This document shows positions 1 through 64,000 of a DNA stretch of 64,000 nucleotides, piece by piece (position 1 is the first letter of the stretch; each line of letters begins with the position of its first letter). A program made the translations under genes and the position numbers. The DNA is taken from positions 28,736 to 92,735 of the forward strand of contig CAINEY010000049.1 in NCBI GenBank assembly GCA_903847945.1, read 5' to 3'. The notes beneath the pieces were generated by a model, which saw only the letters and a list, made by a program, of their open reading frames with translations, was not told the DNA's origin and searched no databases. The DNA is from an uncultured bacterium. GTDB lineage: Bacteria; Bacillota_I; Bacilli_A; Erysipelotrichales; Erysipelotrichaceae.

Positions 1-2
1 CG

Positions 3-575
3 GAATCTACGGCGCACCTCTTCCAGCTGGACATCTACGTCAATGACTTGGCGAAGAAAAAAGGCAAACCGAAAATCCAAATCGCTGAAAAGCTGGGCTT
101 GAACCTGATTGGGGATGGCATCGGCGACATCGTCTCCTCGCTGTTTGGCGGTCCTGCGGGCACCAACTACGGGGAAAATCTCTCCACCATGGCCATCACG
201 AAGAACTTCTCCGTGTGGGTCTTGGGAGCAGCGGCCGTCATTACGATGGGCATCTCGTTTGTGGGTCCGTTGGCTAACCTGGTCGGATCGATTCCGGGTG
301 CGGTCATCAACGGCGCGTGCATCTACCTCTTCGGGATCATTGGAGCTCAAGGGGTGGCGATTATGATCAACCGTCAAGTTGACCTGTTTGATTCGAAGAA
401 CTTAGCCATCATCGCCACCATCCTGACCGTTGGGATCGGCGGAACCTACGGTTTCCCGGGCGGAATGATTCCGTTCTTTGGAACCCAGTTGCCGGCGATT
501 GCTACGGCGTCTTTAGCCGGGATTCTCCTGAATGTGATCCTGTCCTTCAAAAAAGAAGAAACCAAAGTCGAGTAA
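3..575 (+). CDS. uraA: Uracil/xanthine permease family protein, C-terminal part (5' truncated by window edge)
   Basis: Frame 3 is open from the window edge (ESTAHLFQLDIYVNDLAKKKG...GLNLIGDGIGDIVSSLFGGPAGTNYGENLSTMAITKNFS); the GPAGTNYGEN motif and hydrophobic segments are typical of UraA/NCS2 permeases. Confidence 0.88.
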   Translation, partial: ESTAHLFQLDIYVNDLAKKKGKPKIQIAEKLGLNLIGDGIGDIVSSLFGGPAGTNYGENLSTMAITKNFSVWVLGAAAVITMGISFVGPLANLVGSIPGAVINGACIYLFGIIGAQGVAIMINRQVDLFDSKNLAIIATILTVGIGGTYGFPGGMIPFFGTQLPAIATASLAGILLNVILSFKKEETKVE

Positions 576-581
576 ACATAG

Positions 582-612
582 AACGAGGTCCGAAAGGACC
601 TCGTTTTTTATT
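582..612 (+). terminator. Rho-independent terminator after the permease
   Basis: ACGAGGTCC-GAAA-GGACCTCGT followed by T-run. Confidence 0.85.
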
Positions 613-650
613 TCAACATCACCGCTCAGCTTGAAGTCCGCGTCTCCAGC

Positions 651-2561
651 TTATTTGAGATACGATAAGTAGAGTTCAAGAATCGCGTTGTAGTCCTCGA
701 AGGAGATGAAGTAATCCCCACTGATTTGATGGTCAGGATCGTTAATCGTGATCACCGCATACACGGGGTCACTTTCACCGTAACGCGGTGCCCTTAGCCC
801 AATGGTCAGGTTCGAGGAGGTTGAGAACAGCATGCTGAGGTTCCATCCCCAACTCATATTGTCGTAGGTTTTCTTGAAGAGTTTGGCATCCAGGATCAAC
901 GCGGATAAAGCAGCTGATTGCGCTTCGGTAAAGGCAACATCCTCAAAGGTTTCATCTCCCGTTTCATCATCGACAGAATACAAGGTATAGCTCGTGATCT
1001 TAAGCGTTGAGAAGGCATAATCACTTTCAAGTTGAGCCAAATATTCCAAGGTCGCCTCGATATCGCCTAATGCCCACAGGGATTCGTACGTGGTCGTATA
1101 AACCAAAGCCCCCGGCGTCAACGGATCTTCATCCACGATGAGCACATTGGAGTTATAGGGCAAGTGATACCGCGTCCCGTTGGCTGCGGTGATGATCACG
1201 GAACTTTGATAGCCAAGGATACTGTTTTCACCCACTTCTTCAAAGGACAGTGGGGTCCAATCCAAGGCTTCCAGCTTCTTCAAGTAGTCCACTATCGCCT
1301 GATTCAACTTACCGGAATACGATTGGTATCGGACCTCAAAATCCATATTGAAGGCAGGGAATTCAACGGAATCGTTCACGTCGACTGACAATTCCAAGGG
1401 TCTAGACTCTTCGGTCGGAGACAATGTTAAGGCAAAAGTCAATCGCTGAACTTCGGCAATCCACATCCTAAACAGTTGATTCTCGGAATGAGCGAGCGGG
1501 TGTTTACCCATCGATACGAGGCAGAAGTCTTCCGTTCCATCCAAAGAAACGGTAGGGGGCAAGGCATAAACCGTTAGGTAAGTCCCGTCCTCGCTCCGCG
1601 CGATGAACAGCACTTCAGCCTGCGGGTCAAACGTTCCCGTGAACTCCGATAGATAGTAAGATAACGTGTTCAACCGAGTATTGAACAAGTACGAAACTTG
1701 ATCGGGCAAATCACTGAGTTTCGAATCCTCATACGAGTCAGTGTCTCCCAGATAGACCTGTGTGGGGAAGTAGGACTTCAAGAGATTTTGATAGTACTGA
1801 TTGACGATGTCATCCACCGAGCGATCCATCAACGTAGCCAACTCATCCAACACAATGCTTCGTACCCGAAACAACATCGACGTTTGATCGGCGCGATCCA
1901 CCTTGACATAGGCGTATTGAGCATTGGCGGCAATCACGTAGAACGAGTACGTGTCACCCTGTTCGTCCACCATAACGTAGCGCTTTAAGGATTCAAGCGG
2001 AGTTGTTACATTCACGCGAACCCACAGTTCTGCACCTAAGGTGCGCTTTAGGGGTTCCAACAGGTAGGTGTTGGTCAAAGGCGTGGTCGGATATTCCGCG
2101 GACGCCAAGGAAACCAAAGGATACTGAAGCACTTGGACGGATTGGGCGTATTCTTCTATTGTGCTCAAGAGGCCTTCAACGACGGATTGTTGAAGAACAT
2201 ATGCCCGGCGTTGATTAGTCGAGGCTTCTGTCACACTCACAAAGTACTCACTCAGCCCGTTCCCGGGAGCGAAGAAGCGATAAGTATCCCCGTTTTGATC
2301 ATTGAGCTGTACAGTGAAGACGCCCCCCTGATCCAACAAGCTATCCTTTTGAACCCAAGACGATCCGTCAAGAACCTCGATCAGATCCTCATGAATCCAG
2401 CGGATCGCTAACCCATCGATCGATTTCGCGGGATAAACCGCACTCACAAATTCATTTTGAAGCGGTGTAAACGGGTCAGGTTCAGGCTCAGGTTTTGCTG
2501 TGCAGGCAAAAGATGTCATCAAGATACTTAAGATAAGCAGGAATGCGATTATTCGTTTCAT
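651..2561 (-). CDS. Putative lipoprotein with internally repeated domains (paralogue A)
   Basis: Signal peptide plus lipobox MKRIIAFLLILSILMTSFAC|T; 636 aa; repeated 'GDTYxFYV...YxxVxR' segments; no recognised enzyme family. Confidence 0.75.
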   Translation of the reverse strand: MKRIIAFLLILSILMTSFACTAKPEPEPDPFTPLQNEFVSAVYPAKSIDGLAIRWIHEDLIEVLDGSSWVQKDSLLDQGGVFTVQLNDQNGDTYRFFAPGNGLSEYFVSVTEASTNQRRAYVLQQSVVEGLLSTIEEYAQSVQVLQYPLVSLASAEYPTTPLTNTYLLEPLKRTLGAELWVRVNVTTPLESLKRYVMVDEQGDTYSFYVIAANAQYAYVKVDRADQTSMLFRVRSIVLDELATLMDRSVDDIVNQYYQNLLKSYFPTQVYLGDTDSYEDSKLSDLPDQVSYLFNTRLNTLSYYLSEFTGTFDPQAEVLFIARSEDGTYLTVYALPPTVSLDGTEDFCLVSMGKHPLAHSENQLFRMWIAEVQRLTFALTLSPTEESRPLELSVDVNDSVEFPAFNMDFEVRYQSYSGKLNQAIVDYLKKLEALDWTPLSFEEVGENSILGYQSSVIITAANGTRYHLPYNSNVLIVDEDPLTPGALVYTTTYESLWALGDIEATLEYLAQLESDYAFSTLKITSYTLYSVDDETGDETFEDVAFTEAQSAALSALILDAKLFKKTYDNMSWGWNLSMLFSTSSNLTIGLRAPRYGESDPVYAVITINDPDHQISGDYFISFEDYNAILELYLSYLK

Positions 2562-2662
2562 AAAGGTCCTCAGTCTAATCCTATCTTAGCACATGGATCG
2601 GTGAAGACCTCAGTAAACAAGGTGAATCCATGTGATTAACGATTATTGCACATGAAGGAGTG

Positions 2663-2690
2663 AAAACCAACCCACTTGGGTTGGTTTTTT
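2663..2690 (-). terminator. Terminator hairpin (bidirectional)
   Basis: AAAACCAACCCA-CT-TGGGTTGGTTTT. Confidence 0.8.
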
Positions 2691-2731
2691 CTGCCTTCAT
2701 ATGACTTCAACTCGGGTAAAGAACCACGAAT

Positions 2732-4537
2732 TTATGGTTTAAACGTTTCGAATAATTCAAAGATTTCAGAAAACTCATCAAAAGGCATGTAGCATCGGTA
2801 ATCGTAGTTGACCAGGATAATGACTCTGTACTGGCCCTGATCATCACCTGAAGGCCAATAGAGGAATGTCAGAACATCCCCGGTGGATGTTTTAAGGATG
2901 ACATCCGGATCACCTCCACCCCACTGGAAGGAGAACTCACTCCCATACCATGTCGCATCTTTCAAGAGTTGGCTGATGGCATCGGATTGAGTGCTGGTTA
3001 ATGCAACCCAAGTGTTTGTGTCCGGAACCTTATATTCGGTGATTTTTATGCCTGAAGGATCATAGTTGCTGGGAAGTTTGGCTAAGTACTCCATTTTACT
3101 AAAACTGTAAGGATTGGGATTACTGAACCGATAGAAGATGGCTCCCGGAGTTTGCGGATCTTCATCAACGAAAACGCCATCGTAAACAAAGCGATACATT
3201 GTTCCGATGGATGTGGTTAAGGTGAACCGGAAAGCATCGAGCAACGACTGAGTCGGGATATAGAAATCTTGAATCGAAGCCTTGCTTTCAAAGCTCATCA
3301 AATAATCGATCATCTCCTGATTCAGTTTTCCTGAAGTTTCTATGACACGGGTATCCCCCACAACACTCCATTGGGGGAATGTATAAGTTGTTTGATTATC
3401 GATTTTGAAGTCAAGCGCCGCAGAGGAATCGAGAGGGAATAAGGCAAGCAAGGCATAATCCATCAAAGCGGTGGCTCCAAACAGTTTAAAGGCGACATTC
3501 TCCGGTCCATGGAACGGATCTTTTCCAATAGACACGTAATAAGTCCAGTCATTGACATCTATCGATTCAACGTCATTCAAATAAACCGTGGTAAACATCC
3601 CGTCTTCGTTCTTCGTCATAAAGAGAATAGGATCATCAGGGTTTATCAATGTAGAGTCGATTGGTGTGTATTCGTCTTCGCTTAATTGACGCTTCTCAAG
3701 ATAGGAAGCAACAGTGGTTTCAGGGATCAGGACGAGTTTGCTTTCATCGAAACTGTTTTGGTTACCGACATAGATGGAGACCGGTATATACTCCCAAGAA
3801 ATGGTTTCTTGCGCGTTCTCCGCCATAAACTCCGACAACGACGTAATCACATCTTCCGGAATCGTATAGATGTATTTGGATTGATCATATCGGGTAACAA
3901 TCACGAAGTCTTGTGGGCTCGCATTGAAAATCGAGTAACCATCATTCTGTCTATTCCACAGGGTAAACACTTCGACTCCTTCTGGAGCTTAATCTTCAAG
4001 AAGAACCCAGTCTTGAGTTCTCAAGAGTGTTTTGACCTCTTGTAAGAGACCGTCCTCATGAATCGATCGTTCTGGATTTTGGGTGTCTAGAAAACCGATA
4101 AGCGGACTGATGCTGATCGATTGTTGTACGAAACGTTGATTCATAAACAACATAAACTCTTCATACAGATCCACGGAGATCGTGTAGCTAAACGTCTTCT
4201 CATCCTCATTGCGGGTAATGACAACCACCGGTTGATCCACACTCGAATCATCATAGAAGTCATAGGTGTTATTCTTTTCATCTGTAACCGTAAGGATCAA
4301 ATCATTCGTAGCGACAGTAACAGTCGCATTCTCTGTCCATTCCTTAGCGGTCAAAAGCGCTTCAACATCATCCCACAGATCCGAAAGACTCAGCTTTTGG
4401 TTTGGGTAAGCCGTTAAGCTTGCGTTACGAAACTTCACCGATAAGGGTGTAAAGGTTTCCGGAAGCGGTTTACTGGTGCAGGCAAAAGACGTCATCAAAA
4501 TACTCAAGACAAGGAAGAAGGTAATGGTTCGTTTCAT
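2732..4537 (-). pseudogene. Tandem paralogue B of the lipoprotein, interrupted by an in-frame TAA (ORF pieces 3989..4537 and 2732..3970)
   Basis: 5' piece has near-identical signal peptide MKRTITFFLVLSILMTSFACTSKP; the two pieces are in the same frame (...LLED*APEGVEVFTLWNRQ...) separated only by TAA at 3991-3989; C-terminal half is similar to paralogue A. Confidence 0.8.
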
Positions 4538-4633
4538 AAAGGTCCCCAGTCAATAACCATCTTATCATACATAATGACACGATACAAATTCCTGTTGAAG
4601 TTGAGCCGAATCCAGCAATTTTGCACACGACCA

Positions 4634-4656
4634 CATGAAAACCAACCTTTCGGTTG
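4634..4656 (-). terminator. Terminator downstream of the cupin gene
   Basis: Minus strand CCAACCGAAAGGTTGG followed by TTTTC. Confidence 0.75.
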
Positions 4657-4663
4657 GTATTGG

Positions 4664-4987
4664 TTAAGCTTGCGGGAAGTCTTTGATGACTAAGAGTTCG
4701 AGTTGATCGAGATGCAGGTTGCGCACATTCATCACGGTTCCAAAGGGAATCTTGACTACGGACTTGGCTTTGACGATGAGGAGCGGTTCATCGTTGAGCT
4801 GGATGGAGAGCGTTCCGGAAAGCACGGTCATGTAGAGATTGGCGTGAGCCGGATGAATGGGGAGTCCTTCGTCGGTATTGAAGATCATGTGCACCAGGTG
4901 GAACTGGGGATCTTCGACGAGGCGTTCGACTTTCTTGGCGGAACTGGGAGACAGTAGAATAACGTTGTTCATAGGGTTTCCTTTCAT
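4664..4987 (-). CDS. Small cupin-domain protein (likely start at 4972, MNNVILL...)
   Basis: Single-domain beta-barrel pattern: HLVHMIFNTDEGLPIHPAHANLYMTVLSGTLSIQLND... Confidence 0.7.
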   Translation of the reverse strand: MKGNPMNNVILLSPSSAKKVERLVEDPQFHLVHMIFNTDEGLPIHPAHANLYMTVLSGTLSIQLNDEPLLIVKAKSVVKIPFGTVMNVRNLHLDQLELLVIKDFPQA

Positions 4988-4990
4988 GGA

Positions 4991-6169
4991 TTACGACATC
5001 AGGCGTTTTTCGCCTTGAAGATCACGGATGGGTCCGATGTCTTGGGTGACTTCGAGAGTTCCCAAGAAGGTACCGGACTTATCCCGAACGGCATAGTAGC
5101 GGATGTAGACCATGCGTCCGCGGAAGTTGATCCAGAAGTCTTCGTGGTCTTTGCGTCCGGCACGCAGGTCCTCGACGATCTGCATGACCACATGGACCGA
5201 TTGCGGGGGATGGCAGAGATCCACGGAACGTCCGATGACAGAGAAGGGACGATCGAAGATACGGTCTTTGCCTTGGGAAACGAATTGGACCTTATTGTCG
5301 GCATTGACGAAGGTCATGTCGAAGGGTAAGGTGTTGAGGATCGAATCCAGTTGGGTCAGATTCAGAAATCCCATCGACATGGCCATCGCTTCTTCCGGAA
5401 GGTCGGAAGTTGTCGATGAAGGATCCTGAGGTTCCTGATAGGTCGAGGCACTGTCATCGCGTAAACTGTGAGCGATCTCTTTGAATTGAGCTTCGTTGAG
5501 TTTATCGCGCAACATCGGAAACAATACGCGGTTTTCTTTGGTGATCATATCGTCGATCATCGTTAACGCATGATCGAAGGACTTGGTGATGGTTTTGAGG
5601 TTGTCGCCTTCCAGTGCTTTTTCGGCTTCTCGGATGGCCTTGCGGATCTTGTTGTCGACGCCCCACATGACTTTGGAGATGACAAAATCACCGCCTTTCT
5701 CCAAGTACGGAAACAGGATGTTTTCCTTACGGGCATAGTGGTCTTCGATGGCTTTGAGTTCACTGAGGTAATGGCTGAGTTGGGCCTTGACTATGCTTAT
5801 GGTTTTGAGGTCTTGGTTACGGAAGGCTCTGGCCGCTTTCACCACAAACTTGAACGCATCGTTTTCTTCTTCGAATTCCGTTAAAGGGTTGATGGTTAAG
5901 ACGTTGTCATGCATTTGTTGAACCGAGCCTTGGAAGAGGGAGGCGTGGATGTCGCAAAGGTTTTGGATCTCTTCGACGGAGACGCCTTCTTGGACCAGGT
6001 TGTATTCCATCTGCGCGATTTCCGCACCGGTCACGTAGGCAAAGTCCGCTTTGAATTCGGCTTCGACGGTGGCTTGGTCTTCACCGTGGTGTAAGCGTTG
6101 GATCAGTTTCTTCAGTTTGTCTTGGCGTTCTTTGGAGACGTTGTTGATAATTTCACTCATGGGGATCAT
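4991..6169 (-). CDS. DUF438 - hemerythrin (HHE) - PAS domain protein
   Basis: N-terminal DUF438-like region; H..ARKENILFPYLE and TKENRVLFPML hemerythrin motifs; C-terminal PAS (GRSVDLCHPPQSVHVV...YYAVRDKSGTFLGTLEVTQD). Confidence 0.85.
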   Translation of the reverse strand: MIPMSEIINNVSKERQDKLKKLIQRLHHGEDQATVEAEFKADFAYVTGAEIAQMEYNLVQEGVSVEEIQNLCDIHASLFQGSVQQMHDNVLTINPLTEFEEENDAFKFVVKAARAFRNQDLKTISIVKAQLSHYLSELKAIEDHYARKENILFPYLEKGGDFVISKVMWGVDNKIRKAIREAEKALEGDNLKTITKSFDHALTMIDDMITKENRVLFPMLRDKLNEAQFKEIAHSLRDDSASTYQEPQDPSSTTSDLPEEAMAMSMGFLNLTQLDSILNTLPFDMTFVNADNKVQFVSQGKDRIFDRPFSVIGRSVDLCHPPQSVHVVMQIVEDLRAGRKDHEDFWINFRGRMVYIRYYAVRDKSGTFLGTLEVTQDIGPIRDLQGEKRLMS

Positions 6170-6205
6170 CCTCCACGAGTACTGTAATGGATGTCACCAA
6201 ATAAA

Positions 6206-6225
6206 AATGTGATATACATCACATT
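6206..6225. promoter_or_regulatory. CRP/FNR-family palindromic operator upstream of the DUF438/hemerythrin operon
   Basis: AATGTGAT-ATAC-ATCACATT; perfect 8-bp arms, TGTGA-N6-TCACA. Confidence 0.7.
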
Positions 6226-6896
6226 TTATAGAGAATAAAGGATTTGGGTTTGAGGATACGCAGTTTTCGATCGCTTTCGAGTTTCTTAAGAGCCCGGTTG
6301 ACACTCTCCCGGCTGACCCCTAAACGCATGGCCAGCTCTTCCTGATTGAGCGGTGAGTTCAACAGTCGTCCTTCCTCAACGGGTTTTCCATGATCATCGC
6401 TGAGGGTCCACAGTAAGCCCATCAAACGTCGTTCCAAGGGTTCGATCTGAAGGTGGGAGAGCTCGTTCTCCAAGGCTACGATGCGTCCGGAGAGTTCACT
6501 GAGCACCGACCACGCCAAATCGGGATACTGAGTCATCAGACTGCGCATGGTGGAGGAATCGATGGTGCACAGCGTGCTGTCCTCGGCAGCTTCCACGGTG
6601 TAAGGTAATGGGGTCGGTTCAAAGAGGGCATTCTGACCGAAGAACGAGCCGATTCCCCAGTAATCCAGCACCTTCATCTTCCCGTCTTCATTCACGGTAT
6701 AAGCTTTAAAGCGTCCCGTGTTGACGATCGAAAAGCGATCCATCGCTTCACCTTCTTGGCCCACGAGGGTTCCTTTGGGGTAAGCCCTGCGATCGACGTG
6801 ATGAATGATCAGGTGCTGTTGAGTCGGGGTCAATCGTTTGAATAAATGGATTTTAGAAATGCACAAGGGAGCTTGGCAATGGGCACAGGTGGTCAT
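6219..6896 (-). CDS. Crp/Fnr family transcriptional regulator, FNR-like cysteine set (start revised from 6953)
   Basis: cNMP-binding fold and HTH_CRP (EELAMRLGVSRESVNRALKKLE); N-terminal CAHCQAPLC plus central STLCTIDSSTM; GGAGG SD precedes ATG at 6896. Confidence 0.88.
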   Translation of the reverse strand: MTTCAHCQAPLCISKIHLFKRLTPTQQHLIIHHVDRRAYPKGTLVGQEGEAMDRFSIVNTGRFKAYTVNEDGKMKVLDYWGIGSFFGQNALFEPTPLPYTVEAAEDSTLCTIDSSTMRSLMTQYPDLAWSVLSELSGRIVALENELSHLQIEPLERRLMGLLWTLSDDHGKPVEEGRLLNSPLNQEELAMRLGVSRESVNRALKKLESDRKLRILKPKSFILYKM

Positions 6897-6929
6897 AGGA
6901 TCCTCCATCCGTATTATACGCCTAATCAG

Positions 6930-6945
6930 TGTGATGTACATCACA
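6930..6945. promoter_or_regulatory. Perfect palindromic CRP/FNR-family operator upstream of the regulator
   Basis: TGTGATGTACATCACA, fully self-complementary. Confidence 0.72.
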
Positions 6946-7028
6946 AAAATCATTCATGATTTGTTGAAGGGGGACATGGTGTGGAACCGACGTGAAGTGC
7001 TAAAATAGAAGGGAAAAAGGAGACGGGT

Positions 7029-7631
7029 ATGCTGATCATTGAAGGCGTTGTCGGCGTGGGGAAGAGCTCCCTGATGAATATTCTGGTGGATGAAGGGTAT
7101 GTCCCGTTTCGTGAACCGGTCTTGGATAATCCGATCCTGGATAAGTTCTACACGGATCGTAAACGGTATGCGTTTCCTTTGCAGGTGTATTTCTTAACCA
7201 AACGGTTTGAGCACTTGCAAACCGCTGCGATGGTGGAGAATGCGGTGATGGATCGCTCGATCTATGGGGATGGGATCTTTGCGGCGATGCATCACGATAC
7301 CGGAACCATGGATTCGGATGAGTATCGCATCTATGCGGAACTCTATGCGGCCATGCTGGCTCAAGTCAAAGCACCGACGTTGGTGGTTTATCTGCGGTGT
7401 ACCGTGGATACCGCCATGGAACGAATCCGTAAACGCGGCCGTCCCTTCGAACAATCCGTCGAACGGGATTATTGGGAGAAACTGCACGCCAAGTACGAGA
7501 CCCTTTTTGAGCACTACTCCGGATCGAAGCTTTTGGTCATCAATGTCGATCACCTGGATTTCGAAGCCGATGAGGATGATCGCGCTTATGTGCTTCTGCG
7601 CATCAAAGAAGCCCTTCTGGAGACCGCATGA
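7029..7631 (+). CDS. Deoxynucleoside kinase (dGK/dAK family)
   Basis: P-loop GVVGVGKSS, FREPVLDNP, MDRSIYGDGIFA, RIRKRGRPFE lid. Confidence 0.88.
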   Translation: MLIIEGVVGVGKSSLMNILVDEGYVPFREPVLDNPILDKFYTDRKRYAFPLQVYFLTKRFEHLQTAAMVENAVMDRSIYGDGIFAAMHHDTGTMDSDEYRIYAELYAAMLAQVKAPTLVVYLRCTVDTAMERIRKRGRPFEQSVERDYWEKLHAKYETLFEHYSGSKLLVINVDHLDFEADEDDRAYVLLRIKEALLETA

Positions 7632-8347
7632 GTACGCTGATTGCCCTGCTCCGAGTACTATGGCACAAGCTGTTTCCGCAAAAGCCCATCATCATTGCCA
7701 TCCACGGGTTTGGGGTGCGGCGTTCGGATGAACTGGTGCCGTTGCGCTCCTACTTCCATCAGAAAGGCTATTCCGTCATCACACCGGATCTGTTTGATCA
7801 ACGCGATGAGCACGAAGACCACGCCCAAGACTGGATCAATCGCGCTGAAACAGCGGTTAAGGAAGCCGTCAATGACGGACGTCGGGTGTGGCTGGTGGGT
7901 TTCTCGATGGGCGGTGTTATCGCCTCACATCTGGCTTCACGGTTTCCCGTCGAACGCTTGGTGCTTCTGGCTCCGGCCTTTGATTACGTTTCGACCCGTT
8001 TAGTCAAACTGAAAGTCCAGGAAATCGTGGATGACTTGTTGAATCGAAGTGTTACCGATCCTCGGTATACGCCCTTACCGGAATCCTACAAGATGACCTT
8101 TCGTGAAGTGATCGCGCAGTGTGGGCCGAGTGTTGCGAAAGTCCAGTGTCCGGTACTCTTGTTGCATGGAACCGACGATGAAGTGATCCCGGTCAGAAGC
8201 AGTGAGGGAGCCTACACAAAGATCCCCCACGAACGTAAACGGTTGTTCATTTTGAAAGGTGTCCAGCACCGGATCTTGGACAGTGAAGCCCAGTCCGATG
8301 TGTTGGTCATCATTGATAACTTCTTTCGCAAGAAGTTGTTAGGTTAA
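7628..8347 (+). CDS. Alpha/beta hydrolase
   Basis: GFSMGG nucleophile elbow, HGTDDEVIP and VQHRILD catalytic Asp/His regions. Confidence 0.85.
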   Translation: MSTLIALLRVLWHKLFPQKPIIIAIHGFGVRRSDELVPLRSYFHQKGYSVITPDLFDQRDEHEDHAQDWINRAETAVKEAVNDGRRVWLVGFSMGGVIASHLASRFPVERLVLLAPAFDYVSTRLVKLKVQEIVDDLLNRSVTDPRYTPLPESYKMTFREVIAQCGPSVAKVQCPVLLLHGTDDEVIPVRSSEGAYTKIPHERKRLFILKGVQHRILDSEAQSDVLVIIDNFFRKKLLG

Positions 8348-8351
8348 CTTT

Positions 8352-8388
8352 AGCGAGGTGTCCAAGATTGCCGACATCTCGCTTTTTA
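8352..8388 (+). terminator. Terminator
   Basis: AGCGAGGTGTC...GACATCTCGCT-TTTT (G-U tolerated). Confidence 0.7.
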
Positions 8389-8451
8389 TGTGGGTTTTTC
8401 ATACGATTTATGATAGATATTTGTTTTGGCTCTTCATAAAATGAGGGTACC

Positions 8452-9555
8452 ATGAACTTAAAAACAATCCCTTATAAGGGCTTTCGCCGTTTGGAAGACT
8501 GGTCCTTGAAGCGCTATTTGGGGCATCACTTTGCTGCGTTTGAATCGGCAATGACACTGCTCAATCTGCGTCGATTGGCGGTGTTCAATGCGTTGATGAT
8601 GGTTACCGAAGTCATCATCTACTTCATGCCTGAACCCGGTGTGTCCTATGATCCCATCTTGTTGGGGTTTATCGCCGGCAATGCGATCATCTTACCGGCG
8701 CTGTGGGTCGCTATCAAGCAACCGTTGGCCGATGGCCTTTGGCAACGGTTCCTTGTGGTGTTGGATCTGATGTTGATCTTTACCTTGACCATGGGATTGA
8801 CTTTAGTGACTCAAGGCAGTTTCGATCATCTGCACCTGGTCATCGGAACGATGTACGTGATGGTGGCACTGTTGTACCTGCCAGGACCGATCATGGGGTT
8901 GATCCTGGGTGGCATCACAGTTCTGTTCTCACTCCTGCTTCCACGTTTTCAATCGGATCCGAACCAACAGTACATTTTGATCAATAACCTGTTTGTGTTT
9001 GCGTTAGGAGCGTTGGTGTTGGGCTTTTTGATCAATCGAGATCGGGCAGCCACGTTCAAAGCCAAACAAGAGCTGGAAGAACTCTTGAAACATGACCTGA
9101 TGACCAAACTGTACAATCACGACACCATCATTGAATTGATTGCCCGTGAGGTCGAAGCGGCCAAAGCTGATCGTCAACCCCTATCGATGTTGATGCTGGA
9201 CTTGGATAATTTCAAGACCATCAATGATCAATATGGTCACCTCAAAGGGGATGAGGTGTTGCTTCATGTGGTGGATGTCATCCGCAAGAACACTCGCACA
9301 ACCGATTTGATCGGCCGCTATGGCGGGGAGGAGTTTCTGATCGTGTTTACCCGGACTGAGCTACCGATGGCTCAGCGCATCAGTGAACGCATTCGTAATG
9401 CCATCGAAAGCGTCAACATCACCGGAATCACCGTGACCGTCAGTGGAGGGCTCTCTCAACTGACGAATGAATCGACCGAAGCCTTCATTAAGCTTGTGGA
9501 CGATAAACTCTACGAAGCCAAACGGGCTGGTAAGAACCGCATCATGACCACCTAA
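8452..9555 (+). CDS. Membrane-anchored diguanylate cyclase (GGDEF)
   Basis: N-terminal TM segments; RTTDLIGRYGGEEF gives an intact active site and an RxxD I-site five residues upstream. Confidence 0.9.
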   Translation: MNLKTIPYKGFRRLEDWSLKRYLGHHFAAFESAMTLLNLRRLAVFNALMMVTEVIIYFMPEPGVSYDPILLGFIAGNAIILPALWVAIKQPLADGLWQRFLVVLDLMLIFTLTMGLTLVTQGSFDHLHLVIGTMYVMVALLYLPGPIMGLILGGITVLFSLLLPRFQSDPNQQYILINNLFVFALGALVLGFLINRDRAATFKAKQELEELLKHDLMTKLYNHDTIIELIAREVEAAKADRQPLSMLMLDLDNFKTINDQYGHLKGDEVLLHVVDVIRKNTRTTDLIGRYGGEEFLIVFTRTELPMAQRISERIRNAIESVNITGITVTVSGGLSQLTNESTEAFIKLVDDKLYEAKRAGKNRIMTT

Positions 9556-9581
9556 AAAGACAGCCGAAGCTGTCTTTTCTT
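9554..9581. terminator. Bidirectional terminator between convergent genes
   Basis: AAAAAGACAGCCGAAGCTGTCTTTTCTTTT. Confidence 0.8.
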
Positions 9582-9585
9582 TTGT

Positions 9586-10335
9586 CTAGAATCGGCGTGA
9601 AGCGCCTCCGCCTCCGCCGCTGCCCCCAAACCCTCCGAAACCTCCGGATCGTCCGCCCCCGCTAAAGGCGATGCGGAAGACCAAGGACAAGAGATTTCCG
9701 TTGAGGAAGCGCAAATCAAGAACTAAAACGATACCCACGATGATCACGATCCACACCCATTCCGGCCAGCCGAAGAGCGTCTCCGGCTGTGTACCGTAAA
9801 CCACAGGGGCCGTCGTATTCAACGTCACCTCGTATTCGCTTGCGATGCGTTCCACGATGGCCATGTAGCCATTGATCATGCCTTCATCGAAATCCCCGTC
9901 ATTGTAGTAGGGGAGCATATAATCGTCTTGGATACGGCCCAGCAGGCTGTCCGGTAAAGCACCTTCCAAGCCATAACCGACTTCAATGCGGGAAAGGCCT
10001 TCACCCAGCGACAATAGAATCAAGACACCATTGTTGAGGGTGGGATCACCGATGCCCCAGTCCCGTAAGACACTCAAGGTATACTCGGAGGAATCCATGC
10101 CTTCAAAGTCCGGAGTCGTGAGAACCACGACTTGGGCTTTGGTTTGTCGGGCCAGTTCTACCGAGATCCGAACGATCGTGTCTTCGGTTTCCGGGCTGAG
10201 TAAACCTTCGTCATCGCGTACGTAAAAGGAGGACGTGGGTTGTGGGATCGCCAGCACCGGGTGAAGGGTCGACCAAAGCACCCATCCTCCAAAAAGCAGG
10301 ATCAGCCAGAATGAACGACGACGAACGGCTCGCAT
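9586..10335 (-). CDS. TPM domain (YgcG-like) membrane protein
   Basis: YVRDDEGLLSPETEDTI...; Gly/Ser-rich C-terminal tail GGFGGSGGGGGASRRF. Confidence 0.85.
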   Translation of the reverse strand: MRAVRRRSFWLILLFGGWVLWSTLHPVLAIPQPTSSFYVRDDEGLLSPETEDTIVRISVELARQTKAQVVVLTTPDFEGMDSSEYTLSVLRDWGIGDPTLNNGVLILLSLGEGLSRIEVGYGLEGALPDSLLGRIQDDYMLPYYNDGDFDEGMINGYMAIVERIASEYEVTLNTTAPVVYGTQPETLFGWPEWVWIVIIVGIVLVLDLRFLNGNLLSLVFRIAFSGGGRSGGFGGFGGSGGGGGASRRF

Positions 10336-10881
10336 TTAGAAGTTGACGTTGGGAGCGTCCGTTTCATCCGTTTCAAAATACGGTTGGGGATCAAACCCGA
10401 AGATTCCCGCTAATAGGGATGTCGGGAATGAACGGACCCGGGTGTTGAAGTTTTGAACGGCCAAGTTATAATCGCGCCGTGCCGTCGCAATGCGATTCTC
10501 CGTGCCCGCCAACTCATCCTGAAGGGCCAGGAAATTGACGTTGGATTTGAGCTCCGGATAATTCTCGACGATCACCAAAAGTCGTCCAATCGCATCACTC
10601 AGTTCTGCGTTGGCTTCTTGCGTTTCCTCAACGCCATTGGCTCCGGCCAGTTTGGCTCGGGCTTCCGCCAGTGCCGTAAAGATGGCCTCTTCTTGGGCCG
10701 CATACGCTTTGACGGTTTCCACCAGATTGGGAATCAGATCCGCCCGGCGTTGAAGCTGTGTCTCGACTTGACTCCATTGCCCGCGGACCCCTTCTTCGCT
10801 GGAGACCAGATTATTGTAGTCGCTGACCAGCATCATGCCGACCACAAACAGCACACCTAAGCCGATTAACCATTTTTTCAT
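10336..10881 (-). CDS. lemA: LemA family protein
   Basis: YNNLVSSEEGVRGQWSQVETQLQRRADLIPNLVETVKAYAAQE and ARRDYNLAVQNFNTRVRSFP motifs. Confidence 0.92.
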   Translation of the reverse strand: MKKWLIGLGVLFVVGMMLVSDYNNLVSSEEGVRGQWSQVETQLQRRADLIPNLVETVKAYAAQEEAIFTALAEARAKLAGANGVEETQEANAELSDAIGRLLVIVENYPELKSNVNFLALQDELAGTENRIATARRDYNLAVQNFNTRVRSFPTSLLAGIFGFDPQPYFETDETDAPNVNF

Positions 10882-11015
10882 ACAAATCACCTCAAAGTTT
10901 TTTTTGTTGAACCCATTATAACACTATCCAAGACAAGCACATCACGGATGCATCATGAGGTTTGCACGTGAAAAGCCACGTGACTTCACACAACTTTTCA
11001 ACGAATTGACCTACT

Positions 11016-11033
11016 TTGTTAATGTTTTCACGA
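11016..11033. promoter_or_regulatory. Rex-like operator candidate upstream of the hydrogenase operon
   Basis: TTGTTAA-TGTT-TTCACGA; two mismatches to the general Rex pattern TTGTGAA-N4-TTCACAA. Confidence 0.4.
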
Positions 11034-11040
11034 TAAGCCC

Positions 11041-11070
11041 TTGTGAGAAGATGAATGCCTAAGTTATAAT
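11041..11070 (+). promoter_or_regulatory. Candidate promoter of the hydrogenase operon
   Basis: TTGTGA (11041-11046), 18-bp spacer, TATAAT (11065-11070); AAGGAG SD then ATG at 11099. Confidence 0.55.
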
Positions 11071-11098
11071 ATTCACAAATCAATTAAGGAGCTTAAAC

Positions 11099-11596
11099 AT
11101 GCACCTCAGCACGGAAAGCCTATCCGCCATTGACGCCATCATCGACACCCACAAAGCGATGCCCGGTCCCGTCAAACTGATGCTCCACGACATCCAAAAA
11201 ACCTTGGGGTATATTCCCTTCGAAGCCATGGAAAAGATCTCCCAGGCGACGGGAACCCCGGTTGCGGAAGTCTACGGGGTGGTGACCTTCTACACCCAGT
11301 TCACCACCGAACCCAAAGGGAAACACGTCATCAACATCTGTCTGGGGACAGCCTGTTATGTGCGGGGTTCCCAGCTCCTTCTGGATCGCATCAAGATCCT
11401 CACCAATTGCCCCGTCAACGGCACCAGTGAAAACAACATGTTCTCCTTGGATGCCACGCGTTGTTTGGGAGCATGCGGATTAGCGCCGGTCGCTGTGTTG
11501 GATGGCCGTGTTTTCGGTAACGCCAATAACAATAAAGACCTCGAAAACGCCATCCGTAAGATCCTCAAAGAAGAAATCGCCACCCTTCAAGCATGA
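11099..11596 (+). CDS. NuoE-type [2Fe-2S] hydrogenase subunit (HydC-like)
   Basis: VYGVVTFYTQFTTEPKGKHVINICLGTACYVRGS...TRCLGACGLAPV. Confidence 0.92.
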   Translation: MHLSTESLSAIDAIIDTHKAMPGPVKLMLHDIQKTLGYIPFEAMEKISQATGTPVAEVYGVVTFYTQFTTEPKGKHVINICLGTACYVRGSQLLLDRIKILTNCPVNGTSENNMFSLDATRCLGACGLAPVAVLDGRVFGNANNNKDLENAIRKILKEEIATLQA

Positions 11597-11973
11597 AACT
11601 CCAAAGCGCCCTCAAACTGATCCAAGCCAAACCGATGTACATCTATGATCCGGCCATCCTGTGGCGGGACTATACGTACGCCGCGGCGACGGATCTGATG
11701 AGTGACGCCTTGGCCATGATTTGCACCAACTGTAACCGCACCATTCTACTGACCGGTTTAGCCAATGCGCAGTCGCTACGAACCGCGGAAATGCTGGACA
11801 TTACCACCATCATCTATGTCCGCAACAAGCGCCTCAGCGACGATAACCTCGAATTGGCCATCGAAATGGAAATGAACGTGTTTACCACCCCCCTCCCGAT
11901 GTTTGAAGCCATTGGGATCCTCTATCGCGAAGGGTTCAAAACAGCAACACGCCATGACGATTCATCACTTTGA
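11593..11973 (+). CDS. DRTGG-domain-like protein
   Basis: Size and pattern ATDLMSDALAMI...ILLTGLANAQSLRTAEMLDITTIIYVRNK; position in hydrogenase operon. Confidence 0.6.
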   Translation: MKLQSALKLIQAKPMYIYDPAILWRDYTYAAATDLMSDALAMICTNCNRTILLTGLANAQSLRTAEMLDITTIIYVRNKRLSDDNLELAIEMEMNVFTTPLPMFEAIGILYREGFKTATRHDDSSL

Positions 11974-12382
11974 TGTCGCGGCTCTCGATTACGAAAAAGC
12001 CGGACAAGTCTCCAGCCAAATCAAGAAAATGGTCAAAGAGTATGGCTTTGACCCCATCACCGTGCGGCGCATTGCCGTGGCCACGTACGAAGCCGAAATC
12101 AACCTGATCATCCATTCTCATGGCGGGCGGGTGACGGTCAACTATGAAGCGCCTTGGCTTTATCTGATCATCAAAGATATCGGTCCGGGGATTCCCGACT
12201 TGGAGAAAGCCATGCGACCAGGATGGTCCACGGCGTCCAAAGAAGCCCAAGCCATGGGCTTTGGGGCCGGACTCGGCTTAACCAACATCCAAAAGAACAG
12301 CGATACCTTCCACCTCACATCCGACCCTTCCGGCACAACGCTGGAGTTGGGTTTCAAGAAACACACGGAGGAATCCGCATGA
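11955..12382 (+). CDS. Anti-sigma-factor/serine-kinase-like HATPase protein (start revised)
   Basis: ATYEAEINLIIHSHGG (N-box), IKDIGPGIPDLE (G1), GFGAGLGLTNIQKNSD (G2). Confidence 0.85.
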
Positions 12383-12708
12383 CCCTAGAAAAACTCCTGC
12401 AGTCCACCGGTTGGACCCTCATCGAACCCTGTGATGCCAATCCCGACGTGAGCGGCGTCTTCATCGGCGATCTTTTGTCGTATGTGATGGGCAAAGGTCA
12501 ACCCGGTCAAGTGTGGATCACCATGCAGAGTCATCCCAACGTAATCGCCGTGGCGGCCCTTAAAGAGTTCGCCGCCGTGATCCTCATCGATGACATCCTC
12601 TTGGATCCTCAAGCCGCCGAACATGCGCAAGCCAACGGCATCCCCGTGATCCGTTCCCCGCTGGATGCCTACGCCAGCGCCAAAGTCCTCGCCAATCTGG
12701 GGTTGTAG
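12379..12708 (+). CDS. Second DRTGG-domain-like protein (start revised)
   Basis: GVFIGDLLSYVMGKGQPGQVWITMQSHPNVIAVAALKEFAAVILIDD; 4-nt overlap with upstream gene. Confidence 0.65.
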   Translation: MTLEKLLQSTGWTLIEPCDANPDVSGVFIGDLLSYVMGKGQPGQVWITMQSHPNVIAVAALKEFAAVILIDDILLDPQAAEHAQANGIPVIRSPLDAYASAKVLANLGL

Positions 12709-12709
12709 C

Positions 12710-13399
12710 ATGTTCTACGACTTGCATATCCATTCCGGATTATCGCCCTGCGGGGACAGTGCGATGACCCCCAACAACATCGCCCGCATGGCCGTGCTCA
12801 AAGGTTTGCAGCTGATTGCCGTCACCGACCACAACAGCCTCAAACAACAGCACGTCATGGCGGAAGTCGCCCATCAGTATGGATTGACCTACCTCTATGG
12901 GGTCGAACTCCAATCGCAGGAAGAAGTGCACATCCTGGGTTACTTCGCCACCGAGAAGTCCATGGAAGCCATGCAGAAATGGATCGAAAATCACCAGATC
13001 AAGGTCAAGAACCGACCCGATTTCTTCGGAGATCAGACCCTCTTCGATAAGGATGACCAGATTATTGATGACGAACCGGTCGCCCTCATCTTCTCGCTCA
13101 ATGCCTCGCTGGAATCCTGCATCAAAGCCATCCACCACAAAGGCGGTAAAGCCGTCTTGGCACACCTCTATGGACGTAAGTATGGCTTGATCCAACAACT
13201 CGGCTTTATTCCCGAAGGCTTACCGATCGATGGGGTTGAACTCTGTGATCCCCGGGAAGTCCCGTTCTTCAAAAATGAATACCCCCAGTATGCGCACTTG
13301 CCCATCCTGTGTAACTCCGATGCCCATCAGTTGGGAGACATCCACGAAGCTCGCTTCAGTCTGGAAGCGCCGATTCTGAAGATGTGGGGGATCCGCTGA
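12710..13399 (+). CDS. PHP-domain phosphoesterase-like protein (start revised)
   Basis: YDLHIHSGLSPCGDSAMTPNNIARMA, VTDHNS, VLAHL, CNSDAHQLGDI metal-ligand motifs. Confidence 0.88.
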   Translation: MFYDLHIHSGLSPCGDSAMTPNNIARMAVLKGLQLIAVTDHNSLKQQHVMAEVAHQYGLTYLYGVELQSQEEVHILGYFATEKSMEAMQKWIENHQIKVKNRPDFFGDQTLFDKDDQIIDDEPVALIFSLNASLESCIKAIHHKGGKAVLAHLYGRKYGLIQQLGFIPEGLPIDGVELCDPREVPFFKNEYPQYAHLPILCNSDAHQLGDIHEARFSLEAPILKMWGIR

Positions 13400-13938
13400 T
13401 GCAGGATGTATCCATGTTGATTCAGGAACTGCTGGAAAACAGCGCAGCCGCTAAGGCCACAACGATTACCCTGAACTTAGATCCGGGAAAGACATCCGGC
13501 ATCACATCCTTCACCGTCACCGACAATGGTTGCGGGATGGATGAAGCAACGCTTTCGAAAGTCTTGAGTCCCTTCACCACCTCCCGCACCACGCGTAAGG
13601 TGGGACTCGGTCTCTCCTTCTTACACCAGGTGGTCACCCAAACCCAAGGGCACCTGGAGATCGACTCCAAGCCTCTAAAAGGAACGACGGTAAAAGCGTC
13701 GTGGAAGGCCGATCACTGGGATGCTCCGCCCTTAGGTAATCTGGGGGAAGTCGTGATGATCCATCTTCAGGGTCATCCGCAGTTGGAACTTGTCGTTGAA
13801 TTGCCTGGCTTTACGCTCGACACTGCTGAACTCAAAAAGCAGCTGGATCCGGTTCCCATCGATGATCCCGGGGTACTCCGTTACCTCGAGTCCACCGTAA
13901 TGACCCACCTCAAGACACTCCGGGAGGAAACACCATGA
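13399..13938 (+). CDS. Histidine-kinase-like ATPase domain protein
   Basis: LIQELLENSAAAKATTITL, VTDNGCGMDEATL, VGLGLSFLHQV. Confidence 0.85.
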   Translation: MQDVSMLIQELLENSAAAKATTITLNLDPGKTSGITSFTVTDNGCGMDEATLSKVLSPFTTSRTTRKVGLGLSFLHQVVTQTQGHLEIDSKPLKGTTVKASWKADHWDAPPLGNLGEVVMIHLQGHPQLELVVELPGFTLDTAELKKQLDPVPIDDPGVLRYLESTVMTHLKTLREETP

Positions 13939-14294
13939 AAAGTCTCGATGAACTCAACAAGATCCGCGAAGAAGCGCTCAAACGCGTTACCCTTCGTCAA
14001 AGCGATGCGCAGTATCGCATCATGATCGGTATGGCCACCTGCGGGATCGCTGCGGGAGCCCGTCCGGTCCTCAAAGCCTTCATGGATGCGATCGACAAGG
14101 ATAAACTGCCCTGCATCGTCCAACAGACCGGCTGCATCGGCATGTGCATCCATGAACCCATCGTGGAGATCATCGATCAGGCTGGAACGAAGACCACCTA
14201 CCTCGATGTCAACGTGGCCCGGGCCAAGGAAATCATCGACCGTCACCTCAAACACCATGAAGTGATTCCGGAATACACCTACATCCTGAAATGA
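13935..14294 (+). CDS. Thioredoxin-like [2Fe-2S] ferredoxin subunit
   Basis: IGMATCGIAAGARPV...QQTGCIGMCIHEPIVEI; four-Cys pattern. Confidence 0.85.
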   Translation: MKSLDELNKIREEALKRVTLRQSDAQYRIMIGMATCGIAAGARPVLKAFMDAIDKDKLPCIVQQTGCIGMCIHEPIVEIIDQAGTKTTYLDVNVARAKEIIDRHLKHHEVIPEYTYILK

Positions 14295-14301
14295 GGCCCC
14301 G

Positions 14302-16098
14302 ATGGAACGCACCCATGTGTTGATTTGCGCCGGTACCGGTTGCACCTCCTCAAGATCCCTCGAACTGGTGAAACGGTTTGAGGAAGACATCAAGTTTAAA
14401 GAACTCGATAAAGAAATCAAAGTCATCAAGACCGGCTGTTTCGGCTTGTGTCAAAAAGGACCCATTGTCGCCATCTACCCCGACAAGGTTTTCTACAGTC
14501 ACGTGGCCCTCAGCGATGTCGATGAGATCGTTTCGGAACACCTCTACAAAGGCCGTCCCGTCAAACGTTTGGAGATCACGGATATCGATGAGAACACCAA
14601 AGAACAGATCTTTGAGTTCGAAAAGATCCGGTTCTACGCCAAACAGAAACGCATTGCCTTACGCAACTGCGGGCTCATCAATCCCGAAGACATCACCGAA
14701 TACATCGCCTTGGATGGTTATCAAGCCTTAGGCAAGGTGTTAACGACGATGACCCCCCAACAAGTCATCGATGAAGTCAAACGCTCCGGACTGCGCGGAC
14801 GCGGCGGAGGAGGATTCCCCACCGGCAACAAGTGGCAGTTTGCGGCTAATCAGGTCAACGATCAGAAGTACGTGATTTGTAATGCGGATGAAGGCGATCC
14901 CGGAGCCTTCATGGATCGTTCCATTCTCGAAGGGGATCCCCACAGTGTGTTGGAAGCCATGGCCATCGCCGGATATGCGATCGGGTCCAACCACGGTTAC
15001 ATCTACATTCGTGCGGAGTACCCCATCGCGGTCGAACGTCTGAAGATCGCCATCGGGCAAGCCAAAGAATACGGCCTCTTGGGTGAAAACATCCTGTCCT
15101 CCGGATTCTCCTTCAACGTGGAAATCCGCTTAGGCGCCGGCGCCTTCGTGTGCGGTGAAGAAACGGCCCTGATTGCCTCCATCGAAGGCAAACGCGGGAT
15201 GCCGAAAGTCAAACCGCCGTTCCCAGCCGTTAAGGGAGTCTGGGGTAAACCCACCATCATCAACAACGTCGAAACCTTCGCCAACGTCGCCCCGATCATC
15301 AATCAAGGTGCCGACTGGTTCAGTGCGATCGGCACCGAGAAATCCAAAGGCACCAAAGTCTTCGCCTTGGGCGGTAAGATCGTGAATACGGGCTTGGTGG
15401 AAGTCCCGATGGGTACTACCCTCCGTGAAGTCATCTATGAGATCGGTGGCGGTTGTCCCAACATGAAGAACTTCAAGGCCGTTCAAACGGGTGGCCCTTC
15501 CGGCGGGTGCTTAACCGAAGCCCATCTGGATACCCAGATCGATTTCGATAATCTGGTCGCCTTAGGCTCGATGATGGGCTCTGGCGGGATGATCGTCCTC
15601 GATGAAGACAATTGTATGGTCGATGTCGCCCGCTTCTACATGGACTTCATCGTCGATGAATCCTGTGGGAAGTGTTCACCTTGTCGCATCGGCACCAAGC
15701 GCATGCTGGAAATGCTGACCGACATCTGTGAAGGCCGTGGAACCTTGGAAACGCTGGATAAGCTCGAACAATTGGCCATCCACGTCAAAGACAGTTCCCT
15801 GTGCGGTTTAGGTCAAACGGCCCCGAATCCGGTGCTCTCCACCCTTAAACACTTCCGTAACGAATACTCAGCTCATGTGGTCGATAAGAAGTGTCCGGCT
15901 AAAGTATGTAAGTCCTTGTTGGATTACTCCATCGATAAAGAGATCTGTAAGAAGTGCGGTCTTTGTGCGAAAGGCTGTCCTACGACGGCCATTACCGGAA
16001 CCTTGGGTAAGGTCCCCTATGAAATCGATCCCGCTAAATGCATCCGTTGCGGCGCGTGCGTTACCAATTGTCCCTTTGGGGCGATCATTCGCGCGTAG
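14302..16098 (+). CDS. NuoF-type NAD(P)H/flavin hydrogenase subunit with C-terminal 2[4Fe-4S] (HydB-like)
   Basis: RGRGGGGFPTGNKWQFA (FMN), GAGAFVCGEETALIASIEGKRG (NADH), SCGKCSPCRIGTKRM, CKKCGLCAKGCPTTAI and CIRCGACVTNCPFGAI. Confidence 0.95.
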   Translation: MERTHVLICAGTGCTSSRSLELVKRFEEDIKFKELDKEIKVIKTGCFGLCQKGPIVAIYPDKVFYSHVALSDVDEIVSEHLYKGRPVKRLEITDIDENTKEQIFEFEKIRFYAKQKRIALRNCGLINPEDITEYIALDGYQALGKVLTTMTPQQVIDEVKRSGLRGRGGGGFPTGNKWQFAANQVNDQKYVICNADEGDPGAFMDRSILEGDPHSVLEAMAIAGYAIGSNHGYIYIRAEYPIAVERLKIAIGQAKEYGLLGENILSSGFSFNVEIRLGAGAFVCGEETALIASIEGKRGMPKVKPPFPAVKGVWGKPTIINNVETFANVAPIINQGADWFSAIGTEKSKGTKVFALGGKIVNTGLVEVPMGTTLREVIYEIGGGCPNMKNFKAVQTGGPSGGCLTEAHLDTQIDFDNLVALGSMMGSGGMIVLDEDNCMVDVARFYMDFIVDESCGKCSPCRIGTKRMLEMLTDICEGRGTLETLDKLEQLAIHVKDSSLCGLGQTAPNPVLSTLKHFRNEYSAHVVDKKCPAKVCKSLLDYSIDKEICKKCGLCAKGCPTTAITGTLGKVPYEIDPAKCIRCGACVTNCPFGAIIRA

Positions 16099-16106
16099 AG
16101 GTCCCT

Positions 16107-17867
16107 ATGAAAACCGTCAAGATCAAAATCAACGGCAGTGAATACGAAGTCGATGCCAGTCTGACCGTCTTACAGGCCTGCCGGTCGGTTTCCATCCAGA
16201 TCCCGACCCTGTGTTTCCTCAAAGACATCAACCAAAGCGGCGCTTGCCGTGTCTGTGTGGTTGAAGTCAAAGGACTGCGCAACCTGGTCACCTCCTGCAA
16301 TTACCCGCTGATGGAAGGCATGGAGATCTTTACCCACTCCAACCGAGCCATCTTGTCCCGTCGTAAAACGATGGAACTCATCCTGTCCAATCACTCTAAG
16401 GATTGTTTGAGCTGTGTGCGCAATCAACGCTGCGAACTGCAGAGCTTGGCCCAGGAACTCAACGTCCGTCACACCTACATCCAAGGTGAACTCACCAAGC
16501 CCTCCATCGATGAAGTCTCGCCGGGCATCGTCAGAGATACGTCCAAGTGCATCCTGTGTGGACGCTGCATCGAAGCCTGCAAGACGACCCAAGGCTTAGG
16601 CATCCTCAACTTCATCGACCGCGGTTTCCAAACCAAAGTCGGTCCGGTGTTTGATGCCAGCTTCAACGATGTCAACTGCATGCAATGCGGTCAATGCATC
16701 ACCGTGTGTCCGGTAGGTGCTTTGAGTGAAAAAGAAGAAATTCATGATGTCATCAAAGCCCTCAACGATCCCACCAAGACCGTCATCGTCCAAACGGCTC
16801 CGGCTGTCCGGGCTTCCTTGGGTGAAGAATTCGACATGCCCATCGGAACGCGGGTGACCGGTAAGATGGTCGCTGCCTTGCGTCGCATCGGCTTTGACAA
16901 GGTCTACGACACCAACTACGCCGCAGACTTAACGATCATGGAAGAAGGCACCGAGTTCATTCATCGCCTTCAACAGGGTGGAACCCTACCGCTGATCACT
17001 TCGTGTTCGCCGGGATGGATCCGCTACATGGAATTTGAATATCCGGATCTGATTCCCAACGTCTCCACGTGCAAGTCCCCGCACATGATGTTTGGGGCCA
17101 TCCTGAAATCCTATTACGCTCAAGCCAAGCACCTCGATCCCAAAGACATCTATGTCGTGTCGATCATGCCGTGCATCGCCAAGAAAGAAGAAAAGTATCG
17201 CAAATCCAACAACCAGCCTTATCAGGATGTGGATGCGGTGCTCACCACCCGTGAACTGGGTCGTCTCATCAAACTCTACGGGATCGACTTCGTGTCCTTA
17301 CCGAATGAAGAGTTTGACCAAGACATGTTTGGGGAATACTCAGGAGCCAGCGTCATCTTCGGCGCTACCGGCGGAGTCATGGAAGCGGCTCTACGGACCG
17401 TGACCGAGATCCTCACGAAGAAACCCTTGGACGATGTGAACTTCCACGCGCTACGCGGGGTCGAAGGTATCAAAGAAGCCGCGCTCGACATCAACGGAAC
17501 CACCGTCAAAGTCGCTGTCGCTCACTCCATGAAACTGGCGAAACCGCTCTTGGATGACATCCGTAACGGCACCTCACCGTATCACTTCATCGAAATCATG
17601 GGTTGTCCGGGCGGTTGCATCAACGGCGGCGGACAGTCCATCGTCAGTGCCAACGTGCGTAACGTGTTTGGGAATGGATTTATGAAGCTGCGGGCCATGG
17701 CGCTCTACGAAGAAGACGTCAGCCGTACTTACCGCAAGTCGCATGAGAACGGTCAGATCCAGCAGCTTTACACCAACTTCCTCAAAGAACCGGGAAGTCC
17801 CACGGCGCATCACTTGTTGCACACGCACTACAAAGCCAAGAAGCGCTTCAAAATCGAATCCAAGTAA
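16107..17867 (+). CDS. hydA: [FeFe]-hydrogenase catalytic subunit HydA (start revised)
   Basis: N-terminal 2Fe-2S, HSKDCLSCVRNQRCELQ, two 4Fe-4S, H-cluster motifs TSCSPGW / MPCIAKKEEK / EIMGCPGGCINGGGQ. Confidence 0.95.
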   Translation: MKTVKIKINGSEYEVDASLTVLQACRSVSIQIPTLCFLKDINQSGACRVCVVEVKGLRNLVTSCNYPLMEGMEIFTHSNRAILSRRKTMELILSNHSKDCLSCVRNQRCELQSLAQELNVRHTYIQGELTKPSIDEVSPGIVRDTSKCILCGRCIEACKTTQGLGILNFIDRGFQTKVGPVFDASFNDVNCMQCGQCITVCPVGALSEKEEIHDVIKALNDPTKTVIVQTAPAVRASLGEEFDMPIGTRVTGKMVAALRRIGFDKVYDTNYAADLTIMEEGTEFIHRLQQGGTLPLITSCSPGWIRYMEFEYPDLIPNVSTCKSPHMMFGAILKSYYAQAKHLDPKDIYVVSIMPCIAKKEEKYRKSNNQPYQDVDAVLTTRELGRLIKLYGIDFVSLPNEEFDQDMFGEYSGASVIFGATGGVMEAALRTVTEILTKKPLDDVNFHALRGVEGIKEAALDINGTTVKVAVAHSMKLAKPLLDDIRNGTSPYHFIEIMGCPGGCINGGGQSIVSANVRNVFGNGFMKLRAMALYEEDVSRTYRKSHENGQIQQLYTNFLKEPGSPTAHHLLHTHYKAKKRFKIESK

Positions 17868-17898
17868 AAGAAGGAACACCCGGAAGGGTGTTCTTTTA
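17866..17898 (+). terminator. Terminator of the hydrogenase operon
   Basis: GAACACCCGGAAGGGTGTTC-TTTTA. Confidence 0.85.
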
Positions 17899-18339
17899 TC
17901 GAGGCCAAGCGTAAATCGTAGAGACAAGAACGGAGAAGACCACCGAGACATAGAAATACCACGGCAGTTTCGCTAACCGTATCCCGGTGATCAACGCTCC
18001 GGTATACCCGATCACCGTGATCCATAGCGATACTGGATTCATGTAAACCCGAAAGATCAGAGTGACAAGAACGATGGAGATCGGGGACATGATCAACAGG
18101 GCTTTAAAGAGGGCGGTCATCTTCGATCGCATCACCAGATATCCGCCAATGGACAAACCGATGGCGGTGCCCAGTCGGATCTGACTCACGGGAACTTCTA
18201 GCGGATTCTCGGTGTAGAAGAGCGTTTCGGTGGTCAAGTAAACACCCAAATAGAAAAGCCAGGTCAATGCGATAACCATTAATCCACCAACACCTATTAT
18301 GATGAGAATCCAAATGGGATTCCGAGAGTTCTTTTTCAT
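17896..18339 (-). CDS. Small integral membrane protein of unknown function
   Basis: 147 aa with several hydrophobic segments; initiator after SD-like AGGAAGGTG. Confidence 0.6.
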   Translation of the reverse strand: MKKNSRNPIWILIIIGVGGLMVIALTWLFYLGVYLTTETLFYTENPLEVPVSQIRLGTAIGLSIGGYLVMRSKMTALFKALLIMSPISIVLVTLIFRVYMNPVSLWITVIGYTGALITGIRLAKLPWYFYVSVVFSVLVSTIYAWPR

Positions 18340-18387
18340 GATTCACCTTCCTTGATCATTCTATCCTACACCTTCCGTTAAACGGTG

Positions 18388-19092
18388 TTATTTGGATATT
18401 GCTCGTGCACCTTTCATTAATCCGCCGATCAGGCTCATGTAGATCCACAAGATCGGGAAGGCAAAGATCAGATACAAATAATCAAACGGTATCAGCGACG
18501 CAAAGAACGCAAAGGCCGGATTAATGGGAACCGCTAGTTCACGCATCGTAAAAAAGTAATTGGCTGGGACATCGAACCACGTGTTCAAGGCGAGGTTGAC
18601 GCCGTGCAATGCCAAGGAGATGATGAGCACTAGCACACTGAGGTCCTTCGCACTCTTCACGGTGGGTTTCAAAGAATGGAAGCCCCAAACGGCAGCCAAA
18701 ACCGGGATCAGGAAGATCGAGAAATGGAAGATATAGAACGAGATCGTCATCATCGAGTACGTGTCGGCGTAATCACTGCCGGGAATCAAGATGGCGACTA
18801 ACGCGCCTAATCCGCAAACGTAGAACACAAAGTCCATCAGGACGCCTTTGCGGGTGATTAAGGCAGCCGGGATTAAGAAGACCGCCAAGTTACAGAGCTG
18901 TAACGGGAGAAGCGTCAGAATGTGATCAGAACGGAGGTAGAAGTACCACCAGTTGACCACATACGCGATCGCATTGATCAGCGCCAGAATCATCAACGTG
19001 CGATGACGTCTCTTTTCTGAAGCATTGCGATGCGTGGTGATCAGTCCGTAGACCAGGATGATCGAGATCAGGTAATAGAGCCACAGTTGCAT
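18388..19092 (-). CDS. YwaF/TIGR02206-like integral membrane protein
   Basis: Multi-TM, HILTLLPLQLCNLAVFLIPAALITRKG...YVCGLGALVAILIPG. Confidence 0.7.
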   Translation of the reverse strand: MQLWLYYLISIILVYGLITTHRNASEKRRHRTLMILALINAIAYVVNWWYFYLRSDHILTLLPLQLCNLAVFLIPAALITRKGVLMDFVFYVCGLGALVAILIPGSDYADTYSMMTISFYIFHFSIFLIPVLAAVWGFHSLKPTVKSAKDLSVLVLIISLALHGVNLALNTWFDVPANYFFTMRELAVPINPAFAFFASLIPFDYLYLIFAFPILWIYMSLIGGLMKGARAISK

Positions 19093-19109
19093 ACCCTTAC
19101 TCTACCATA

Positions 19110-19137
19110 AAAAAATGAACCGATTGGTTCATTTTTC
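19110..19137 (-). terminator. Terminator of DUF4097 operon
   Basis: AAAAAATGAACC-GATT-GGTTCATTTTT. Confidence 0.75.
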
Positions 19138-20047
19138 AGGGTCGGATTGTGAAGGATCCGGAAGTCATATCGAGGGTGTAGAGCGGACCCCCCGTGCCGT
19201 AATCGTAGCGGTTCCCGTTTTGGGTCATCGTGAAGCCGCTGCTGAAGGCTCCGGAGGTTTTATCGACGGAGACACTGAACGGTGTGCTTTGCGGAAGGCT
19301 GTAGGTGGCAGAGCCGGAGGTCATGTCGTGATCCAATGAGAGGGGATTAGTGCTGAGAAACTGTAAGCCGAACTCGCCGCTGGTCATGTTGACGGTGACG
19401 TGTTGCGCATCGGCTCGTCCATCGAAACGTCCACTGGTCATGGTGACCTTGAGCGTGTCGATCTGATTGGCACCCAGTAGGGTGATTTCCCCGCTGGTTT
19501 GAATCAGGTTGGCTGTGGAAACGCTGATCGTGTTGAGTTCCACCGATCCGCTGGCTGAGGTCATGTCGAAGGTGGTGGCTTGGATCCCCACCACATCCGT
19601 ATTGCCGGAAGCCTGGGTAATCTTGAGGCGTTGATAGAGCTTAGGTTCAACGGTGACTTCCAGGTAACTGACCTGGGTTCCCCACCCGAAGAAGACGAAG
19701 TGGGTTTTATTGCGGGAACGCAGGGTCAGGGTCGATCCGTTTTGATCAAATTGGACCTGCTTGTTGTCTGCGAGGTTACTGCGGGAGCGTTCAACGACAC
19801 GGATCCCGGAGTCTGCTTCGCCGACCTTGACGGTCACGCCACCCACGGACCACTCGATGATCAGGGTGTCGACGTCAGCGGTCGTAGTGCGATCCGAGAG
19901 AACCTGGATCGGTTTATCCGCATCTGGATCCGTGAAGGTGAACCACGAACCGCCTTGAACGAAGAGGAAGAAGGCATTGACAGCAATGGCGCCGACCAGC
20001 AGCCAGATAATCAGGCTGACAACGGCTTTAACTTTAGTCGCGTTCAT
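19136..20047 (-). CDS. DUF4097 beta-strand-repeat membrane-anchored protein
   Basis: N-terminal TM then repeated '(D)MTSGxx' strands (VTMTSGRFDG, VNMTSGEFGL, DMTSGSATY, DKTSGAF, DMTSGSFTI). Confidence 0.85.
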   Translation of the reverse strand: MNATKVKAVVSLIIWLLVGAIAVNAFFLFVQGGSWFTFTDPDADKPIQVLSDRTTTADVDTLIIEWSVGGVTVKVGEADSGIRVVERSRSNLADNKQVQFDQNGSTLTLRSRNKTHFVFFGWGTQVSYLEVTVEPKLYQRLKITQASGNTDVVGIQATTFDMTSASGSVELNTISVSTANLIQTSGEITLLGANQIDTLKVTMTSGRFDGRADAQHVTVNMTSGEFGLQFLSTNPLSLDHDMTSGSATYSLPQSTPFSVSVDKTSGAFSSGFTMTQNGNRYDYGTGGPLYTLDMTSGSFTIRP

Positions 20048-20696
20048 GACGAGTCAGTGCGAAGATCGCCCGGGCGATATTTTGGATAGCAGCAGCAATG
20101 ATGAAGATGATCCAGGAGAACGGCCACCAGCCATACATGAAGTTGACGAAGAGGTAAATGGCGACGACGATTAGCCAGAAGGCGGAACTCAGGGCAGCGA
20201 AGAGGGCCTTGTCTTTGTCTTTGGCCGCCTTCCATTCCTTGAACTCTTCCACCAGGGTTTCATCGTCCTTGATGTATTTGGGCTTGGAGGCTTGGTTGTA
20301 GATGAGTAAGCCCGTGGCTACGGCAATAAACAGAAACATCATGACCAGTCCCAGCACGTCCTGATCAAACACTTCAGAAGTGACGATCAAGGCCATCGGG
20401 GAGAGGATGTAGAGCCCTACGGAAATGGCGATCACCAACGCATTGCGTTGACGATCCTTGGCGCTGGGAGCGGAGAGGACGTGGTGTTCTTTGAGGCTTT
20501 CGGTCAGTTCACTGAGATCGCCTAAGCCGGCAATCACGGTAGTATACGCTTCGTCTTCGGTTTTGCCCATCTTGAGCTGATCGTTGAACTTCTCGATCAG
20601 GTTACTGATGAGTTCTTCCTGGAGTTCCGCGGACTTCTTGGTTTTGGGGACGTCGTCGAAGGCGCGGGTGATGGTGGTGCGGATTTTCTGAATCAT
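20034..20696 (-). CDS. HAAS/permease-prefix-domain membrane protein
   Basis: N-terminal helical region MIQKIRTTITRAFDDVPKTKKSAELQEELISNLIEKFNDQLKMGKTEDEAY followed by TM segments. Confidence 0.7.
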   Translation of the reverse strand: MIQKIRTTITRAFDDVPKTKKSAELQEELISNLIEKFNDQLKMGKTEDEAYTTVIAGLGDLSELTESLKEHHVLSAPSAKDRQRNALVIAISVGLYILSPMALIVTSEVFDQDVLGLVMMFLFIAVATGLLIYNQASKPKYIKDDETLVEEFKEWKAAKDKDKALFAALSSAFWLIVVAIYLFVNFMYGWWPFSWIIFIIAAAIQNIARAIFALTRHERD

Positions 20697-20708
20697 GGGG
20701 ATTCCTTT

Positions 20709-21029
20709 CTAGATCAGGCTGTCGATCAGGAGTTTGGCGTCTTCCCAGTCCTTGCGGTTTTGGGCGTAGACTCTCTTGCCTTCGGAAGTAATCATGTAGT
20801 AGCGACGACGGGCTCCAGTGGCTTCATCCCCCCAGTAAGAGGTGATGAGACCGGCGCTTTCGAGGCGGCGGAAGGCAGAGTAGAGGGTGGCTTCTTTGAG
20901 TTCGAACTCATGGTTGGTGAGATCCTGGATGGCTTTGTTGATTTCATACCCGTAACTGTCTTTGCTCAAGAGCTGCTTGAGGATGATGGTTTCGGTGTGC
21001 CCACGCAGGATATCTGACGTAATGTTCAT
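20709..21029 (-). CDS. PadR family transcriptional regulator
   Basis: ILRGHTETIILKQLLSKDSYGYEINKAI...ATLYSAFRRLESAGLITSYWGDEATGARRRYYMITSEGKRVY. Confidence 0.92.
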   Translation of the reverse strand: MNITSDILRGHTETIILKQLLSKDSYGYEINKAIQDLTNHEFELKEATLYSAFRRLESAGLITSYWGDEATGARRRYYMITSEGKRVYAQNRKDWEDAKLLIDSLI

Positions 21030-21122
21030 GGGGTCACTCCCTTCTTGAGCACATCATAAACCTATATACCTCGCCTGTCAAGGTATATTTATAAAAATAG
21101 TAAATAATTTTGTGAGATAACT

Positions 21123-21146
21123 AAAAACGCGATTTCTCGCGCTTTT
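21123..21146 (-). terminator. Terminator
   Basis: Minus strand AAAAGCGCGAGAAATCGCGTTTTTAG. Confidence 0.75.
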
Positions 21147-23577
21147 ACGGTTCAACGGAATAGGGGACAAAGGGCTCGGTTTTGAAGGTGACGGAGCTAC
21201 CCGGCGTGGAGTAGGTGTAGATCTTGGCTGGATCGAGATCGAGCTGTTTCGCCAGTTCGGAGGCCGGGGGTAGATCGTAGAGGATGTTGATATTGAAGGT
21301 GTACTCGCCCATGTAGTAGTAAATCTTGCTGTAGTCAGCGGAGGTCACCACATGCCCTCCCGACCAATAGGACTTCCCGATCATCTCTTCCAAGAAAATC
21401 GGAATAACCAAGGTCTGTCCGGGAGCCATTGAAGGTATCCGCATATTGAAGAGCGGTTTGAAGGTGGAGTAATAGGTGTTGTGATTGAAGATGTTGTAGA
21501 GCTCTTGCTGTTGGATATTGGCCGGTTGCTGGGAGTTGATCGAGGCGTTGTTGGTGATGCTCAGCGTTCCAGCCGGGGTGGGTTCATCATAAGGGTTGTG
21601 CAGGGTCAACAGGACATAAGCCGGACGATACATGAAGTCGGGGTCTTGTTTGATCCAGTCCCAGCCCATGGGGTTAGGCGTGGAGGTTGATGTGGATGCG
21701 TTGATGCTTTCACCGACACTGGTTCCTAATTCAACTAGACCATCTTTCATGTAGTCGTTGGCGGGGATCCCGGCACTCTCCATGGCGACGGTGGCTAAGT
21801 AATCCACGCCCAGATCCGTCAAATCATCAAAGTTGGGCAGGGTTGGGGGGATGCCCATGGACGCTAATCCATAATCCACCATGGCCGTTAAGGCATCTTC
21901 CAGCTCATCCCGTAAACTGTCCGGAATCAGCGGAAGGTTCTGAGCCACTAGCGTGATCAGTCCGGCTTTGAGTCCATTGTAGGTGGAAGCCACCCAATTG
22001 GTCAGTTGGGCAGCATAGGAAACCAGATCGCTGAAGAATTCGGTCACTGCATTGATGGCTTCTTCCCACCACGATTCATCTTCAGGGACTGGGGTGAAAT
22101 CCAGTTTCGTACCGACCGGATAACCGGAATACGGCTTATCTCCGCCAAACCCAAAGAAGATCTCTTTTTCCAACGGTTGTCGGATGACCACATAACGGTA
22201 GATCCATCCCGGACTCTCCCATTTAATGGGGATGTAGTCAACATCCGTGATGTCCGGAACGCGTGGATCCAGTTTGACGGTTTCGTAGAAAACGAAGTTA
22301 CTGGCTGCGGGACGTCCATAGTGCACTTTGACCGTCTTGGAGTTGTTTTGAGTGTAGGAGCCTAGGGTAGAGGTCGGAGTCAGGGTAACGACTCGCACGT
22401 AATAGTCGATCACATCGTTTTCGGCTAAAGCACTCAGTGCCGGAGCGAACTCCGCAAAATCGATGCACAGGGGATTGTATTTGGTCAGGTTGATGAAGTT
22501 GGGATCGTCATGATTGAGGATGCGCTGATAGACTAAGCCTCCTTGGGTTTCCCAATTGCCGCTGAAACCGACCTTGGAAACTTGAAGGACCATCTTGATG
22601 GCGTTATAGGGATAGCCTTCGGGTAAGAAACAGTAGCGTAAATCGGTATTGTTGGCGTTAAGCGTCCGTTCTGAAGCCATGGTGAAACGGTTGGGGAACT
22701 CGCCGGATTGATACGGCTCTCCGCTCCACTGGGTTGATAAAAGGTCATAGCGGAACTCGATTTGGCCGATAAAGCTGAATTTGGTCTTGGTGGCGGGTTG
22801 ACCATACAGAAGGGGTTGACCGACACCCCCATCACCAATGATCTTGTTTTGGCTGTCTAAGGCAATCACGCGCACATAGTACGTCTTTTGAACCGGGGCA
22901 CCGCCTAAGATGGGATCATCGACAAAGAACAGGGAATGCAGTTTCTGATCGCTCAGTTTAAAGATCGAGCGTAAACGTGTCGGGTTCAATGCTGTTTTTA
23001 GGTCAACCGAGAACTCGGTGCTGGAGGCACTGATGTCTTGACTGGAAATCAAACCCGGAGGATTTAAAGGATCGCTCTCTTTGCCGGGGAAGGGAGACAG
23101 ACTGATCTGCCAAACGTATTTGGCTGGGGTGATGTTGGAATCTTTGCGGATCGCAAACCAACGTACCGTATCCCCAGTGCTGTCCACAAAGACACTGTCT
23201 TGGTATTGGATCGTTTCGGGTTGTGCCACGGTCGGTGGCGCATCCTCCGAATCCCCAAACGCGTAGCGGGGTTTGGTGGAGGTGGTGGAAATGGATAAGG
23301 CCACTTTCGTATCGAAGACCGGACGGAAGAGTCGGTTGTCGAAATCAATGGCGTTGTACTTATCCAACTCCGGAATCAGGGCCAACGGATCGCTGGCCGG
23401 ATTGATGATCAGGGTTTGAAGGGCAGTGTCGATGGCTTCGTCATGGACATTGTCGGGAACTTCAATAATCGGGTCATTTTCACCGGGTTGTTTGGGCCAC
23501 CACAAAACCACCAGAACACTGGTGATGGCGAGTACGGCCACTAAACCCAGCACAATCCACGTTTTTGATTGTTTCAT
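21145..23577 (-). CDS. Large secreted/membrane-anchored protein of unknown function (start revised)
   Basis: N-terminal MKQSKTWIVLGLVAVLAITSVLVVLWW signal anchor; long beta-rich ectodomain; no family recognised. Confidence 0.65.
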   Translation of the reverse strand: MKQSKTWIVLGLVAVLAITSVLVVLWWPKQPGENDPIIEVPDNVHDEAIDTALQTLIINPASDPLALIPELDKYNAIDFDNRLFRPVFDTKVALSISTTSTKPRYAFGDSEDAPPTVAQPETIQYQDSVFVDSTGDTVRWFAIRKDSNITPAKYVWQISLSPFPGKESDPLNPPGLISSQDISASSTEFSVDLKTALNPTRLRSIFKLSDQKLHSLFFVDDPILGGAPVQKTYYVRVIALDSQNKIIGDGGVGQPLLYGQPATKTKFSFIGQIEFRYDLLSTQWSGEPYQSGEFPNRFTMASERTLNANNTDLRYCFLPEGYPYNAIKMVLQVSKVGFSGNWETQGGLVYQRILNHDDPNFINLTKYNPLCIDFAEFAPALSALAENDVIDYYVRVVTLTPTSTLGSYTQNNSKTVKVHYGRPAASNFVFYETVKLDPRVPDITDVDYIPIKWESPGWIYRYVVIRQPLEKEIFFGFGGDKPYSGYPVGTKLDFTPVPEDESWWEEAINAVTEFFSDLVSYAAQLTNWVASTYNGLKAGLITLVAQNLPLIPDSLRDELEDALTAMVDYGLASMGIPPTLPNFDDLTDLGVDYLATVAMESAGIPANDYMKDGLVELGTSVGESINASTSTSTPNPMGWDWIKQDPDFMYRPAYVLLTLHNPYDEPTPAGTLSITNNASINSQQPANIQQQELYNIFNHNTYYSTFKPLFNMRIPSMAPGQTLVIPIFLEEMIGKSYWSGGHVVTSADYSKIYYYMGEYTFNINILYDLPPASELAKQLDLDPAKIYTYSTPGSSVTFKTEPFVPYSVEP

Positions 23578-23861
23578 GGAGGGCTCCGAGATCACTGAGA
23601 TCGTCACCTTCATTATAGCGCCAGGATAAAGGGTGAAACAGAAGGTTCAAGGCTTTTCAAGCTCAAATCATCCAGAAGTTGTGAGTGAGAAATAACGAAC
23701 TAACGAGTTGAAGGGAAATTAAGCCAAGGCGGCTTTAATTTTGGCACTAGGGTCAATCTTGAGATGACTTCGGGAATAAAACCCTTTAAAACACAGGGGA
23801 TTATGCGTATCTTTAGAACTGTGAGTGAACGGATAATGGACTTATCCGGAAAGGACTGGAT

Positions 23862-24341
23862 ATGAATGTGGGTGTGGTGGTGTATTCCTTGACCGGGAAT
23901 ACGTTCAGTGTCGCAGAGACTCTACGATCAACTTTAGCTTCGGCAGGTCATACGGTCAGTTTTCAAACGATCAAAGCCCAAAACGAAGATCCCAACGCAA
24001 CCGGACCGATTAAGTTGACTCAAGTGCCCTCCTTGAAAGGACTCGATGCGGTGGTGTTGGGTGGTCCGGTTCGCGGGTTCTCGACGGCACCAATCGTCAA
24101 AGCTTATCTTGAACAAGCTTCCGATTTTAAAGGATTACCGGTTTACCTTTACGTGACCCATCATTTTCCACTGGCCTTTCTGGGTGGTAATTCGGCACTG
24201 GGAATGACACGCAAACTGGTTGAAGCGAAAAACGGTAACGTGATCGGTACCGGAGTCGTCAACTGGTCCAGCAAACATCGTCCCGACAACATCAAAGCCG
24301 TGTGTGCAGGAGCTTTAAGCGCCTTGGATGCGTTGAAATGA
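23862..24341 (+). CDS. Flavodoxin-family protein
   Basis: VVYSLTGNTFSVAETL phosphate-binding loop; VLGGPVRGFSTAP. Confidence 0.82.
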   Translation: MNVGVVVYSLTGNTFSVAETLRSTLASAGHTVSFQTIKAQNEDPNATGPIKLTQVPSLKGLDAVVLGGPVRGFSTAPIVKAYLEQASDFKGLPVYLYVTHHFPLAFLGGNSALGMTRKLVEAKNGNVIGTGVVNWSSKHRPDNIKAVCAGALSALDALK

Positions 24342-24721
24342 AGAAGGTGTTGTTGATAGTCGGCGTTGTAGTGCTGGTTATTGGGGTTGCCGGAACGTTG
24401 TTTGTGATGAAGACGCAGGAGTCGCTGAATCAACTGGTCAAACAACCGATATCGGATGTGGATCTGGAGAATGTCGAGAACGGAACCTATGATGGATCAT
24501 ACTCGGCTTTTCCGGTCAGTGTCACGGTTAAGGTTACCGTGGAAGATCATGCGATCACAGCGATTGTGATCACCAAGCACGATAACGGACAAGGCAAACC
24601 GGCAGAAGCCATCGTGGAGGAAGTCATCGATCACCAAAGCCTCGAGGTCGATGTGATGAGCGGAGCGACGTACAGTTCCAAGGTGATCTTGTTGGCGATT
24701 CGGGATGCGTTAGTCCCGTAA
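24338..24721 (+). CDS. FMN-binding-domain protein with N-terminal membrane anchor (start revised)
   Basis: MKKVLLIVGVVVLVIGVAGTLFVM anchor; GTYDGSY...VKVTVEDHAITAIVITKHDNG...VDVMSGATYSSK. Confidence 0.85.
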   Translation: MKKVLLIVGVVVLVIGVAGTLFVMKTQESLNQLVKQPISDVDLENVENGTYDGSYSAFPVSVTVKVTVEDHAITAIVITKHDNGQGKPAEAIVEEVIDHQSLEVDVMSGATYSSKVILLAIRDALVP

Positions 24722-24765
24722 GTATCGATTTAGAAATCTCGTGGTAGAATAGAAGCGAGGTTCCT

Positions 24766-25407
24766 ATGAAAATCCTGATTTCCGGTTTTGAACCGTTTGG
24801 TAATGATGCGATCAATCCGTCTCAAGACGCCGTTTTAGCGTTACCGGATGAGATCGAAGGAACGTCAATCATCAAAGTGATCCTTCCGGTGGTTCGCGGC
24901 GAGGCTTCCGATCGGCTTAAAGCCAAGATCCTAGAACATCATCCCAATGTGGTGGTGTGTGTTGGTCAGGCCGGAGGACGAACCGGATTGACCATCGAAC
25001 GGGTGGCCATCAACGTCGATGATTACCCGATTCCCGATAATGCCGGTCATCAACCGCTCGATGAAGCAATCGCTCCGCTCGGTCCGGCGGCTTATCTTTT
25101 AACCTTACCCAACAAAGCCATCGTAACGGCTTGGAAGGCCGCCGGTTATCCGGCTAGTCTTTCCAACACGGCTGGAACCTTCTTGTGTAATCATGTGGCG
25201 TATGCCTGTGCCCATTTTACCGCCAATCACTTTCCCAACCTCAAAACCGGATTTATCCATATCCCGTACTCGACTTCGCAATCCCCTGATCATCCCGAAG
25301 CGTTTGCGATGACGCCAAACGACTTGACGGAAGCCTTAACGATCGCCTTGAAGGTAATCATTAATCCATCCCATCCAGGACAAACGCTGGAAGGAACGGT
25401 GTGTTAA
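24766..25407 (+). CDS. pcp: Pyroglutamyl-peptidase I
   Basis: ILISGFEPFGNDAINPSQDAV, VGQAGGRTGLTIERVAINVDD, AGTFLCNHVAY (Cys), GFIHIPY (His). Confidence 0.95.
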   Translation: MKILISGFEPFGNDAINPSQDAVLALPDEIEGTSIIKVILPVVRGEASDRLKAKILEHHPNVVVCVGQAGGRTGLTIERVAINVDDYPIPDNAGHQPLDEAIAPLGPAAYLLTLPNKAIVTAWKAAGYPASLSNTAGTFLCNHVAYACAHFTANHFPNLKTGFIHIPYSTSQSPDHPEAFAMTPNDLTEALTIALKVIINPSHPGQTLEGTVC

Positions 25408-25430
25408 ACGATGCAACGCATCGTTTTTTT
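25406..25430 (+). terminator. Terminator after pcp
   Basis: AAACGATGCAACGCATCGTTTTTTT. Confidence 0.8.
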
Positions 25431-25464
25431 ATCGAAGGAGTCACTCCTACCGTATACTGTAATC

Positions 25465-26319
25465 ATGAACACCAAAGCCCTTTGGAGGATAATCCTCACG
25501 ATTCTGGTTAGCCTGAGTCTTTTTGTTGTGTTTCTCAGTCTTGGAAAAGTCTCCTCGATCTTGATGGATCCGATCATCACCGCCCAGGAGTTGATCGATC
25601 AAGCCCCGTCCATGACTTTGGGTAACCTGATCCTTCAACAACCTTCTTCCACCTTCTTGGTCTTCCTGCTGGGGTTAGTGACTGCGCTGGTTGGGATTCC
25701 TTATCTGAAGGCCAAAGGGTTTGTGAACCGTTGGCTGGGAATCAACTTCGTCATCTGGGGACTGGGGGCATGGACAGCTGGATTGAGTTATCAAGCCTTT
25801 GGGGCAGCCCTTAAATGCGTTGGAAATGAGCCCTGCGCGTGGACGAATGGGGTCGAGCTCTTCTACATGGTCCTCACCGTATATTCGATCAATGCCTTAC
25901 TGGTGGCTTATAGTGGATTGACTGAGGATCCGGTCAAATCCCGTTTACAACGTTTTGCCTATTTCAGTATCCTGAGCTACAGCCTTTTTCAAGGGATCGG
26001 GATGGTGGTGCCGGTGAAGTTTCTCTTGAGTTATGAGTTCATGCTGATCTTCCTGGCAACCAATCTGATTCTGATGATGACCATCAGTTATCGCCGAAAA
26101 GCACAAGCCCTTCATGCCCGGCTTTGGCGCATTTGGCTTCTATTCTTAGGCGTCAATGCCGCCTACTTTGTGGCGCTTTTTGCGGGGTATGCCTTGCCCT
26201 TGTATGAATCCACCGGGATCTGGTTCAATGAGAACGATGTGTTGCACATCCTGCTTCTGGGTTGGATGTTGCTGTGGGTCACGGTTGTTAAGCCGAGTGA
26301 CTTTCCGCAATCGTCTTAA
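25465..26319 (+). CDS. Polytopic membrane protein of unknown function (start revised)
   Basis: About seven hydrophobic segments; GLGAWTAGLSYQAFGAALKC. Confidence 0.6.
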   Translation: MNTKALWRIILTILVSLSLFVVFLSLGKVSSILMDPIITAQELIDQAPSMTLGNLILQQPSSTFLVFLLGLVTALVGIPYLKAKGFVNRWLGINFVIWGLGAWTAGLSYQAFGAALKCVGNEPCAWTNGVELFYMVLTVYSINALLVAYSGLTEDPVKSRLQRFAYFSILSYSLFQGIGMVVPVKFLLSYEFMLIFLATNLILMMTISYRRKAQALHARLWRIWLLFLGVNAAYFVALFAGYALPLYESTGIWFNENDVLHILLLGWMLLWVTVVKPSDFPQSS

Positions 26320-26342
26320 CGAAAAATTGACACGCGGTTAAG
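26316..26342 (+). promoter_or_regulatory. Pho-box-like direct repeats upstream of the response regulator
   Basis: TTAAC (26316), TTGAC (26327), TTAAG (26338), exactly 11-bp spacing; TATAAT at 26353. Confidence 0.6.
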
Positions 26343-26376
26343 ATGAAATCGATATAATGGGGGAAAGAGGAATCCG

Positions 26377-27051
26377 ATGACCAAAGTTTGCTTCGTGGAT
26401 GATGAACAAAACATCCGTCGCCTAGTGGCTTATGATTTAAAGGCGGCCGGATACGAAACCACCTTGTGTGAGAATGGGCAGGAAGCCTTAAGCGTGGCGT
26501 TAGCGACGCCTTTTGACGTGATGATTGTCGATTGGATGATGCCACAGATGGATGGCTTGACCTTAGTCAAGAAGCTACGGGAAGCTGGACAAGATGCCCT
26601 GGTCATCATGCTGACGGCAAAAAGTGAAGAAGAAGACCTTATTGAAGCCTTTGAAGCCGGTGTCGATGATTATTTAACCAAACCTTTCTCATCCCGCGAA
26701 CTGTTGGTGCGCATCAAAGCTCATCTGAATCGGGTCAAGCCGGCTCAAAGTGCCGGGATCCGTTTTCCGGGACTAGTGATCGATCTGCTCAAACGGACAG
26801 TGATCCTGAATGATCAAGCGGTAGAATTGACCAAAACGGAGTTCGATCTGTTGGTGTACTTCGCTCAAAACGTGGATCAGGTGCTTTCCCGCGATATGAT
26901 CCTCAATACGATCTGGGGCTTTGAGTATGACGGGGATACGCGCATCGTTGATGTGCATGTCTTTAAACTGCGGTCGAAACTGGCACAATCCGTGTTGACG
27001 ATCAAATCATCCCGTGGTGTCGGGTATTTACTGGAGGTCAGTCATGCCTAA
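26377..27051 (+). CDS. phoB: OmpR/PhoB-family response regulator
   Basis: Receiver (VDDEQN, VDWMMPQMDG, LTAKSEEEDLIEAFEAGVDDYLTKPF) plus winged helix; gene context with pst. Confidence 0.88.
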   Translation: MTKVCFVDDEQNIRRLVAYDLKAAGYETTLCENGQEALSVALATPFDVMIVDWMMPQMDGLTLVKKLREAGQDALVIMLTAKSEEEDLIEAFEAGVDDYLTKPFSSRELLVRIKAHLNRVKPAQSAGIRFPGLVIDLLKRTVILNDQAVELTKTEFDLLVYFAQNVDQVLSRDMILNTIWGFEYDGDTRIVDVHVFKLRSKLAQSVLTIKSSRGVGYLLEVSHA

Positions 27052-28258
27052 AGGTTGGGTGTGGAGTTTAGCCATTACCTTGGGACTCATGGTGCTGGTG
27101 TTGGTGTGGCCACCCCTGGCTGCCGTTGGGGTTCTCATCGGTGGTGCCTTGCATGTGGCTGTGCTGGTTCAAACCCAAAAAGAAAGCACACAACGCCTCA
27201 ATGCGCGATTGGAAGAAGCCCGTAAACAGAATTCCCTTCAAGAACGCAATATCGCCATGAAATCGCGCCAACTGGAAACCATCGTGGTGAACTTACCGTT
27301 TCCGTTTGCTCTTATGGATACGCAGGGTGAACTGGTTTTAACCAACGATCCCTTTATGCGGTTTGTCGAGAAGGAAACCAGCCCGCTGATGTATGATAGC
27401 CCTGTCTTTCATCCTGAACTGCGGGCCTTTATCCGCAATGCCTTTATCAAAGAGTCTACGCTGATCAAAGCCTTCAACCTGAATGCTACGGATTATCAGG
27501 CATACGCCGTCCCTGTGTTCGATAAGTCGCGTTATGCCGGATGTCTCTTGATGTTTCTGGACATCACCCAGATCTTGGAAGGGGAACGGATGCAGAAGCG
27601 CTTCATTGCCGATGCTTCACATGAACTGCGTACACCGCTTTCATCCATCCTGGGCATGATTGAAATCTTAAATCGTTCAGGTTTTAACGATGAGCCGACC
27701 CGGGTGGAGTTTCAAATTCAAATCGAAACCGAAGCTAAACGCATGGAAGCCATCATTCAAGACTTGACCGTGCTATCCCGTTTATCGGCTCAGAAAGTCA
27801 TGTTGAATCCGGTGCGGGCCAACCTCTATCACCTCATCGAATCCGTGTATCGTCCCCTCAAACCCAGTTTTGAGGCGAAAGGGGATCAACTGAGGATCGA
27901 GATGGATGAACATCAAACCGTGACCGGGGATGTGGAGAAGCTCCACCAAGTCTTCACGAATCTCCTCACCAACGCCCTCAAGTTCACCGAGAAGGGAACG
28001 ATCACCGTTCGGGCTTCAAATCAAGCCGGGTACTGTGTGATCGAGGTCATCGATACCGGCATTGGAATACCGTTAGAGGATCAGAAATACATCTTCGATC
28101 GTTTTTATCGGGCCGATCCTTCCCGTCATCGGGCCAGCGGAGGAAGCGGCTTAGGACTAGCCATTGTCAAGTCCTACGTCACTGCCCATAAAGGGGAGAT
28201 CACCGTATCCAGTGTGCCGGGTGAAGGCGCCACCTTCACGATCAAACTGCCGATGTAA
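27044..28258 (+). CDS. phoR: PAS-containing sensor histidine kinase, PhoR-like (start revised)
   Basis: FIADASHELRTPLSSI (H-box), VFTNLLTNALKFT, DTGIGIPLEDQ, GGSGLGLAIVKSYV. Confidence 0.88.
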   Translation: MPKGWVWSLAITLGLMVLVLVWPPLAAVGVLIGGALHVAVLVQTQKESTQRLNARLEEARKQNSLQERNIAMKSRQLETIVVNLPFPFALMDTQGELVLTNDPFMRFVEKETSPLMYDSPVFHPELRAFIRNAFIKESTLIKAFNLNATDYQAYAVPVFDKSRYAGCLLMFLDITQILEGERMQKRFIADASHELRTPLSSILGMIEILNRSGFNDEPTRVEFQIQIETEAKRMEAIIQDLTVLSRLSAQKVMLNPVRANLYHLIESVYRPLKPSFEAKGDQLRIEMDEHQTVTGDVEKLHQVFTNLLTNALKFTEKGTITVRASNQAGYCVIEVIDTGIGIPLEDQKYIFDRFYRADPSRHRASGGSGLGLAIVKSYVTAHKGEITVSSVPGEGATFTIKLPM

Positions 28259-28259
28259 G

Positions 28260-28285
28260 TTAACTTTTCTTAACACAACATTAAC
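28260..28285 (+). promoter_or_regulatory. Pho-box-like direct repeats upstream of pstS
   Basis: TTAAC at 28260, 28270 and 28281 (10/11-bp period); TATACT at 28318. Confidence 0.6.
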
Positions 28286-28316
28286 CGTCCTGCGATAAAT
28301 CACCGGGACGGTTTTT
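28286..28316 (+). terminator. Terminator of phoBR lying inside the pstS promoter region
   Basis: CCGTCC...GGGACGG-TTTTT. Confidence 0.65.
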
Positions 28317-28357
28317 CTATACTGTGGTCAGAGAAAAACACTTTTCTTGGAGGAAAA

Positions 28358-29284
28358 ATGAAACTCGTCAAAACTGGTCTGATTGGTTTGGTGGCTCTGC
28401 TGGCGCTTGTGGCCTGCGGTCCGTCCAAGCCTGCTCTCGAAGGATCCATCGCCATCGATGGCTCATCCACTGTCTATCCGATCACGGAACTCGTCGCGGA
28501 AGACTTCAATGCAGAATACCCGGATGTTCAAATCACGGTCGGATTCTCCGGAACCGGCGGTGGCTTTACGAAGTTTGCAGCCGGAGAGATCGAAATCTCC
28601 GATGCCTCCCGTCCGATCAAACAAGCTGAAAAAGATGCCTTGGTCGCGGCTGGGATCGACTACATCGAATTGAAAGTCGCCTTTGACGGCTTGTCCGTCG
28701 TCGTCAGTAAAGACAACACCTGGGTCGATTACCTGACCTTCGATGAATTGAAAATGATCTACGGTGCCGATGCAACGGCGCTCACCTGGGCGGATGTCCG
28801 TGCCGGTTGGCCGGCTGAACCGTTGGTGATTTATTCCCCGGGTCATGATTCCGGAACCTTCGACTACTTCACGGAAGCCGTCAACGGAAAAGCAGGAGTC
28901 ATCCGTTCCGACTCCGATAATGTCCAGATCTCCTTCTCTGAAGACGACAACGTCTTGGTAACCGGGGTGGCTGGGGATGCCGGTGCCATCGGTTACTTCG
29001 GATTCGCCTACTATGAAGAAAACGCCGACAAGTTGAAAGTCGTGCCGATCAAGAAGGGCGATGCTTCGGCCGTGGCCCCGACGTACGACACCATCAACAA
29101 CTCCACCTACCCGCTCTCCCGTCCGCTCTTCATCTATGTGGCCAAGGATGCCTTGGAACGTGAAGAAGTGGTCGAATTCGTGAAATTCTATCTGGAAAAT
29201 GCGGCTGAATTGGCTCAAGAAGTCGGTTACATCGCCTTACCGGATGCCGAGTACGAAGCCGGATTAGCCAAACTCGACGAGTAA
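28358..29284 (+). CDS. pstS: Phosphate ABC transporter substrate-binding lipoprotein
   Basis: Lipobox [46 protein letters not shown]. Confidence 0.94.
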
Positions 29285-29311
29285 TCGACATCCGTCGAAA
29301 CCGTTGCCAAT

Positions 29312-29346
29312 GCGCACAGGCGCCCCTAGGGGCGCCTTGCGTGCGC
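29312..29346 (+). promoter_or_regulatory. Strong GC-rich intercistronic hairpin between pstS and pstC, without T-tract
   Basis: Perfect palindrome AGGCGCCCCTAGGGGCGCCT (29318-29337), extended by GCGCAC/GTGCGC. Confidence 0.75.
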
Positions 29347-29362
29347 TATGAAAGGAGTGCGC

Positions 29363-30253
29363 ATGACCGCTCGCAAACGCCATCAACAAACCGAAGTCCT
29401 GGTGCGTTGGATCCTCATCGGACTGAGTGCCGTCTCGATCTTGACCACAATCGGCATTGTCTTGACCTTAGCCTATGAAACCTTCGAGTTCTTCTCGATC
29501 GTGTCCATCGTCGAATTCTTTACCTCTCATCGCTGGGCCCCGGTGTTTGATCCCCCTTCGTTTGGGGTTTTGCCGTTGGTGGCCGGAACGATGATGATTG
29601 CGGTCTTGTCTGGCCTCATCTCCATTCCGTTGGGACTGGGCAGTGCCATTTACCTCAGCGAGTTTGCCTCCAAGAAAGCCCGCAAGATCATCAAACCGAT
29701 CTTGGAACTCTTAGCCGGGATTCCATCCATCGTCTACGGGTTCTTCGCCTTAACCTTCATCACCCCGCTGATTCGCAGCGTTGCACCGGATACGCAGATC
29801 TACAATGCCTTGAGTGCTTCCATTGCGGTCGGGATCATGACCTTGCCGATGGTGGCTTCACTCTCGGAAGATGCGATGATGGCCGTTCCGGATTCGATCC
29901 GACAAGGAGCCTATGCCTTAGGTTCCACGAAACTGGAAGTCGCCATCCACGTCATCGTTCCGGCAGCCTTCTCCGGCATCGCTGCCAGCTTCATGTTGGC
30001 GATCTCACGAGCGATCGGTGAAACCATGATCGTGGCTATCGCCGCAGGGCAGACCCCCAACCTGTCCCTTAATCCATTCCAAAGTATTCAAACCATGACC
30101 GGGTTTATGGTCAACATGGCCTTAGGCGATATCCAACAAGGCTCGATTGAATTCAAGACCGTGTTTGTGGTGGGCGCCTTATTGTTTGTGATCACCCTGA
30201 TCCTGAACTTGATCGCCCGGATCATCATCCAGAAAACCCGGGAGGTGTACTGA
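29363..30253 (+). CDS. pstC: Phosphate ABC transporter permease PstC (start 29348 or 29363)
   Basis: FGVLPLVAGTMMIAVLSGLISIPLGLGSAIYLSEFA, ELLAGIPSIVYGFFAL, SRAIGETMIVAIAAGQ. Confidence 0.93.
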   Translation: MTARKRHQQTEVLVRWILIGLSAVSILTTIGIVLTLAYETFEFFSIVSIVEFFTSHRWAPVFDPPSFGVLPLVAGTMMIAVLSGLISIPLGLGSAIYLSEFASKKARKIIKPILELLAGIPSIVYGFFALTFITPLIRSVAPDTQIYNALSASIAVGIMTLPMVASLSEDAMMAVPDSIRQGAYALGSTKLEVAIHVIVPAAFSGIAASFMLAISRAIGETMIVAIAAGQTPNLSLNPFQSIQTMTGFMVNMALGDIQQGSIEFKTVFVVGALLFVITLILNLIARIIIQKTREVY

Positions 30254-31119
30254 TGAAAACCACGAAACGCCATCAGCGAAGACTGTTGCTTAACCGCATC
30301 TTCGAATGGATCTTCTTCAGCACCATCGCTGTTGCGATCCTGGTGCTGGGGGCTTTACTCTTTGATATCTTCTCTCGGGGGATCAGTGGCCTGGATTGGT
30401 CGTTCATCACGTCGATGCCGTCCAGCCGTCCGGCCAAAGCCGGGATTTTCCCGGCACTCTTGGGAACTTTGTGGGTCATACTCCTGACTGCCCTGATTGC
30501 CTTACCGGTGGGTATCGGAACCGCCATCTACCTCGAGGAATACGCCAACAAAAAGTCCTGGTTCTTCAAAGCCCTCAACCTCAACATCGCCAACTTGGCG
30601 GGTGTCCCGGCCATCGTCTATGGGATCTTAGGACTCACCGTGTTTGTCCAACTCCTCAAGATCGGTCCAACGATCTTGGCCGGAGCCTTGACCTTGAGCT
30701 TATTGATTCTGCCCGTGATCATCGTGGCTTCCATTGAAGCCATTCGAGCCGTTCCCAATTCCATTCGGGAAGGATCCTTGGCTTTGGGGGTCACTCGGTG
30801 GCAGACCATCACCGGAGCCATCTTGCCGATGGCCTTGCCGGGGATCCTGACCGGATCCATTCTGGCTCTTTCTCGGGCCATGGGTGAAGCTGCCCCGCTC
30901 ATCATGGTCGGAGCCGTCGGGTTTGTGACCTTCCTGCCCGACAGTATTCTGGATCGCTATACAGTTCTTCCGATGCTTATCTACAACTGGACCTCGCGTC
31001 CTCAGGACGAATTCGCTCAACTCGCCGCTTCCGGCATCATCGTGATGCTCATCATCCTGATGCTGACCAATCTCACCGCCATTATCTTACGTAATCGCTC
31101 GCAACAGCGCATCGACTAG
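30253..31119 (+). CDS. pstA: Phosphate ABC transporter permease PstA
   Basis: [43 protein letters not shown]. Confidence 0.94.
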
Positions 31120-31127
31120 GAGCCCCC

Positions 31128-31883
31128 ATGTCCATCAAAGTCAACGTTCAAAACCTCAACTTCTACTACGGGGATTTCCAAGCCCTCAAAGGCATCAACA
31201 TGGAAATCCACGAAAACAAGATCACCGCGCTGATCGGTCCCTCCGGTTGCGGGAAATCCACCTTCATCAAGACGCTAAACCGAATGTATGAACTCATCGA
31301 TGGTACCAAAGCTACCGGATCCATCTCCTTCGATGGAACCGAGCTCTTGGATAAAGCCACGGATGTGGTCGACCTGCGCAAGCGTATCGGCATGGTCTTT
31401 CAGAAACCCAATCCGTTTCCCAAGTCCATCACCGAGAATGTCCTTTATGGGGTCAAACGTCACGGGGATGTTCCCAAGACCGAATGGAAAGAGCTCTTGG
31501 AGACGTCACTCCGTAAAGCTTCCTTGTGGAGTGAAGTCGAGCATAAGCTCAATCAATCCGCCTTCAGTCTTTCTGGAGGTCAGCAACAACGCCTGTGCAT
31601 CGCCCGCACCTTGGCGACTAAACCGGAAGTGCTCCTGATGGATGAACCCACCAGTGCTCTTGATCCGATCGCAACGGCGAAAATCGAGGAGTTGTTGGAA
31701 GAACTGAAAAAAGAATATACTGTCATTATCGTGACTCATTCGATGCAGCAAGCCGCCCGCATCAGTGATTATTGCGGGTTCTTCCTGAGTGGGGAACTCA
31801 TCGAATTCGGCTTGACCAAGCAACTCTTCTCTAATCCGCTCGATCAACGGACTGAAGACTACATTACCGGCCGCTTTGGCTAA
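31128..31883 (+). CDS. pstB: Phosphate ABC transporter ATP-binding protein PstB
   Basis: [66 protein letters not shown]. Confidence 0.96.
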
Positions 31884-31895
31884 AAGGAACCCAAC

Positions 31896-32537
31896 ATGGT
31901 TAAAATCGATACTGAAATCAACGAATTCAAAGACGAGATCCTGATCATGAGCCATCAGGTGCGCAAGATGTTTGTCTTGGCCATGGAGGTCTTGGATACC
32001 GGACGCAAAGAAGAAGCGTTACGCATCGTGGAACTCGATGAGTACGTCAACAACGCCAACGAATCCATCAACGATAAGGCCATTGAGATCCTTTCCCTCT
32101 TGGCGCCCGTAGCGACCGATTTGCGCGTGATTCTGGCCGGACTCAAGATCTCCACCGACCTGGAACGGATCGGCGACTACGCCAAAGCCATCGCCCGTTT
32201 CGTCATCAAAAACGATGAACTGGATGAACGCCTGCAACCCTACATCAACCCCATCGCCAAGACCTTCATCGAGTTCTTCGATGAGACAATGCAGGCCTAT
32301 ACGGATCGCGATGTGAAGAAAGCCTTGGAACTTCCGGGACGCGATGATGAGATCGATACGGCTTTTAAGAAACTCTTGGCCTTCATCGAAAAACTCACCG
32401 ACGAGAACCAACAGATCGCTGCTCTAGTGCCCACCATCGGGATGTTGCGCAACTTTGAACGCGCCGGCGATCACACGAAAAACATCTGTGAAGCCATCAT
32501 CTACGAAGTCAAAGGCCAACACTACGATTTCGGTTAA
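31896..32537 (+). CDS. phoU: Phosphate signalling complex protein PhoU
   Basis: Repeated helical PhoU motif (ATDLRVILAGLKISTDLERIGDYAKAIA; NFERAGDHTKNICEAIIY). Confidence 0.92.
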   Translation: MVKIDTEINEFKDEILIMSHQVRKMFVLAMEVLDTGRKEEALRIVELDEYVNNANESINDKAIEILSLLAPVATDLRVILAGLKISTDLERIGDYAKAIARFVIKNDELDERLQPYINPIAKTFIEFFDETMQAYTDRDVKKALELPGRDDEIDTAFKKLLAFIEKLTDENQQIAALVPTIGMLRNFERAGDHTKNICEAIIYEVKGQHYDFG

Positions 32538-32615
32538 GCACCTTTACTATTTCACGGGCATTTTAAGTTTCTTCGCCAGCGCTTTGAGTATAATTGAAGT
32601 GTACGCGGGGAACTT

Positions 32616-34382
32616 ATGACGATCAATACCACTCAACTTTACAATGCTTTTATTCACGGCGCTCAATCGCTGATCGCCCAACGCCAGTCCCTTAACGCCA
32701 TCAATGTTTTTCCGGTGGCGGACGGGGATACCGGCACCAATATGGCTTCCACCGTGGAAGCCATTTTACGTCACGGACAACTCAAAGAAGGCATGGCGGA
32801 AACCTTGGCCTCCATTACCAACGCGGTAGCCCTCAATGCCCGAGGTAACTCCGGAGCCATCTTTGCCCAGTTTGTGATCGGACTCAATGAAACCTTACCC
32901 GATCGGGAACTCGACGACAAGGATGTCGTTATCGGTTTACAGGAAGCGGTCAAACGTGTTTACAGTGCGCTGAGTCATCCGGTTGAAGGGACAATGATCA
33001 CGGTGATGCGTCTGTGGGTCAGTGAGCTCGAACATCGCATCTCTAAAGGCCACGATCTCAAGGAAGCCTTCGATAAAGCCCTGCTTAGAGCCCATGAAGT
33101 GCTCAAGGATACGCCAAACCTGTTGACGGTACTCAAAGAACACCACGTGGTGGACAGCGGTGCCAAAGGCTTTGTGCACTTTTTGGAAGGCTTCTCGCAG
33201 GGCCTATTCACCAAATCCAAACCCACCATCGCCTTGGAAGATTCCCTAAGCTTTGAGGACAGTCATCTGGCGGATGCCCACGAAACCATTACCTACCGCT
33301 ATTGTACGGAAGCCTTGGTGGAAGGGGAAATCGGAGACATCAAAGCCAGGCTCGATGAATTGGGTGACAGTGTGCTCATCGTTAAGAGCCATCGCTTCAC
33401 CAAGATCCACCTCCACACCAATACCCCCGACCAAGTCATGGCTCTCTTGGAAACCCAAGGGAAACTCATCCAACAAAAGGCTGACGACATGATTCTTCAG
33501 CACGCGGATTTCACCCCGCATGCGGAGATTGCGCTATGGACCGATTCGATTGCCGATCTTCCGGCTTCAGTCATTCTTGAACACAAGATTCACGTCATGC
33601 CGTTGACGATAATGGTTGAAGGGTCACCTTACTTGGATCGATTGACCTTACCGGCTTCCCGCTTCTATGATCGGGTAAACACCTTCAAAGAATACCCCAG
33701 CTCTTCTCAACCCAACCAGAAGGCGGTAGAAGCCCGGTTCAAGGCTTTGTTAGGGAATTATAAGCATGTACTAGCCATTACCGTTTCCTCAGGGATGAGC
33801 GGTACCCATGCGGTCGTCAAAGCGGCTGCAGCTGCCTTTGACGGACGTGTCACGGTCATCGACTCCAAGAAAAACAGCGGCGCTCAAGGCTTATTGGTGC
33901 TTCAAACTGCCGAGTTGATAGCGAAAGGGCAAACCCTGGAGTCAATCGTTAAAACACTCAACGACAGTATTCCTAACACGCATATCTTCGTGAGTGTCGA
34001 TACCCTCAAATACATGGTCAAGATGGGACGCATCTCGCCGGTCGTGGGACGTATCGCCAAGTGGGTCAACCTCAAACCCATCGTCTCCATCGACCCCAAC
34101 GGAAAAGGGGTCACGATGGGATCCGCCTTCAGTAAAGCCCAAACCGAATCCAAGATCCTCAAACAGATCGATAACCTCTTAAAGTTGAATGATCTCGTCT
34201 CCTACGCGATTGTGCATGGGAACGATCCGCAACGGGCAGAGCGCTTTACACGGGTGCTTAGCGACAAACTGGGACAAGCCCCGGCTTTCGTGGAAGAAGT
34301 CTCGACAATCGTCGCCATGAGTGCCGGACCTAAGACGGTCGCCGTCGCACTCCAACTCATACCGAAAAGCAGTCAATCATAA
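32616..34382 (+). CDS. DhaL(DAK2)-DegV fusion protein (FakA/FakB-like)
   Basis: N-terminal NVFPVADGDTGTNMASTV, ARGNSGAIFAQF; C-terminal WTDSIADLPASV...TVSSGMSGTHAVV, VIDSKKNSGAQGLLV (DegV). Confidence 0.9.
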   Translation: MTINTTQLYNAFIHGAQSLIAQRQSLNAINVFPVADGDTGTNMASTVEAILRHGQLKEGMAETLASITNAVALNARGNSGAIFAQFVIGLNETLPDRELDDKDVVIGLQEAVKRVYSALSHPVEGTMITVMRLWVSELEHRISKGHDLKEAFDKALLRAHEVLKDTPNLLTVLKEHHVVDSGAKGFVHFLEGFSQGLFTKSKPTIALEDSLSFEDSHLADAHETITYRYCTEALVEGEIGDIKARLDELGDSVLIVKSHRFTKIHLHTNTPDQVMALLETQGKLIQQKADDMILQHADFTPHAEIALWTDSIADLPASVILEHKIHVMPLTIMVEGSPYLDRLTLPASRFYDRVNTFKEYPSSSQPNQKAVEARFKALLGNYKHVLAITVSSGMSGTHAVVKAAAAAFDGRVTVIDSKKNSGAQGLLVLQTAELIAKGQTLESIVKTLNDSIPNTHIFVSVDTLKYMVKMGRISPVVGRIAKWVNLKPIVSIDPNGKGVTMGSAFSKAQTESKILKQIDNLLKLNDLVSYAIVHGNDPQRAERFTRVLSDKLGQAPAFVEEVSTIVAMSAGPKTVAVALQLIPKSSQS

Positions 34383-34410
34383 TCACACCGTACGGTGGAA
34401 AGGGAAACGT

Positions 34411-34734
34411 ATGAACTTAAAAGCTGCGAAGTGGGCCGGATTAGCCGGTACAGCCATCATGGCCGCCATGATTGTCTATTCGATTGCTACCGGCGACATC
34501 GGAGCCGAAGGATCGATCTTATTGGGCATGGTGTGGGGTCAGATGAGCATGGTGGATCTCTACGTCGGATTCCTGCTTGTTTATCTGTGGATGTTCTATC
34601 GGGAGAAGACCGTCTTAGGAAAAGTCTTCTGGTTGATCTTCATCCTGGTGACCGGATCCTTAGCCACAGGCCTCTACATTTACTTAGCTGCCTCCAACAG
34701 TAAAACCGAAACCGAGTTCTTCTTCGGGAAGTAA
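34411..34734 (+). CDS. Small membrane protein, unknown function (start revised)
   Basis: 107 aa, three hydrophobic segments; SD AAGGGAAACGT-ATG. Confidence 0.6.
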   Translation: MNLKAAKWAGLAGTAIMAAMIVYSIATGDIGAEGSILLGMVWGQMSMVDLYVGFLLVYLWMFYREKTVLGKVFWLIFILVTGSLATGLYIYLAASNSKTETEFFFGK

Positions 34735-34762
34735 AAACGCGACATCCGTCGCGTTTTTTATT
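34734..34762. terminator. Bidirectional terminator
   Basis: AAAAACGCGACATCCGTCGCGTTTTTT. Confidence 0.8.
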
Positions 34763-35081
34763 AGTTGATGAGATCCAAGATCCGTTGGATCTTAGTGAAG
34801 TCAATGAAGCGGCTTTCCCGCAAGACTTCCTTTCCTTCAGCGAAGACGAGGATCGTAGGAACTGTGAACACCCGATTCTGTCCGGCGAGCTCAGAGAATT
34901 GCTCCGCATCGATCTTGAAGAACTTCTGCGGGTAAGCCTGCATCAGCTCCTCCAGACGCGGAAAGATCGATTTACACACACTGCACGTCGAGGTGGTGAA
35001 GTAAAGCACTACTGGCTTCTGCTCGGGTTGGATGGCTTTATAAACTTCCAAGTTGGATTGAGGATAGATCACAGCGTTCAT
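34761..35081 (-). CDS. Thioredoxin-fold protein (start revised)
   Basis: VVLYFTTSTCSVCKSIFPRLEEL CxxC; cis-Pro region FTVPTILVF. Confidence 0.85.
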   Translation of the reverse strand: MNAVIYPQSNLEVYKAIQPEQKPVVLYFTTSTCSVCKSIFPRLEELMQAYPQKFFKIDAEQFSELAGQNRVFTVPTILVFAEGKEVLRESRFIDFTKIQRILDLIN

Positions 35082-35149
35082 AAGTTCATTTCCTTTGACC
35101 ATGACACTTTAAAGGGCGAAGAGACAGTGGTCAAGGAGTTTGACTAATC

Positions 35150-35180
35150 CAAAAGAAAACCGGCCAGAAGGCCGGTCTCT
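35150..35180 (-). terminator. Terminator of the pilin gene
   Basis: Minus strand GACCGGCCTTCTGGCCGGTTTTCTTTT. Confidence 0.8.
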
Positions 35181-35189
35181 AGGTTAAAC

Positions 35190-35483
35190 TCAGGGGCAAA
35201 CGAAGTTGTCGGGGAAGTTGCCATCATCCCACGTGCAAGTGTAGGAGACGCCATCAACGGTAACTGTGTCAGTTCCGGCAGAGTCGGCAACAACACCAGT
35301 CGCAATACGCAGACCGATTTCGGATTTGACAGTACGCAGGTTAGCTTCAGCAACAGCGTTTTGAGCTTCCGTGATGTAGTTCAGAATGCTCGGAACGGCG
35401 ATGGCAACCAAGATGCCGAGGATGGTGATGACAACGATCAATTCAATAAGCGTAAACCCTTTTTTCTTGAGAATTTTTTTCAT
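35190..35483 (-). CDS. Type IV major pilin-like prepilin
   Basis: KKKG|FTLIELIVVITILGILVAIAVPSIL type III signal; two C-terminal cysteines. Confidence 0.92.
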   Translation of the reverse strand: MKKILKKKGFTLIELIVVITILGILVAIAVPSILNYITEAQNAVAEANLRTVKSEIGLRIATGVVADSAGTDTVTVDGVSYTCTWDDGNFPDNFVCP

Positions 35484-35547
35484 ATTTGTTCTCTCCTTGT
35501 TTTAATTTTATGCTTAAGGATACCTGATTGTCAATAATTTTCGCCGA

Positions 35548-36591
35548 TTATAAGTAACGATTTAGCAATTCTTTGTTCGGTGCGATGTCGGTGGCACTCT
35601 CCAGAGTGATTGTTCCACTGTTGACAAGCTTAGCCAAGCTCAATTCCATCGTTGTCATGTCGAGCTTGAGACCGGTTTGAATGGCGGTGTTAATCTGGAC
35701 GATCTTATTTTCTCGGATCAGGTTTCCGATAGCATCAGTCATGACCATGATTTCCTGGACGGCAATGCGTCCTGAGCGATCCCGCATGGGGATCAGCGCT
35801 TGGGAAATGACGGCGTTCAGTGAGGAAGCCAACTGGGTCCGAATCTGGGACTGTTGGTGAGGCGGGAAGACGTCGATGATCCGGTCAATGGTCGGGGCGG
35901 CACCTAAGGTATGCAGGGTGGAGAAGACCAAGTGGCCGGTTTCAGCGGCAGTCAGAGCGAGTGAGATGGTTTCATGGTCGCGCATTTCACCGACGAGAAT
36001 AACGTCGGGGTCTTCGCGCAAGGCCGAGCGCAAGCCACTGGCGAAGTCGTTGACATCACGGTGGATCTCGCGTTGGTTAATCAGGGACTTGTCGGATTTG
36101 TGGAGGTACTCCAGGGGATCTTCCAAGGTCAGGATGTGGTGATAGCGGGTCTTGTTGATGTGGTTGATCATTGCCGCTAACGTCGTGGATTTTCCGCTAC
36201 CGGTTGGTCCTGTCACTAGAATCAATCCGCGTGGAGCTTCAGCCAAACGGGCCAAGACGGGTGGCATGTGCAACTCTTCCAAGGTCGGGATACGGTTACG
36301 CAGTAAACGAATCGCAATGCAGGGAACGCCTTGTTGGCGATACACGTTGATGCGGTAACGGTTGCCATGAGAATCGGCATAGGCCGTATCGACATCATGG
36401 CCGTCATTGAACTGCATGCGTTGGATTTCGGACATGATCAAGGCCATGTAGCCGCGCATCATTTCAAGTGTCAACACTTCATAGTTGATCGGTCTGAGTT
36501 CCCCCAGGACCCGAAACAGCGGTGGGCGACCGGTAATCAGATGAATATCTGAACATTGGGTGCCTTGAGCTTTATCGAGTAAGTCTTGCAT
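35548..36591 (-). CDS. pilT: Type IV pilus retraction ATPase PilT
   Basis: GPTGSGKSTTLAAMI, REDPDVILVGEMRDHETISLALTAAETGHLVFSTLHT. Confidence 0.94.
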   Translation of the reverse strand: MQDLLDKAQGTQCSDIHLITGRPPLFRVLGELRPINYEVLTLEMMRGYMALIMSEIQRMQFNDGHDVDTAYADSHGNRYRINVYRQQGVPCIAIRLLRNRIPTLEELHMPPVLARLAEAPRGLILVTGPTGSGKSTTLAAMINHINKTRYHHILTLEDPLEYLHKSDKSLINQREIHRDVNDFASGLRSALREDPDVILVGEMRDHETISLALTAAETGHLVFSTLHTLGAAPTIDRIIDVFPPHQQSQIRTQLASSLNAVISQALIPMRDRSGRIAVQEIMVMTDAIGNLIRENKIVQINTAIQTGLKLDMTTMELSLAKLVNSGTITLESATDIAPNKELLNRYL

Positions 36592-36601
36592 AGTTCCCCC
36601 T

Positions 36602-38287
36602 TTAGTCTACGGTGTAGAGAATCTTGACGGCTTCTTCAGTAGTAGTCAAACCATTTTTAATGGCTTCAATGACTTCGTCTTTAAGGATTCTCAGGTTATT
36701 GTCGTGAATGTAGGTGTACATTGATTCAGCTGAAGCATTGGCAGCAATCATGCTTTGGAGTTTGTTATCGATCAGCAGGATCTCATACACGGCGGTACGT
36801 CCTTGATAACCGGTATTGTTGCACTTCTTGCACCCTTTGCCTTTATAGGCCGTGGTCAAATTGGTTTTCAACAGCATATTCTCAGCCGGAGTCACTTTAA
36901 CAGTTCCACGGCATTCCGGGCAGATGCGTTTCACCAAACGCTGCGAGATGACACAGCGCAGGGCGGAAGCGACCATGAAGGGTTCAATGCCCATATCCAC
37001 TAAGCGGCTGACGGTAGAAACGGAGTCGTTGGTGTGGATGGTGGAAAGCACGAAGTGACCGGTAATGGCAGCACGAATCGCAATCTCGGCGGTCTCTTTA
37101 TCACGGATTTCCCCAACCATGATGATGTCGGGGTCTTGACGCAAGACCGAACGTAAGCCGGTTGCGAAGGTCAAGCCCGTTTTCGGATTAACTTGGACCT
37201 GGGTGATGCCTTCGAACTGCAGTTCGATCGGGTCTTCGATCGTGGTGATCGATTTGGCCGGATCCGCCATGGAATCCAAGATGGCATACAATGTGGTCGT
37301 TTTACCGGATCCAGTCGGACCGGAAACCAAGAGAATTCCGTTGGGCAACATCAAGGCTTTATTGATGCGTTCCAGCGAAGCCGGAGAGACGCCTAAGGCA
37401 TTAAGGTTGTAGGTGATGTTTTTGTTGGCTCCCAACAAACGCATGACGACTTTTTCTCCGTAAGGTGTCGGCATGGTGGAGACACGCAGGTCAACATCCA
37501 AGGCTTTGTTTTTCACTTTGAAACTGCCGTCTTGCGGAATCCGCTTTTCAGCGATGTCCAATCCGCTCAAGATCTTGATGCGGGTAACAATCGAGGCATG
37601 CACTTCATTGGTGACTTCGTTATAAATGGTGAGGTCGCCATCGATACGGAAACGGATCCGGGTCGTGGTTTCTTCCGGTTCGATGTGAATGTCGGACGCA
37701 TTGCGTTGGTAGGCATCCACAATCAGGGTATTGACTAAACGAACAATCGGAGCGGAATCCACTCGTTCGGCCATGTTGTCGACTTCGACTTTGGCTGGGG
37801 TTGGTTCATCTTCGAATTTGAACTCCACATTGAGGTCACGGATGATTTCATCGGCAGCCTTGCGGGAGTACACGACGCCCATGGTCTTGCGGATCTCATC
37901 CAAGGGTGACAACACCATCTCGACATCCAAACCGGAAATCATGGAAATGTCTTGAACAGCCTCCAGATTCAACGGATCGTTGGTCGCGATGACCAATTTA
38001 CCGTTGTCGATCCGGATGGGGACAACGATGTATTTCTGAGCCAAATTCTCCGGTACGTAATGGACAACGTCCACATCCAAGAGGAAGCTGGGGGTTTCCA
38101 CATACTCAACACTTAATCGTTTCGACAAGGAGCGCAAGATGTCGCGTTCATTGGCGAAACCTAAGTCGATGATGATTTCCCCTAAACGTTTCTTAACGGT
38201 CTTTTGAGTAGCTAAGGCATACTGCAACTGCTCAGCATTGATAATGTTTTCTTCAATCAGGATATCGCCTAATCGCATTCTGGTCAT
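36602..38287 (-). CDS. pilB: Type IV pilus assembly ATPase PilB/GspE with MshEN-like N-terminus
   Basis: GPTGSGKTTTLYAILD, RQDPDIIMVGEIRDKETAEIAIRAAITGHFVLSTIHTND, CPECRG...CKKCNNTGYQGR zinc motif. Confidence 0.95.
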   Translation of the reverse strand: MTRMRLGDILIEENIINAEQLQYALATQKTVKKRLGEIIIDLGFANERDILRSLSKRLSVEYVETPSFLLDVDVVHYVPENLAQKYIVVPIRIDNGKLVIATNDPLNLEAVQDISMISGLDVEMVLSPLDEIRKTMGVVYSRKAADEIIRDLNVEFKFEDEPTPAKVEVDNMAERVDSAPIVRLVNTLIVDAYQRNASDIHIEPEETTTRIRFRIDGDLTIYNEVTNEVHASIVTRIKILSGLDIAEKRIPQDGSFKVKNKALDVDLRVSTMPTPYGEKVVMRLLGANKNITYNLNALGVSPASLERINKALMLPNGILLVSGPTGSGKTTTLYAILDSMADPAKSITTIEDPIELQFEGITQVQVNPKTGLTFATGLRSVLRQDPDIIMVGEIRDKETAEIAIRAAITGHFVLSTIHTNDSVSTVSRLVDMGIEPFMVASALRCVISQRLVKRICPECRGTVKVTPAENMLLKTNLTTAYKGKGCKKCNNTGYQGRTAVYEILLIDNKLQSMIAANASAESMYTYIHDNNLRILKDEVIEAIKNGLTTTEEAVKILYTVD

Positions 38288-38289
38288 GA

Positions 38290-38934
38290 CTACTCTCCTG
38301 TTTCGACCGCAATGCGATCGAGGCTGTAAATTTCAAACGTCAGGATGCCAAAATCCAATTCGAAATCATATTCGGCACTGGTCAGATAAATCGTTCCTTC
38401 TATGGCATTGAAGCGATTGACCATCTCTTCAAAAACCGGGTATTGCACATTGAAGGAGTACACCGCAGTGTTGTACCACAATTCAGTGGTGGTAGTGGGG
38501 ACTTCCGGAACGGCTTCACCAAACTCATTGAGCGCGTTGATCAAGTCGTTTAGGGGGAGAGGATCTTCAGGAATCGGGGTGTTTACGTAAGGCACCAACG
38601 GTGTCCGATTTGAGAATTGAACTTCCCAAATGCGATAAGTCAGACCATCCAAGACACTGAACAGGAAGATATCAAAGTCGGCAGCTGTCAACGGCTCATT
38701 GATTTGAACCAGATTGTCGTTGATGTCAGTGATCAAATCGGAACGAACGGTCTCAAATTGATTTAAGTTATCAATGTTGAGTTCGAAGTCTTCCCATTGT
38801 CCGGCTAACTCATCCCGTTCAAGTTTCAACGTATCGATAGATTTCATGGTTGGCAAGATGAGGTAGTTCAATCCCACGACAAGAATAACGACAATTCCCA
38901 ACAGGAAGATGAGTTGTATTTCACGTTTTGACAT
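38290..38934 (-). CDS. PilO-like pilus assembly protein
   Basis: N-terminal TM + coiled region; position after PilM/PilN-like genes. Confidence 0.6.
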   Translation of the reverse strand: MSKREIQLIFLLGIVVILVVGLNYLILPTMKSIDTLKLERDELAGQWEDFELNIDNLNQFETVRSDLITDINDNLVQINEPLTAADFDIFLFSVLDGLTYRIWEVQFSNRTPLVPYVNTPIPEDPLPLNDLINALNEFGEAVPEVPTTTTELWYNTAVYSFNVQYPVFEEMVNRFNAIEGTIYLTSAEYDFELDFGILTFEIYSLDRIAVETGE

Positions 38935-38935
38935 C

Positions 38936-39523
38936 CTAGTTTCCCCCTTCCAGAGTACAGATGTAGGTTACTGAATAGTACTCTTCGGCTTCGTCATAGG
39001 TGTAACTCTCGTAACGAACCGAATCAAAGACCGTACTGTCTCTCAGTTCCAGAGCATACGAGGAGAAGACGGTGTAATCTTTGGAGTGAGCAGTAATGGA
39101 GAAGGTGGTGTTGGAGTAATCGAAGTAATCCAGTGTGACATTACTCGGTTTGAGTGAAATAGCCGTAACCATGGGGTCACTGGAGAAGGAACCGATTTCA
39201 TCAAGGACAACGAGACCTTCTTCGATCATGGTCTTGATTTGTTTGAGCTTTTGAATGTCATTTTTCAACATGTTGGCTCTGGCCATCTTGTCGACATTGG
39301 CCGGATTGGTGATTTGACCATTGAGCGTATCGATCTGTTTCTGAACCTGGTTCTCATCCAATTTCAGCTTGGCATAGAAGGCGCCGGTGATCAGCAGAAC
39401 ACCGATAAGGACCAAGACATAGAAGTACAAGGAACCGGATTGTTCACTGCTGAGTTCGTGCAGCTTGCGCTGTGCAGCGAGGAAATCAATGTCTTTATTT
39501 CGGTTAAGGGACGCCTTTTTCAT
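38936..39523 (-). CDS. PilN-like pilus assembly protein
   Basis: Short cytoplasmic N-terminus, one TM, coiled region; synteny. Confidence 0.6.
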   Translation of the reverse strand: MKKASLNRNKDIDFLAAQRKLHELSSEQSGSLYFYVLVLIGVLLITGAFYAKLKLDENQVQKQIDTLNGQITNPANVDKMARANMLKNDIQKLKQIKTMIEEGLVVLDEIGSFSSDPMVTAISLKPSNVTLDYFDYSNTTFSITAHSKDYTVFSSYALELRDSTVFDSVRYESYTYDEAEEYYSVTYICTLEGGN

Positions 39524-40428
39524 GATTTTCTCCGAAGGATGGTGCCAAAGGCATTAACGAATTGAAGTTCCGAGGATTTAGAACTGTAGACTGTCGGGGT
39601 CAAATCCAAGTATGCACATTTTAAGCCGATTGACGTTTCCAGTGTTTCTTTGATTTCCGGTAACCATTCATCGTTACCAGCCAAGGCGACCAAGGAGATG
39701 CCGGCATTATGCAGACTGTATGCGTACTGAGCGACTTTATCGATGGTGTTGATCGCGGTCTGAATCTTACGATCACTCTCATCCGGTCCCATACCGATGT
39801 AGCGGGTGGTGTAGAGAATCATGAATTTCTGCTGGTGATACAAGTATAGACGCGTGGCTTCCAATCCGACATCCGCGACCAGAAGTTGCTCCTGGTTACC
39901 ATAATGAGGTAAATGGTCGACCAGCTTCAAGAGAGCACTGTTTCCGGGTTCAACGGTTTCGGGGATCAATCCGGCAATACGAATTGCAGCCAGATACTCA
40001 TTTAGGATTGGTTCAGATATCGCAAAACCGTAGACTTTGGCAAAATGGCCTTCATCATCAGTCTTGGTCTCATCCAACAACAAATAGTCCGTAACGACTT
40101 CCGGATCAAGGTGCATGGCGTTGATGAGCTCGTTATGGACAACCCGGTGGAACTTCTTCGGATCGGTCACCGGTAACTCGACGTCATGGCTGACGATGTG
40201 GTTGTTATTGATGACCACATGGCACTTCTTGGAAGCCATTTCGTTGGCGGCAATCAGATTCTTGAGCCAGATTCCCAAAGCATGGACATCTTTGATGCCG
40301 TCATTGGAGAACCAAACCTCCGGTAAGGGGGATTTGACCGACTTTACCACACGAATGCCGCGTTGATTGGTTTTTGCCAACACCAGGTTGACATGCTGAT
40401 ACATAAACTCGATGGATAGGACCTGCAT
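39520..40428 (-). CDS. PilM-like actin-fold pilus assembly protein
   Basis: LVADVGLEATRLYLYHQQKFMILYTRYIGMG phosphate-binding region; synteny; 4-nt overlap with PilN-like gene. Confidence 0.72.
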   Translation of the reverse strand: MQVLSIEFMYQHVNLVLAKTNQRGIRVVKSVKSPLPEVWFSNDGIKDVHALGIWLKNLIAANEMASKKCHVVINNNHIVSHDVELPVTDPKKFHRVVHNELINAMHLDPEVVTDYLLLDETKTDDEGHFAKVYGFAISEPILNEYLAAIRIAGLIPETVEPGNSALLKLVDHLPHYGNQEQLLVADVGLEATRLYLYHQQKFMILYTTRYIGMGPDESDRKIQTAINTIDKVAQYAYSLHNAGISLVALAGNDEWLPEIKETLETSIGLKCAYLDLTPTVYSSKSSELQFVNAFGTILRRKS

Positions 40429-40439
40429 GGTGACCCCCT

Positions 40440-41630
40440 TTAGTTCCCGATGGAGTTATACATCTGATAGATCGGCTGCAAGACAGAGATGACGGAGAAT
40501 CCGATAATGACCCCTAAAACCAGGATCATGGCCGGTTCAAGTAAAGCGATCATGCGTTGGATCGCATTGTCACTTTCGGTATCAAAGTATTCAGCAGCAT
40601 TCTTCAGGATCGTTCCCAACGATCCCGATTCTTCTCCGATGTAGATCATGCTGGAGAGCATTTCATCGAAGGATTCTGTGTTTTCTATAGCGGTAGAGAT
40701 GAGTTCGCCTTTCTGAACAGCGTTGGCCACTTCAGCGAATTTGTCTTCCAAGTAGGTGTTTCCCAAGACTTTGCCGGTCGATTCGATGATGGCCAAGGTT
40801 TGAATACCACTTTGATACATGGACGAAAAGGAACGGGCACACCGAGCTGAATACAGGGTCTGATTCAACTTCCCCAGTACCGGCATTTTAAGTTTGAATC
40901 GATCCCACTTGACCCGATAGCGCCGATCGGATAAGGCAACTCGGAATCCAACCACAAGAATTATGAGAATTAAAAGGATTTCCACCCAATGACCGGTCAA
41001 CAGATTCCCAAATCCCAAAACGACCTGAGTCGTAAAGGGGACATCTTTCGGATCAAACATCTTGATAATGTTAGGCAAGACAAATGAAACCAAGATGACG
41101 ATAACGATGACGGTAACCGTCATCAACACGATCGGGTAGATGGAAGCATTACGGATCTTACTGCGGGATTTATGATCCTTTTCATAGAAATCCGCCATGA
41201 TCATGAGGGATTGGTCCAGGGTTCCGCCAACCTCACCGGCAGAGATCATGTTGACCAGCAGGTTAGGGAAGGCTCCTCCCTGATCCAACATAGCGGTCGA
41301 AAGGGAGTTCCCTTTCTGAACGGACTCGTTGATGTTGCTGTAGATCTGACGAACATCTTTCTTCTGCGTCTTGCGCATCTGGATATCGATGGCTTTGAGG
41401 ATGGGAATCCCGGCTTTAACCATGGTTCCCAATTGACGGCAGTAGATGATCAGTTCTTTGGTTTTTAACTTTTTCCCAAAAACTGCCGCGCTTTTGATTT
41501 CGCGGTAGTCGATGAGATAGAGTTCACGTTTCTTGATGATTTGTTGGAGTGCTGCGACATCATCAGCAGAAACCATTTCACGGATTTCTTGGCCTTTGCG
41601 GCTGACAGCATTGATTTGATAGGTTCGCAT
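40440..41630 (-). CDS. pilC: Type IV pilus inner-membrane platform protein PilC/GspF
   Basis: FCRQLGTMVKAGIPILKAI-type duplicated T2SSF domains (IYCRQLGTMVKAGIP; SARCARSFSSMYQSGIQTLAIIE). Confidence 0.92.
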   Translation of the reverse strand: MRTYQINAVSRKGQEIREMVSADDVAALQQIIKKRELYLIDYREIKSAAVFGKKLKTKELIIYCRQLGTMVKAGIPILKAIDIQMRKTQKKDVRQIYSNINESVQKGNSLSTAMLDQGGAFPNLLVNMISAGEVGGTLDQSLMIMADFYEKDHKSRSKIRNASIYPIVLMTVTVIVIVILVSFVLPNIIKMFDPKDVPFTTQVVLGFGNLLTGHWVEILLILIILVVGFRVALSDRRYRVKWDRFKLKMPVLGKLNQTLYSARCARSFSSMYQSGIQTLAIIESTGKVLGNTYLEDKFAEVANAVQKGELISTAIENTESFDEMLSSMIYIGEESGSLGTILKNAAEYFDTESDNAIQRMIALLEPAMILVLGVIIGFSVISVLQPIYQMYNSIGN

Positions 41631-41639
41631 GAGCCCCCC

Positions 41640-43295
41640 TTAGTTTCCTTCGCGAATAGTCCCTTCACTGAGTGTGACGGCCGGGTCTCCTCCCGGATCA
41701 ACCACAACTCCACCACCACCCGGGGTATCGCCCAAAATCATGAAGGGGAATTTGCGCAGGTGAAGTGGGTCATAGTGAACATAACCGTTATTACCAATCT
41801 CGACGGTCTTCACAGCAATCGCTCCGACCAAACCACAGTTTTGGTCGATGGTGACTTTAGCGTTGGGGCCGTAGAAGAAGCCGTCATGGTTGATGTTGTT
41901 GTTGTTGAAAATGATGTTATCGCCCATGGTTCCCAAGTAACCGGTCCAGTTGGCGTTCTGTTTGACGATCAAGTCTGCATTCTGAAGCAACATCGATCCG
42001 TGGAAGACGATGTTGTTGTTTAGCGTGATCACAATGTCGTTGTTTTTGTAATAGGTGTTGTAGACAATGATCTTCAGCTTCTCGGGGGCACCCACCCATC
42101 CGGCGACGACACCGTTATTGAAGGTGATAGTGTCGGTGTTGCTGCTGGCTTTGGCTTTTCCTTTGACGTAGATGGTCAGATCCCCATTGCCTTCGAAGTT
42201 CACAGCTCCTGTCATCACTAGTTTATCCGTAATCAGTTCAGTCGTTCCATCGACACGAATCGTCATAGGATCAGAACCGGTAAAGCTCAAGGTCGGAACG
42301 TAATATTGTCCGGCAGGCATGTTGTAAAGTCCGTCTTCATGGCTGTCGGTTTTTGTTAAGTTCCCCGTAGAGCTAATGAAAGTCACGTTATTAATCTTGA
42401 TTGCGGGAAGTTTTGTGACAACGTTAGGAATTGTTGGGAAGAAGAGATCCGGATAAGGAATATTATCGCCTTCAGCAAATATGGCTTCCAACCCGTTATC
42501 CGGGGCAATCCCGATTACGTCCTCCAAATCATCCGCGCTATTAAGCGGACAGACCACAGTCGCCTTGTATTCATCCAAGGACAATCCGGTATTATTGACC
42601 GGAATGACTACACTCCCGATAGGAGGTGCTTTATCCATGGCACCTCGGGTACCGATGGAAATCGTGCAATCTTCCTGGGAATAGGTCGCGATTGGACCGC
42701 CTAGAACGAATTCATCATCCGGGAGACGATTGCCGTCAGCATCATAAACGGCTTCAGCGACGCGGGCTTGATTTCCGATAATGATGTATCCCAAGGCTGT
42801 AATCGCGTTCTTCACGGAGAAAATCGGATGTCCGCCATCGTTGTAGTCGATGGTCAAAGACATCGTCAAGGTGCGTTGTTGAGGTCCGATGTTGCCTTCC
42901 GAGACGATGGATACAATGAAGCGTCCATCACCTTGATCCGTGTACGACAACGAGAGATCAGTGAAAACCAGTTCACCGTTGATGTTGTTCCAATTCAATC
43001 GACGGTTGTTGTTGGTGGCAATGTAGGTCACCAACTGTGCTTCGGCTTCTTCAACAGTCGCCGAGTCGGCCAACAGGTCGTTCATTAAGTTGCGCAGATC
43101 GCTGCTGACGGTGTTGATGCCACTCTCAGCGGTGAAATACGCTGCGGTGTGTTCTTGTGAAGTCTGGGCGGAAATCAGGTTGGCGTTGGCAACAATGGCA
43201 ACCCCGGTCAAGATGATAAAGACAACCAGGAAAGTCACCAAGGTAAACATCAGCGCCATGCCACGACGGTTACGTAGGGTTTCGCGTAAGGTCAT
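41640..43295 (-). CDS. PilX-like large pilus-associated protein
   Basis: N-terminal RNRRGMALMFTLVTFLVVFIILTGVAIVANANLISAQTSQEHTAAYFTAESGIN; long C-terminal beta-rich domain. Confidence 0.75.
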   Translation of the reverse strand: MTLRETLRNRRGMALMFTLVTFLVVFIILTGVAIVANANLISAQTSQEHTAAYFTAESGINTVSSDLRNLMNDLLADSATVEEAEAQLVTYIATNNNRRLNWNNINGELVFTDLSLSYTDQGDGRFIVSIVSEGNIGPQQRTLTMSLTIDYNDGGHPIFSVKNAITALGYIIIGNQARVAEAVYDADGNRLPDDEFVLGGPIATYSQEDCTISIGTRGAMDKAPPIGSVVIPVNNTGLSLDEYKATVVCPLNSADDLEDVIGIAPDNGLEAIFAEGDNIPYPDLFFPTIPNVVTKLPAIKINNVTFISSTGNLTKTDSHEDGLYNMPAGQYYVPTLSFTGSDPMTIRVDGTTELITDKLVMTGAVNFEGNGDLTIYVKGKAKASSNTDTITFNNGVVAGWVGAPEKLKIIVYNTYYKNNDIVITLNNNIVFHGSMLLQNADLIVKQNANWTGYLGTMGDNIIFNNNNINHDGFFYGPNAKVTIDQNCGLVGAIAVKTVEIGNNGYVHYDPLHLRKFPFMILGDTPGGGGVVVDPGGDPAVTLSEGTIREGN

Positions 43296-43735
43296 CAGTT
43301 GCTCCTCCCGTCTCGAAGGTAATAGGTATCCGTGATGGAAACGGGGTTCCCATAGCGGTCGAGAATCGATGTCAGGTTGACTTCAAGTGTCCCGTTGGTG
43401 GCATCGATCGTGTAAGTAAAACTAGTCAGGTTTTCGGCAATCGGTTGGTCGTTACGAGTCAACTCATCCCCAACCAAGCAGTAGCGAATGTTCTCGCTGC
43501 CGATGAGGATAAAGCAGGTACTGTCGGGAACAGCCAATTGATTGGAAGAGCGGACATCACTGTCGATCCAAGCCAAGGCGATGCGTACTTCATTCTGCAG
43601 TTCCACTCGCGAATGTTCACCGGTGGAGAACTGTTGGGTCAGGACGGTTGCACTGGCGACGACACCTAAGAGAAGCACCAAGATGGTGAAGGTGACAACG
43701 ATTTCCAGTAAAGTAAAGCCTTTCTTGTTTTTCAT
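43295..43735 (-). CDS. Minor prepilin
   Basis: MKNKKG|FTLLEIVVTFTILVLLLGVVASATVL. Confidence 0.85.
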   Translation of the reverse strand: MKNKKGFTLLEIVVTFTILVLLLGVVASATVLTQQFSTGEHSRVELQNEVRIALAWIDSDVRSSNQLAVPDSTCFILIGSENIRYCLVGDELTRNDQPIAENLTSFTYTIDATNGTLEVNLTSILDRYGNPVSITDTYYLRDGRSN

Positions 43736-44169
43736 TGGATGAACCCCAAGATGTTCTCGATAATGCTTCGATCACCGCTGATCGCGCCTTGATTGGCTGT
43801 CACGATGACTTGCGCATGCATTTGATAGGGATTTCCTTCGACGAGTGTTAAGGTGACTTGAATCAGATAGATGTCCTGGGTCAATTCAAGGACATAAGCA
43901 GCTGCCGGTGTTTCAGGTAAGGAAGGGCTGATCAGGGTATACCCATCATCGATCAGTGCCAAGACTAATTCATCGGAAGGGATGGTATCACTATACGCAA
44001 CCAGATCTTCCATGACATCCAGTGAAACACTGGAGGCTGTGTCAATTTGATGACTGATCGTGTTGATGCGGCTGTATAAAAAGATCGCAGGGAAAACGGC
44101 CACGGACATGATGCCGAAAACTGCCATAGCGACGATTACTTCAATCAGAGTCATGCCTTTTTTGTTCAT
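43732..44169 (-). CDS. Minor prepilin (start revised)
   Basis: MNKKG|MTLIEVIVAMAVFGIMSVAVFPAIFLYSR. Confidence 0.85.
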   Translation of the reverse strand: MNKKGMTLIEVIVAMAVFGIMSVAVFPAIFLYSRINTISHQIDTASSVSLDVMEDLVAYSDTIPSDELVLALIDDGYTLISPSLPETPAAAYVLELTQDIYLIQVTLTLVEGNPYQMHAQVIVTANQGAISGDRSIIENILGFIQ

Positions 44170-44367
44170 GGTATCAAAAATAAGATAAGTTGTCCTATCT
44201 ATTGATATTATACACCCCGAGCAAAAAACAAGTGTTAACAATTATCGTCTACGTACTACAAATATCGTATTTTTGTGCATTTTCATACCATCGGTTGATT
44301 GAATTATCCAAGCCGATGGACCATTGAAGTGATTAATTCGGTATACTATTGGCAACAGGAGCTTTTT

Positions 44368-45756
44368 ATGAACTTTCAATTCGCCGAACCGTTTCGTATC
44401 AAGATGGTGGAGAACGTCAAACGCACCACCAAAGACCAGCGCCAACGCTGGTTGAAAGAAGCCCAATTCAATGTGTTTAGGCTTCGAGCAGAGGACGTTT
44501 ACATCGACTGCATTACCGACAGCGGAACCTCCGCGATGAGCAGTGAACAATGGGCCGCGCTCATGCGGGGGGATGAATCCTACGCCGGATCGCAGAGCTT
44601 TTATCGGATGGAAGCTTCGGTTCAAGATGTGTTTGGGATGCCGTATGTGCAGCCCGTTCATCAAGGAAGAGCCGCGGATTTCATGTTGGCGCAGCTGTAC
44701 ACGCAACCGGGTAAGTATGCCTTAGGCAACATGCATTTCGATACGTTTAGAGGCAATGCGGAAGTGGCCGGAGCCAAGGTCTTGGATCTGGTGGTGGATG
44801 AAGGCTTGGATGCCGCATCCCCGGCTTCACCCTTTAAAGGTAATCTCGATATCGATAAACTCGAACACGCCATATCCACCCATGGCCGTGATAACATCAC
44901 GATGGTGATGGTGACCGTAACCTGCAACAACAACGGGGGTCAACCGGTCTCCATGGCCAATCTTAAAGCTGTAGGATCGATTTGTCGCAAACATCAAATT
45001 CCTTTGGTGATCGACGCGGCCCGTTTATCCGAAAATGCCTACTTCATCAAAACGCGTGAACCGGAGTATGCCGATTGGGAGATCAAAGCCATCACCCGGG
45101 AAATGTTGTCGGAAGCCGAAACAGCGGTCATGAGTGCCAAGAAAGACGGACTGGTCAATATCGGAGGTCTCTTCGTTACCCGTAACCTTGACATCTATCA
45201 CCAAGCCAATCAACTTTCGATCGTTCACGAAGGTTTTATCACCTATGGCGGTCAAGCCGGACGCGATATGGATGCCTTAGCGGTGGGTTTACAGGAATCC
45301 ACCCGACTGGATTATCTGGATTACCGCATCAAACAAGTCGACTACTTGGGTCAACAACTCAAACTACGCAACATCCCCATTATCGATCCTCCGGGAGGAC
45401 ACGGGATCTACGTGGATGCGAAACGCTTCTTTCCTCATATCCCTCAATCGGAGTTTCCGGCTCAGCGAATGGTGGTTGCGCTCTACGAAGAAGCGGGGAT
45501 CCGCTGTGTCGAACTGGGCGCTTGTGCCTTTGGATCAAAAGATCCCGTGACGAAAGAACCGGTTTGGCCGGCCTTGGAAGTCATGCGCATTGCCATCTCG
45601 CGCCGGGTCTATACGAACCGTCACTTGGACTGCATCGTGGAAGCCCTCAGCTACATCTATTCCCAACGGGAAACCTACAAGGGAATGAAACTGGTCTATG
45701 AAGGACCAATCACCTCGTTGCGTCACTTTACGGCAGGCTTTGAACTCTTACCATGA
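44368..45756 (+). CDS. tnaA: Tryptophanase / beta-eliminating lyase family (tryptophanase favoured over tyrosine phenol-lyase)
   Basis: AEPFRIKMVENVKRTTKDQR, DCITDSGTSAMSSEQWAALMRGDESYAGS, PVHQGRAAD; GIRCVELGACAFG; SD AGGAGC before ATG. Confidence 0.88.
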   Translation: MNFQFAEPFRIKMVENVKRTTKDQRQRWLKEAQFNVFRLRAEDVYIDCITDSGTSAMSSEQWAALMRGDESYAGSQSFYRMEASVQDVFGMPYVQPVHQGRAADFMLAQLYTQPGKYALGNMHFDTFRGNAEVAGAKVLDLVVDEGLDAASPASPFKGNLDIDKLEHAISTHGRDNITMVMVTVTCNNNGGQPVSMANLKAVGSICRKHQIPLVIDAARLSENAYFIKTREPEYADWEIKAITREMLSEAETAVMSAKKDGLVNIGGLFVTRNLDIYHQANQLSIVHEGFITYGGQAGRDMDALAVGLQESTRLDYLDYRIKQVDYLGQQLKLRNIPIIDPPGGHGIYVDAKRFFPHIPQSEFPAQRMVVALYEEAGIRCVELGACAFGSKDPVTKEPVWPALEVMRIAISRRVYTNRHLDCIVEALSYIYSQRETYKGMKLVYEGPITSLRHFTAGFELLP

Positions 45757-46415
45757 AGCAGTGGATCAAGCGTATCGTTATCGTTGTCGTCGGTCTCATA
45801 TTGACGGCCATCCTACTCAATGTGGGAGTGGTGCTCTCTCAGAACTCAAAGATCACGTCGATGGATACAGCCGCTTCATTTGAGGCGGACTGTATCCTCG
45901 TCTTAGGGGCCGGGGTCCGCGGCTCTTCGCCTTCGCCGATGTTGCTGGATCGGCTGAATCAGGGCATTGCGCTTTTTGAAGTCGGAGCGTCCGATCGGTT
46001 ACTCATGAGCGGTGATCACGGACAAACCGATTACGATGAAGTCAACGTGATGAAACGGATCGCCATCGAAGCCGGGATTCCCTCATCCCAGATCTTCATG
46101 GATCATGCGGGGTTCTCGACGTATGAGAGCCTGATTCGGGCCAGAGACGTGTTTGACGTTCAACGGGTCATTATCGTCTCACAGAAGGAACATTTGTATC
46201 GGGCTTTGATGATCGCGGACATGTTGGGATTGGAAGCCATCGGGGTAGCCGCTGAAGAGATCTCTTATGGCGGACAATGGGCACGGGATCTGCGGGAAAG
46301 TATCGCCCGCATCAAAGATCTGGTGCTGACACCGTTTGAACCTCGACCGACTTACCTGGGTCCGGTGATTCCGATTTCCGGTGACGGAGATCAAACCAAC
46401 GATTCGGGCAATTAG
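45753..46415 (+). CDS. YdcF/SanA (DUF218) family protein
   Basis: DCILVLGAGVRGSSPSPMLLDRLNQGIALFE, SGDHGQTDYDEVNVMKRIAIEAGIPSSQI. Confidence 0.9.
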   Translation: MKQWIKRIVIVVVGLILTAILLNVGVVLSQNSKITSMDTAASFEADCILVLGAGVRGSSPSPMLLDRLNQGIALFEVGASDRLLMSGDHGQTDYDEVNVMKRIAIEAGIPSSQIFMDHAGFSTYESLIRARDVFDVQRVIIVSQKEHLYRALMIADMLGLEAIGVAAEEISYGGQWARDLRESIARIKDLVLTPFEPRPTYLGPVIPISGDGDQTNDSGN

Positions 46416-46456
46416 TCCTTACCTTTACCTTAAGTAGCGTAAAATAACCTCAATCA

Positions 46457-46864
46457 ATGGAGGGTTGTATGAAAGTGTTGATTCAATATCTGATTGTGCT
46501 GGTGGTGTTCTTTGCGGTGGATCTGGTGTGGTTAGGCGTCATTGCCAAGGATCTCTACGCCAAGCACTTAGGTCATTTAATGGCTAAGTCGGTCAATTGG
46601 CCGGCTGCGCTCATCTTCTATTTGATCTTTATTCTGGGCTTACTGGTGTTTGTGATCCAGCCGGCTTTGGCGGAAGGTTCCCTCTTAAAAGCGTTGGGGA
46701 TGGCCGCACTCTTCGGACTGGTAACTTACGCAACTTACGACTTGACCAATCTGGCGACCTTAAGGGACTGGCCGATTCTGATTACCGTGATCGATCTGAC
46801 CTGGGGAACGGCTTTATCGACGTTGGTAACGCTGATCAGTGTGCTGATCCTCAAACAGCTCTAG
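46457..46864 (+). CDS. DUF2177-like membrane protein
   Basis: FFAVDLVWLGVIAKDLYAKHLG...ALFGLVTYATYDLTNLATLRDWP. Confidence 0.85.
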   Translation: MEGCMKVLIQYLIVLVVFFAVDLVWLGVIAKDLYAKHLGHLMAKSVNWPAALIFYLIFILGLLVFVIQPALAEGSLLKALGMAALFGLVTYATYDLTNLATLRDWPILITVIDLTWGTALSTLVTLISVLILKQL

Positions 46865-46877
46865 GAAAGGAGTTTGT

Positions 46878-47669
46878 ATGAAGTTTGGAATGCCCACGCT
46901 TTTGGAACTTGAAACCTTGGAAGAGAATGTCGCGTTGGCTCAGCGGCTGGGGCTTTCCTTTGTGGAAATCAACTGTAACGTCCCGCAGTTTCAAGTGGAT
47001 CGGATGGATGCCCGACAATTAAGGCACTTGACAGAAACTACCGGCATCGAATTCACGTTCCATCTGGACGAATACATGTCCATCACCGATCCCAACCCTA
47101 AGATCGCTCAAGCGTACTTGGAGAGTGTATTGGAATCGATTGAGTTTGCGAAAGAAGCCGGAATCACCTCGATGACGATGCATTTGATCAGTGGGGTGGT
47201 GTTTACCTTACCGCACAAGAAAGTGTACGTGTATGAGAAATATCCGGAATACTATCTTTCTCGCATGCGGATCTTCCGGGATAAGGTGACGCAAGCGATC
47301 GGAGACAATCCGGTCCGGCTCAACATTGAGAACGTAGGTGGATTCGCCGACTACATGCGTCAAGGCCTGGAAGTCCTTTTGGGAAGCCCGGTCATTGGAT
47401 TGACCTACGACTGCGGACATAATCACCGCTATCATCGCGTGGACTGGGATTTCCTCGGGGGACATGGGGATCGCATTGCCCACATGCACATCCACGACTG
47501 TAAGGGTCAACAGGATCACATACCGTTTGGGGACGGGGACATCGATCTGGTGAAGGAACTGGCGTTTGTCGAAAAGAGTTGTCCCCGCGCTGTCATCGAA
47601 GTCAAGACAGCGGAGTCCTTGGAAGAAACGGTCCGCCGTTTACCCCGCTATCAAATAAAAGAACGCTGA
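46878..47669 (+). CDS. Sugar phosphate isomerase/epimerase-like TIM barrel (AP endonuclease 2 superfamily)
   Basis: LGLSFVEINCN, FTFHLDEYMS, LNIENVGG, GLTYDCGHNHRY, HMHIHDCKG. Confidence 0.85.
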   Translation: MKFGMPTLLELETLEENVALAQRLGLSFVEINCNVPQFQVDRMDARQLRHLTETTGIEFTFHLDEYMSITDPNPKIAQAYLESVLESIEFAKEAGITSMTMHLISGVVFTLPHKKVYVYEKYPEYYLSRMRIFRDKVTQAIGDNPVRLNIENVGGFADYMRQGLEVLLGSPVIGLTYDCGHNHRYHRVDWDFLGGHGDRIAHMHIHDCKGQQDHIPFGDGDIDLVKELAFVEKSCPRAVIEVKTAESLEETVRRLPRYQIKER

Positions 47670-47681
47670 GCGTTCTTTTAA
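47658..47681. terminator. Bidirectional terminator overlapping stop codon
   Basis: AAAAGAACGCTGAGCGTTCTTTT. Confidence 0.75.
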
Positions 47682-48409
47682 TTTAAAGGGATCGTATGAT
47701 GCAGAACCAAGGCTTCACCGGGGGTGTAGCTTTCCCAAAACAGGATCAGGGCTCTGCTCTCATCCGTGATGGATCCGCTGACAACGGAACCCACGGAAAG
47801 GCGTTTGATGCTGAGCAGATCACAGACCTCGGGTGACAGGACGACGGCGTTGAGGGTCTTATGTAGGCCGGAAGGGAGGACCCCGTAGTGTTCCCGTAAA
47901 TGTTGATACGCCGGTTGATCACCGCTGAGCACTTGTTCAAGGTTGGGGTAACGGTCCAGGGGATAGTAGGAATCGACGACCTGGTAATCGTTGCCGTTGA
48001 CGGAGACGATACGCCGCTGACGCCACAAACGGGTCGAAGGAGCTAAGTGATGGGCACTTTGTTGAGCTGGGCTTGGCATTACGCTTTGAGCTCCAAGAAT
48101 GCGGGTGGTCACGGTGTTGCCGCTTTCACGCTGTTCATCTTCGATCGGCGTCAACGAGTGGAAGAAGTGGCGCAAGTGCTTGATCTGACGCACCATAACG
48201 CCTTGGCCTTTGAGTCGAACGCAGGTGTGTTCACGGATAAGCGCATTCAACGCATCGCGAACGGCTCCGGCGTGCACCCCAAACTCCACACAGAGGTCGT
48301 GTTGGGAAGGTAAGAAAGTTCCGGTGGGATAGACGCCGGAGAGAATGCGCTGTCTTAAAATCTTCTCGAGTTGCAGGCGTTGGGCCTGACGCGGTTGAAT
48401 CAGGGTCAT
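47678..48409 (-). CDS. GntR family regulator with UTRA-like domain
   Basis: LEKILRQRILSGVYPTGTFLPSQHDLCVEFGVHAGAVRDALNALIREHTCVRLKGQGVMV. Confidence 0.88.
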   Translation of the reverse strand: MTLIQPRQAQRLQLEKILRQRILSGVYPTGTFLPSQHDLCVEFGVHAGAVRDALNALIREHTCVRLKGQGVMVRQIKHLRHFFHSLTPIEDEQRESGNTVTTRILGAQSVMPSPAQQSAHHLAPSTRLWRQRRIVSVNGNDYQVVDSYYPLDRYPNLEQVLSGDQPAYQHLREHYGVLPSGLHKTLNAVVLSPEVCDLLSIKRLSVGSVVSGSITDESRALILFWESYTPGEALVLHHTIPLN

Positions 48410-49116
48410 GGTAAGGTGACCTCCAGGTGATGATCCAGGGAACTGAACAAGGCTTTGACTAGAATCAACGGGGTCTTCTGTTCCATGACCACGGCGATCG
48501 TCTTATACAAGGGGGATTTGGATTTGATTCCCAACAGGATCGCCGCACTGTCATCAGCCTGAGCAATCATGACTTCCTGGTCGAGGTGAGTGGGATGAAA
48601 GGGATCGGTCAAGTTGAGGAGTGACCAGTCGCAGTTTTCCACCAAAGGCTGATCATACCGCGAAGCTGGCAGATACACATCCTCCAGGATCAAGGGATGG
48701 CCTTTTTGTCGATGTAGTCGCTTGATGTGGTAGAACTCCGTCTCACCGTCAAAGTCAAAGCGTAAGGCTTCCATCGGCGGATCGATCCTTTCTATCGACA
48801 AGACATGAGTCGTCATCGATGGATTCAGTTCTCCCACATACGTGTGGAAGTGTTCGATGATACCGCTTTGTTTGGGGCGAGGGGATACGTAGGTGCCCTT
48901 GCCTTTGTGGCGGATGACCTTACCATCGTTGATTAAGAGTTGGTAGGCCTGACGAACGACCGGACGGGAAATATTGAACGTCATCGAAATCATCTCTTCG
49001 GTCGGCAAGAGATCGTTGTACGTTAAAAGACCCTGATCGATGGCGGTGTTAAAGGCGTCGTAGAGCTGTCGGTAAAGCGGAACCGTGGTAAACTTGTTGA
49101 GCTGAATGTAGTACAT
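48406..49116 (-). CDS. GntR family regulator with UTRA-like domain (start revised)
   Basis: VPLYRQLYDAFNTAIDQGLLTYNDLLPTEEMISMTFNISRPVVRQAYQLLINDGKVIRHKGKGTYV. Confidence 0.9.
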   Translation of the reverse strand: MYYIQLNKFTTVPLYRQLYDAFNTAIDQGLLTYNDLLPTEEMISMTFNISRPVVRQAYQLLINDGKVIRHKGKGTYVSPRPKQSGIIEHFHTYVGELNPSMTTHVLSIERIDPPMEALRFDFDGETEFYHIKRLHRQKGHPLILEDVYLPASRYDQPLVENCDWSLLNLTDPFHPTHLDQEVMIAQADDSAAILLGIKSKSPLYKTIAVVMEQKTPLILVKALFSSLDHHLEVTLP

Positions 49117-49185
49117 ATTTCCTTTTAATTGTCGACCGATGGCCAAACTTTAAGAATGGTATACCACATTAAACGAAATAAAACA

Positions 49186-50349
49186 CTATACTTTGGTAGA
49201 AAGTTCACTCATAAAGGCTTCAATCCGATCCAAAGCCTCTTCAATGTGCTTGATGGAATAGGAATAGGAGAAGCGAATGTAGCGGTCTCCGGCTGCCCCA
49301 AAGGCAATGCCCGGAATGACGGCGACCCGTTTCTTGTCGAGGAGTTGCTGACAGAAGGTCAAGGAATCCATCCCGGTGGCTTCAATTGACGGGAAGGCGT
49401 AGAAGGCACCTTGCGGAATGGCGCAGGGAAGTCCCATCTTGTTGAGGCGATCGACGACGTAACGACGGCGGATGTCGTACTCCTCCCGCATGTGTTTGAT
49501 GTCTTCGTCCCCGTTCTTCAAAGCTTCGATGCCCGCAAACTGGGAGATGGTTGGAGGACACAGGATGGCGTTGGAGTGGTACTTGCCGATGGCGTTGACG
49601 AGCTCCGCATTCGCACACAGATAGCCCAAACGCCAACCGGTCATCGCATAGGCTTTGGAGAAGCCGTTGATGACAACTGTACGCGACTTCAGATCCTCAA
49701 ACTGGGCGATGGAAGCGTGTTGGGCATCGTAGATGAGTTCGCTATAGATCTCATCCGACACGATGTAGGCATCCGTTTCCCGCAACACCTCGGCAATCCC
49801 TTCATAATCTTTATGGGTCATGATGCCGCCAGTGGGGTTGTTGGGGTAGTTCAAGACGATGAGCTTGGTCTTGTCGGTTATGGCTTGGCGTAAAGCGTCG
49901 GGAGTCAGTTTAAAACCGGTGGTATGATCGGTGGGGACATGCACCACGGTTGCTCCGGCCATGATCAAGATCGGCTCATAGGTCACATAGACCGGGGTCA
50001 CCAGGATCACTTCATCACCCGGGTTGAGTAAGGTGATAAACGTGGCTTCGAGGGCTTCGGAAGCCCCAAAGGTCACGATGATTTCCGTTGCCGGATCGTA
50101 GGTGAGATGATACTTACGGGCCATGACGTTGGCGATTTCTTTGCGCATCGACATGAGGCCCCGCGAAGGCGTATAGAAAGTCTTGCCTTCTTGGATCGCA
50201 TCAATGGCGGCTTGACGCACATGGAACGGGGTGGGGAAGTCGGGTTCACCCACGGATAAGGAGAGAATCGTCGGATCGGTCGCCAGCTCCAAGAACTTAT
50301 GAAGAATCGCCGGTGGGAGTTGATTTAAACGGGCATTGATGGGTTTCAT
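49186..50349 (-). CDS. PLP-dependent aminotransferase class I/II
   Basis: ILSLSVGEPDFPTP, NYPNNPTGG, VSDEIYSELIYD, INGFSKAYAMTGWRLGY, IRFSYSYS. Confidence 0.93.
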   Translation of the reverse strand: MKPINARLNQLPPAILHKFLELATDPTILSLSVGEPDFPTPFHVRQAAIDAIQEGKTFYTPSRGLMSMRKEIANVMARKYHLTYDPATEIIVTFGASEALEATFITLLNPGDEVILVTPVYVTYEPILIMAGATVVHVPTDHTTGFKLTPDALRQAITDKTKLIVLNYPNNPTGGIMTHKDYEGIAEVLRETDAYIVSDEIYSELIYDAQHASIAQFEDLKSRTVVINGFSKAYAMTGWRLGYLCANAELVNAIGKYHSNAILCPPTISQFAGIEALKNGDEDIKHMREEYDIRRRYVVDRLNKMGLPCAIPQGAFYAFPSIEATGMDSLTFCQQLLDKKRVAVIPGIAFGAAGDRYIRFSYSYSIKHIEEALDRIEAFMSELSTKV

Positions 50350-50831
50350 TCGCTCTTCAGCGTGGTGCGGACATCCTGCACGCTGCCTCCGTCCAACAGG
50401 ATGCCGTCTTCTTTGTATTTATTGAGGATGAAATGTGTGTTGGTCGATAAAACGGAATCCAGGGTTGCTAAACGTTTAGCGACAAACGTAGCCACTTCCT
50501 GCATCGTCTTGCCTTTCACAAACACCGCCAGATCATAGTCTCCAGCCATGAGGTAAACGCTGTCCACGTTTTCCAGGGCACACACGCGATTGGCGATGTC
50601 CTGAAAGCCGAACTCTTTCATCGGAACGACTTTGAGTTCGATCATGGCGTGAACCGGTGCCTGGTCGATCTGGTGTTCATCCAGGATGGTGAGATAGCCC
50701 TTGATCAGGCCTTGTTTTTCGAGAGCCTTGATTTGGGCCTCGATGTCGGCTTCGGTGGTATTGAGCATCACCGCCAATTGAGCGTTGCTTAAACGCGCGT
50801 TGGTTCGTAACAGGCTTAAGAGTTTATTCAT
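50346..50831 (-). CDS. Lrp/AsnC family regulator (start revised)
   Basis: LLSLLRTNARLSNAQLAVMLNTTEADIEAQIKALEKQGLIKGY plus RAM domain. Confidence 0.9.
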   Translation of the reverse strand: MNKLLSLLRTNARLSNAQLAVMLNTTEADIEAQIKALEKQGLIKGYLTILDEHQIDQAPVHAMIELKVVPMKEFGFQDIANRVCALENVDSVYLMAGDYDLAVFVKGKTMQEVATFVAKRLATLDSVLSTNTHFILNKYKEDGILLDGGSVQDVRTTLKSE

Positions 50832-50937
50832 GGGGTCACCTCGTGTACCTTCATTATAGCGTGTCAACCTCCTTCTCGTAGCGATGAAATGCGGGTGTCT
50901 GTCAAAAACGAAGACGGATGCTTTATAATGGTTGCGT

Positions 50938-52467
50938 ATGCACATCAAAATGACTGAAGCCCGCATGTTGGCTGTCAATATCTCGTCTCGTTTCTCAGCG
51001 TATTTGGTCAACATCGCGATCAGCTTCTTTTTAACACCGTTCATTCGATCGGCCTTAGGTACGGCTACCTATGGGTTTTTGGGCTTAGGGCAGAACTTCG
51101 TTTCATATCTGGATATCTTTACATTCTTAACAGCCGGGACGATCTTTCGCTATGTCATGATCGAACACACTCAGGATAATCCCGAGAAGGTCAATCATTA
51201 CCTGGCCAGTTCGTTTTACGGGACCTTAATCTATGTGGCGATCATGGTGGTTCCGGTCATTTACGGGATCTTCCGCTTAGCGTCGTTTGTGCAGATCGAT
51301 CCGGCAATCGTCGGGGATGTGCAACTCCTTTTCGCACTCTTACTGGTCAATTTCGTGCTCAACACGTTCTTCCTCATCTTTAGAATTGGAACCCAAGTCG
51401 TCAACAAGTACTACCTGATCGCCGTGCGGGATCTGTTGGCGGTGTTTGTGGAAGTCAGTATCCTGCTCTTTCTCTACACCAACTTTGAACCCAAACTGTA
51501 TTACCTGGGGATCTCCATGGTGATCATCTCGACACTGACCCTGATCTTTGATTACGGGATGCTGCGTCGGTTCTTGCCGGGTGTTCGTTTGAAGTGGGTT
51601 TATGTCAAACTGGATTATCTCAAGCAATTGATGAGTTCCGGCTTCTACCACATGGTCAAACAGCTCTCAACGGTATTGCTGGTTGGTTTGGACCTGTGGT
51701 TTGCAAACGTGTTTGTCTCCGATTTGGCCATGGGCCAATTGGCCATTGCCAAGATCCTGCCTAAGACGATGCAGAGTTTCTTGAATCTGGCGACGGGTTC
51801 CTTCAACGTGCTCTTTACGCGGTTGTATGCCCAGAAGCGCATCCAACATTTGGTCACGCAGATCCAGCGCGGAATCAAAGTGCTGGGGACCGTTACGATG
51901 TTGCCGAATGTGATTCTGGTGGTCTATGGTTATCCGTTCTTTAAACTGTGGATCCCCGGTGAAAATGCAATGCTGATCTATCAGTTGTCCGTGCTGACGG
52001 CGCTGGTCTTGGTGGTCAGCGGATTGACGCAACCCTTACACAACGTCTTTATGATGACCAACCGCTTGAAATTCAATGCCTTGGTGCACTTGATCTATGG
52101 GATCGTATCGACGGTTACCGTGTTGATCTTCCTTCAAACCACCGATTACGGGATCTATGCGATTGCGGGGGTGAGTACGATCTATGGGTTACTCTTGCCG
52201 TTTGTCTTTCAGATTCCGTATGCAGCCGTCTGTTTGGATGTACCACGTCGCACGTTCTATCCGGTCATCCTCAAATCCATGCTGGTCTTTGGATTGATGG
52301 TGGGTACCGGTTTTATGATGTCGATCGTGTTGATGCCGACGACCTGGATCCAACTGATCATCGACTGTGCGATCCTGGGTTTTATCAGTGTCGCTATCCT
52401 TACATTCTTCTATTTCACCGCCGATGAACGCCAGATGTTCCTCAACATCTTTAGACGTCACGCATGA
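50938..52467 (+). CDS. Polysaccharide flippase/MATE-like exporter
   Basis: 12-14 TM pattern; LAVNISSRFSAYLVNIAISFFLTPFIRSALGTATYGFLGLGQNFVSYL. Confidence 0.78.
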   Translation: MHIKMTEARMLAVNISSRFSAYLVNIAISFFLTPFIRSALGTATYGFLGLGQNFVSYLDIFTFLTAGTIFRYVMIEHTQDNPEKVNHYLASSFYGTLIYVAIMVVPVIYGIFRLASFVQIDPAIVGDVQLLFALLLVNFVLNTFFLIFRIGTQVVNKYYLIAVRDLLAVFVEVSILLFLYTNFEPKLYYLGISMVIISTLTLIFDYGMLRRFLPGVRLKWVYVKLDYLKQLMSSGFYHMVKQLSTVLLVGLDLWFANVFVSDLAMGQLAIAKILPKTMQSFLNLATGSFNVLFTRLYAQKRIQHLVTQIQRGIKVLGTVTMLPNVILVVYGYPFFKLWIPGENAMLIYQLSVLTALVLVVSGLTQPLHNVFMMTNRLKFNALVHLIYGIVSTVTVLIFLQTTDYGIYAIAGVSTIYGLLLPFVFQIPYAAVCLDVPRRTFYPVILKSMLVFGLMVGTGFMMSIVLMPTTWIQLIIDCAILGFISVAILTFFYFTADERQMFLNIFRRHA

Positions 52468-53477
52468 TCGATCCGGCACTGCTTGAATCCTTGATTCCGG
52501 ATCAGATTCCGGGTCTTGCCATCGGACTTGTCACCCCAACCTCCATGTCGACTCAAATCGCGGGGTATCGGGCGTTGGTGCCGGATCGTGAACTCTTAAC
52601 AATCGACACGCGTTTTGATTTGGCTTCGCTCACTAAGGTGGTCGTTACGACCACGATCATCCTTCAGCTCATCGATGAAGGCCGTTTATCCTTGGATACG
52701 ACCATTCAATCCATCCTGCCGAACTACATCCACCCCGTCACCACGATCCATGACGTGCTGACGCATCAATCCGGACTCCCGGCGGATGATCCGGCCTATC
52801 GTCAGTGTGCCGATGCGCAAGTTCTTCGTCAATTCACGCTAACCCATCCGCTCAGTGTTCAACCGCGCTCACACGTCATCTACACCGATTTCGGGTTCTT
52901 GATCTTGGGATGGGTCATCGAAGCCTTGGAGGGACCGTTGGATCGTGTCACTCAACGGCGGATCGCACAACCGTTAGGGTGTTCATTAGGTTTCCTGCCT
53001 AAAGACCCCATGAACTGTGCCCCGACGGAAGACAGTCCCACTCGCGGAGTGATCCGTGGCGTTGTCCATGACGGAAAAGCATTTAAAATGAATGGCGTAG
53101 CAGGGAATGCGGGATGTTTTGCGACCCTTGGGGACGTGTGCACCTTCGTTCAAAGCTTCCTGGATGGCCGGCATCGCTTGCTCGGTGCGAACGCTCTGTC
53201 ACTCTTGCGTCAAACTCATACGAAAGGACTCGATCATGAGCGTACGTTAGGGTGGTATCGGCATGATCCGAGCTGTGCTTTTGGACAATTTGTCAGTGAG
53301 GATTGCCTGTTTCATACGGGGTTTACCGGGACGTCGATCACCATTGATTTTGAGCGTCAGATCGGCCTGGTCCTGTTGACAAACCGGGTTCATCCTCATC
53401 GCGACAATGCGAGCATTACGCCGATCCGAAATCTCCTGCATGATCAAGTGTTTTCCAAGTTTCCCGTAAACTTGTGA
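52464..53477 (+). CDS. Serine beta-lactamase-like hydrolase
   Basis: FDLASLTKVVVTT (SxxK), YTDFGFLILGWVIE (YxN-type motif), HTGFTGTSI. Confidence 0.9.
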   Translation: MIDPALLESLIPDQIPGLAIGLVTPTSMSTQIAGYRALVPDRELLTIDTRFDLASLTKVVVTTTIILQLIDEGRLSLDTTIQSILPNYIHPVTTIHDVLTHQSGLPADDPAYRQCADAQVLRQFTLTHPLSVQPRSHVIYTDFGFLILGWVIEALEGPLDRVTQRRIAQPLGCSLGFLPKDPMNCAPTEDSPTRGVIRGVVHDGKAFKMNGVAGNAGCFATLGDVCTFVQSFLDGRHRLLGANALSLLRQTHTKGLDHERTLGWYRHDPSCAFGQFVSEDCLFHTGFTGTSITIDFERQIGLVLLTNRVHPHRDNASITPIRNLLHDQVFSKFPVNL

Positions 53478-53593
53478 ACCGCTTTTACAAACTGAACGAC
53501 TTTAACGCTTTAGCACCCACAATTGTGCACAAATCGCATTGTAATGTGTTTTTAGCTGGCGTATATTATACTTACGACACCTCGGGGGTACCC

Positions 53594-54151
53594 ATGAATT
53601 GGATTTTTTTAGGTCTCGCAGCGTTTCTAGCTCTGACGCTGTTTGATGTCCATAAATTGAAACCGATTCATCCGCTCTTTAACGGCCTTTTTGCCTTAGG
53701 TGTTGGGATGTTGGTAGTGGCAACGTATGGGATCTTGTCCAGTGAACCGTGGTTTACGATTCCGGCTTCTCCCAGTGCGTGGATCTTTGCAGGTTTGGGC
53801 TTGGGTGAGATGATTTTCGCCCTGTTTTTGGCCCTTCCGTTTTCTGCAACGTACGTGGAACAACCCGATCAGCATCCGGTCATCAGCACCGGGCTTTACG
53901 GGATCTGTCGTCATCCCGGCGTCTGGGGCTTCATTCTTTATTACTTGGCTGCTTCAGTGGCCAGCGGGAACGGTACCTTACTGGTGGCCGGGATCATGTT
54001 TAGCCTGGCGGATGTCGCGCATGTGACCCTGCAGGATCGTCTCTTCTTCCGGCAGACCCTCATCGGGTATGCCGATTACCAAACCCGGGTGCCCTTTCTG
54101 TTCTTTGGATGGAAAGACATCAAACGGGCTTACCTCAAGGAACAATCATGA
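53594..54151 (+). CDS. PEMT/ICMT-like membrane methyltransferase (start revised)
   Basis: Multi-TM; HPVISTGLYGICRHPGVWGFILYYLA...DRLFFRQTLIGYADYQTRVPF. Confidence 0.8.
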   Translation: MNWIFLGLAAFLALTLFDVHKLKPIHPLFNGLFALGVGMLVVATYGILSSEPWFTIPASPSAWIFAGLGLGEMIFALFLALPFSATYVEQPDQHPVISTGLYGICRHPGVWGFILYYLAASVASGNGTLLVAGIMFSLADVAHVTLQDRLFFRQTLIGYADYQTRVPFLFFGWKDIKRAYLKEQS

Positions 54152-55758
54152 ATTTTGATGCCTTGCTCAACGCCAAACGAAAAGATGAAATCTGGCAGAA
54201 ATACTGCGGGTTTTTAGATTTGAGCGTGAGCGAGTTCATGGACATCCAAAACAGTCTTTTGTTGGAACAACTCCAGCTGTTTGAAAACAGTGAACTGGGC
54301 CGTTCTATCTTTAAGAATAAACATCCCAAAACGGTGGCGGAATTCCGCAAGATGATTCCGCTGACCGAGTATGACGATTACGCAGATATTCTGTTGTCCA
54401 AGGAAGTATCGAAACTCCCGGCCAAACCGGTGGTGTGGATCGAAACGACCTGGGAAGGCGGAAGAGCGCCGGTCAAAGTGGCCCCGTATACGGCAGCCAT
54501 GGTTGAGAATTATAAAGAAGCTTGCCTGGCGTGCATCATTTTAGCGTCCTCCAAAGCCAAGGGCGAGTTCGATCTGAAAGTTGGCATGAACTTCCTCAAC
54601 GGGATGGCACCATTACCGTATTTAACCGGACTGCTGCCGGATGTGCTCGAAGGCGAGTACACCGTGAATTACTTCCCGCCCATCAAAGAAGGCTTGGCCA
54701 TGAGTTTTGGTCAACGCAACAAAGAAGGCTTCAAGATGGGACTCAAACAGGGTTTGGATCTCTTCTATGGGCTTTCCAGCGTCATCGTCCGCATGAGCGA
54801 ACAATTCGTGGAAGGCTCCGGTTCCACCAAGACCTCCCTGAGCGGCTTTAAAGTGAGCCAATTGGCGAAGTATGCGGTCGCCAAGATCCGTTCAAAGATC
54901 GATGGGCGTCCGGTCTATCCCAAAGACGTGTTCAACCTCAAAGGTTTTGTGTGCATCGGTACCGATACCTTGCATTTCAAACAAAAGATCGAAGACTACT
55001 GGGGCATCCGTCCCTTGGAAGTGTTCGGCGGAACCGAAGTCACCTGCATCGCGATCGAATCCTGGATCAAGGACGGCTTGGTGCTCTTGCCCAACATGTG
55101 TTTCTATGAGTTCATGCCGATGAGCGAGTTCTACAAGAACCTGGAGAACCCCTCCTACGTTCCCAAGACCTACACCTTGGATGAGATCAAGGAAGACGAG
55201 TACTACGAACTGGTCGTCACCAACTTTAAGGGCGGAGCCTTTGTCCGTTATCGGGTCGGAGACATCTTCAAGTGTGAACCCAACACCAAGAAAACCGACG
55301 GCGTCAAGCTGCCGCATTTCCGCTACATCGATCGCATCGATCCGGTCATTGATTTGGCTGGGTTTACCCGCATCACCGAAGCCACCATTGCGCAAGCCAT
55401 TACGATGTCGCACCTGCACATCACCTCATGGTTTGCCTTAAAGCGCTACGACAGTCAGCATCGTCCCTACATCAACCTCACGATCGAGCTTAATCATCCG
55501 CAGAACGATCCGGGCTTTGATGATGCCGTGCTGATCAAAGAACAGCTCGAAATCTACTTCAAGTACATCGATGGCGATTACGCCAACCTGCATAAGATGC
55601 TGGGGATCGAACCGCTTCAAGTCACGATCATCCCGTACGGAACGATCGACCGTTACCTGAAGACGATCAGTCATCCCTTACAAAAGGTGAATCCGAATCA
55701 TTATGACGTGGTCGAGATCATGAAGTTGGCCTATGGCACTAAAGGGGATCGCGCATGA
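54148..55758 (+). CDS. GH3 auxin-responsive-promoter family (acyl-adenylating) protein
   Basis: TVAEFRKMIPLTEYDDYADIL; VCIGTDTLHFKQKIEDYWGIRPLEVFGGTE; YYELVVTNFKGGAFVRYRVGDIFKC. Confidence 0.85.
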   Translation: MNFDALLNAKRKDEIWQKYCGFLDLSVSEFMDIQNSLLLEQLQLFENSELGRSIFKNKHPKTVAEFRKMIPLTEYDDYADILLSKEVSKLPAKPVVWIETTWEGGRAPVKVAPYTAAMVENYKEACLACIILASSKAKGEFDLKVGMNFLNGMAPLPYLTGLLPDVLEGEYTVNYFPPIKEGLAMSFGQRNKEGFKMGLKQGLDLFYGLSSVIVRMSEQFVEGSGSTKTSLSGFKVSQLAKYAVAKIRSKIDGRPVYPKDVFNLKGFVCIGTDTLHFKQKIEDYWGIRPLEVFGGTEVTCIAIESWIKDGLVLLPNMCFYEFMPMSEFYKNLENPSYVPKTYTLDEIKEDEYYELVVTNFKGGAFVRYRVGDIFKCEPNTKKTDGVKLPHFRYIDRIDPVIDLAGFTRITEATIAQAITMSHLHITSWFALKRYDSQHRPYINLTIELNHPQNDPGFDDAVLIKEQLEIYFKYIDGDYANLHKMLGIEPLQVTIIPYGTIDRYLKTISHPLQKVNPNHYDVVEIMKLAYGTKGDRA

Positions 55759-58304
55759 ATCAGATCCTGGTGCTGATCTATTGGGGCATCCCCGTACTCT
55801 CCCTGACCTTCTCCTTGGGCATCTTTGTCATTTTGGCCTTGTCCAAGAAAGACAAGATGATCAACGCCTTCATGATGATGATGGCGTCCATGGTGCTGTG
55901 GTCCTTTGCGACCCTCATGATGAAGCTTTCCGTTGAACCGGGATCCTTGTTCTGGAACCGGGTGATGGTGGGCGCACTGATGCTGATCCCGTATACCGGT
56001 TACCTGTTCTTCATGACCTTCGTCCGCATGCGTCGGCGTTTTGCGCTGATGTTCTGGGGCGTGTTGGAAGTTTTGATGCAGATCGTCAATGCGATGGGGT
56101 ACACCACCACCGCCGCCGTGATGAAACAAGTGCCGTACTCACCTTACGTTGAACTTGAGTACACCTTAGGGATCGGCGCTTATGTTTCGTACGTGTTGAT
56201 CTTTGCGTTGTTATTGACCTGTTTGTTCATGGCGCAACGCGAGTATAAGAAATCGCGTTATCTGGGCGGATTAAAGAACGTTATTCTGGCCCTGTTCATC
56301 ATCTTCATTGGGATCGGAGCCAACTTGGTGCCAGTCATCGGGAAATACCCCATCGACTTCTTTGCGGGATCCATCGCCTCCATGTTCATCATGTGGGCCA
56401 TTTACCGCAACCGGGTCTTGGAACTTAAGTTCGTTATCACCAAGGCCGTTGTGTTTACGGTGCTCTTGACAGCCGTAACCGTTGCCTCGATCTTTGCGGT
56501 CAACGGACTTATCGGATTCTTTGAAAACTTGGGCATGGATACCAACATCTTCATCCTGATCGTCACCTTCGTGTCCTTGATCATTTTCCAGCCGATCTTC
56601 AAGTTCATCTACAACATCGTCAATCAGCTCTTCTACAAGGAAGAAAAAGCGCGTGAAGAACGCACCGAAGCCTTTACCCGTCAGATCGCCAACAACCTGA
56701 AACTGTCGTCGGTTGCGGAAGCGCTTATGTCGGCAGTGGCGGATGTCAGCGGCAATTTGCGCAATTACTTGTTCATTTACGATGAAGAATCCAGCTCCTA
56801 CCGCTTCTACATGGCGTCCAAACGCTTAGAGAACCTGAGCTTCGCCATGACGAAACAACACCCCTTTGTGATGTGGTTCGACCAATACGATGAACTGATC
56901 ACCGGGAAACAGCTCGATACGAATCCGTTCTTTAAGACGATGTGGGATGATGATCGCCGCGACTTGAACTCCATCCTCTTCGAAGTGGCCATTCCGCTCA
57001 AAGCGAACGGGAAACTCATCGGGATGGTGCTAATGTGCCACAAAGACACGCATTCCATCAAAGACATGGAACACACCCAACAGATCAATATCCTGGGGAT
57101 GACCGCGTCCTTGGCTATCTCCAACGCCTTGATGTTTGAAAAGGCCCGTGAAGAAGCCACCATCGATAACCTGACACAAACCTTCAATCACCGTTACTTC
57201 ATGGATGAACTGGCTGAAGCCACAGCTAAGACGAAGACGTCATTGACCTTGGCGTTGAGCGGCGTTGACCAGTTCAACATCTACAATGACCTTTACGGTC
57301 ACTACGAAGGCGACCATGCCTTAGCCAAGATTGCCTCCAAGATCAAACAAGTCGTGGGTGATCGCGGAACGGTTTGCCGTTACCAAGGCGACATTTTCGC
57401 CATCATCCTCCCGGATACGGATACGAAGAAGGCCTATGACCTCATCGAAAAGATCCGCGTCGTCATCGAAGGCCTTACGATTGCCTCCGTTGAAGACCCG
57501 TACCGTCACCTGACCCTCTCGACCGGGTTGTGCACCTTCCCGATCCAAGCCAATGACGATAAGATCCTCTTGAAGAATGCCGGCTTGGCCTTGGCGGAAG
57601 CCAAACGCAGTGGTCGTAACCGCACCGTGTTGTACAACTCCACCGTCGCCGAAGATGAAGAAGTCACGGCATTGGATGAGAATCAATTGGCTACGGTGTA
57701 TGCCTTGACCGCCGCTATCGACGCCAAGGACCACATCACCTTCGGTCACTCGCAGCGCGTCGCCCAATACGCCACGGCCATCGCCAGTGCCATGGGTGCT
57801 AAACCCAGCGAAATCGAAACGATCCGTCTGGCTTCGCTCTTGCATGACATCGGAAAGATCGGGATCCCGGAACACGTCTTGACCAAGACGACCCGCCTGA
57901 CCACCGAAGAATACGAAATCATGAAAAAACACGTGGATCTCTCGATCACGATCATCAAACACATGCCGTCCTTCGCCAAGGTTATACCTAGCGTGATCGG
58001 ACATCATGAACGATGGGACGGGAAAGGTTATCCGCGTCACCTGGCCAAGGAAGAGATTCCGTTTGGGGCTCGCTGCATCGCCGTCGCCGACGCCTTTGAC
58101 GCCATTACGTCGGATCGTCACTACAAATCACTCTACGACATCGACATTGCGGTTCAGGAAATCGAACGCAATGCGGGAACCCAATTCGATCCCGACATGG
58201 CCATCACCTTCGCCAAACTCATCCGTGAAGGCAAGGTCCTGATCGAACCCACCCGGTCTACCGTTTACTCCATCGAAAGCTTCCTTGAAAAACCCGTCAA
58301 CTAG
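55755..58304 (+). CDS. 7TM - GAF - (degenerate) GGDEF - HD-GYP protein
   Basis: Seven-plus TM N-terminus; RYQGDIFAIIL in GGDEF position; ASLLHDIGKIGIPEHVL and HHERWDGKGYP HD-GYP motifs. Confidence 0.92.
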   Translation: MNQILVLIYWGIPVLSLTFSLGIFVILALSKKDKMINAFMMMMASMVLWSFATLMMKLSVEPGSLFWNRVMVGALMLIPYTGYLFFMTFVRMRRRFALMFWGVLEVLMQIVNAMGYTTTAAVMKQVPYSPYVELEYTLGIGAYVSYVLIFALLLTCLFMAQREYKKSRYLGGLKNVILALFIIFIGIGANLVPVIGKYPIDFFAGSIASMFIMWAIYRNRVLELKFVITKAVVFTVLLTAVTVASIFAVNGLIGFFENLGMDTNIFILIVTFVSLIIFQPIFKFIYNIVNQLFYKEEKAREERTEAFTRQIANNLKLSSVAEALMSAVADVSGNLRNYLFIYDEESSSYRFYMASKRLENLSFAMTKQHPFVMWFDQYDELITGKQLDTNPFFKTMWDDDRRDLNSILFEVAIPLKANGKLIGMVLMCHKDTHSIKDMEHTQQINILGMTASLAISNALMFEKAREEATIDNLTQTFNHRYFMDELAEATAKTKTSLTLALSGVDQFNIYNDLYGHYEGDHALAKIASKIKQVVGDRGTVCRYQGDIFAIILPDTDTKKAYDLIEKIRVVIEGLTIASVEDPYRHLTLSTGLCTFPIQANDDKILLKNAGLALAEAKRSGRNRTVLYNSTVAEDEEVTALDENQLATVYALTAAIDAKDHITFGHSQRVAQYATAIASAMGAKPSEIETIRLASLLHDIGKIGIPEHVLTKTTRLTTEEYEIMKKHVDLSITIIKHMPSFAKVIPSVIGHHERWDGKGYPRHLAKEEIPFGARCIAVADAFDAITSDRHYKSLYDIDIAVQEIERNAGTQFDPDMAITFAKLIREGKVLIEPTRSTVYSIESFLEKPVN

Positions 58305-58319
58305 GCGGGTTTTCTTTTT
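58285..58319 (+). terminator. Terminator overlapping the HD-GYP stop codon
   Basis: AAACCCGTCAACTAGGCGGGTTTTCTTTTT. Confidence 0.75.
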
Positions 58320-58354
58320 AACGCGCTATAATGAGGGTGAAAGAAGGTGACGTT

Positions 58355-59650
58355 ATGGCGCTGGTCAGTGCTCTTTTCGTCCCTCATCCGCCCATCATCC
58401 TTCCCGAAGTCGGTCACGGGGAAGAACGGGCGATCCAAGCCACCATCACGGCCTATCAAAATGCCGCAGACCACGTTCGACGCAGCCGACCGGACACGTT
58501 GGTTGTCCTCTCCCCGCATGCGCCGTTTCATCCTCAAGCCTTTACGGTCAGTATCGCCGCCCAGGAATCCGGTCATTTGGGCCGTTTCGGTGCGCCACAG
58601 GTTCAAATCGACGTCGAAACCGATCGGGAACTGATCGACAGTTTGGCCCGTTCCGGTTCACCACTACGACTGACCACCCAAGCCGGTCCCTTGGATCACG
58701 GTACGCTGATCCCGTTGCGGTTTCTGTTTACCGAGTCCATTCATCCGCAAATCGTCCGCATTGGACTCTCCGGCAACTCCCGGGAAGCTCATGAAGCGCT
58801 TGGTGCGCACCTCGTGGCCGCAGCTGAACAACTTCAGCGCCGCATCGCCATCATCGCCAGCGGCGATCTGTCTCATCGCTTAAAACCCGATGGACCTTAC
58901 GGGTATGACCCTTCCGGTCCACGTTTCGATACGCAGTTCATCCACGCTCTTCAACACAATGATTTCGGAGCCATCGCCCGTATGGATCCGGAGTTGTGTG
59001 AGGAAGCCGGGGAATGCGGTTACCGCAGTGCCCTGATTCTGGGCGGTGCCTTATCGAAAGTCCCCATGACATGCCAAGTCCTTTCCTATGAAGGACCCTT
59101 TGGGGTGGGGTATGCGGTGGCCCTCTTTAAGCCGGGGGATCCCTTGGTTCAATGGGCCAAAGCTGTGATCACCAGTCACGTCAACGGAACAACGTTGGAT
59201 GAGAACTTGGGAAAGCATCCCGATCAGCGTCATCATCGGGCGGCGGTCTTTGTCTCCCTGCATCGCCAACACCAGTTGCGCGGCTGCATCGGCACCCTCG
59301 CACCGACCCAACCCAACCTCACTGAAGAAATCCGTCACAATGCCATCAGTGCGTGTAGCCATGATCCGCGGTTCTATCCGGTCATTGCGGAAGAACTGGA
59401 GGATCTGGAGGTGGGGGTCGATGTCTTAAGTGCACCGCATCCCATTCGTTCGATCGATGAACTTGATGTGAAGCGGTATGGGGTCATTGTCTCTTCCGGA
59501 AGCCGACGAGGTGTTCTCTTGCCGGATATTGACGGGGTTGAGACCGTGCTCGATCAAGTTTCGATTGCCTGTCGAAAAGCCGGGATCGATCCGGATGAAC
59601 CCTATGCGATGGAACGCTTTGAAGTGGTGCGTCACCATGACCCGGTGTGA
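58355..59650 (+). CDS. AmmeMemoRadiSam system protein B - protein A (Memo/LigB-like + AMMECR1) fusion
   Basis: N-terminal FVPHPPIILPEVG...VVLSPHAPFH...LDHGTLIPLRFL...ASGDLSHRL; C-terminal FVSLHRQHQLRGCIGTLAPTQPNLTEEIRHNAISACSHDPRFYPV (AMMECR1). Confidence 0.93.
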   Translation: MALVSALFVPHPPIILPEVGHGEERAIQATITAYQNAADHVRRSRPDTLVVLSPHAPFHPQAFTVSIAAQESGHLGRFGAPQVQIDVETDRELIDSLARSGSPLRLTTQAGPLDHGTLIPLRFLFTESIHPQIVRIGLSGNSREAHEALGAHLVAAAEQLQRRIAIIASGDLSHRLKPDGPYGYDPSGPRFDTQFIHALQHNDFGAIARMDPELCEEAGECGYRSALILGGALSKVPMTCQVLSYEGPFGVGYAVALFKPGDPLVQWAKAVITSHVNGTTLDENLGKHPDQRHHRAAVFVSLHRQHQLRGCIGTLAPTQPNLTEEIRHNAISACSHDPRFYPVIAEELEDLEVGVDVLSAPHPIRSIDELDVKRYGVIVSSGSRRGVLLPDIDGVETVLDQVSIACRKAGIDPDEPYAMERFEVVRHHDPV

Positions 59651-60461
59651 ACTCTGTTTTCATCACTGTACATTATCGGAAGGCCAGATCGGCTTCTGTC
59701 GGGCCAGGATCAACCGAAACGGTCACATCGAATCTTTGGTGCGCAACACCGTGGTTTCGATCGCCTTGGATCCCATCGAAAAGAAGCCTTTGGCCTTCTT
59801 TCATCCGGGATCGATGATCCTGTCGCTGGGGAGTACCGGGTGTAATCTGCGATGTCCGTTTTGTCAGAATCACGCGATATCCATGGCGGATCACGATCCG
59901 GCTTCAAGTCGTTCATTACCGCCGGAAGAAGCGGTGGACTTGGCTTTGAGTTTGGTTCCCCGCGGTAATCTGGGGATTGCCTTCACCTACAACGAACCCT
60001 TGATCAATTTCGAATATGTGGAAGAAACGGCCCAACTGGCGCATGCGGTAGGACTAAAAACCGTCCTTGTCACCAATGGGACCGCAGAAGAGGCGGTGAT
60101 ACGACGGATCCTGCTGCATATCGATGCCTTTAATATCGACCTCAAAGGTTTCACCCCTGAGTTCTACGAAAAGCTCCACGGCGATTTGGCGAGTGTCAAA
60201 CGGACGATTGCCTTGTGTGTCGGTCATGCCCACGTGGAGATCACGACCCTGATCATTCCGGGTGAGAACGATGATCCCGAAGTGATGGAGGAGATGGCGA
60301 AATGGTTGGCTTCACTGGATCCGGATTTGCCCTTACATCTGACCCGTTTCTTTCCGCATTACCTGTGGACGGACAAAAAGATCACGCCGATCGAAACCTT
60401 ACGTCATCTTCAAACGGTCGCTCGAAAACATCTCAATCGGGTTTTATTGGGGAATGTCTAA
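59637..60461 (+). CDS. AmmeMemoRadiSam system radical SAM enzyme (start revised)
   Basis: CELCFHHCTLSEGQIGFCRAR, GCNLRCPFCQN (CxxxCxxC), AFTYNEPLINFEYV. Confidence 0.94.
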   Translation: MTRCELCFHHCTLSEGQIGFCRARINRNGHIESLVRNTVVSIALDPIEKKPLAFFHPGSMILSLGSTGCNLRCPFCQNHAISMADHDPASSRSLPPEEAVDLALSLVPRGNLGIAFTYNEPLINFEYVEETAQLAHAVGLKTVLVTNGTAEEAVIRRILLHIDAFNIDLKGFTPEFYEKLHGDLASVKRTIALCVGHAHVEITTLIIPGENDDPEVMEEMAKWLASLDPDLPLHLTRFFPHYLWTDKKITPIETLRHLQTVARKHLNRVLLGNV

Positions 60462-60488
60462 AAAAGAACAGCGAAAGCTGTTCTTTGA
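60459..60488. terminator. Terminator between convergent genes
   Basis: AAAAAAGAACAGCGAAAGCTGTTCTTT. Confidence 0.75.
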
Positions 60489-60490
60489 GT

Positions 60491-61714
60491 TTAAGATGCG
60501 GCGTGAAGTCGACAGATCTCGACGATCACGTCCACGGCTTGATTCATGACGTTGAGTGAAGCGTACTCGTACTTGCCGTGATAATTGGCTCCTCCGGTGA
60601 AGAGGTTAGGGGTGGGGATGCCCATGAAGGAGATCTTGGAGCCGTCGGTCCCTCCGCGGATGGCTTTGACAACAGGAGTGATCTTCAAGTTGGTCATGGC
60701 CTTGAGCGCGATGTCGACGCAACGCATGTCTTTCTCGATCACTTCTTTCATGTTGTAGTACTGATCGAAAAGCGTGACTTCGAAATGTTTGGCTCCGTAC
60801 TTGTCGTTGAGGTACTCCGCATTCTTGAGCAGCTGAGCTTTGCGCTTAAGGAACTTCGCTTTATCATGATCGCGGATGATGTAGCTCATTTCGCCGTGTT
60901 CGATCTCCGTTTTCATCGAGGACAAGAGGTAGAAGCCTTCATACCCTTCGGTGTGTTCCGGCACTTCGTGCTGCGGCAAGAGCGCATCGAACTCCATGGC
61001 GAGCTTTGCGGTATTGACCATCGTGTTCTTGGCGGTTCCCGGATGAACGGAGACTCCGGTCAGTTTGATGACGGCTTTGGCTGCGTTGAAGGTTTCGTAC
61101 TCGAGTTCGCCTACGGTTGCTCCGTCCAAGGTGTAGGCAAAGGCTGTATTGAAGGCCTTGGCGTCGAAGAGGTTGGCACCGCGTCCGATTTCTTCATCGG
61201 GGCCAAAGGCCATGCGGATGTCCCCGTGCTTGATGGACGGAGTCGCTTTGAGTTTGAGCAGGGCTTCGATGATTTCAACAATGCCGGCTTTATCATCGGC
61301 GCCGAGTAAAGTGGTGCCGTCGGTGGTGATCAACGTATGACCTTTGAGATCCAGCAGATCCGGAAACATGGTTGTAGTCATGACGATGTTTTCGCGGGCG
61401 TTGAGCACAATGTCTTTGCCGTTGTAGTTCTCGATCACCTGGGGTTGAATGTTTTCACTGTTGAAGTCGGCGGTATCGTAATGGGCGATAAAGCCGATCG
61501 GTGCCACGCCTTGGACATTGCCCGGTAAAGTGGCGGTCACAAACCCGTTGGTGGAGTTGTAGACGACATCGCTGAAGCCCAAGTCTTTCAGATCTTGCGT
61601 CAGCATTTTCGCGAATTCGACCTGATTGGCGGTTGAAGGAACCGTGGTTGAGCTTTCATCGGAGCGGGTGTTGATTTTAACGTATCGGATAAATCGGTTG
61701 AGTAGAGTTTCCAT
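60491..61714 (-). CDS. pepT: Peptidase T (tripeptidase)
   Basis: RYVKINTRSDESSTTVPST, GFIAHYDTADFN, TTLLGADDKAGIVEI, FGPDEEIGRGA, IRGGTDGSKISFMGIPTPNLFTGG. Confidence 0.96.
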   Translation of the reverse strand: METLLNRFIRYVKINTRSDESSTTVPSTANQVEFAKMLTQDLKDLGFSDVVYNSTNGFVTATLPGNVQGVAPIGFIAHYDTADFNSENIQPQVIENYNGKDIVLNARENIVMTTTMFPDLLDLKGHTLITTDGTTLLGADDKAGIVEIIEALLKLKATPSIKHGDIRMAFGPDEEIGRGANLFDAKAFNTAFAYTLDGATVGELEYETFNAAKAVIKLTGVSVHPGTAKNTMVNTAKLAMEFDALLPQHEVPEHTEGYEGFYLLSSMKTEIEHGEMSYIIRDHDKAKFLKRKAQLLKNAEYLNDKYGAKHFEVTLFDQYYNMKEVIEKDMRCVDIALKAMTNLKITPVVKAIRGGTDGSKISFMGIPTPNLFTGGANYHGKYEYASLNVMNQAVDVIVEICRLHAAS

Positions 61715-61840
61715 ATGTCCTTCTTTCTGTGGGTTCATTATAAAAGAGATTCGGATGAAATGAAAGGGCTGGGCTTCATGAGCGCATTGTGCTTGTGTCC
61801 GTAAAGGTGTACAATTGAACCAAACGTCACGGAGAATCCC

Positions 61841-62860
61841 ATGGCCCCTACGACTGCTTCAAATCCCCCCATGCAACGGCTGTCCAATGCCGGCAAGAAT
61901 CAGCTGAAACTGCTCAAAGTCTTGGAGATCCTGATGTCGAAGACGGATGAAAACCATACCTTAGGCGTCAAAGACATCATCGACCTGTTGGAACAGGACG
62001 GCATCTCCACCGAACGCAAGAGCATCTACCAGTACATCAAACTGTTGGAGAGCCACGGGGTCGACATCATTACCGACCGTCAACGCGAGAACCGATACTT
62101 CATCGGTAACCGTCAGTTTGAACTCCCCGAGCTGAAGCTGTTGATCGATGCCGTACTGGCAGCTAAGTTCATCTCCGCCAAGAAAAGCGATGTGCTGATC
62201 GGGAAACTCATCACCATGGCCTCTGTCCATCAATCCATCAAACTCAAGCAGCAAGCCATCCTGACCCGTCGACCCAAAACGGACAATGAGAAGATCCTCT
62301 TGGTGGTCAATGACCTTCATGAGGCCCTGGCTCAAGGGTGTCAAGTCCAGTTCAAGTACTTCGATACGACCGTGCATCACACCAAGCGTTACCGTAAAGA
62401 CGGGGCTTATTATACGGTCAGTCCGGTCACCTTACTTTGGGATGATGACAAATATTACCTCATTACTTACAATCCGTCGTATCATAAGTTTGTGACCTAC
62501 CGCATCGACAAGATGGAACAACTCGAACTGACGGCCCTTAAATCCGTGGACGTTCCCGCCGATCTCGATCTGAATGCGCATGTGGCCCAGATCTTCAACA
62601 TGTTTGGCGGACAAGGCGAAGTGGTGACCCTCAAAGTCCACCACAAGCTGATCGATGTCATCCGCGAAACCTTTGGGAACAACGTCGTCATGTTACCGGT
62701 GGATGCGGAACACTTCAGCATTCAAGTCGAGGTGCAGTTGAGTCCGACCTTCTACGGCTGGCTCTTCACGTTTGGCTCGCAAATCACGATCCTTAATCCA
62801 CCCTCGGTAATTGATGCCTATAAGCAGGAAATCGCCACAACCTTGGCCCTCTACCCATGA
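61841..62860 (+). CDS. WYL-domain transcriptional regulator
   Basis: HTH region (VKDIIDLLEQDGISTERKSIYQYIKLLESHGVDI) + WYL-type core (TVSPVTLLWDDDKYYLITYNPSYHKFVTYRIDKM). Confidence 0.88.
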   Translation: MAPTTASNPPMQRLSNAGKNQLKLLKVLEILMSKTDENHTLGVKDIIDLLEQDGISTERKSIYQYIKLLESHGVDIITDRQRENRYFIGNRQFELPELKLLIDAVLAAKFISAKKSDVLIGKLITMASVHQSIKLKQQAILTRRPKTDNEKILLVVNDLHEALAQGCQVQFKYFDTTVHHTKRYRKDGAYYTVSPVTLLWDDDKYYLITYNPSYHKFVTYRIDKMEQLELTALKSVDVPADLDLNAHVAQIFNMFGGQGEVVTLKVHHKLIDVIRETFGNNVVMLPVDAEHFSIQVEVQLSPTFYGWLFTFGSQITILNPPSVIDAYKQEIATTLALYP

Positions 62861-63729
62861 ACCACAACCAACTTAACCGCCAATTGGCCATGAATTACGC
62901 CATCCTGCGCAAGCTGATCCAGGATGATATTGCCCTCAACCGGGTGATCACCCGGGACAACCTGATGACCCTCTTGGACATCCCGGCCTTTTACGATGCT
63001 CATTTCGGATCGGTTAACCTGGTGGAGTTTTTTCCGCAGATTCATGCGCTCTTGCAGCGCGAAGTCGAATCGGCCTTTGGAAAACTCAAACCTCGAGTGA
63101 AGATCTTCAATCGCTATGATGAAGCCTATCCCAAAAGCATCGTTCGTGATCTTGGCTCTGAAGCTCCGCTCTTCATCTATGTGTGCGGGGATGCTGACCT
63201 TTTCGACCGTAAGATCCAAAAGATCTCGCTGATTGCCAACACGGCCCACTCCGACAGTCTTTTCCGTCAATCCCTGGAACTGATCGATCAGTTCGACGGT
63301 TCAGCGGAAGCCTTGGTGCTCTCGCAACTCTGTCCGCTCAACAGCCTGATCTATCGCCGTATCCATGAACGTCAGATCTCTTCGATCATTGTCGTCAACC
63401 ATGCCTTGGACAAGACCATCTTCAAGTCCACCTTCTATCCGTGCAATCAAACCAAAGTCAAACACATGCTGGTCTCGGCCATCGGACCGGAAGAAACCAA
63501 TCCCGCCAAGGTCCAGCCTTTGACAGAGGCGATGGGAGCGGCCCTGTCCAAAGCCGGAGTCCTGTTGAGCCACCAAAGCAGTGATCTGCGTTTGGAAGGG
63601 TGTGCCCGTTTGATGGCCGCCCACAAGCCGATTTTCGTCCCGTTGATGAATGTTCCCAAGCACGAACTCTTGGTCCCGGTCGTCGCTGAAGACCTGCGTT
63701 CGACCGTCGAACAGATGCTAAATTCCTGA
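62857..63729 (+). CDS. Divergent DprA/Smf (SLOG Rossmann)-like protein
   Basis: RVKIFNRYDEAYPKSIVRDLGSEAPLFIYVCGDADLF resembles DprA entry motif; downstream Rossmann-like pattern but without canonical GSR loop. Confidence 0.55.
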   Translation: MNHNQLNRQLAMNYAILRKLIQDDIALNRVITRDNLMTLLDIPAFYDAHFGSVNLVEFFPQIHALLQREVESAFGKLKPRVKIFNRYDEAYPKSIVRDLGSEAPLFIYVCGDADLFDRKIQKISLIANTAHSDSLFRQSLELIDQFDGSAEALVLSQLCPLNSLIYRRIHERQISSIIVVNHALDKTIFKSTFYPCNQTKVKHMLVSAIGPEETNPAKVQPLTEAMGAALSKAGVLLSHQSSDLRLEGCARLMAAHKPIFVPLMNVPKHELLVPVVAEDLRSTVEQMLNS

Positions 63730-63758
63730 TTATTGTGAAAAAAGTGTTGAATTTGATA

Positions 63759-63796
63759 AATGCGTGAAATGTTTCACATCATCACGCATTTTTTAG
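63759..63796 (+). terminator. Terminator-like hairpin with nested Rex/CRP-like palindrome
   Basis: AATGCGTGA...TCACGCATT-TTTTT; loop/stem contains GTGAAATGTTTCAC (63764-63777). Confidence 0.65.
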
Positions 63797-63855
63797 TGTC
63801 AATCTGAAAGGTTGGTGCTACACTGAGAACGGTAAAAATCACCACAGAGGTACGC

Positions 63856-64000
63856 ATGAAAAAGATCCTTATTGTCGGAGGCGTTGCCGGCGGGGCCACC
63901 GCTGCCGCCCGTCTGCGCCGTTTATCGGAAGACGATCAGATCATTCTCTTCGAACGCGATGAATACATCAGTTTCGCCAACTGCGGCTTGCCGTATTACA
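63856..64000 (+). CDS. CoA-disulfide reductase / NADH oxidase-like flavoprotein, N-terminus (3' truncated by window)
   Basis: MKKILIVGGVAGGATAAARLRRLSEDDQIILFERDEYISFANCGLPYY: FAD-binding GxGxxG-type motif and SFANCGLPYY active-site Cys. Confidence 0.9.
   Translation, partial: MKKILIVGGVAGGATAAARLRRLSEDDQIILFERDEYISFANCGLPYY

Follow-up and report, generated by a model that had tools for sequence, protein, structure and literature searches.

Why should the genes of three proteins, one a methyltransferase-like membrane protein, one of the GH3 family and one a membrane sensor with an HD-GYP domain, stand in one row in the genome of an uncultured bacterium, and what might they do together? The window (the whole stretch analysed, 64,000 nucleotides of contig CAINEY010000049.1) belongs to host genome G000, a 1.53-Mb assembly in 63 contigs that is 79% complete and whose closest named relatives are Erysipelotrichaceae MAGs.

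The locus

The features of the locus, with the basis of each assignment, are as follows.

53594..54151, + strand: ICMT/PEMT-fold integral membrane methyltransferase-like protein, 185 aa (open reading frame, motifs, predicted structure)
54148..55758, + strand: GH3-family (ANL-superfamily) protein, 536 aa (Pfam, motifs, predicted structure, hhalign)
55755..58304, + strand: predicted 7TM-GAF-GGDEF*-HD-GYP sensor/phosphodiesterase, 849 aa (Pfam, aligned ligand positions)
53539..53567, + strand: possible sigma-70-like promoter, weak, 9/12 matches (not above chance)
58289..58313, + strand: intrinsic terminator, a hairpin of 10 pairs that overlaps the HD-GYP stop codon (-13.9 kcal/mol, z -2.9)

The original prediction described three genes joined by 4-nt overlaps, and both junctions (54148-54151 and 55755-55758) indeed share the sequence ATGA. 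The methyltransferase gene starts at ATG 53594, which agrees with the starts of its relatives; an in-frame GTG at 53474 does not. The promoter-sized gap proposed at 53478-53593 is real (116 nt), but its sole sigma-70-like site is at chance level. The terminator expected after the last gene is present and overlaps the final stop codon. No riboswitch or other structured RNA reached the gathering threshold within the window.

Conservation of the three genes

Could the three genes be neighbours by chance? A scan of GTDB, with one genome per species, gave 315 GH3 relatives, and the best 80 of these were taken for neighbourhood analysis. At least one partner gene adjoins GH3 in all 80 of these loci, and both partners are adjacent on the same strand in 73. 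The seven exceptions consist of three loci cut by contig ends (L049, L057 and L062) and four (L045, L047, L050 and L056) in which the methyltransferase and GH3 genes are separated by a single gene for a class I SAM methyltransferase. This extra gene is found in Syntrophomonadaceae or Pelotomaculum-type loci, and in two others (L043 and L048) it lies upstream. The carriers among the best 80 of 315 are Bacillota, i.e. Erysipelotrichales, Desulfotomaculum- and Syntrophomonas-type bacteria, Lachnospiraceae and Oscillospiraceae; one carrier labelled Fermentimonas is probably a mis-binned contig. Co-conservation in related genomes had been named beforehand as a refutation test, and the module survived it, with no contradicting locus among the best 80 of 315.

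In 12 aligned relatives the order and strand of the trio are kept, and beyond the closest relatives the flanks are wholly different. Identities across these alignments are 27-53% for the methyltransferase, 42-79% for GH3 and 28-73% for the HD-GYP protein. The trio also persists in loci L158-L163, from more remote families within the class. Pairwise distances correlate with a rho of 0.89 between GH3 and the HD-GYP protein and of 0.63 between the methyltransferase and each of the other two, a statistic that ignores kinship.

Co-occurrence was followed in 295 genomes of the order Erysipelotrichales, where the GH3, the methyltransferase type and the 7TM sensor occur in 38, 37 and 40 genomes, respectively, despite fully changing flanking genes. 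The 38 genomes with strong module-type GH3 matches include one decayed copy (G099). PEMT-type matches of at least 62 bits mark the same genomes minus G284, where the contig stops inside GH3, and the next best match elsewhere has 45 bits. The 7TM-GAF part is present in the 38 GH3-positive genomes and in G048 and G075, which have an intact 820-aa sensor and lack the enzymes. One genus offers a decay series: the module is intact in G084, G099 has broken enzymes and an intact sensor, and only GH3 remnants persist in G091, all near the same nitroreductase gene (loci L149, L150 and L174).

The three genes are thus inherited, lost and diverging together. Their co-conservation is far above chance, which rules out chance adjacency; conserved adjacency and near-perfect co-occurrence bear out the earlier view that they form one functional unit, and the existence of a three-gene module is near certain. 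Two other possibilities were rejected. The first, a mobile element, finds no backing in phage or plasmid collections, where the module GH3 is without a match, and the canonical GH3s of the same order, which have other neighbours and a TSGTTG-type loop, are not members. No earlier description of a GH3/HD-GYP module was found in the open-access literature searched.

The GH3-family protein

Is the second protein an acyl-adenylase, as had been supposed? The window protein matches GH3_M (E 7e-15, 55.3 bits against a Pfam cut-off of 23.6), and its GH3 N-terminal domain falls just under the cut-off (23.0 against 23.6 bits); at E<=0.001 the two domains match 12/12 and 11/12 aligned members. The predicted model (pLDDT 83, pTM 0.85) resembles plant GH3 (TM about 0.6, E about 1e-17) and PaaK-type ligases, and module GH3s align with canonical GH3s of the same order (hhalign, 99.5%, E 3.7e-23). 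Among viral structures there were only distant GH3-like matches. By fold and domains the module protein is a GH3-family member, with a putative acyl-adenylating or acyl-amide chemistry.

The label 'acyl-adenylase' itself needs revision, because the ATP phosphate-binding motif of the family is missing in every member. In the window protein, motif I is rewritten as WIETTWEGGRAPVK, while motif II (FGGTE) and motif III (RYRVGD) are intact. The canonical nucleotide motif I, [ST]SGT[ST]xG, occurs in 0/93 aligned rows. W-x-x-T-T-W-[E/K] stands in place of SSGTSxG in 92/92 readable relatives, and none has [ST][ST]G[ST][ST]. The loop carries an acidic residue, E103, replaced by K in a distant clade; in L158-L162 it reads W-x-x-T-T-W-K. 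Its alignment is ambiguous, as the hydroxyls are replaced in an ungapped version and a gapped one, by inserting two residues, retains a Thr where the Ser stands. Motifs II (FGGTE/FAGTE) and III (RYRxGD) are kept in nearly all members; about 100 near-invariant positions and a hinge of the ANL type are retained as well. The plant acyl acid amido synthetases JAR1 and GH3.12 have the fold, the GH3_M domain and motifs II and III in common with the module proteins, but they have the SSGTSxG motif I, which the module proteins never do. The bacterial enzyme OlsH likewise retains motif I (TSGTTQG) with an essential serine (PMC12493201), and the replacement of this motif in all module GH3s means that adenylation is not assured.

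A canonical-type GH3 gene (LTSGSTNRPKKIFLT) was seen at L164:4528-9424 (- strand), in an apparent SpoIIE-phosphatase/RsbW-like kinase/STAS partner-switch operon with DegV nearby (by eye), a second case of GH3 in the company of signalling genes.

The membrane methyltransferase-like protein

The first protein had been called PEMT-like. The window copy lies below every Pfam cut-off (ICMT 19.2 against 24 bits, PEMT 17.4 against 25), but 26/48 of its relatives match PEMT at E<=0.01 (best E 6.6e-9), and the fold of its AlphaFold model (pLDDT 93.8) is of the ICMT/PEMT kind. The best structural matches are Ma-ICMT (probability 0.98) and eukaryotic ICMT (0.97), with a TM of 0.5 but an E of only 0.1. 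Canonical ICMT and PEMT methyltransferases have an E-E pair at the C-terminus. The module proteins share with them the RHP motif, within G-x-Y-x-x-x-RHPG, but the E-E pair is absent and is replaced by Q-D, or by Q-E in a distant clade.

The sensor

The domain architecture predicted for the third protein, 7TM-GAF-GGDEF*-HD-GYP, is upheld, and its HD-GYP active site is complete but for one variable ligand position. Pfam matches are HD_5 (2e-38), GGDEF (1e-33) and HisKA_7TM (1e-10), with GAF_2 below the cut-off (6e-5). The domains are, by residue:

19-224: HisKA_7TM
317-455: GAF_2
468-623: degenerate GGDEF (RYQGDIF)
654-814: HD-GYP

Active-site positions were taken from PmGH (PMC4159591), and 11 were checked. 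Ten are invariant in the readable rows (D659, H665, H697, D698, K701, H726, H750, H751, D779 and D782), and the HHExxDGxGYP motif is present in the module HD-GYP domains. The eleventh, position 661, is equivalent to E185 of PmGH; it is Tyr in 73/82 relatives, Phe in 4/82 and Ile (window) or Val in 5/82. HD-GYPs with Tyr or Phe at this position form a subfamily predicted to be binuclear (PMC4159591), to which the module domain probably belongs, judging from its sequence. The module thus matches the phosphodiesterases PmGH and RpfG in the HD, the HHExxDGxGYP motif and all but one of the metal ligands (PMC4159591), and differs from them in having Tyr or Phe at E185 in nearly all members and in its fusion to a 7TM-GAF-degenerate-GGDEF sensor.

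The GG[DE]EF signature is intact in 13/82 relatives; the others, like the window protein, have a degenerate form. It is also intact in the distant L158, L161 and L163. Residues D505 and N511 never vary and D520 hardly does, as would suit a GTP-binding regulatory domain, which is the probable role of these mostly inactive domains. The host genome has 16 GGDEF domains, which points to a c-di-GMP network.

Neighbouring genes

Do neighbours hint at the chemistry? The original prediction gave the upstream flippase and serine hydrolase (50938-53477) a role in exporting or cleaving the ligand. This idea found no support, as neither gene is near the distant modules: the flippase adjoins the module only in some relatives of the same genus (L015, L016 and L017), and the serine hydrolase only in L016 and L017. 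These two genes, together with the AsnC/aminotransferase and AmmeMemoRadiSam genes, were rejected as module parts, with conservation within the genus at most.

In 16 of the best 80 of the 315 loci the operon opens with a DegV gene (PF02645, E 5e-54) immediately before the module, often spaced 1-6 nt from it or overlapping it; most of the 80 lack this gene. The solved fatty-acid-kinase subunits FakB1 and FakB2 are among the sequence relatives of these module-linked DegV proteins. The host genome encodes six DegV proteins, one of which, in the window, is fused to FakA-type domains; this 588-aa protein (32616-34382, + strand; DAK2, FakA middle/C and DegV) appears to be a fatty-acid kinase A with its fatty-acid-binding B subunit in a single chain. 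In five distant genomes (L158-L162) the module is divergent from butyrate kinase-like and phosphotransbutyrylase-like genes and a third metabolic gene, as read by eye. The DegV and butyrate-type genes and the precedent of OlsH-OlsG point to conjugation and methylation of a fatty or carboxylic acid, and to no specific compound. The ICMT-like fold and the additional SAM methyltransferase of several loci fit the same lipid theme.

A ThiF/MoeB-like E1 gene (family by eye) also adjoins the module, upstream in L054 and L057 and downstream in L058.

A possible pathway and its alternatives

What precedent is there for such a set of genes? In Singulisphaera acidiphila, the GH3-family enzyme OlsH and the SAM N-methyltransferase OlsG, encoded in one operon with the alpha/beta hydrolase OlsI, turn free fatty acids into methylated N-acyl amino acids, namely methylated N-acyl-ornithine lipids (PMC12493201). 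The module likewise pairs a GH3 with a methyltransferase, but it has an HD-GYP sensor where no c-di-GMP protein is described for the Ols operon (PMC12493201). No OlsI-type hydrolase was seen to recur beside the module in neighbourhoods read mostly by eye, and a beta-lactamase-fold gene is there at genus level only. For the module we infer the substrate, product, ligand and direction of control; in the light of OlsH-OlsG, a methylated N-acyl or fatty-acid product linked to a membrane c-di-GMP phosphodiesterase is the best reading.

The GH3 protein would couple an amine, for example an amino acid, to a carboxylic acid, fatty or other, which in some lineages would come from the DegV/FakB-type carrier of the preceding gene. 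This product would be methylated at N or carboxyl by the membrane methyltransferase, and the 7TM/GAF sensor would read the methylated product, or its membrane pool, and switch the local HD-GYP phosphodiesterase. The whole would be a pair of synthase and one-protein receptor, resembling RpfF/RpfR in working but built of unrelated parts. The RpfF/RpfR (BDSF) system of Burkholderia and Cronobacter, the closest working analogue, though by analogy only, has a dedicated lipid-signal synthase and a one-protein receptor with GGDEF and c-di-GMP phosphodiesterase domains; it differs in its signal, a cis-2 unsaturated fatty acid, and in having a PAS sensor and an EAL domain; GGDEF is the sole homologous part (PMC3703271, PMC4698668). 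None of the three module genes is an RpfF-type crotonase by Pfam, and none was seen to recur alongside (neighbours mostly by eye). That the trio is a conserved membrane-lipid signalling operon of Bacillota, with an acyl-conjugating GH3, a methyltransferase and a product-reading 7TM c-di-GMP phosphodiesterase, is our tentative reading, and we would put its chances somewhat below even.

Might the enzymes instead capture, detoxify or store exogenous acids, which the 7TM-HD-GYP protein senses from outside, with no self-made signal? The sensor stands alone in two genomes and outlives the decayed enzymes in a third, and thus may read something that the operon does not make; the two lone sensors leave room for a sensor of external acids, and a strictly self-made ligand is not proven. 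The DegV/FakB-type neighbour, the six DegV proteins of the host and the divergent butyrate-type genes of the five distant loci (by eye) are in keeping with this account. It leaves unexplained, however, why the sensor is almost never without the enzymes (38/40 genomes have both) and why the methyltransferase is always present, and we regard it as unlikely.

The product could also be a structural lipid, as in the OlsH-OlsG precedent (PMC12493201), its enzymes being under local c-di-GMP control by an HD-GYP protein that regulates them or the envelope and receives no ligand. Since the methyltransferase, like the sensor, sits in the membrane, a local complex can be envisaged, but Pfam scans show no recognizable c-di-GMP-binding domain in either enzyme and a 7TM and GAF sensor argues for an input; this arrangement seems distinctly improbable. 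Still less probable is that the GH3-like protein has lost its enzymatic role and now assists the phosphodiesterase as a partner that binds a nucleotide or ligand. Such a change would suit the replaced motif I and the charged residue in its loop, but the retention of motifs II and III, the hinge and the many near-invariant residues, the constant company of the methyltransferase and the Thr that one profile alignment keeps at the essential Ser position all speak against it.

Returning to the signalling operon, the preservation of the trio as a unit across many Bacillota lineages suggests an undescribed lipid-linked signalling system. To our knowledge, few c-di-GMP sensors have a known ligand; in this case the ligand's likely source is encoded in the sensor's own operon, which opens input, enzyme and output to joint study. 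A defined set of cultured genera carries the module, e.g. Lactonifactor, Murimonas, Butyricicoccus, Oscillibacter and [Clostridium] clostridioforme. The module also sets a GH3 subfamily without the ATP loop of its family in a context rich in functions, and brings DegV/FakB fatty-acid carriers into a putative signalling operon. A bolder version would have hormone-like lipid signalling in Bacillota, including gut Clostridia: the variant GH3 and the methyltransferase would make a methylated N-acyl compound through which their own 7TM receptor lowers c-di-GMP. Bacteria would then have their equivalent of hormone conjugation by plant GH3 enzymes, and the enzyme's loop would handle nucleotides or acyl-phosphate in a new way. 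We think it rather doubtful that this holds in full. Gut Lachnospiraceae make acyl amines via a different, CTA-type operon (PMC13060934).

Other observations in the window

Three large open reading frames, all on the - strand, have no Pfam match at E 0.001 (654-2561, 636 aa; 2735-3970, 412 aa; 21148-23613, 822 aa). Two tandem GntR-like regulators (47678-49146, - strand; family assigned by eye) overlap by 4 nt. Directly past the terminator lies an AmmeMemoRadiSam-type system (58331-60461, + strand), in which a LigB (Memo-like)-AMMECR1 fusion is followed by a radical SAM enzyme.
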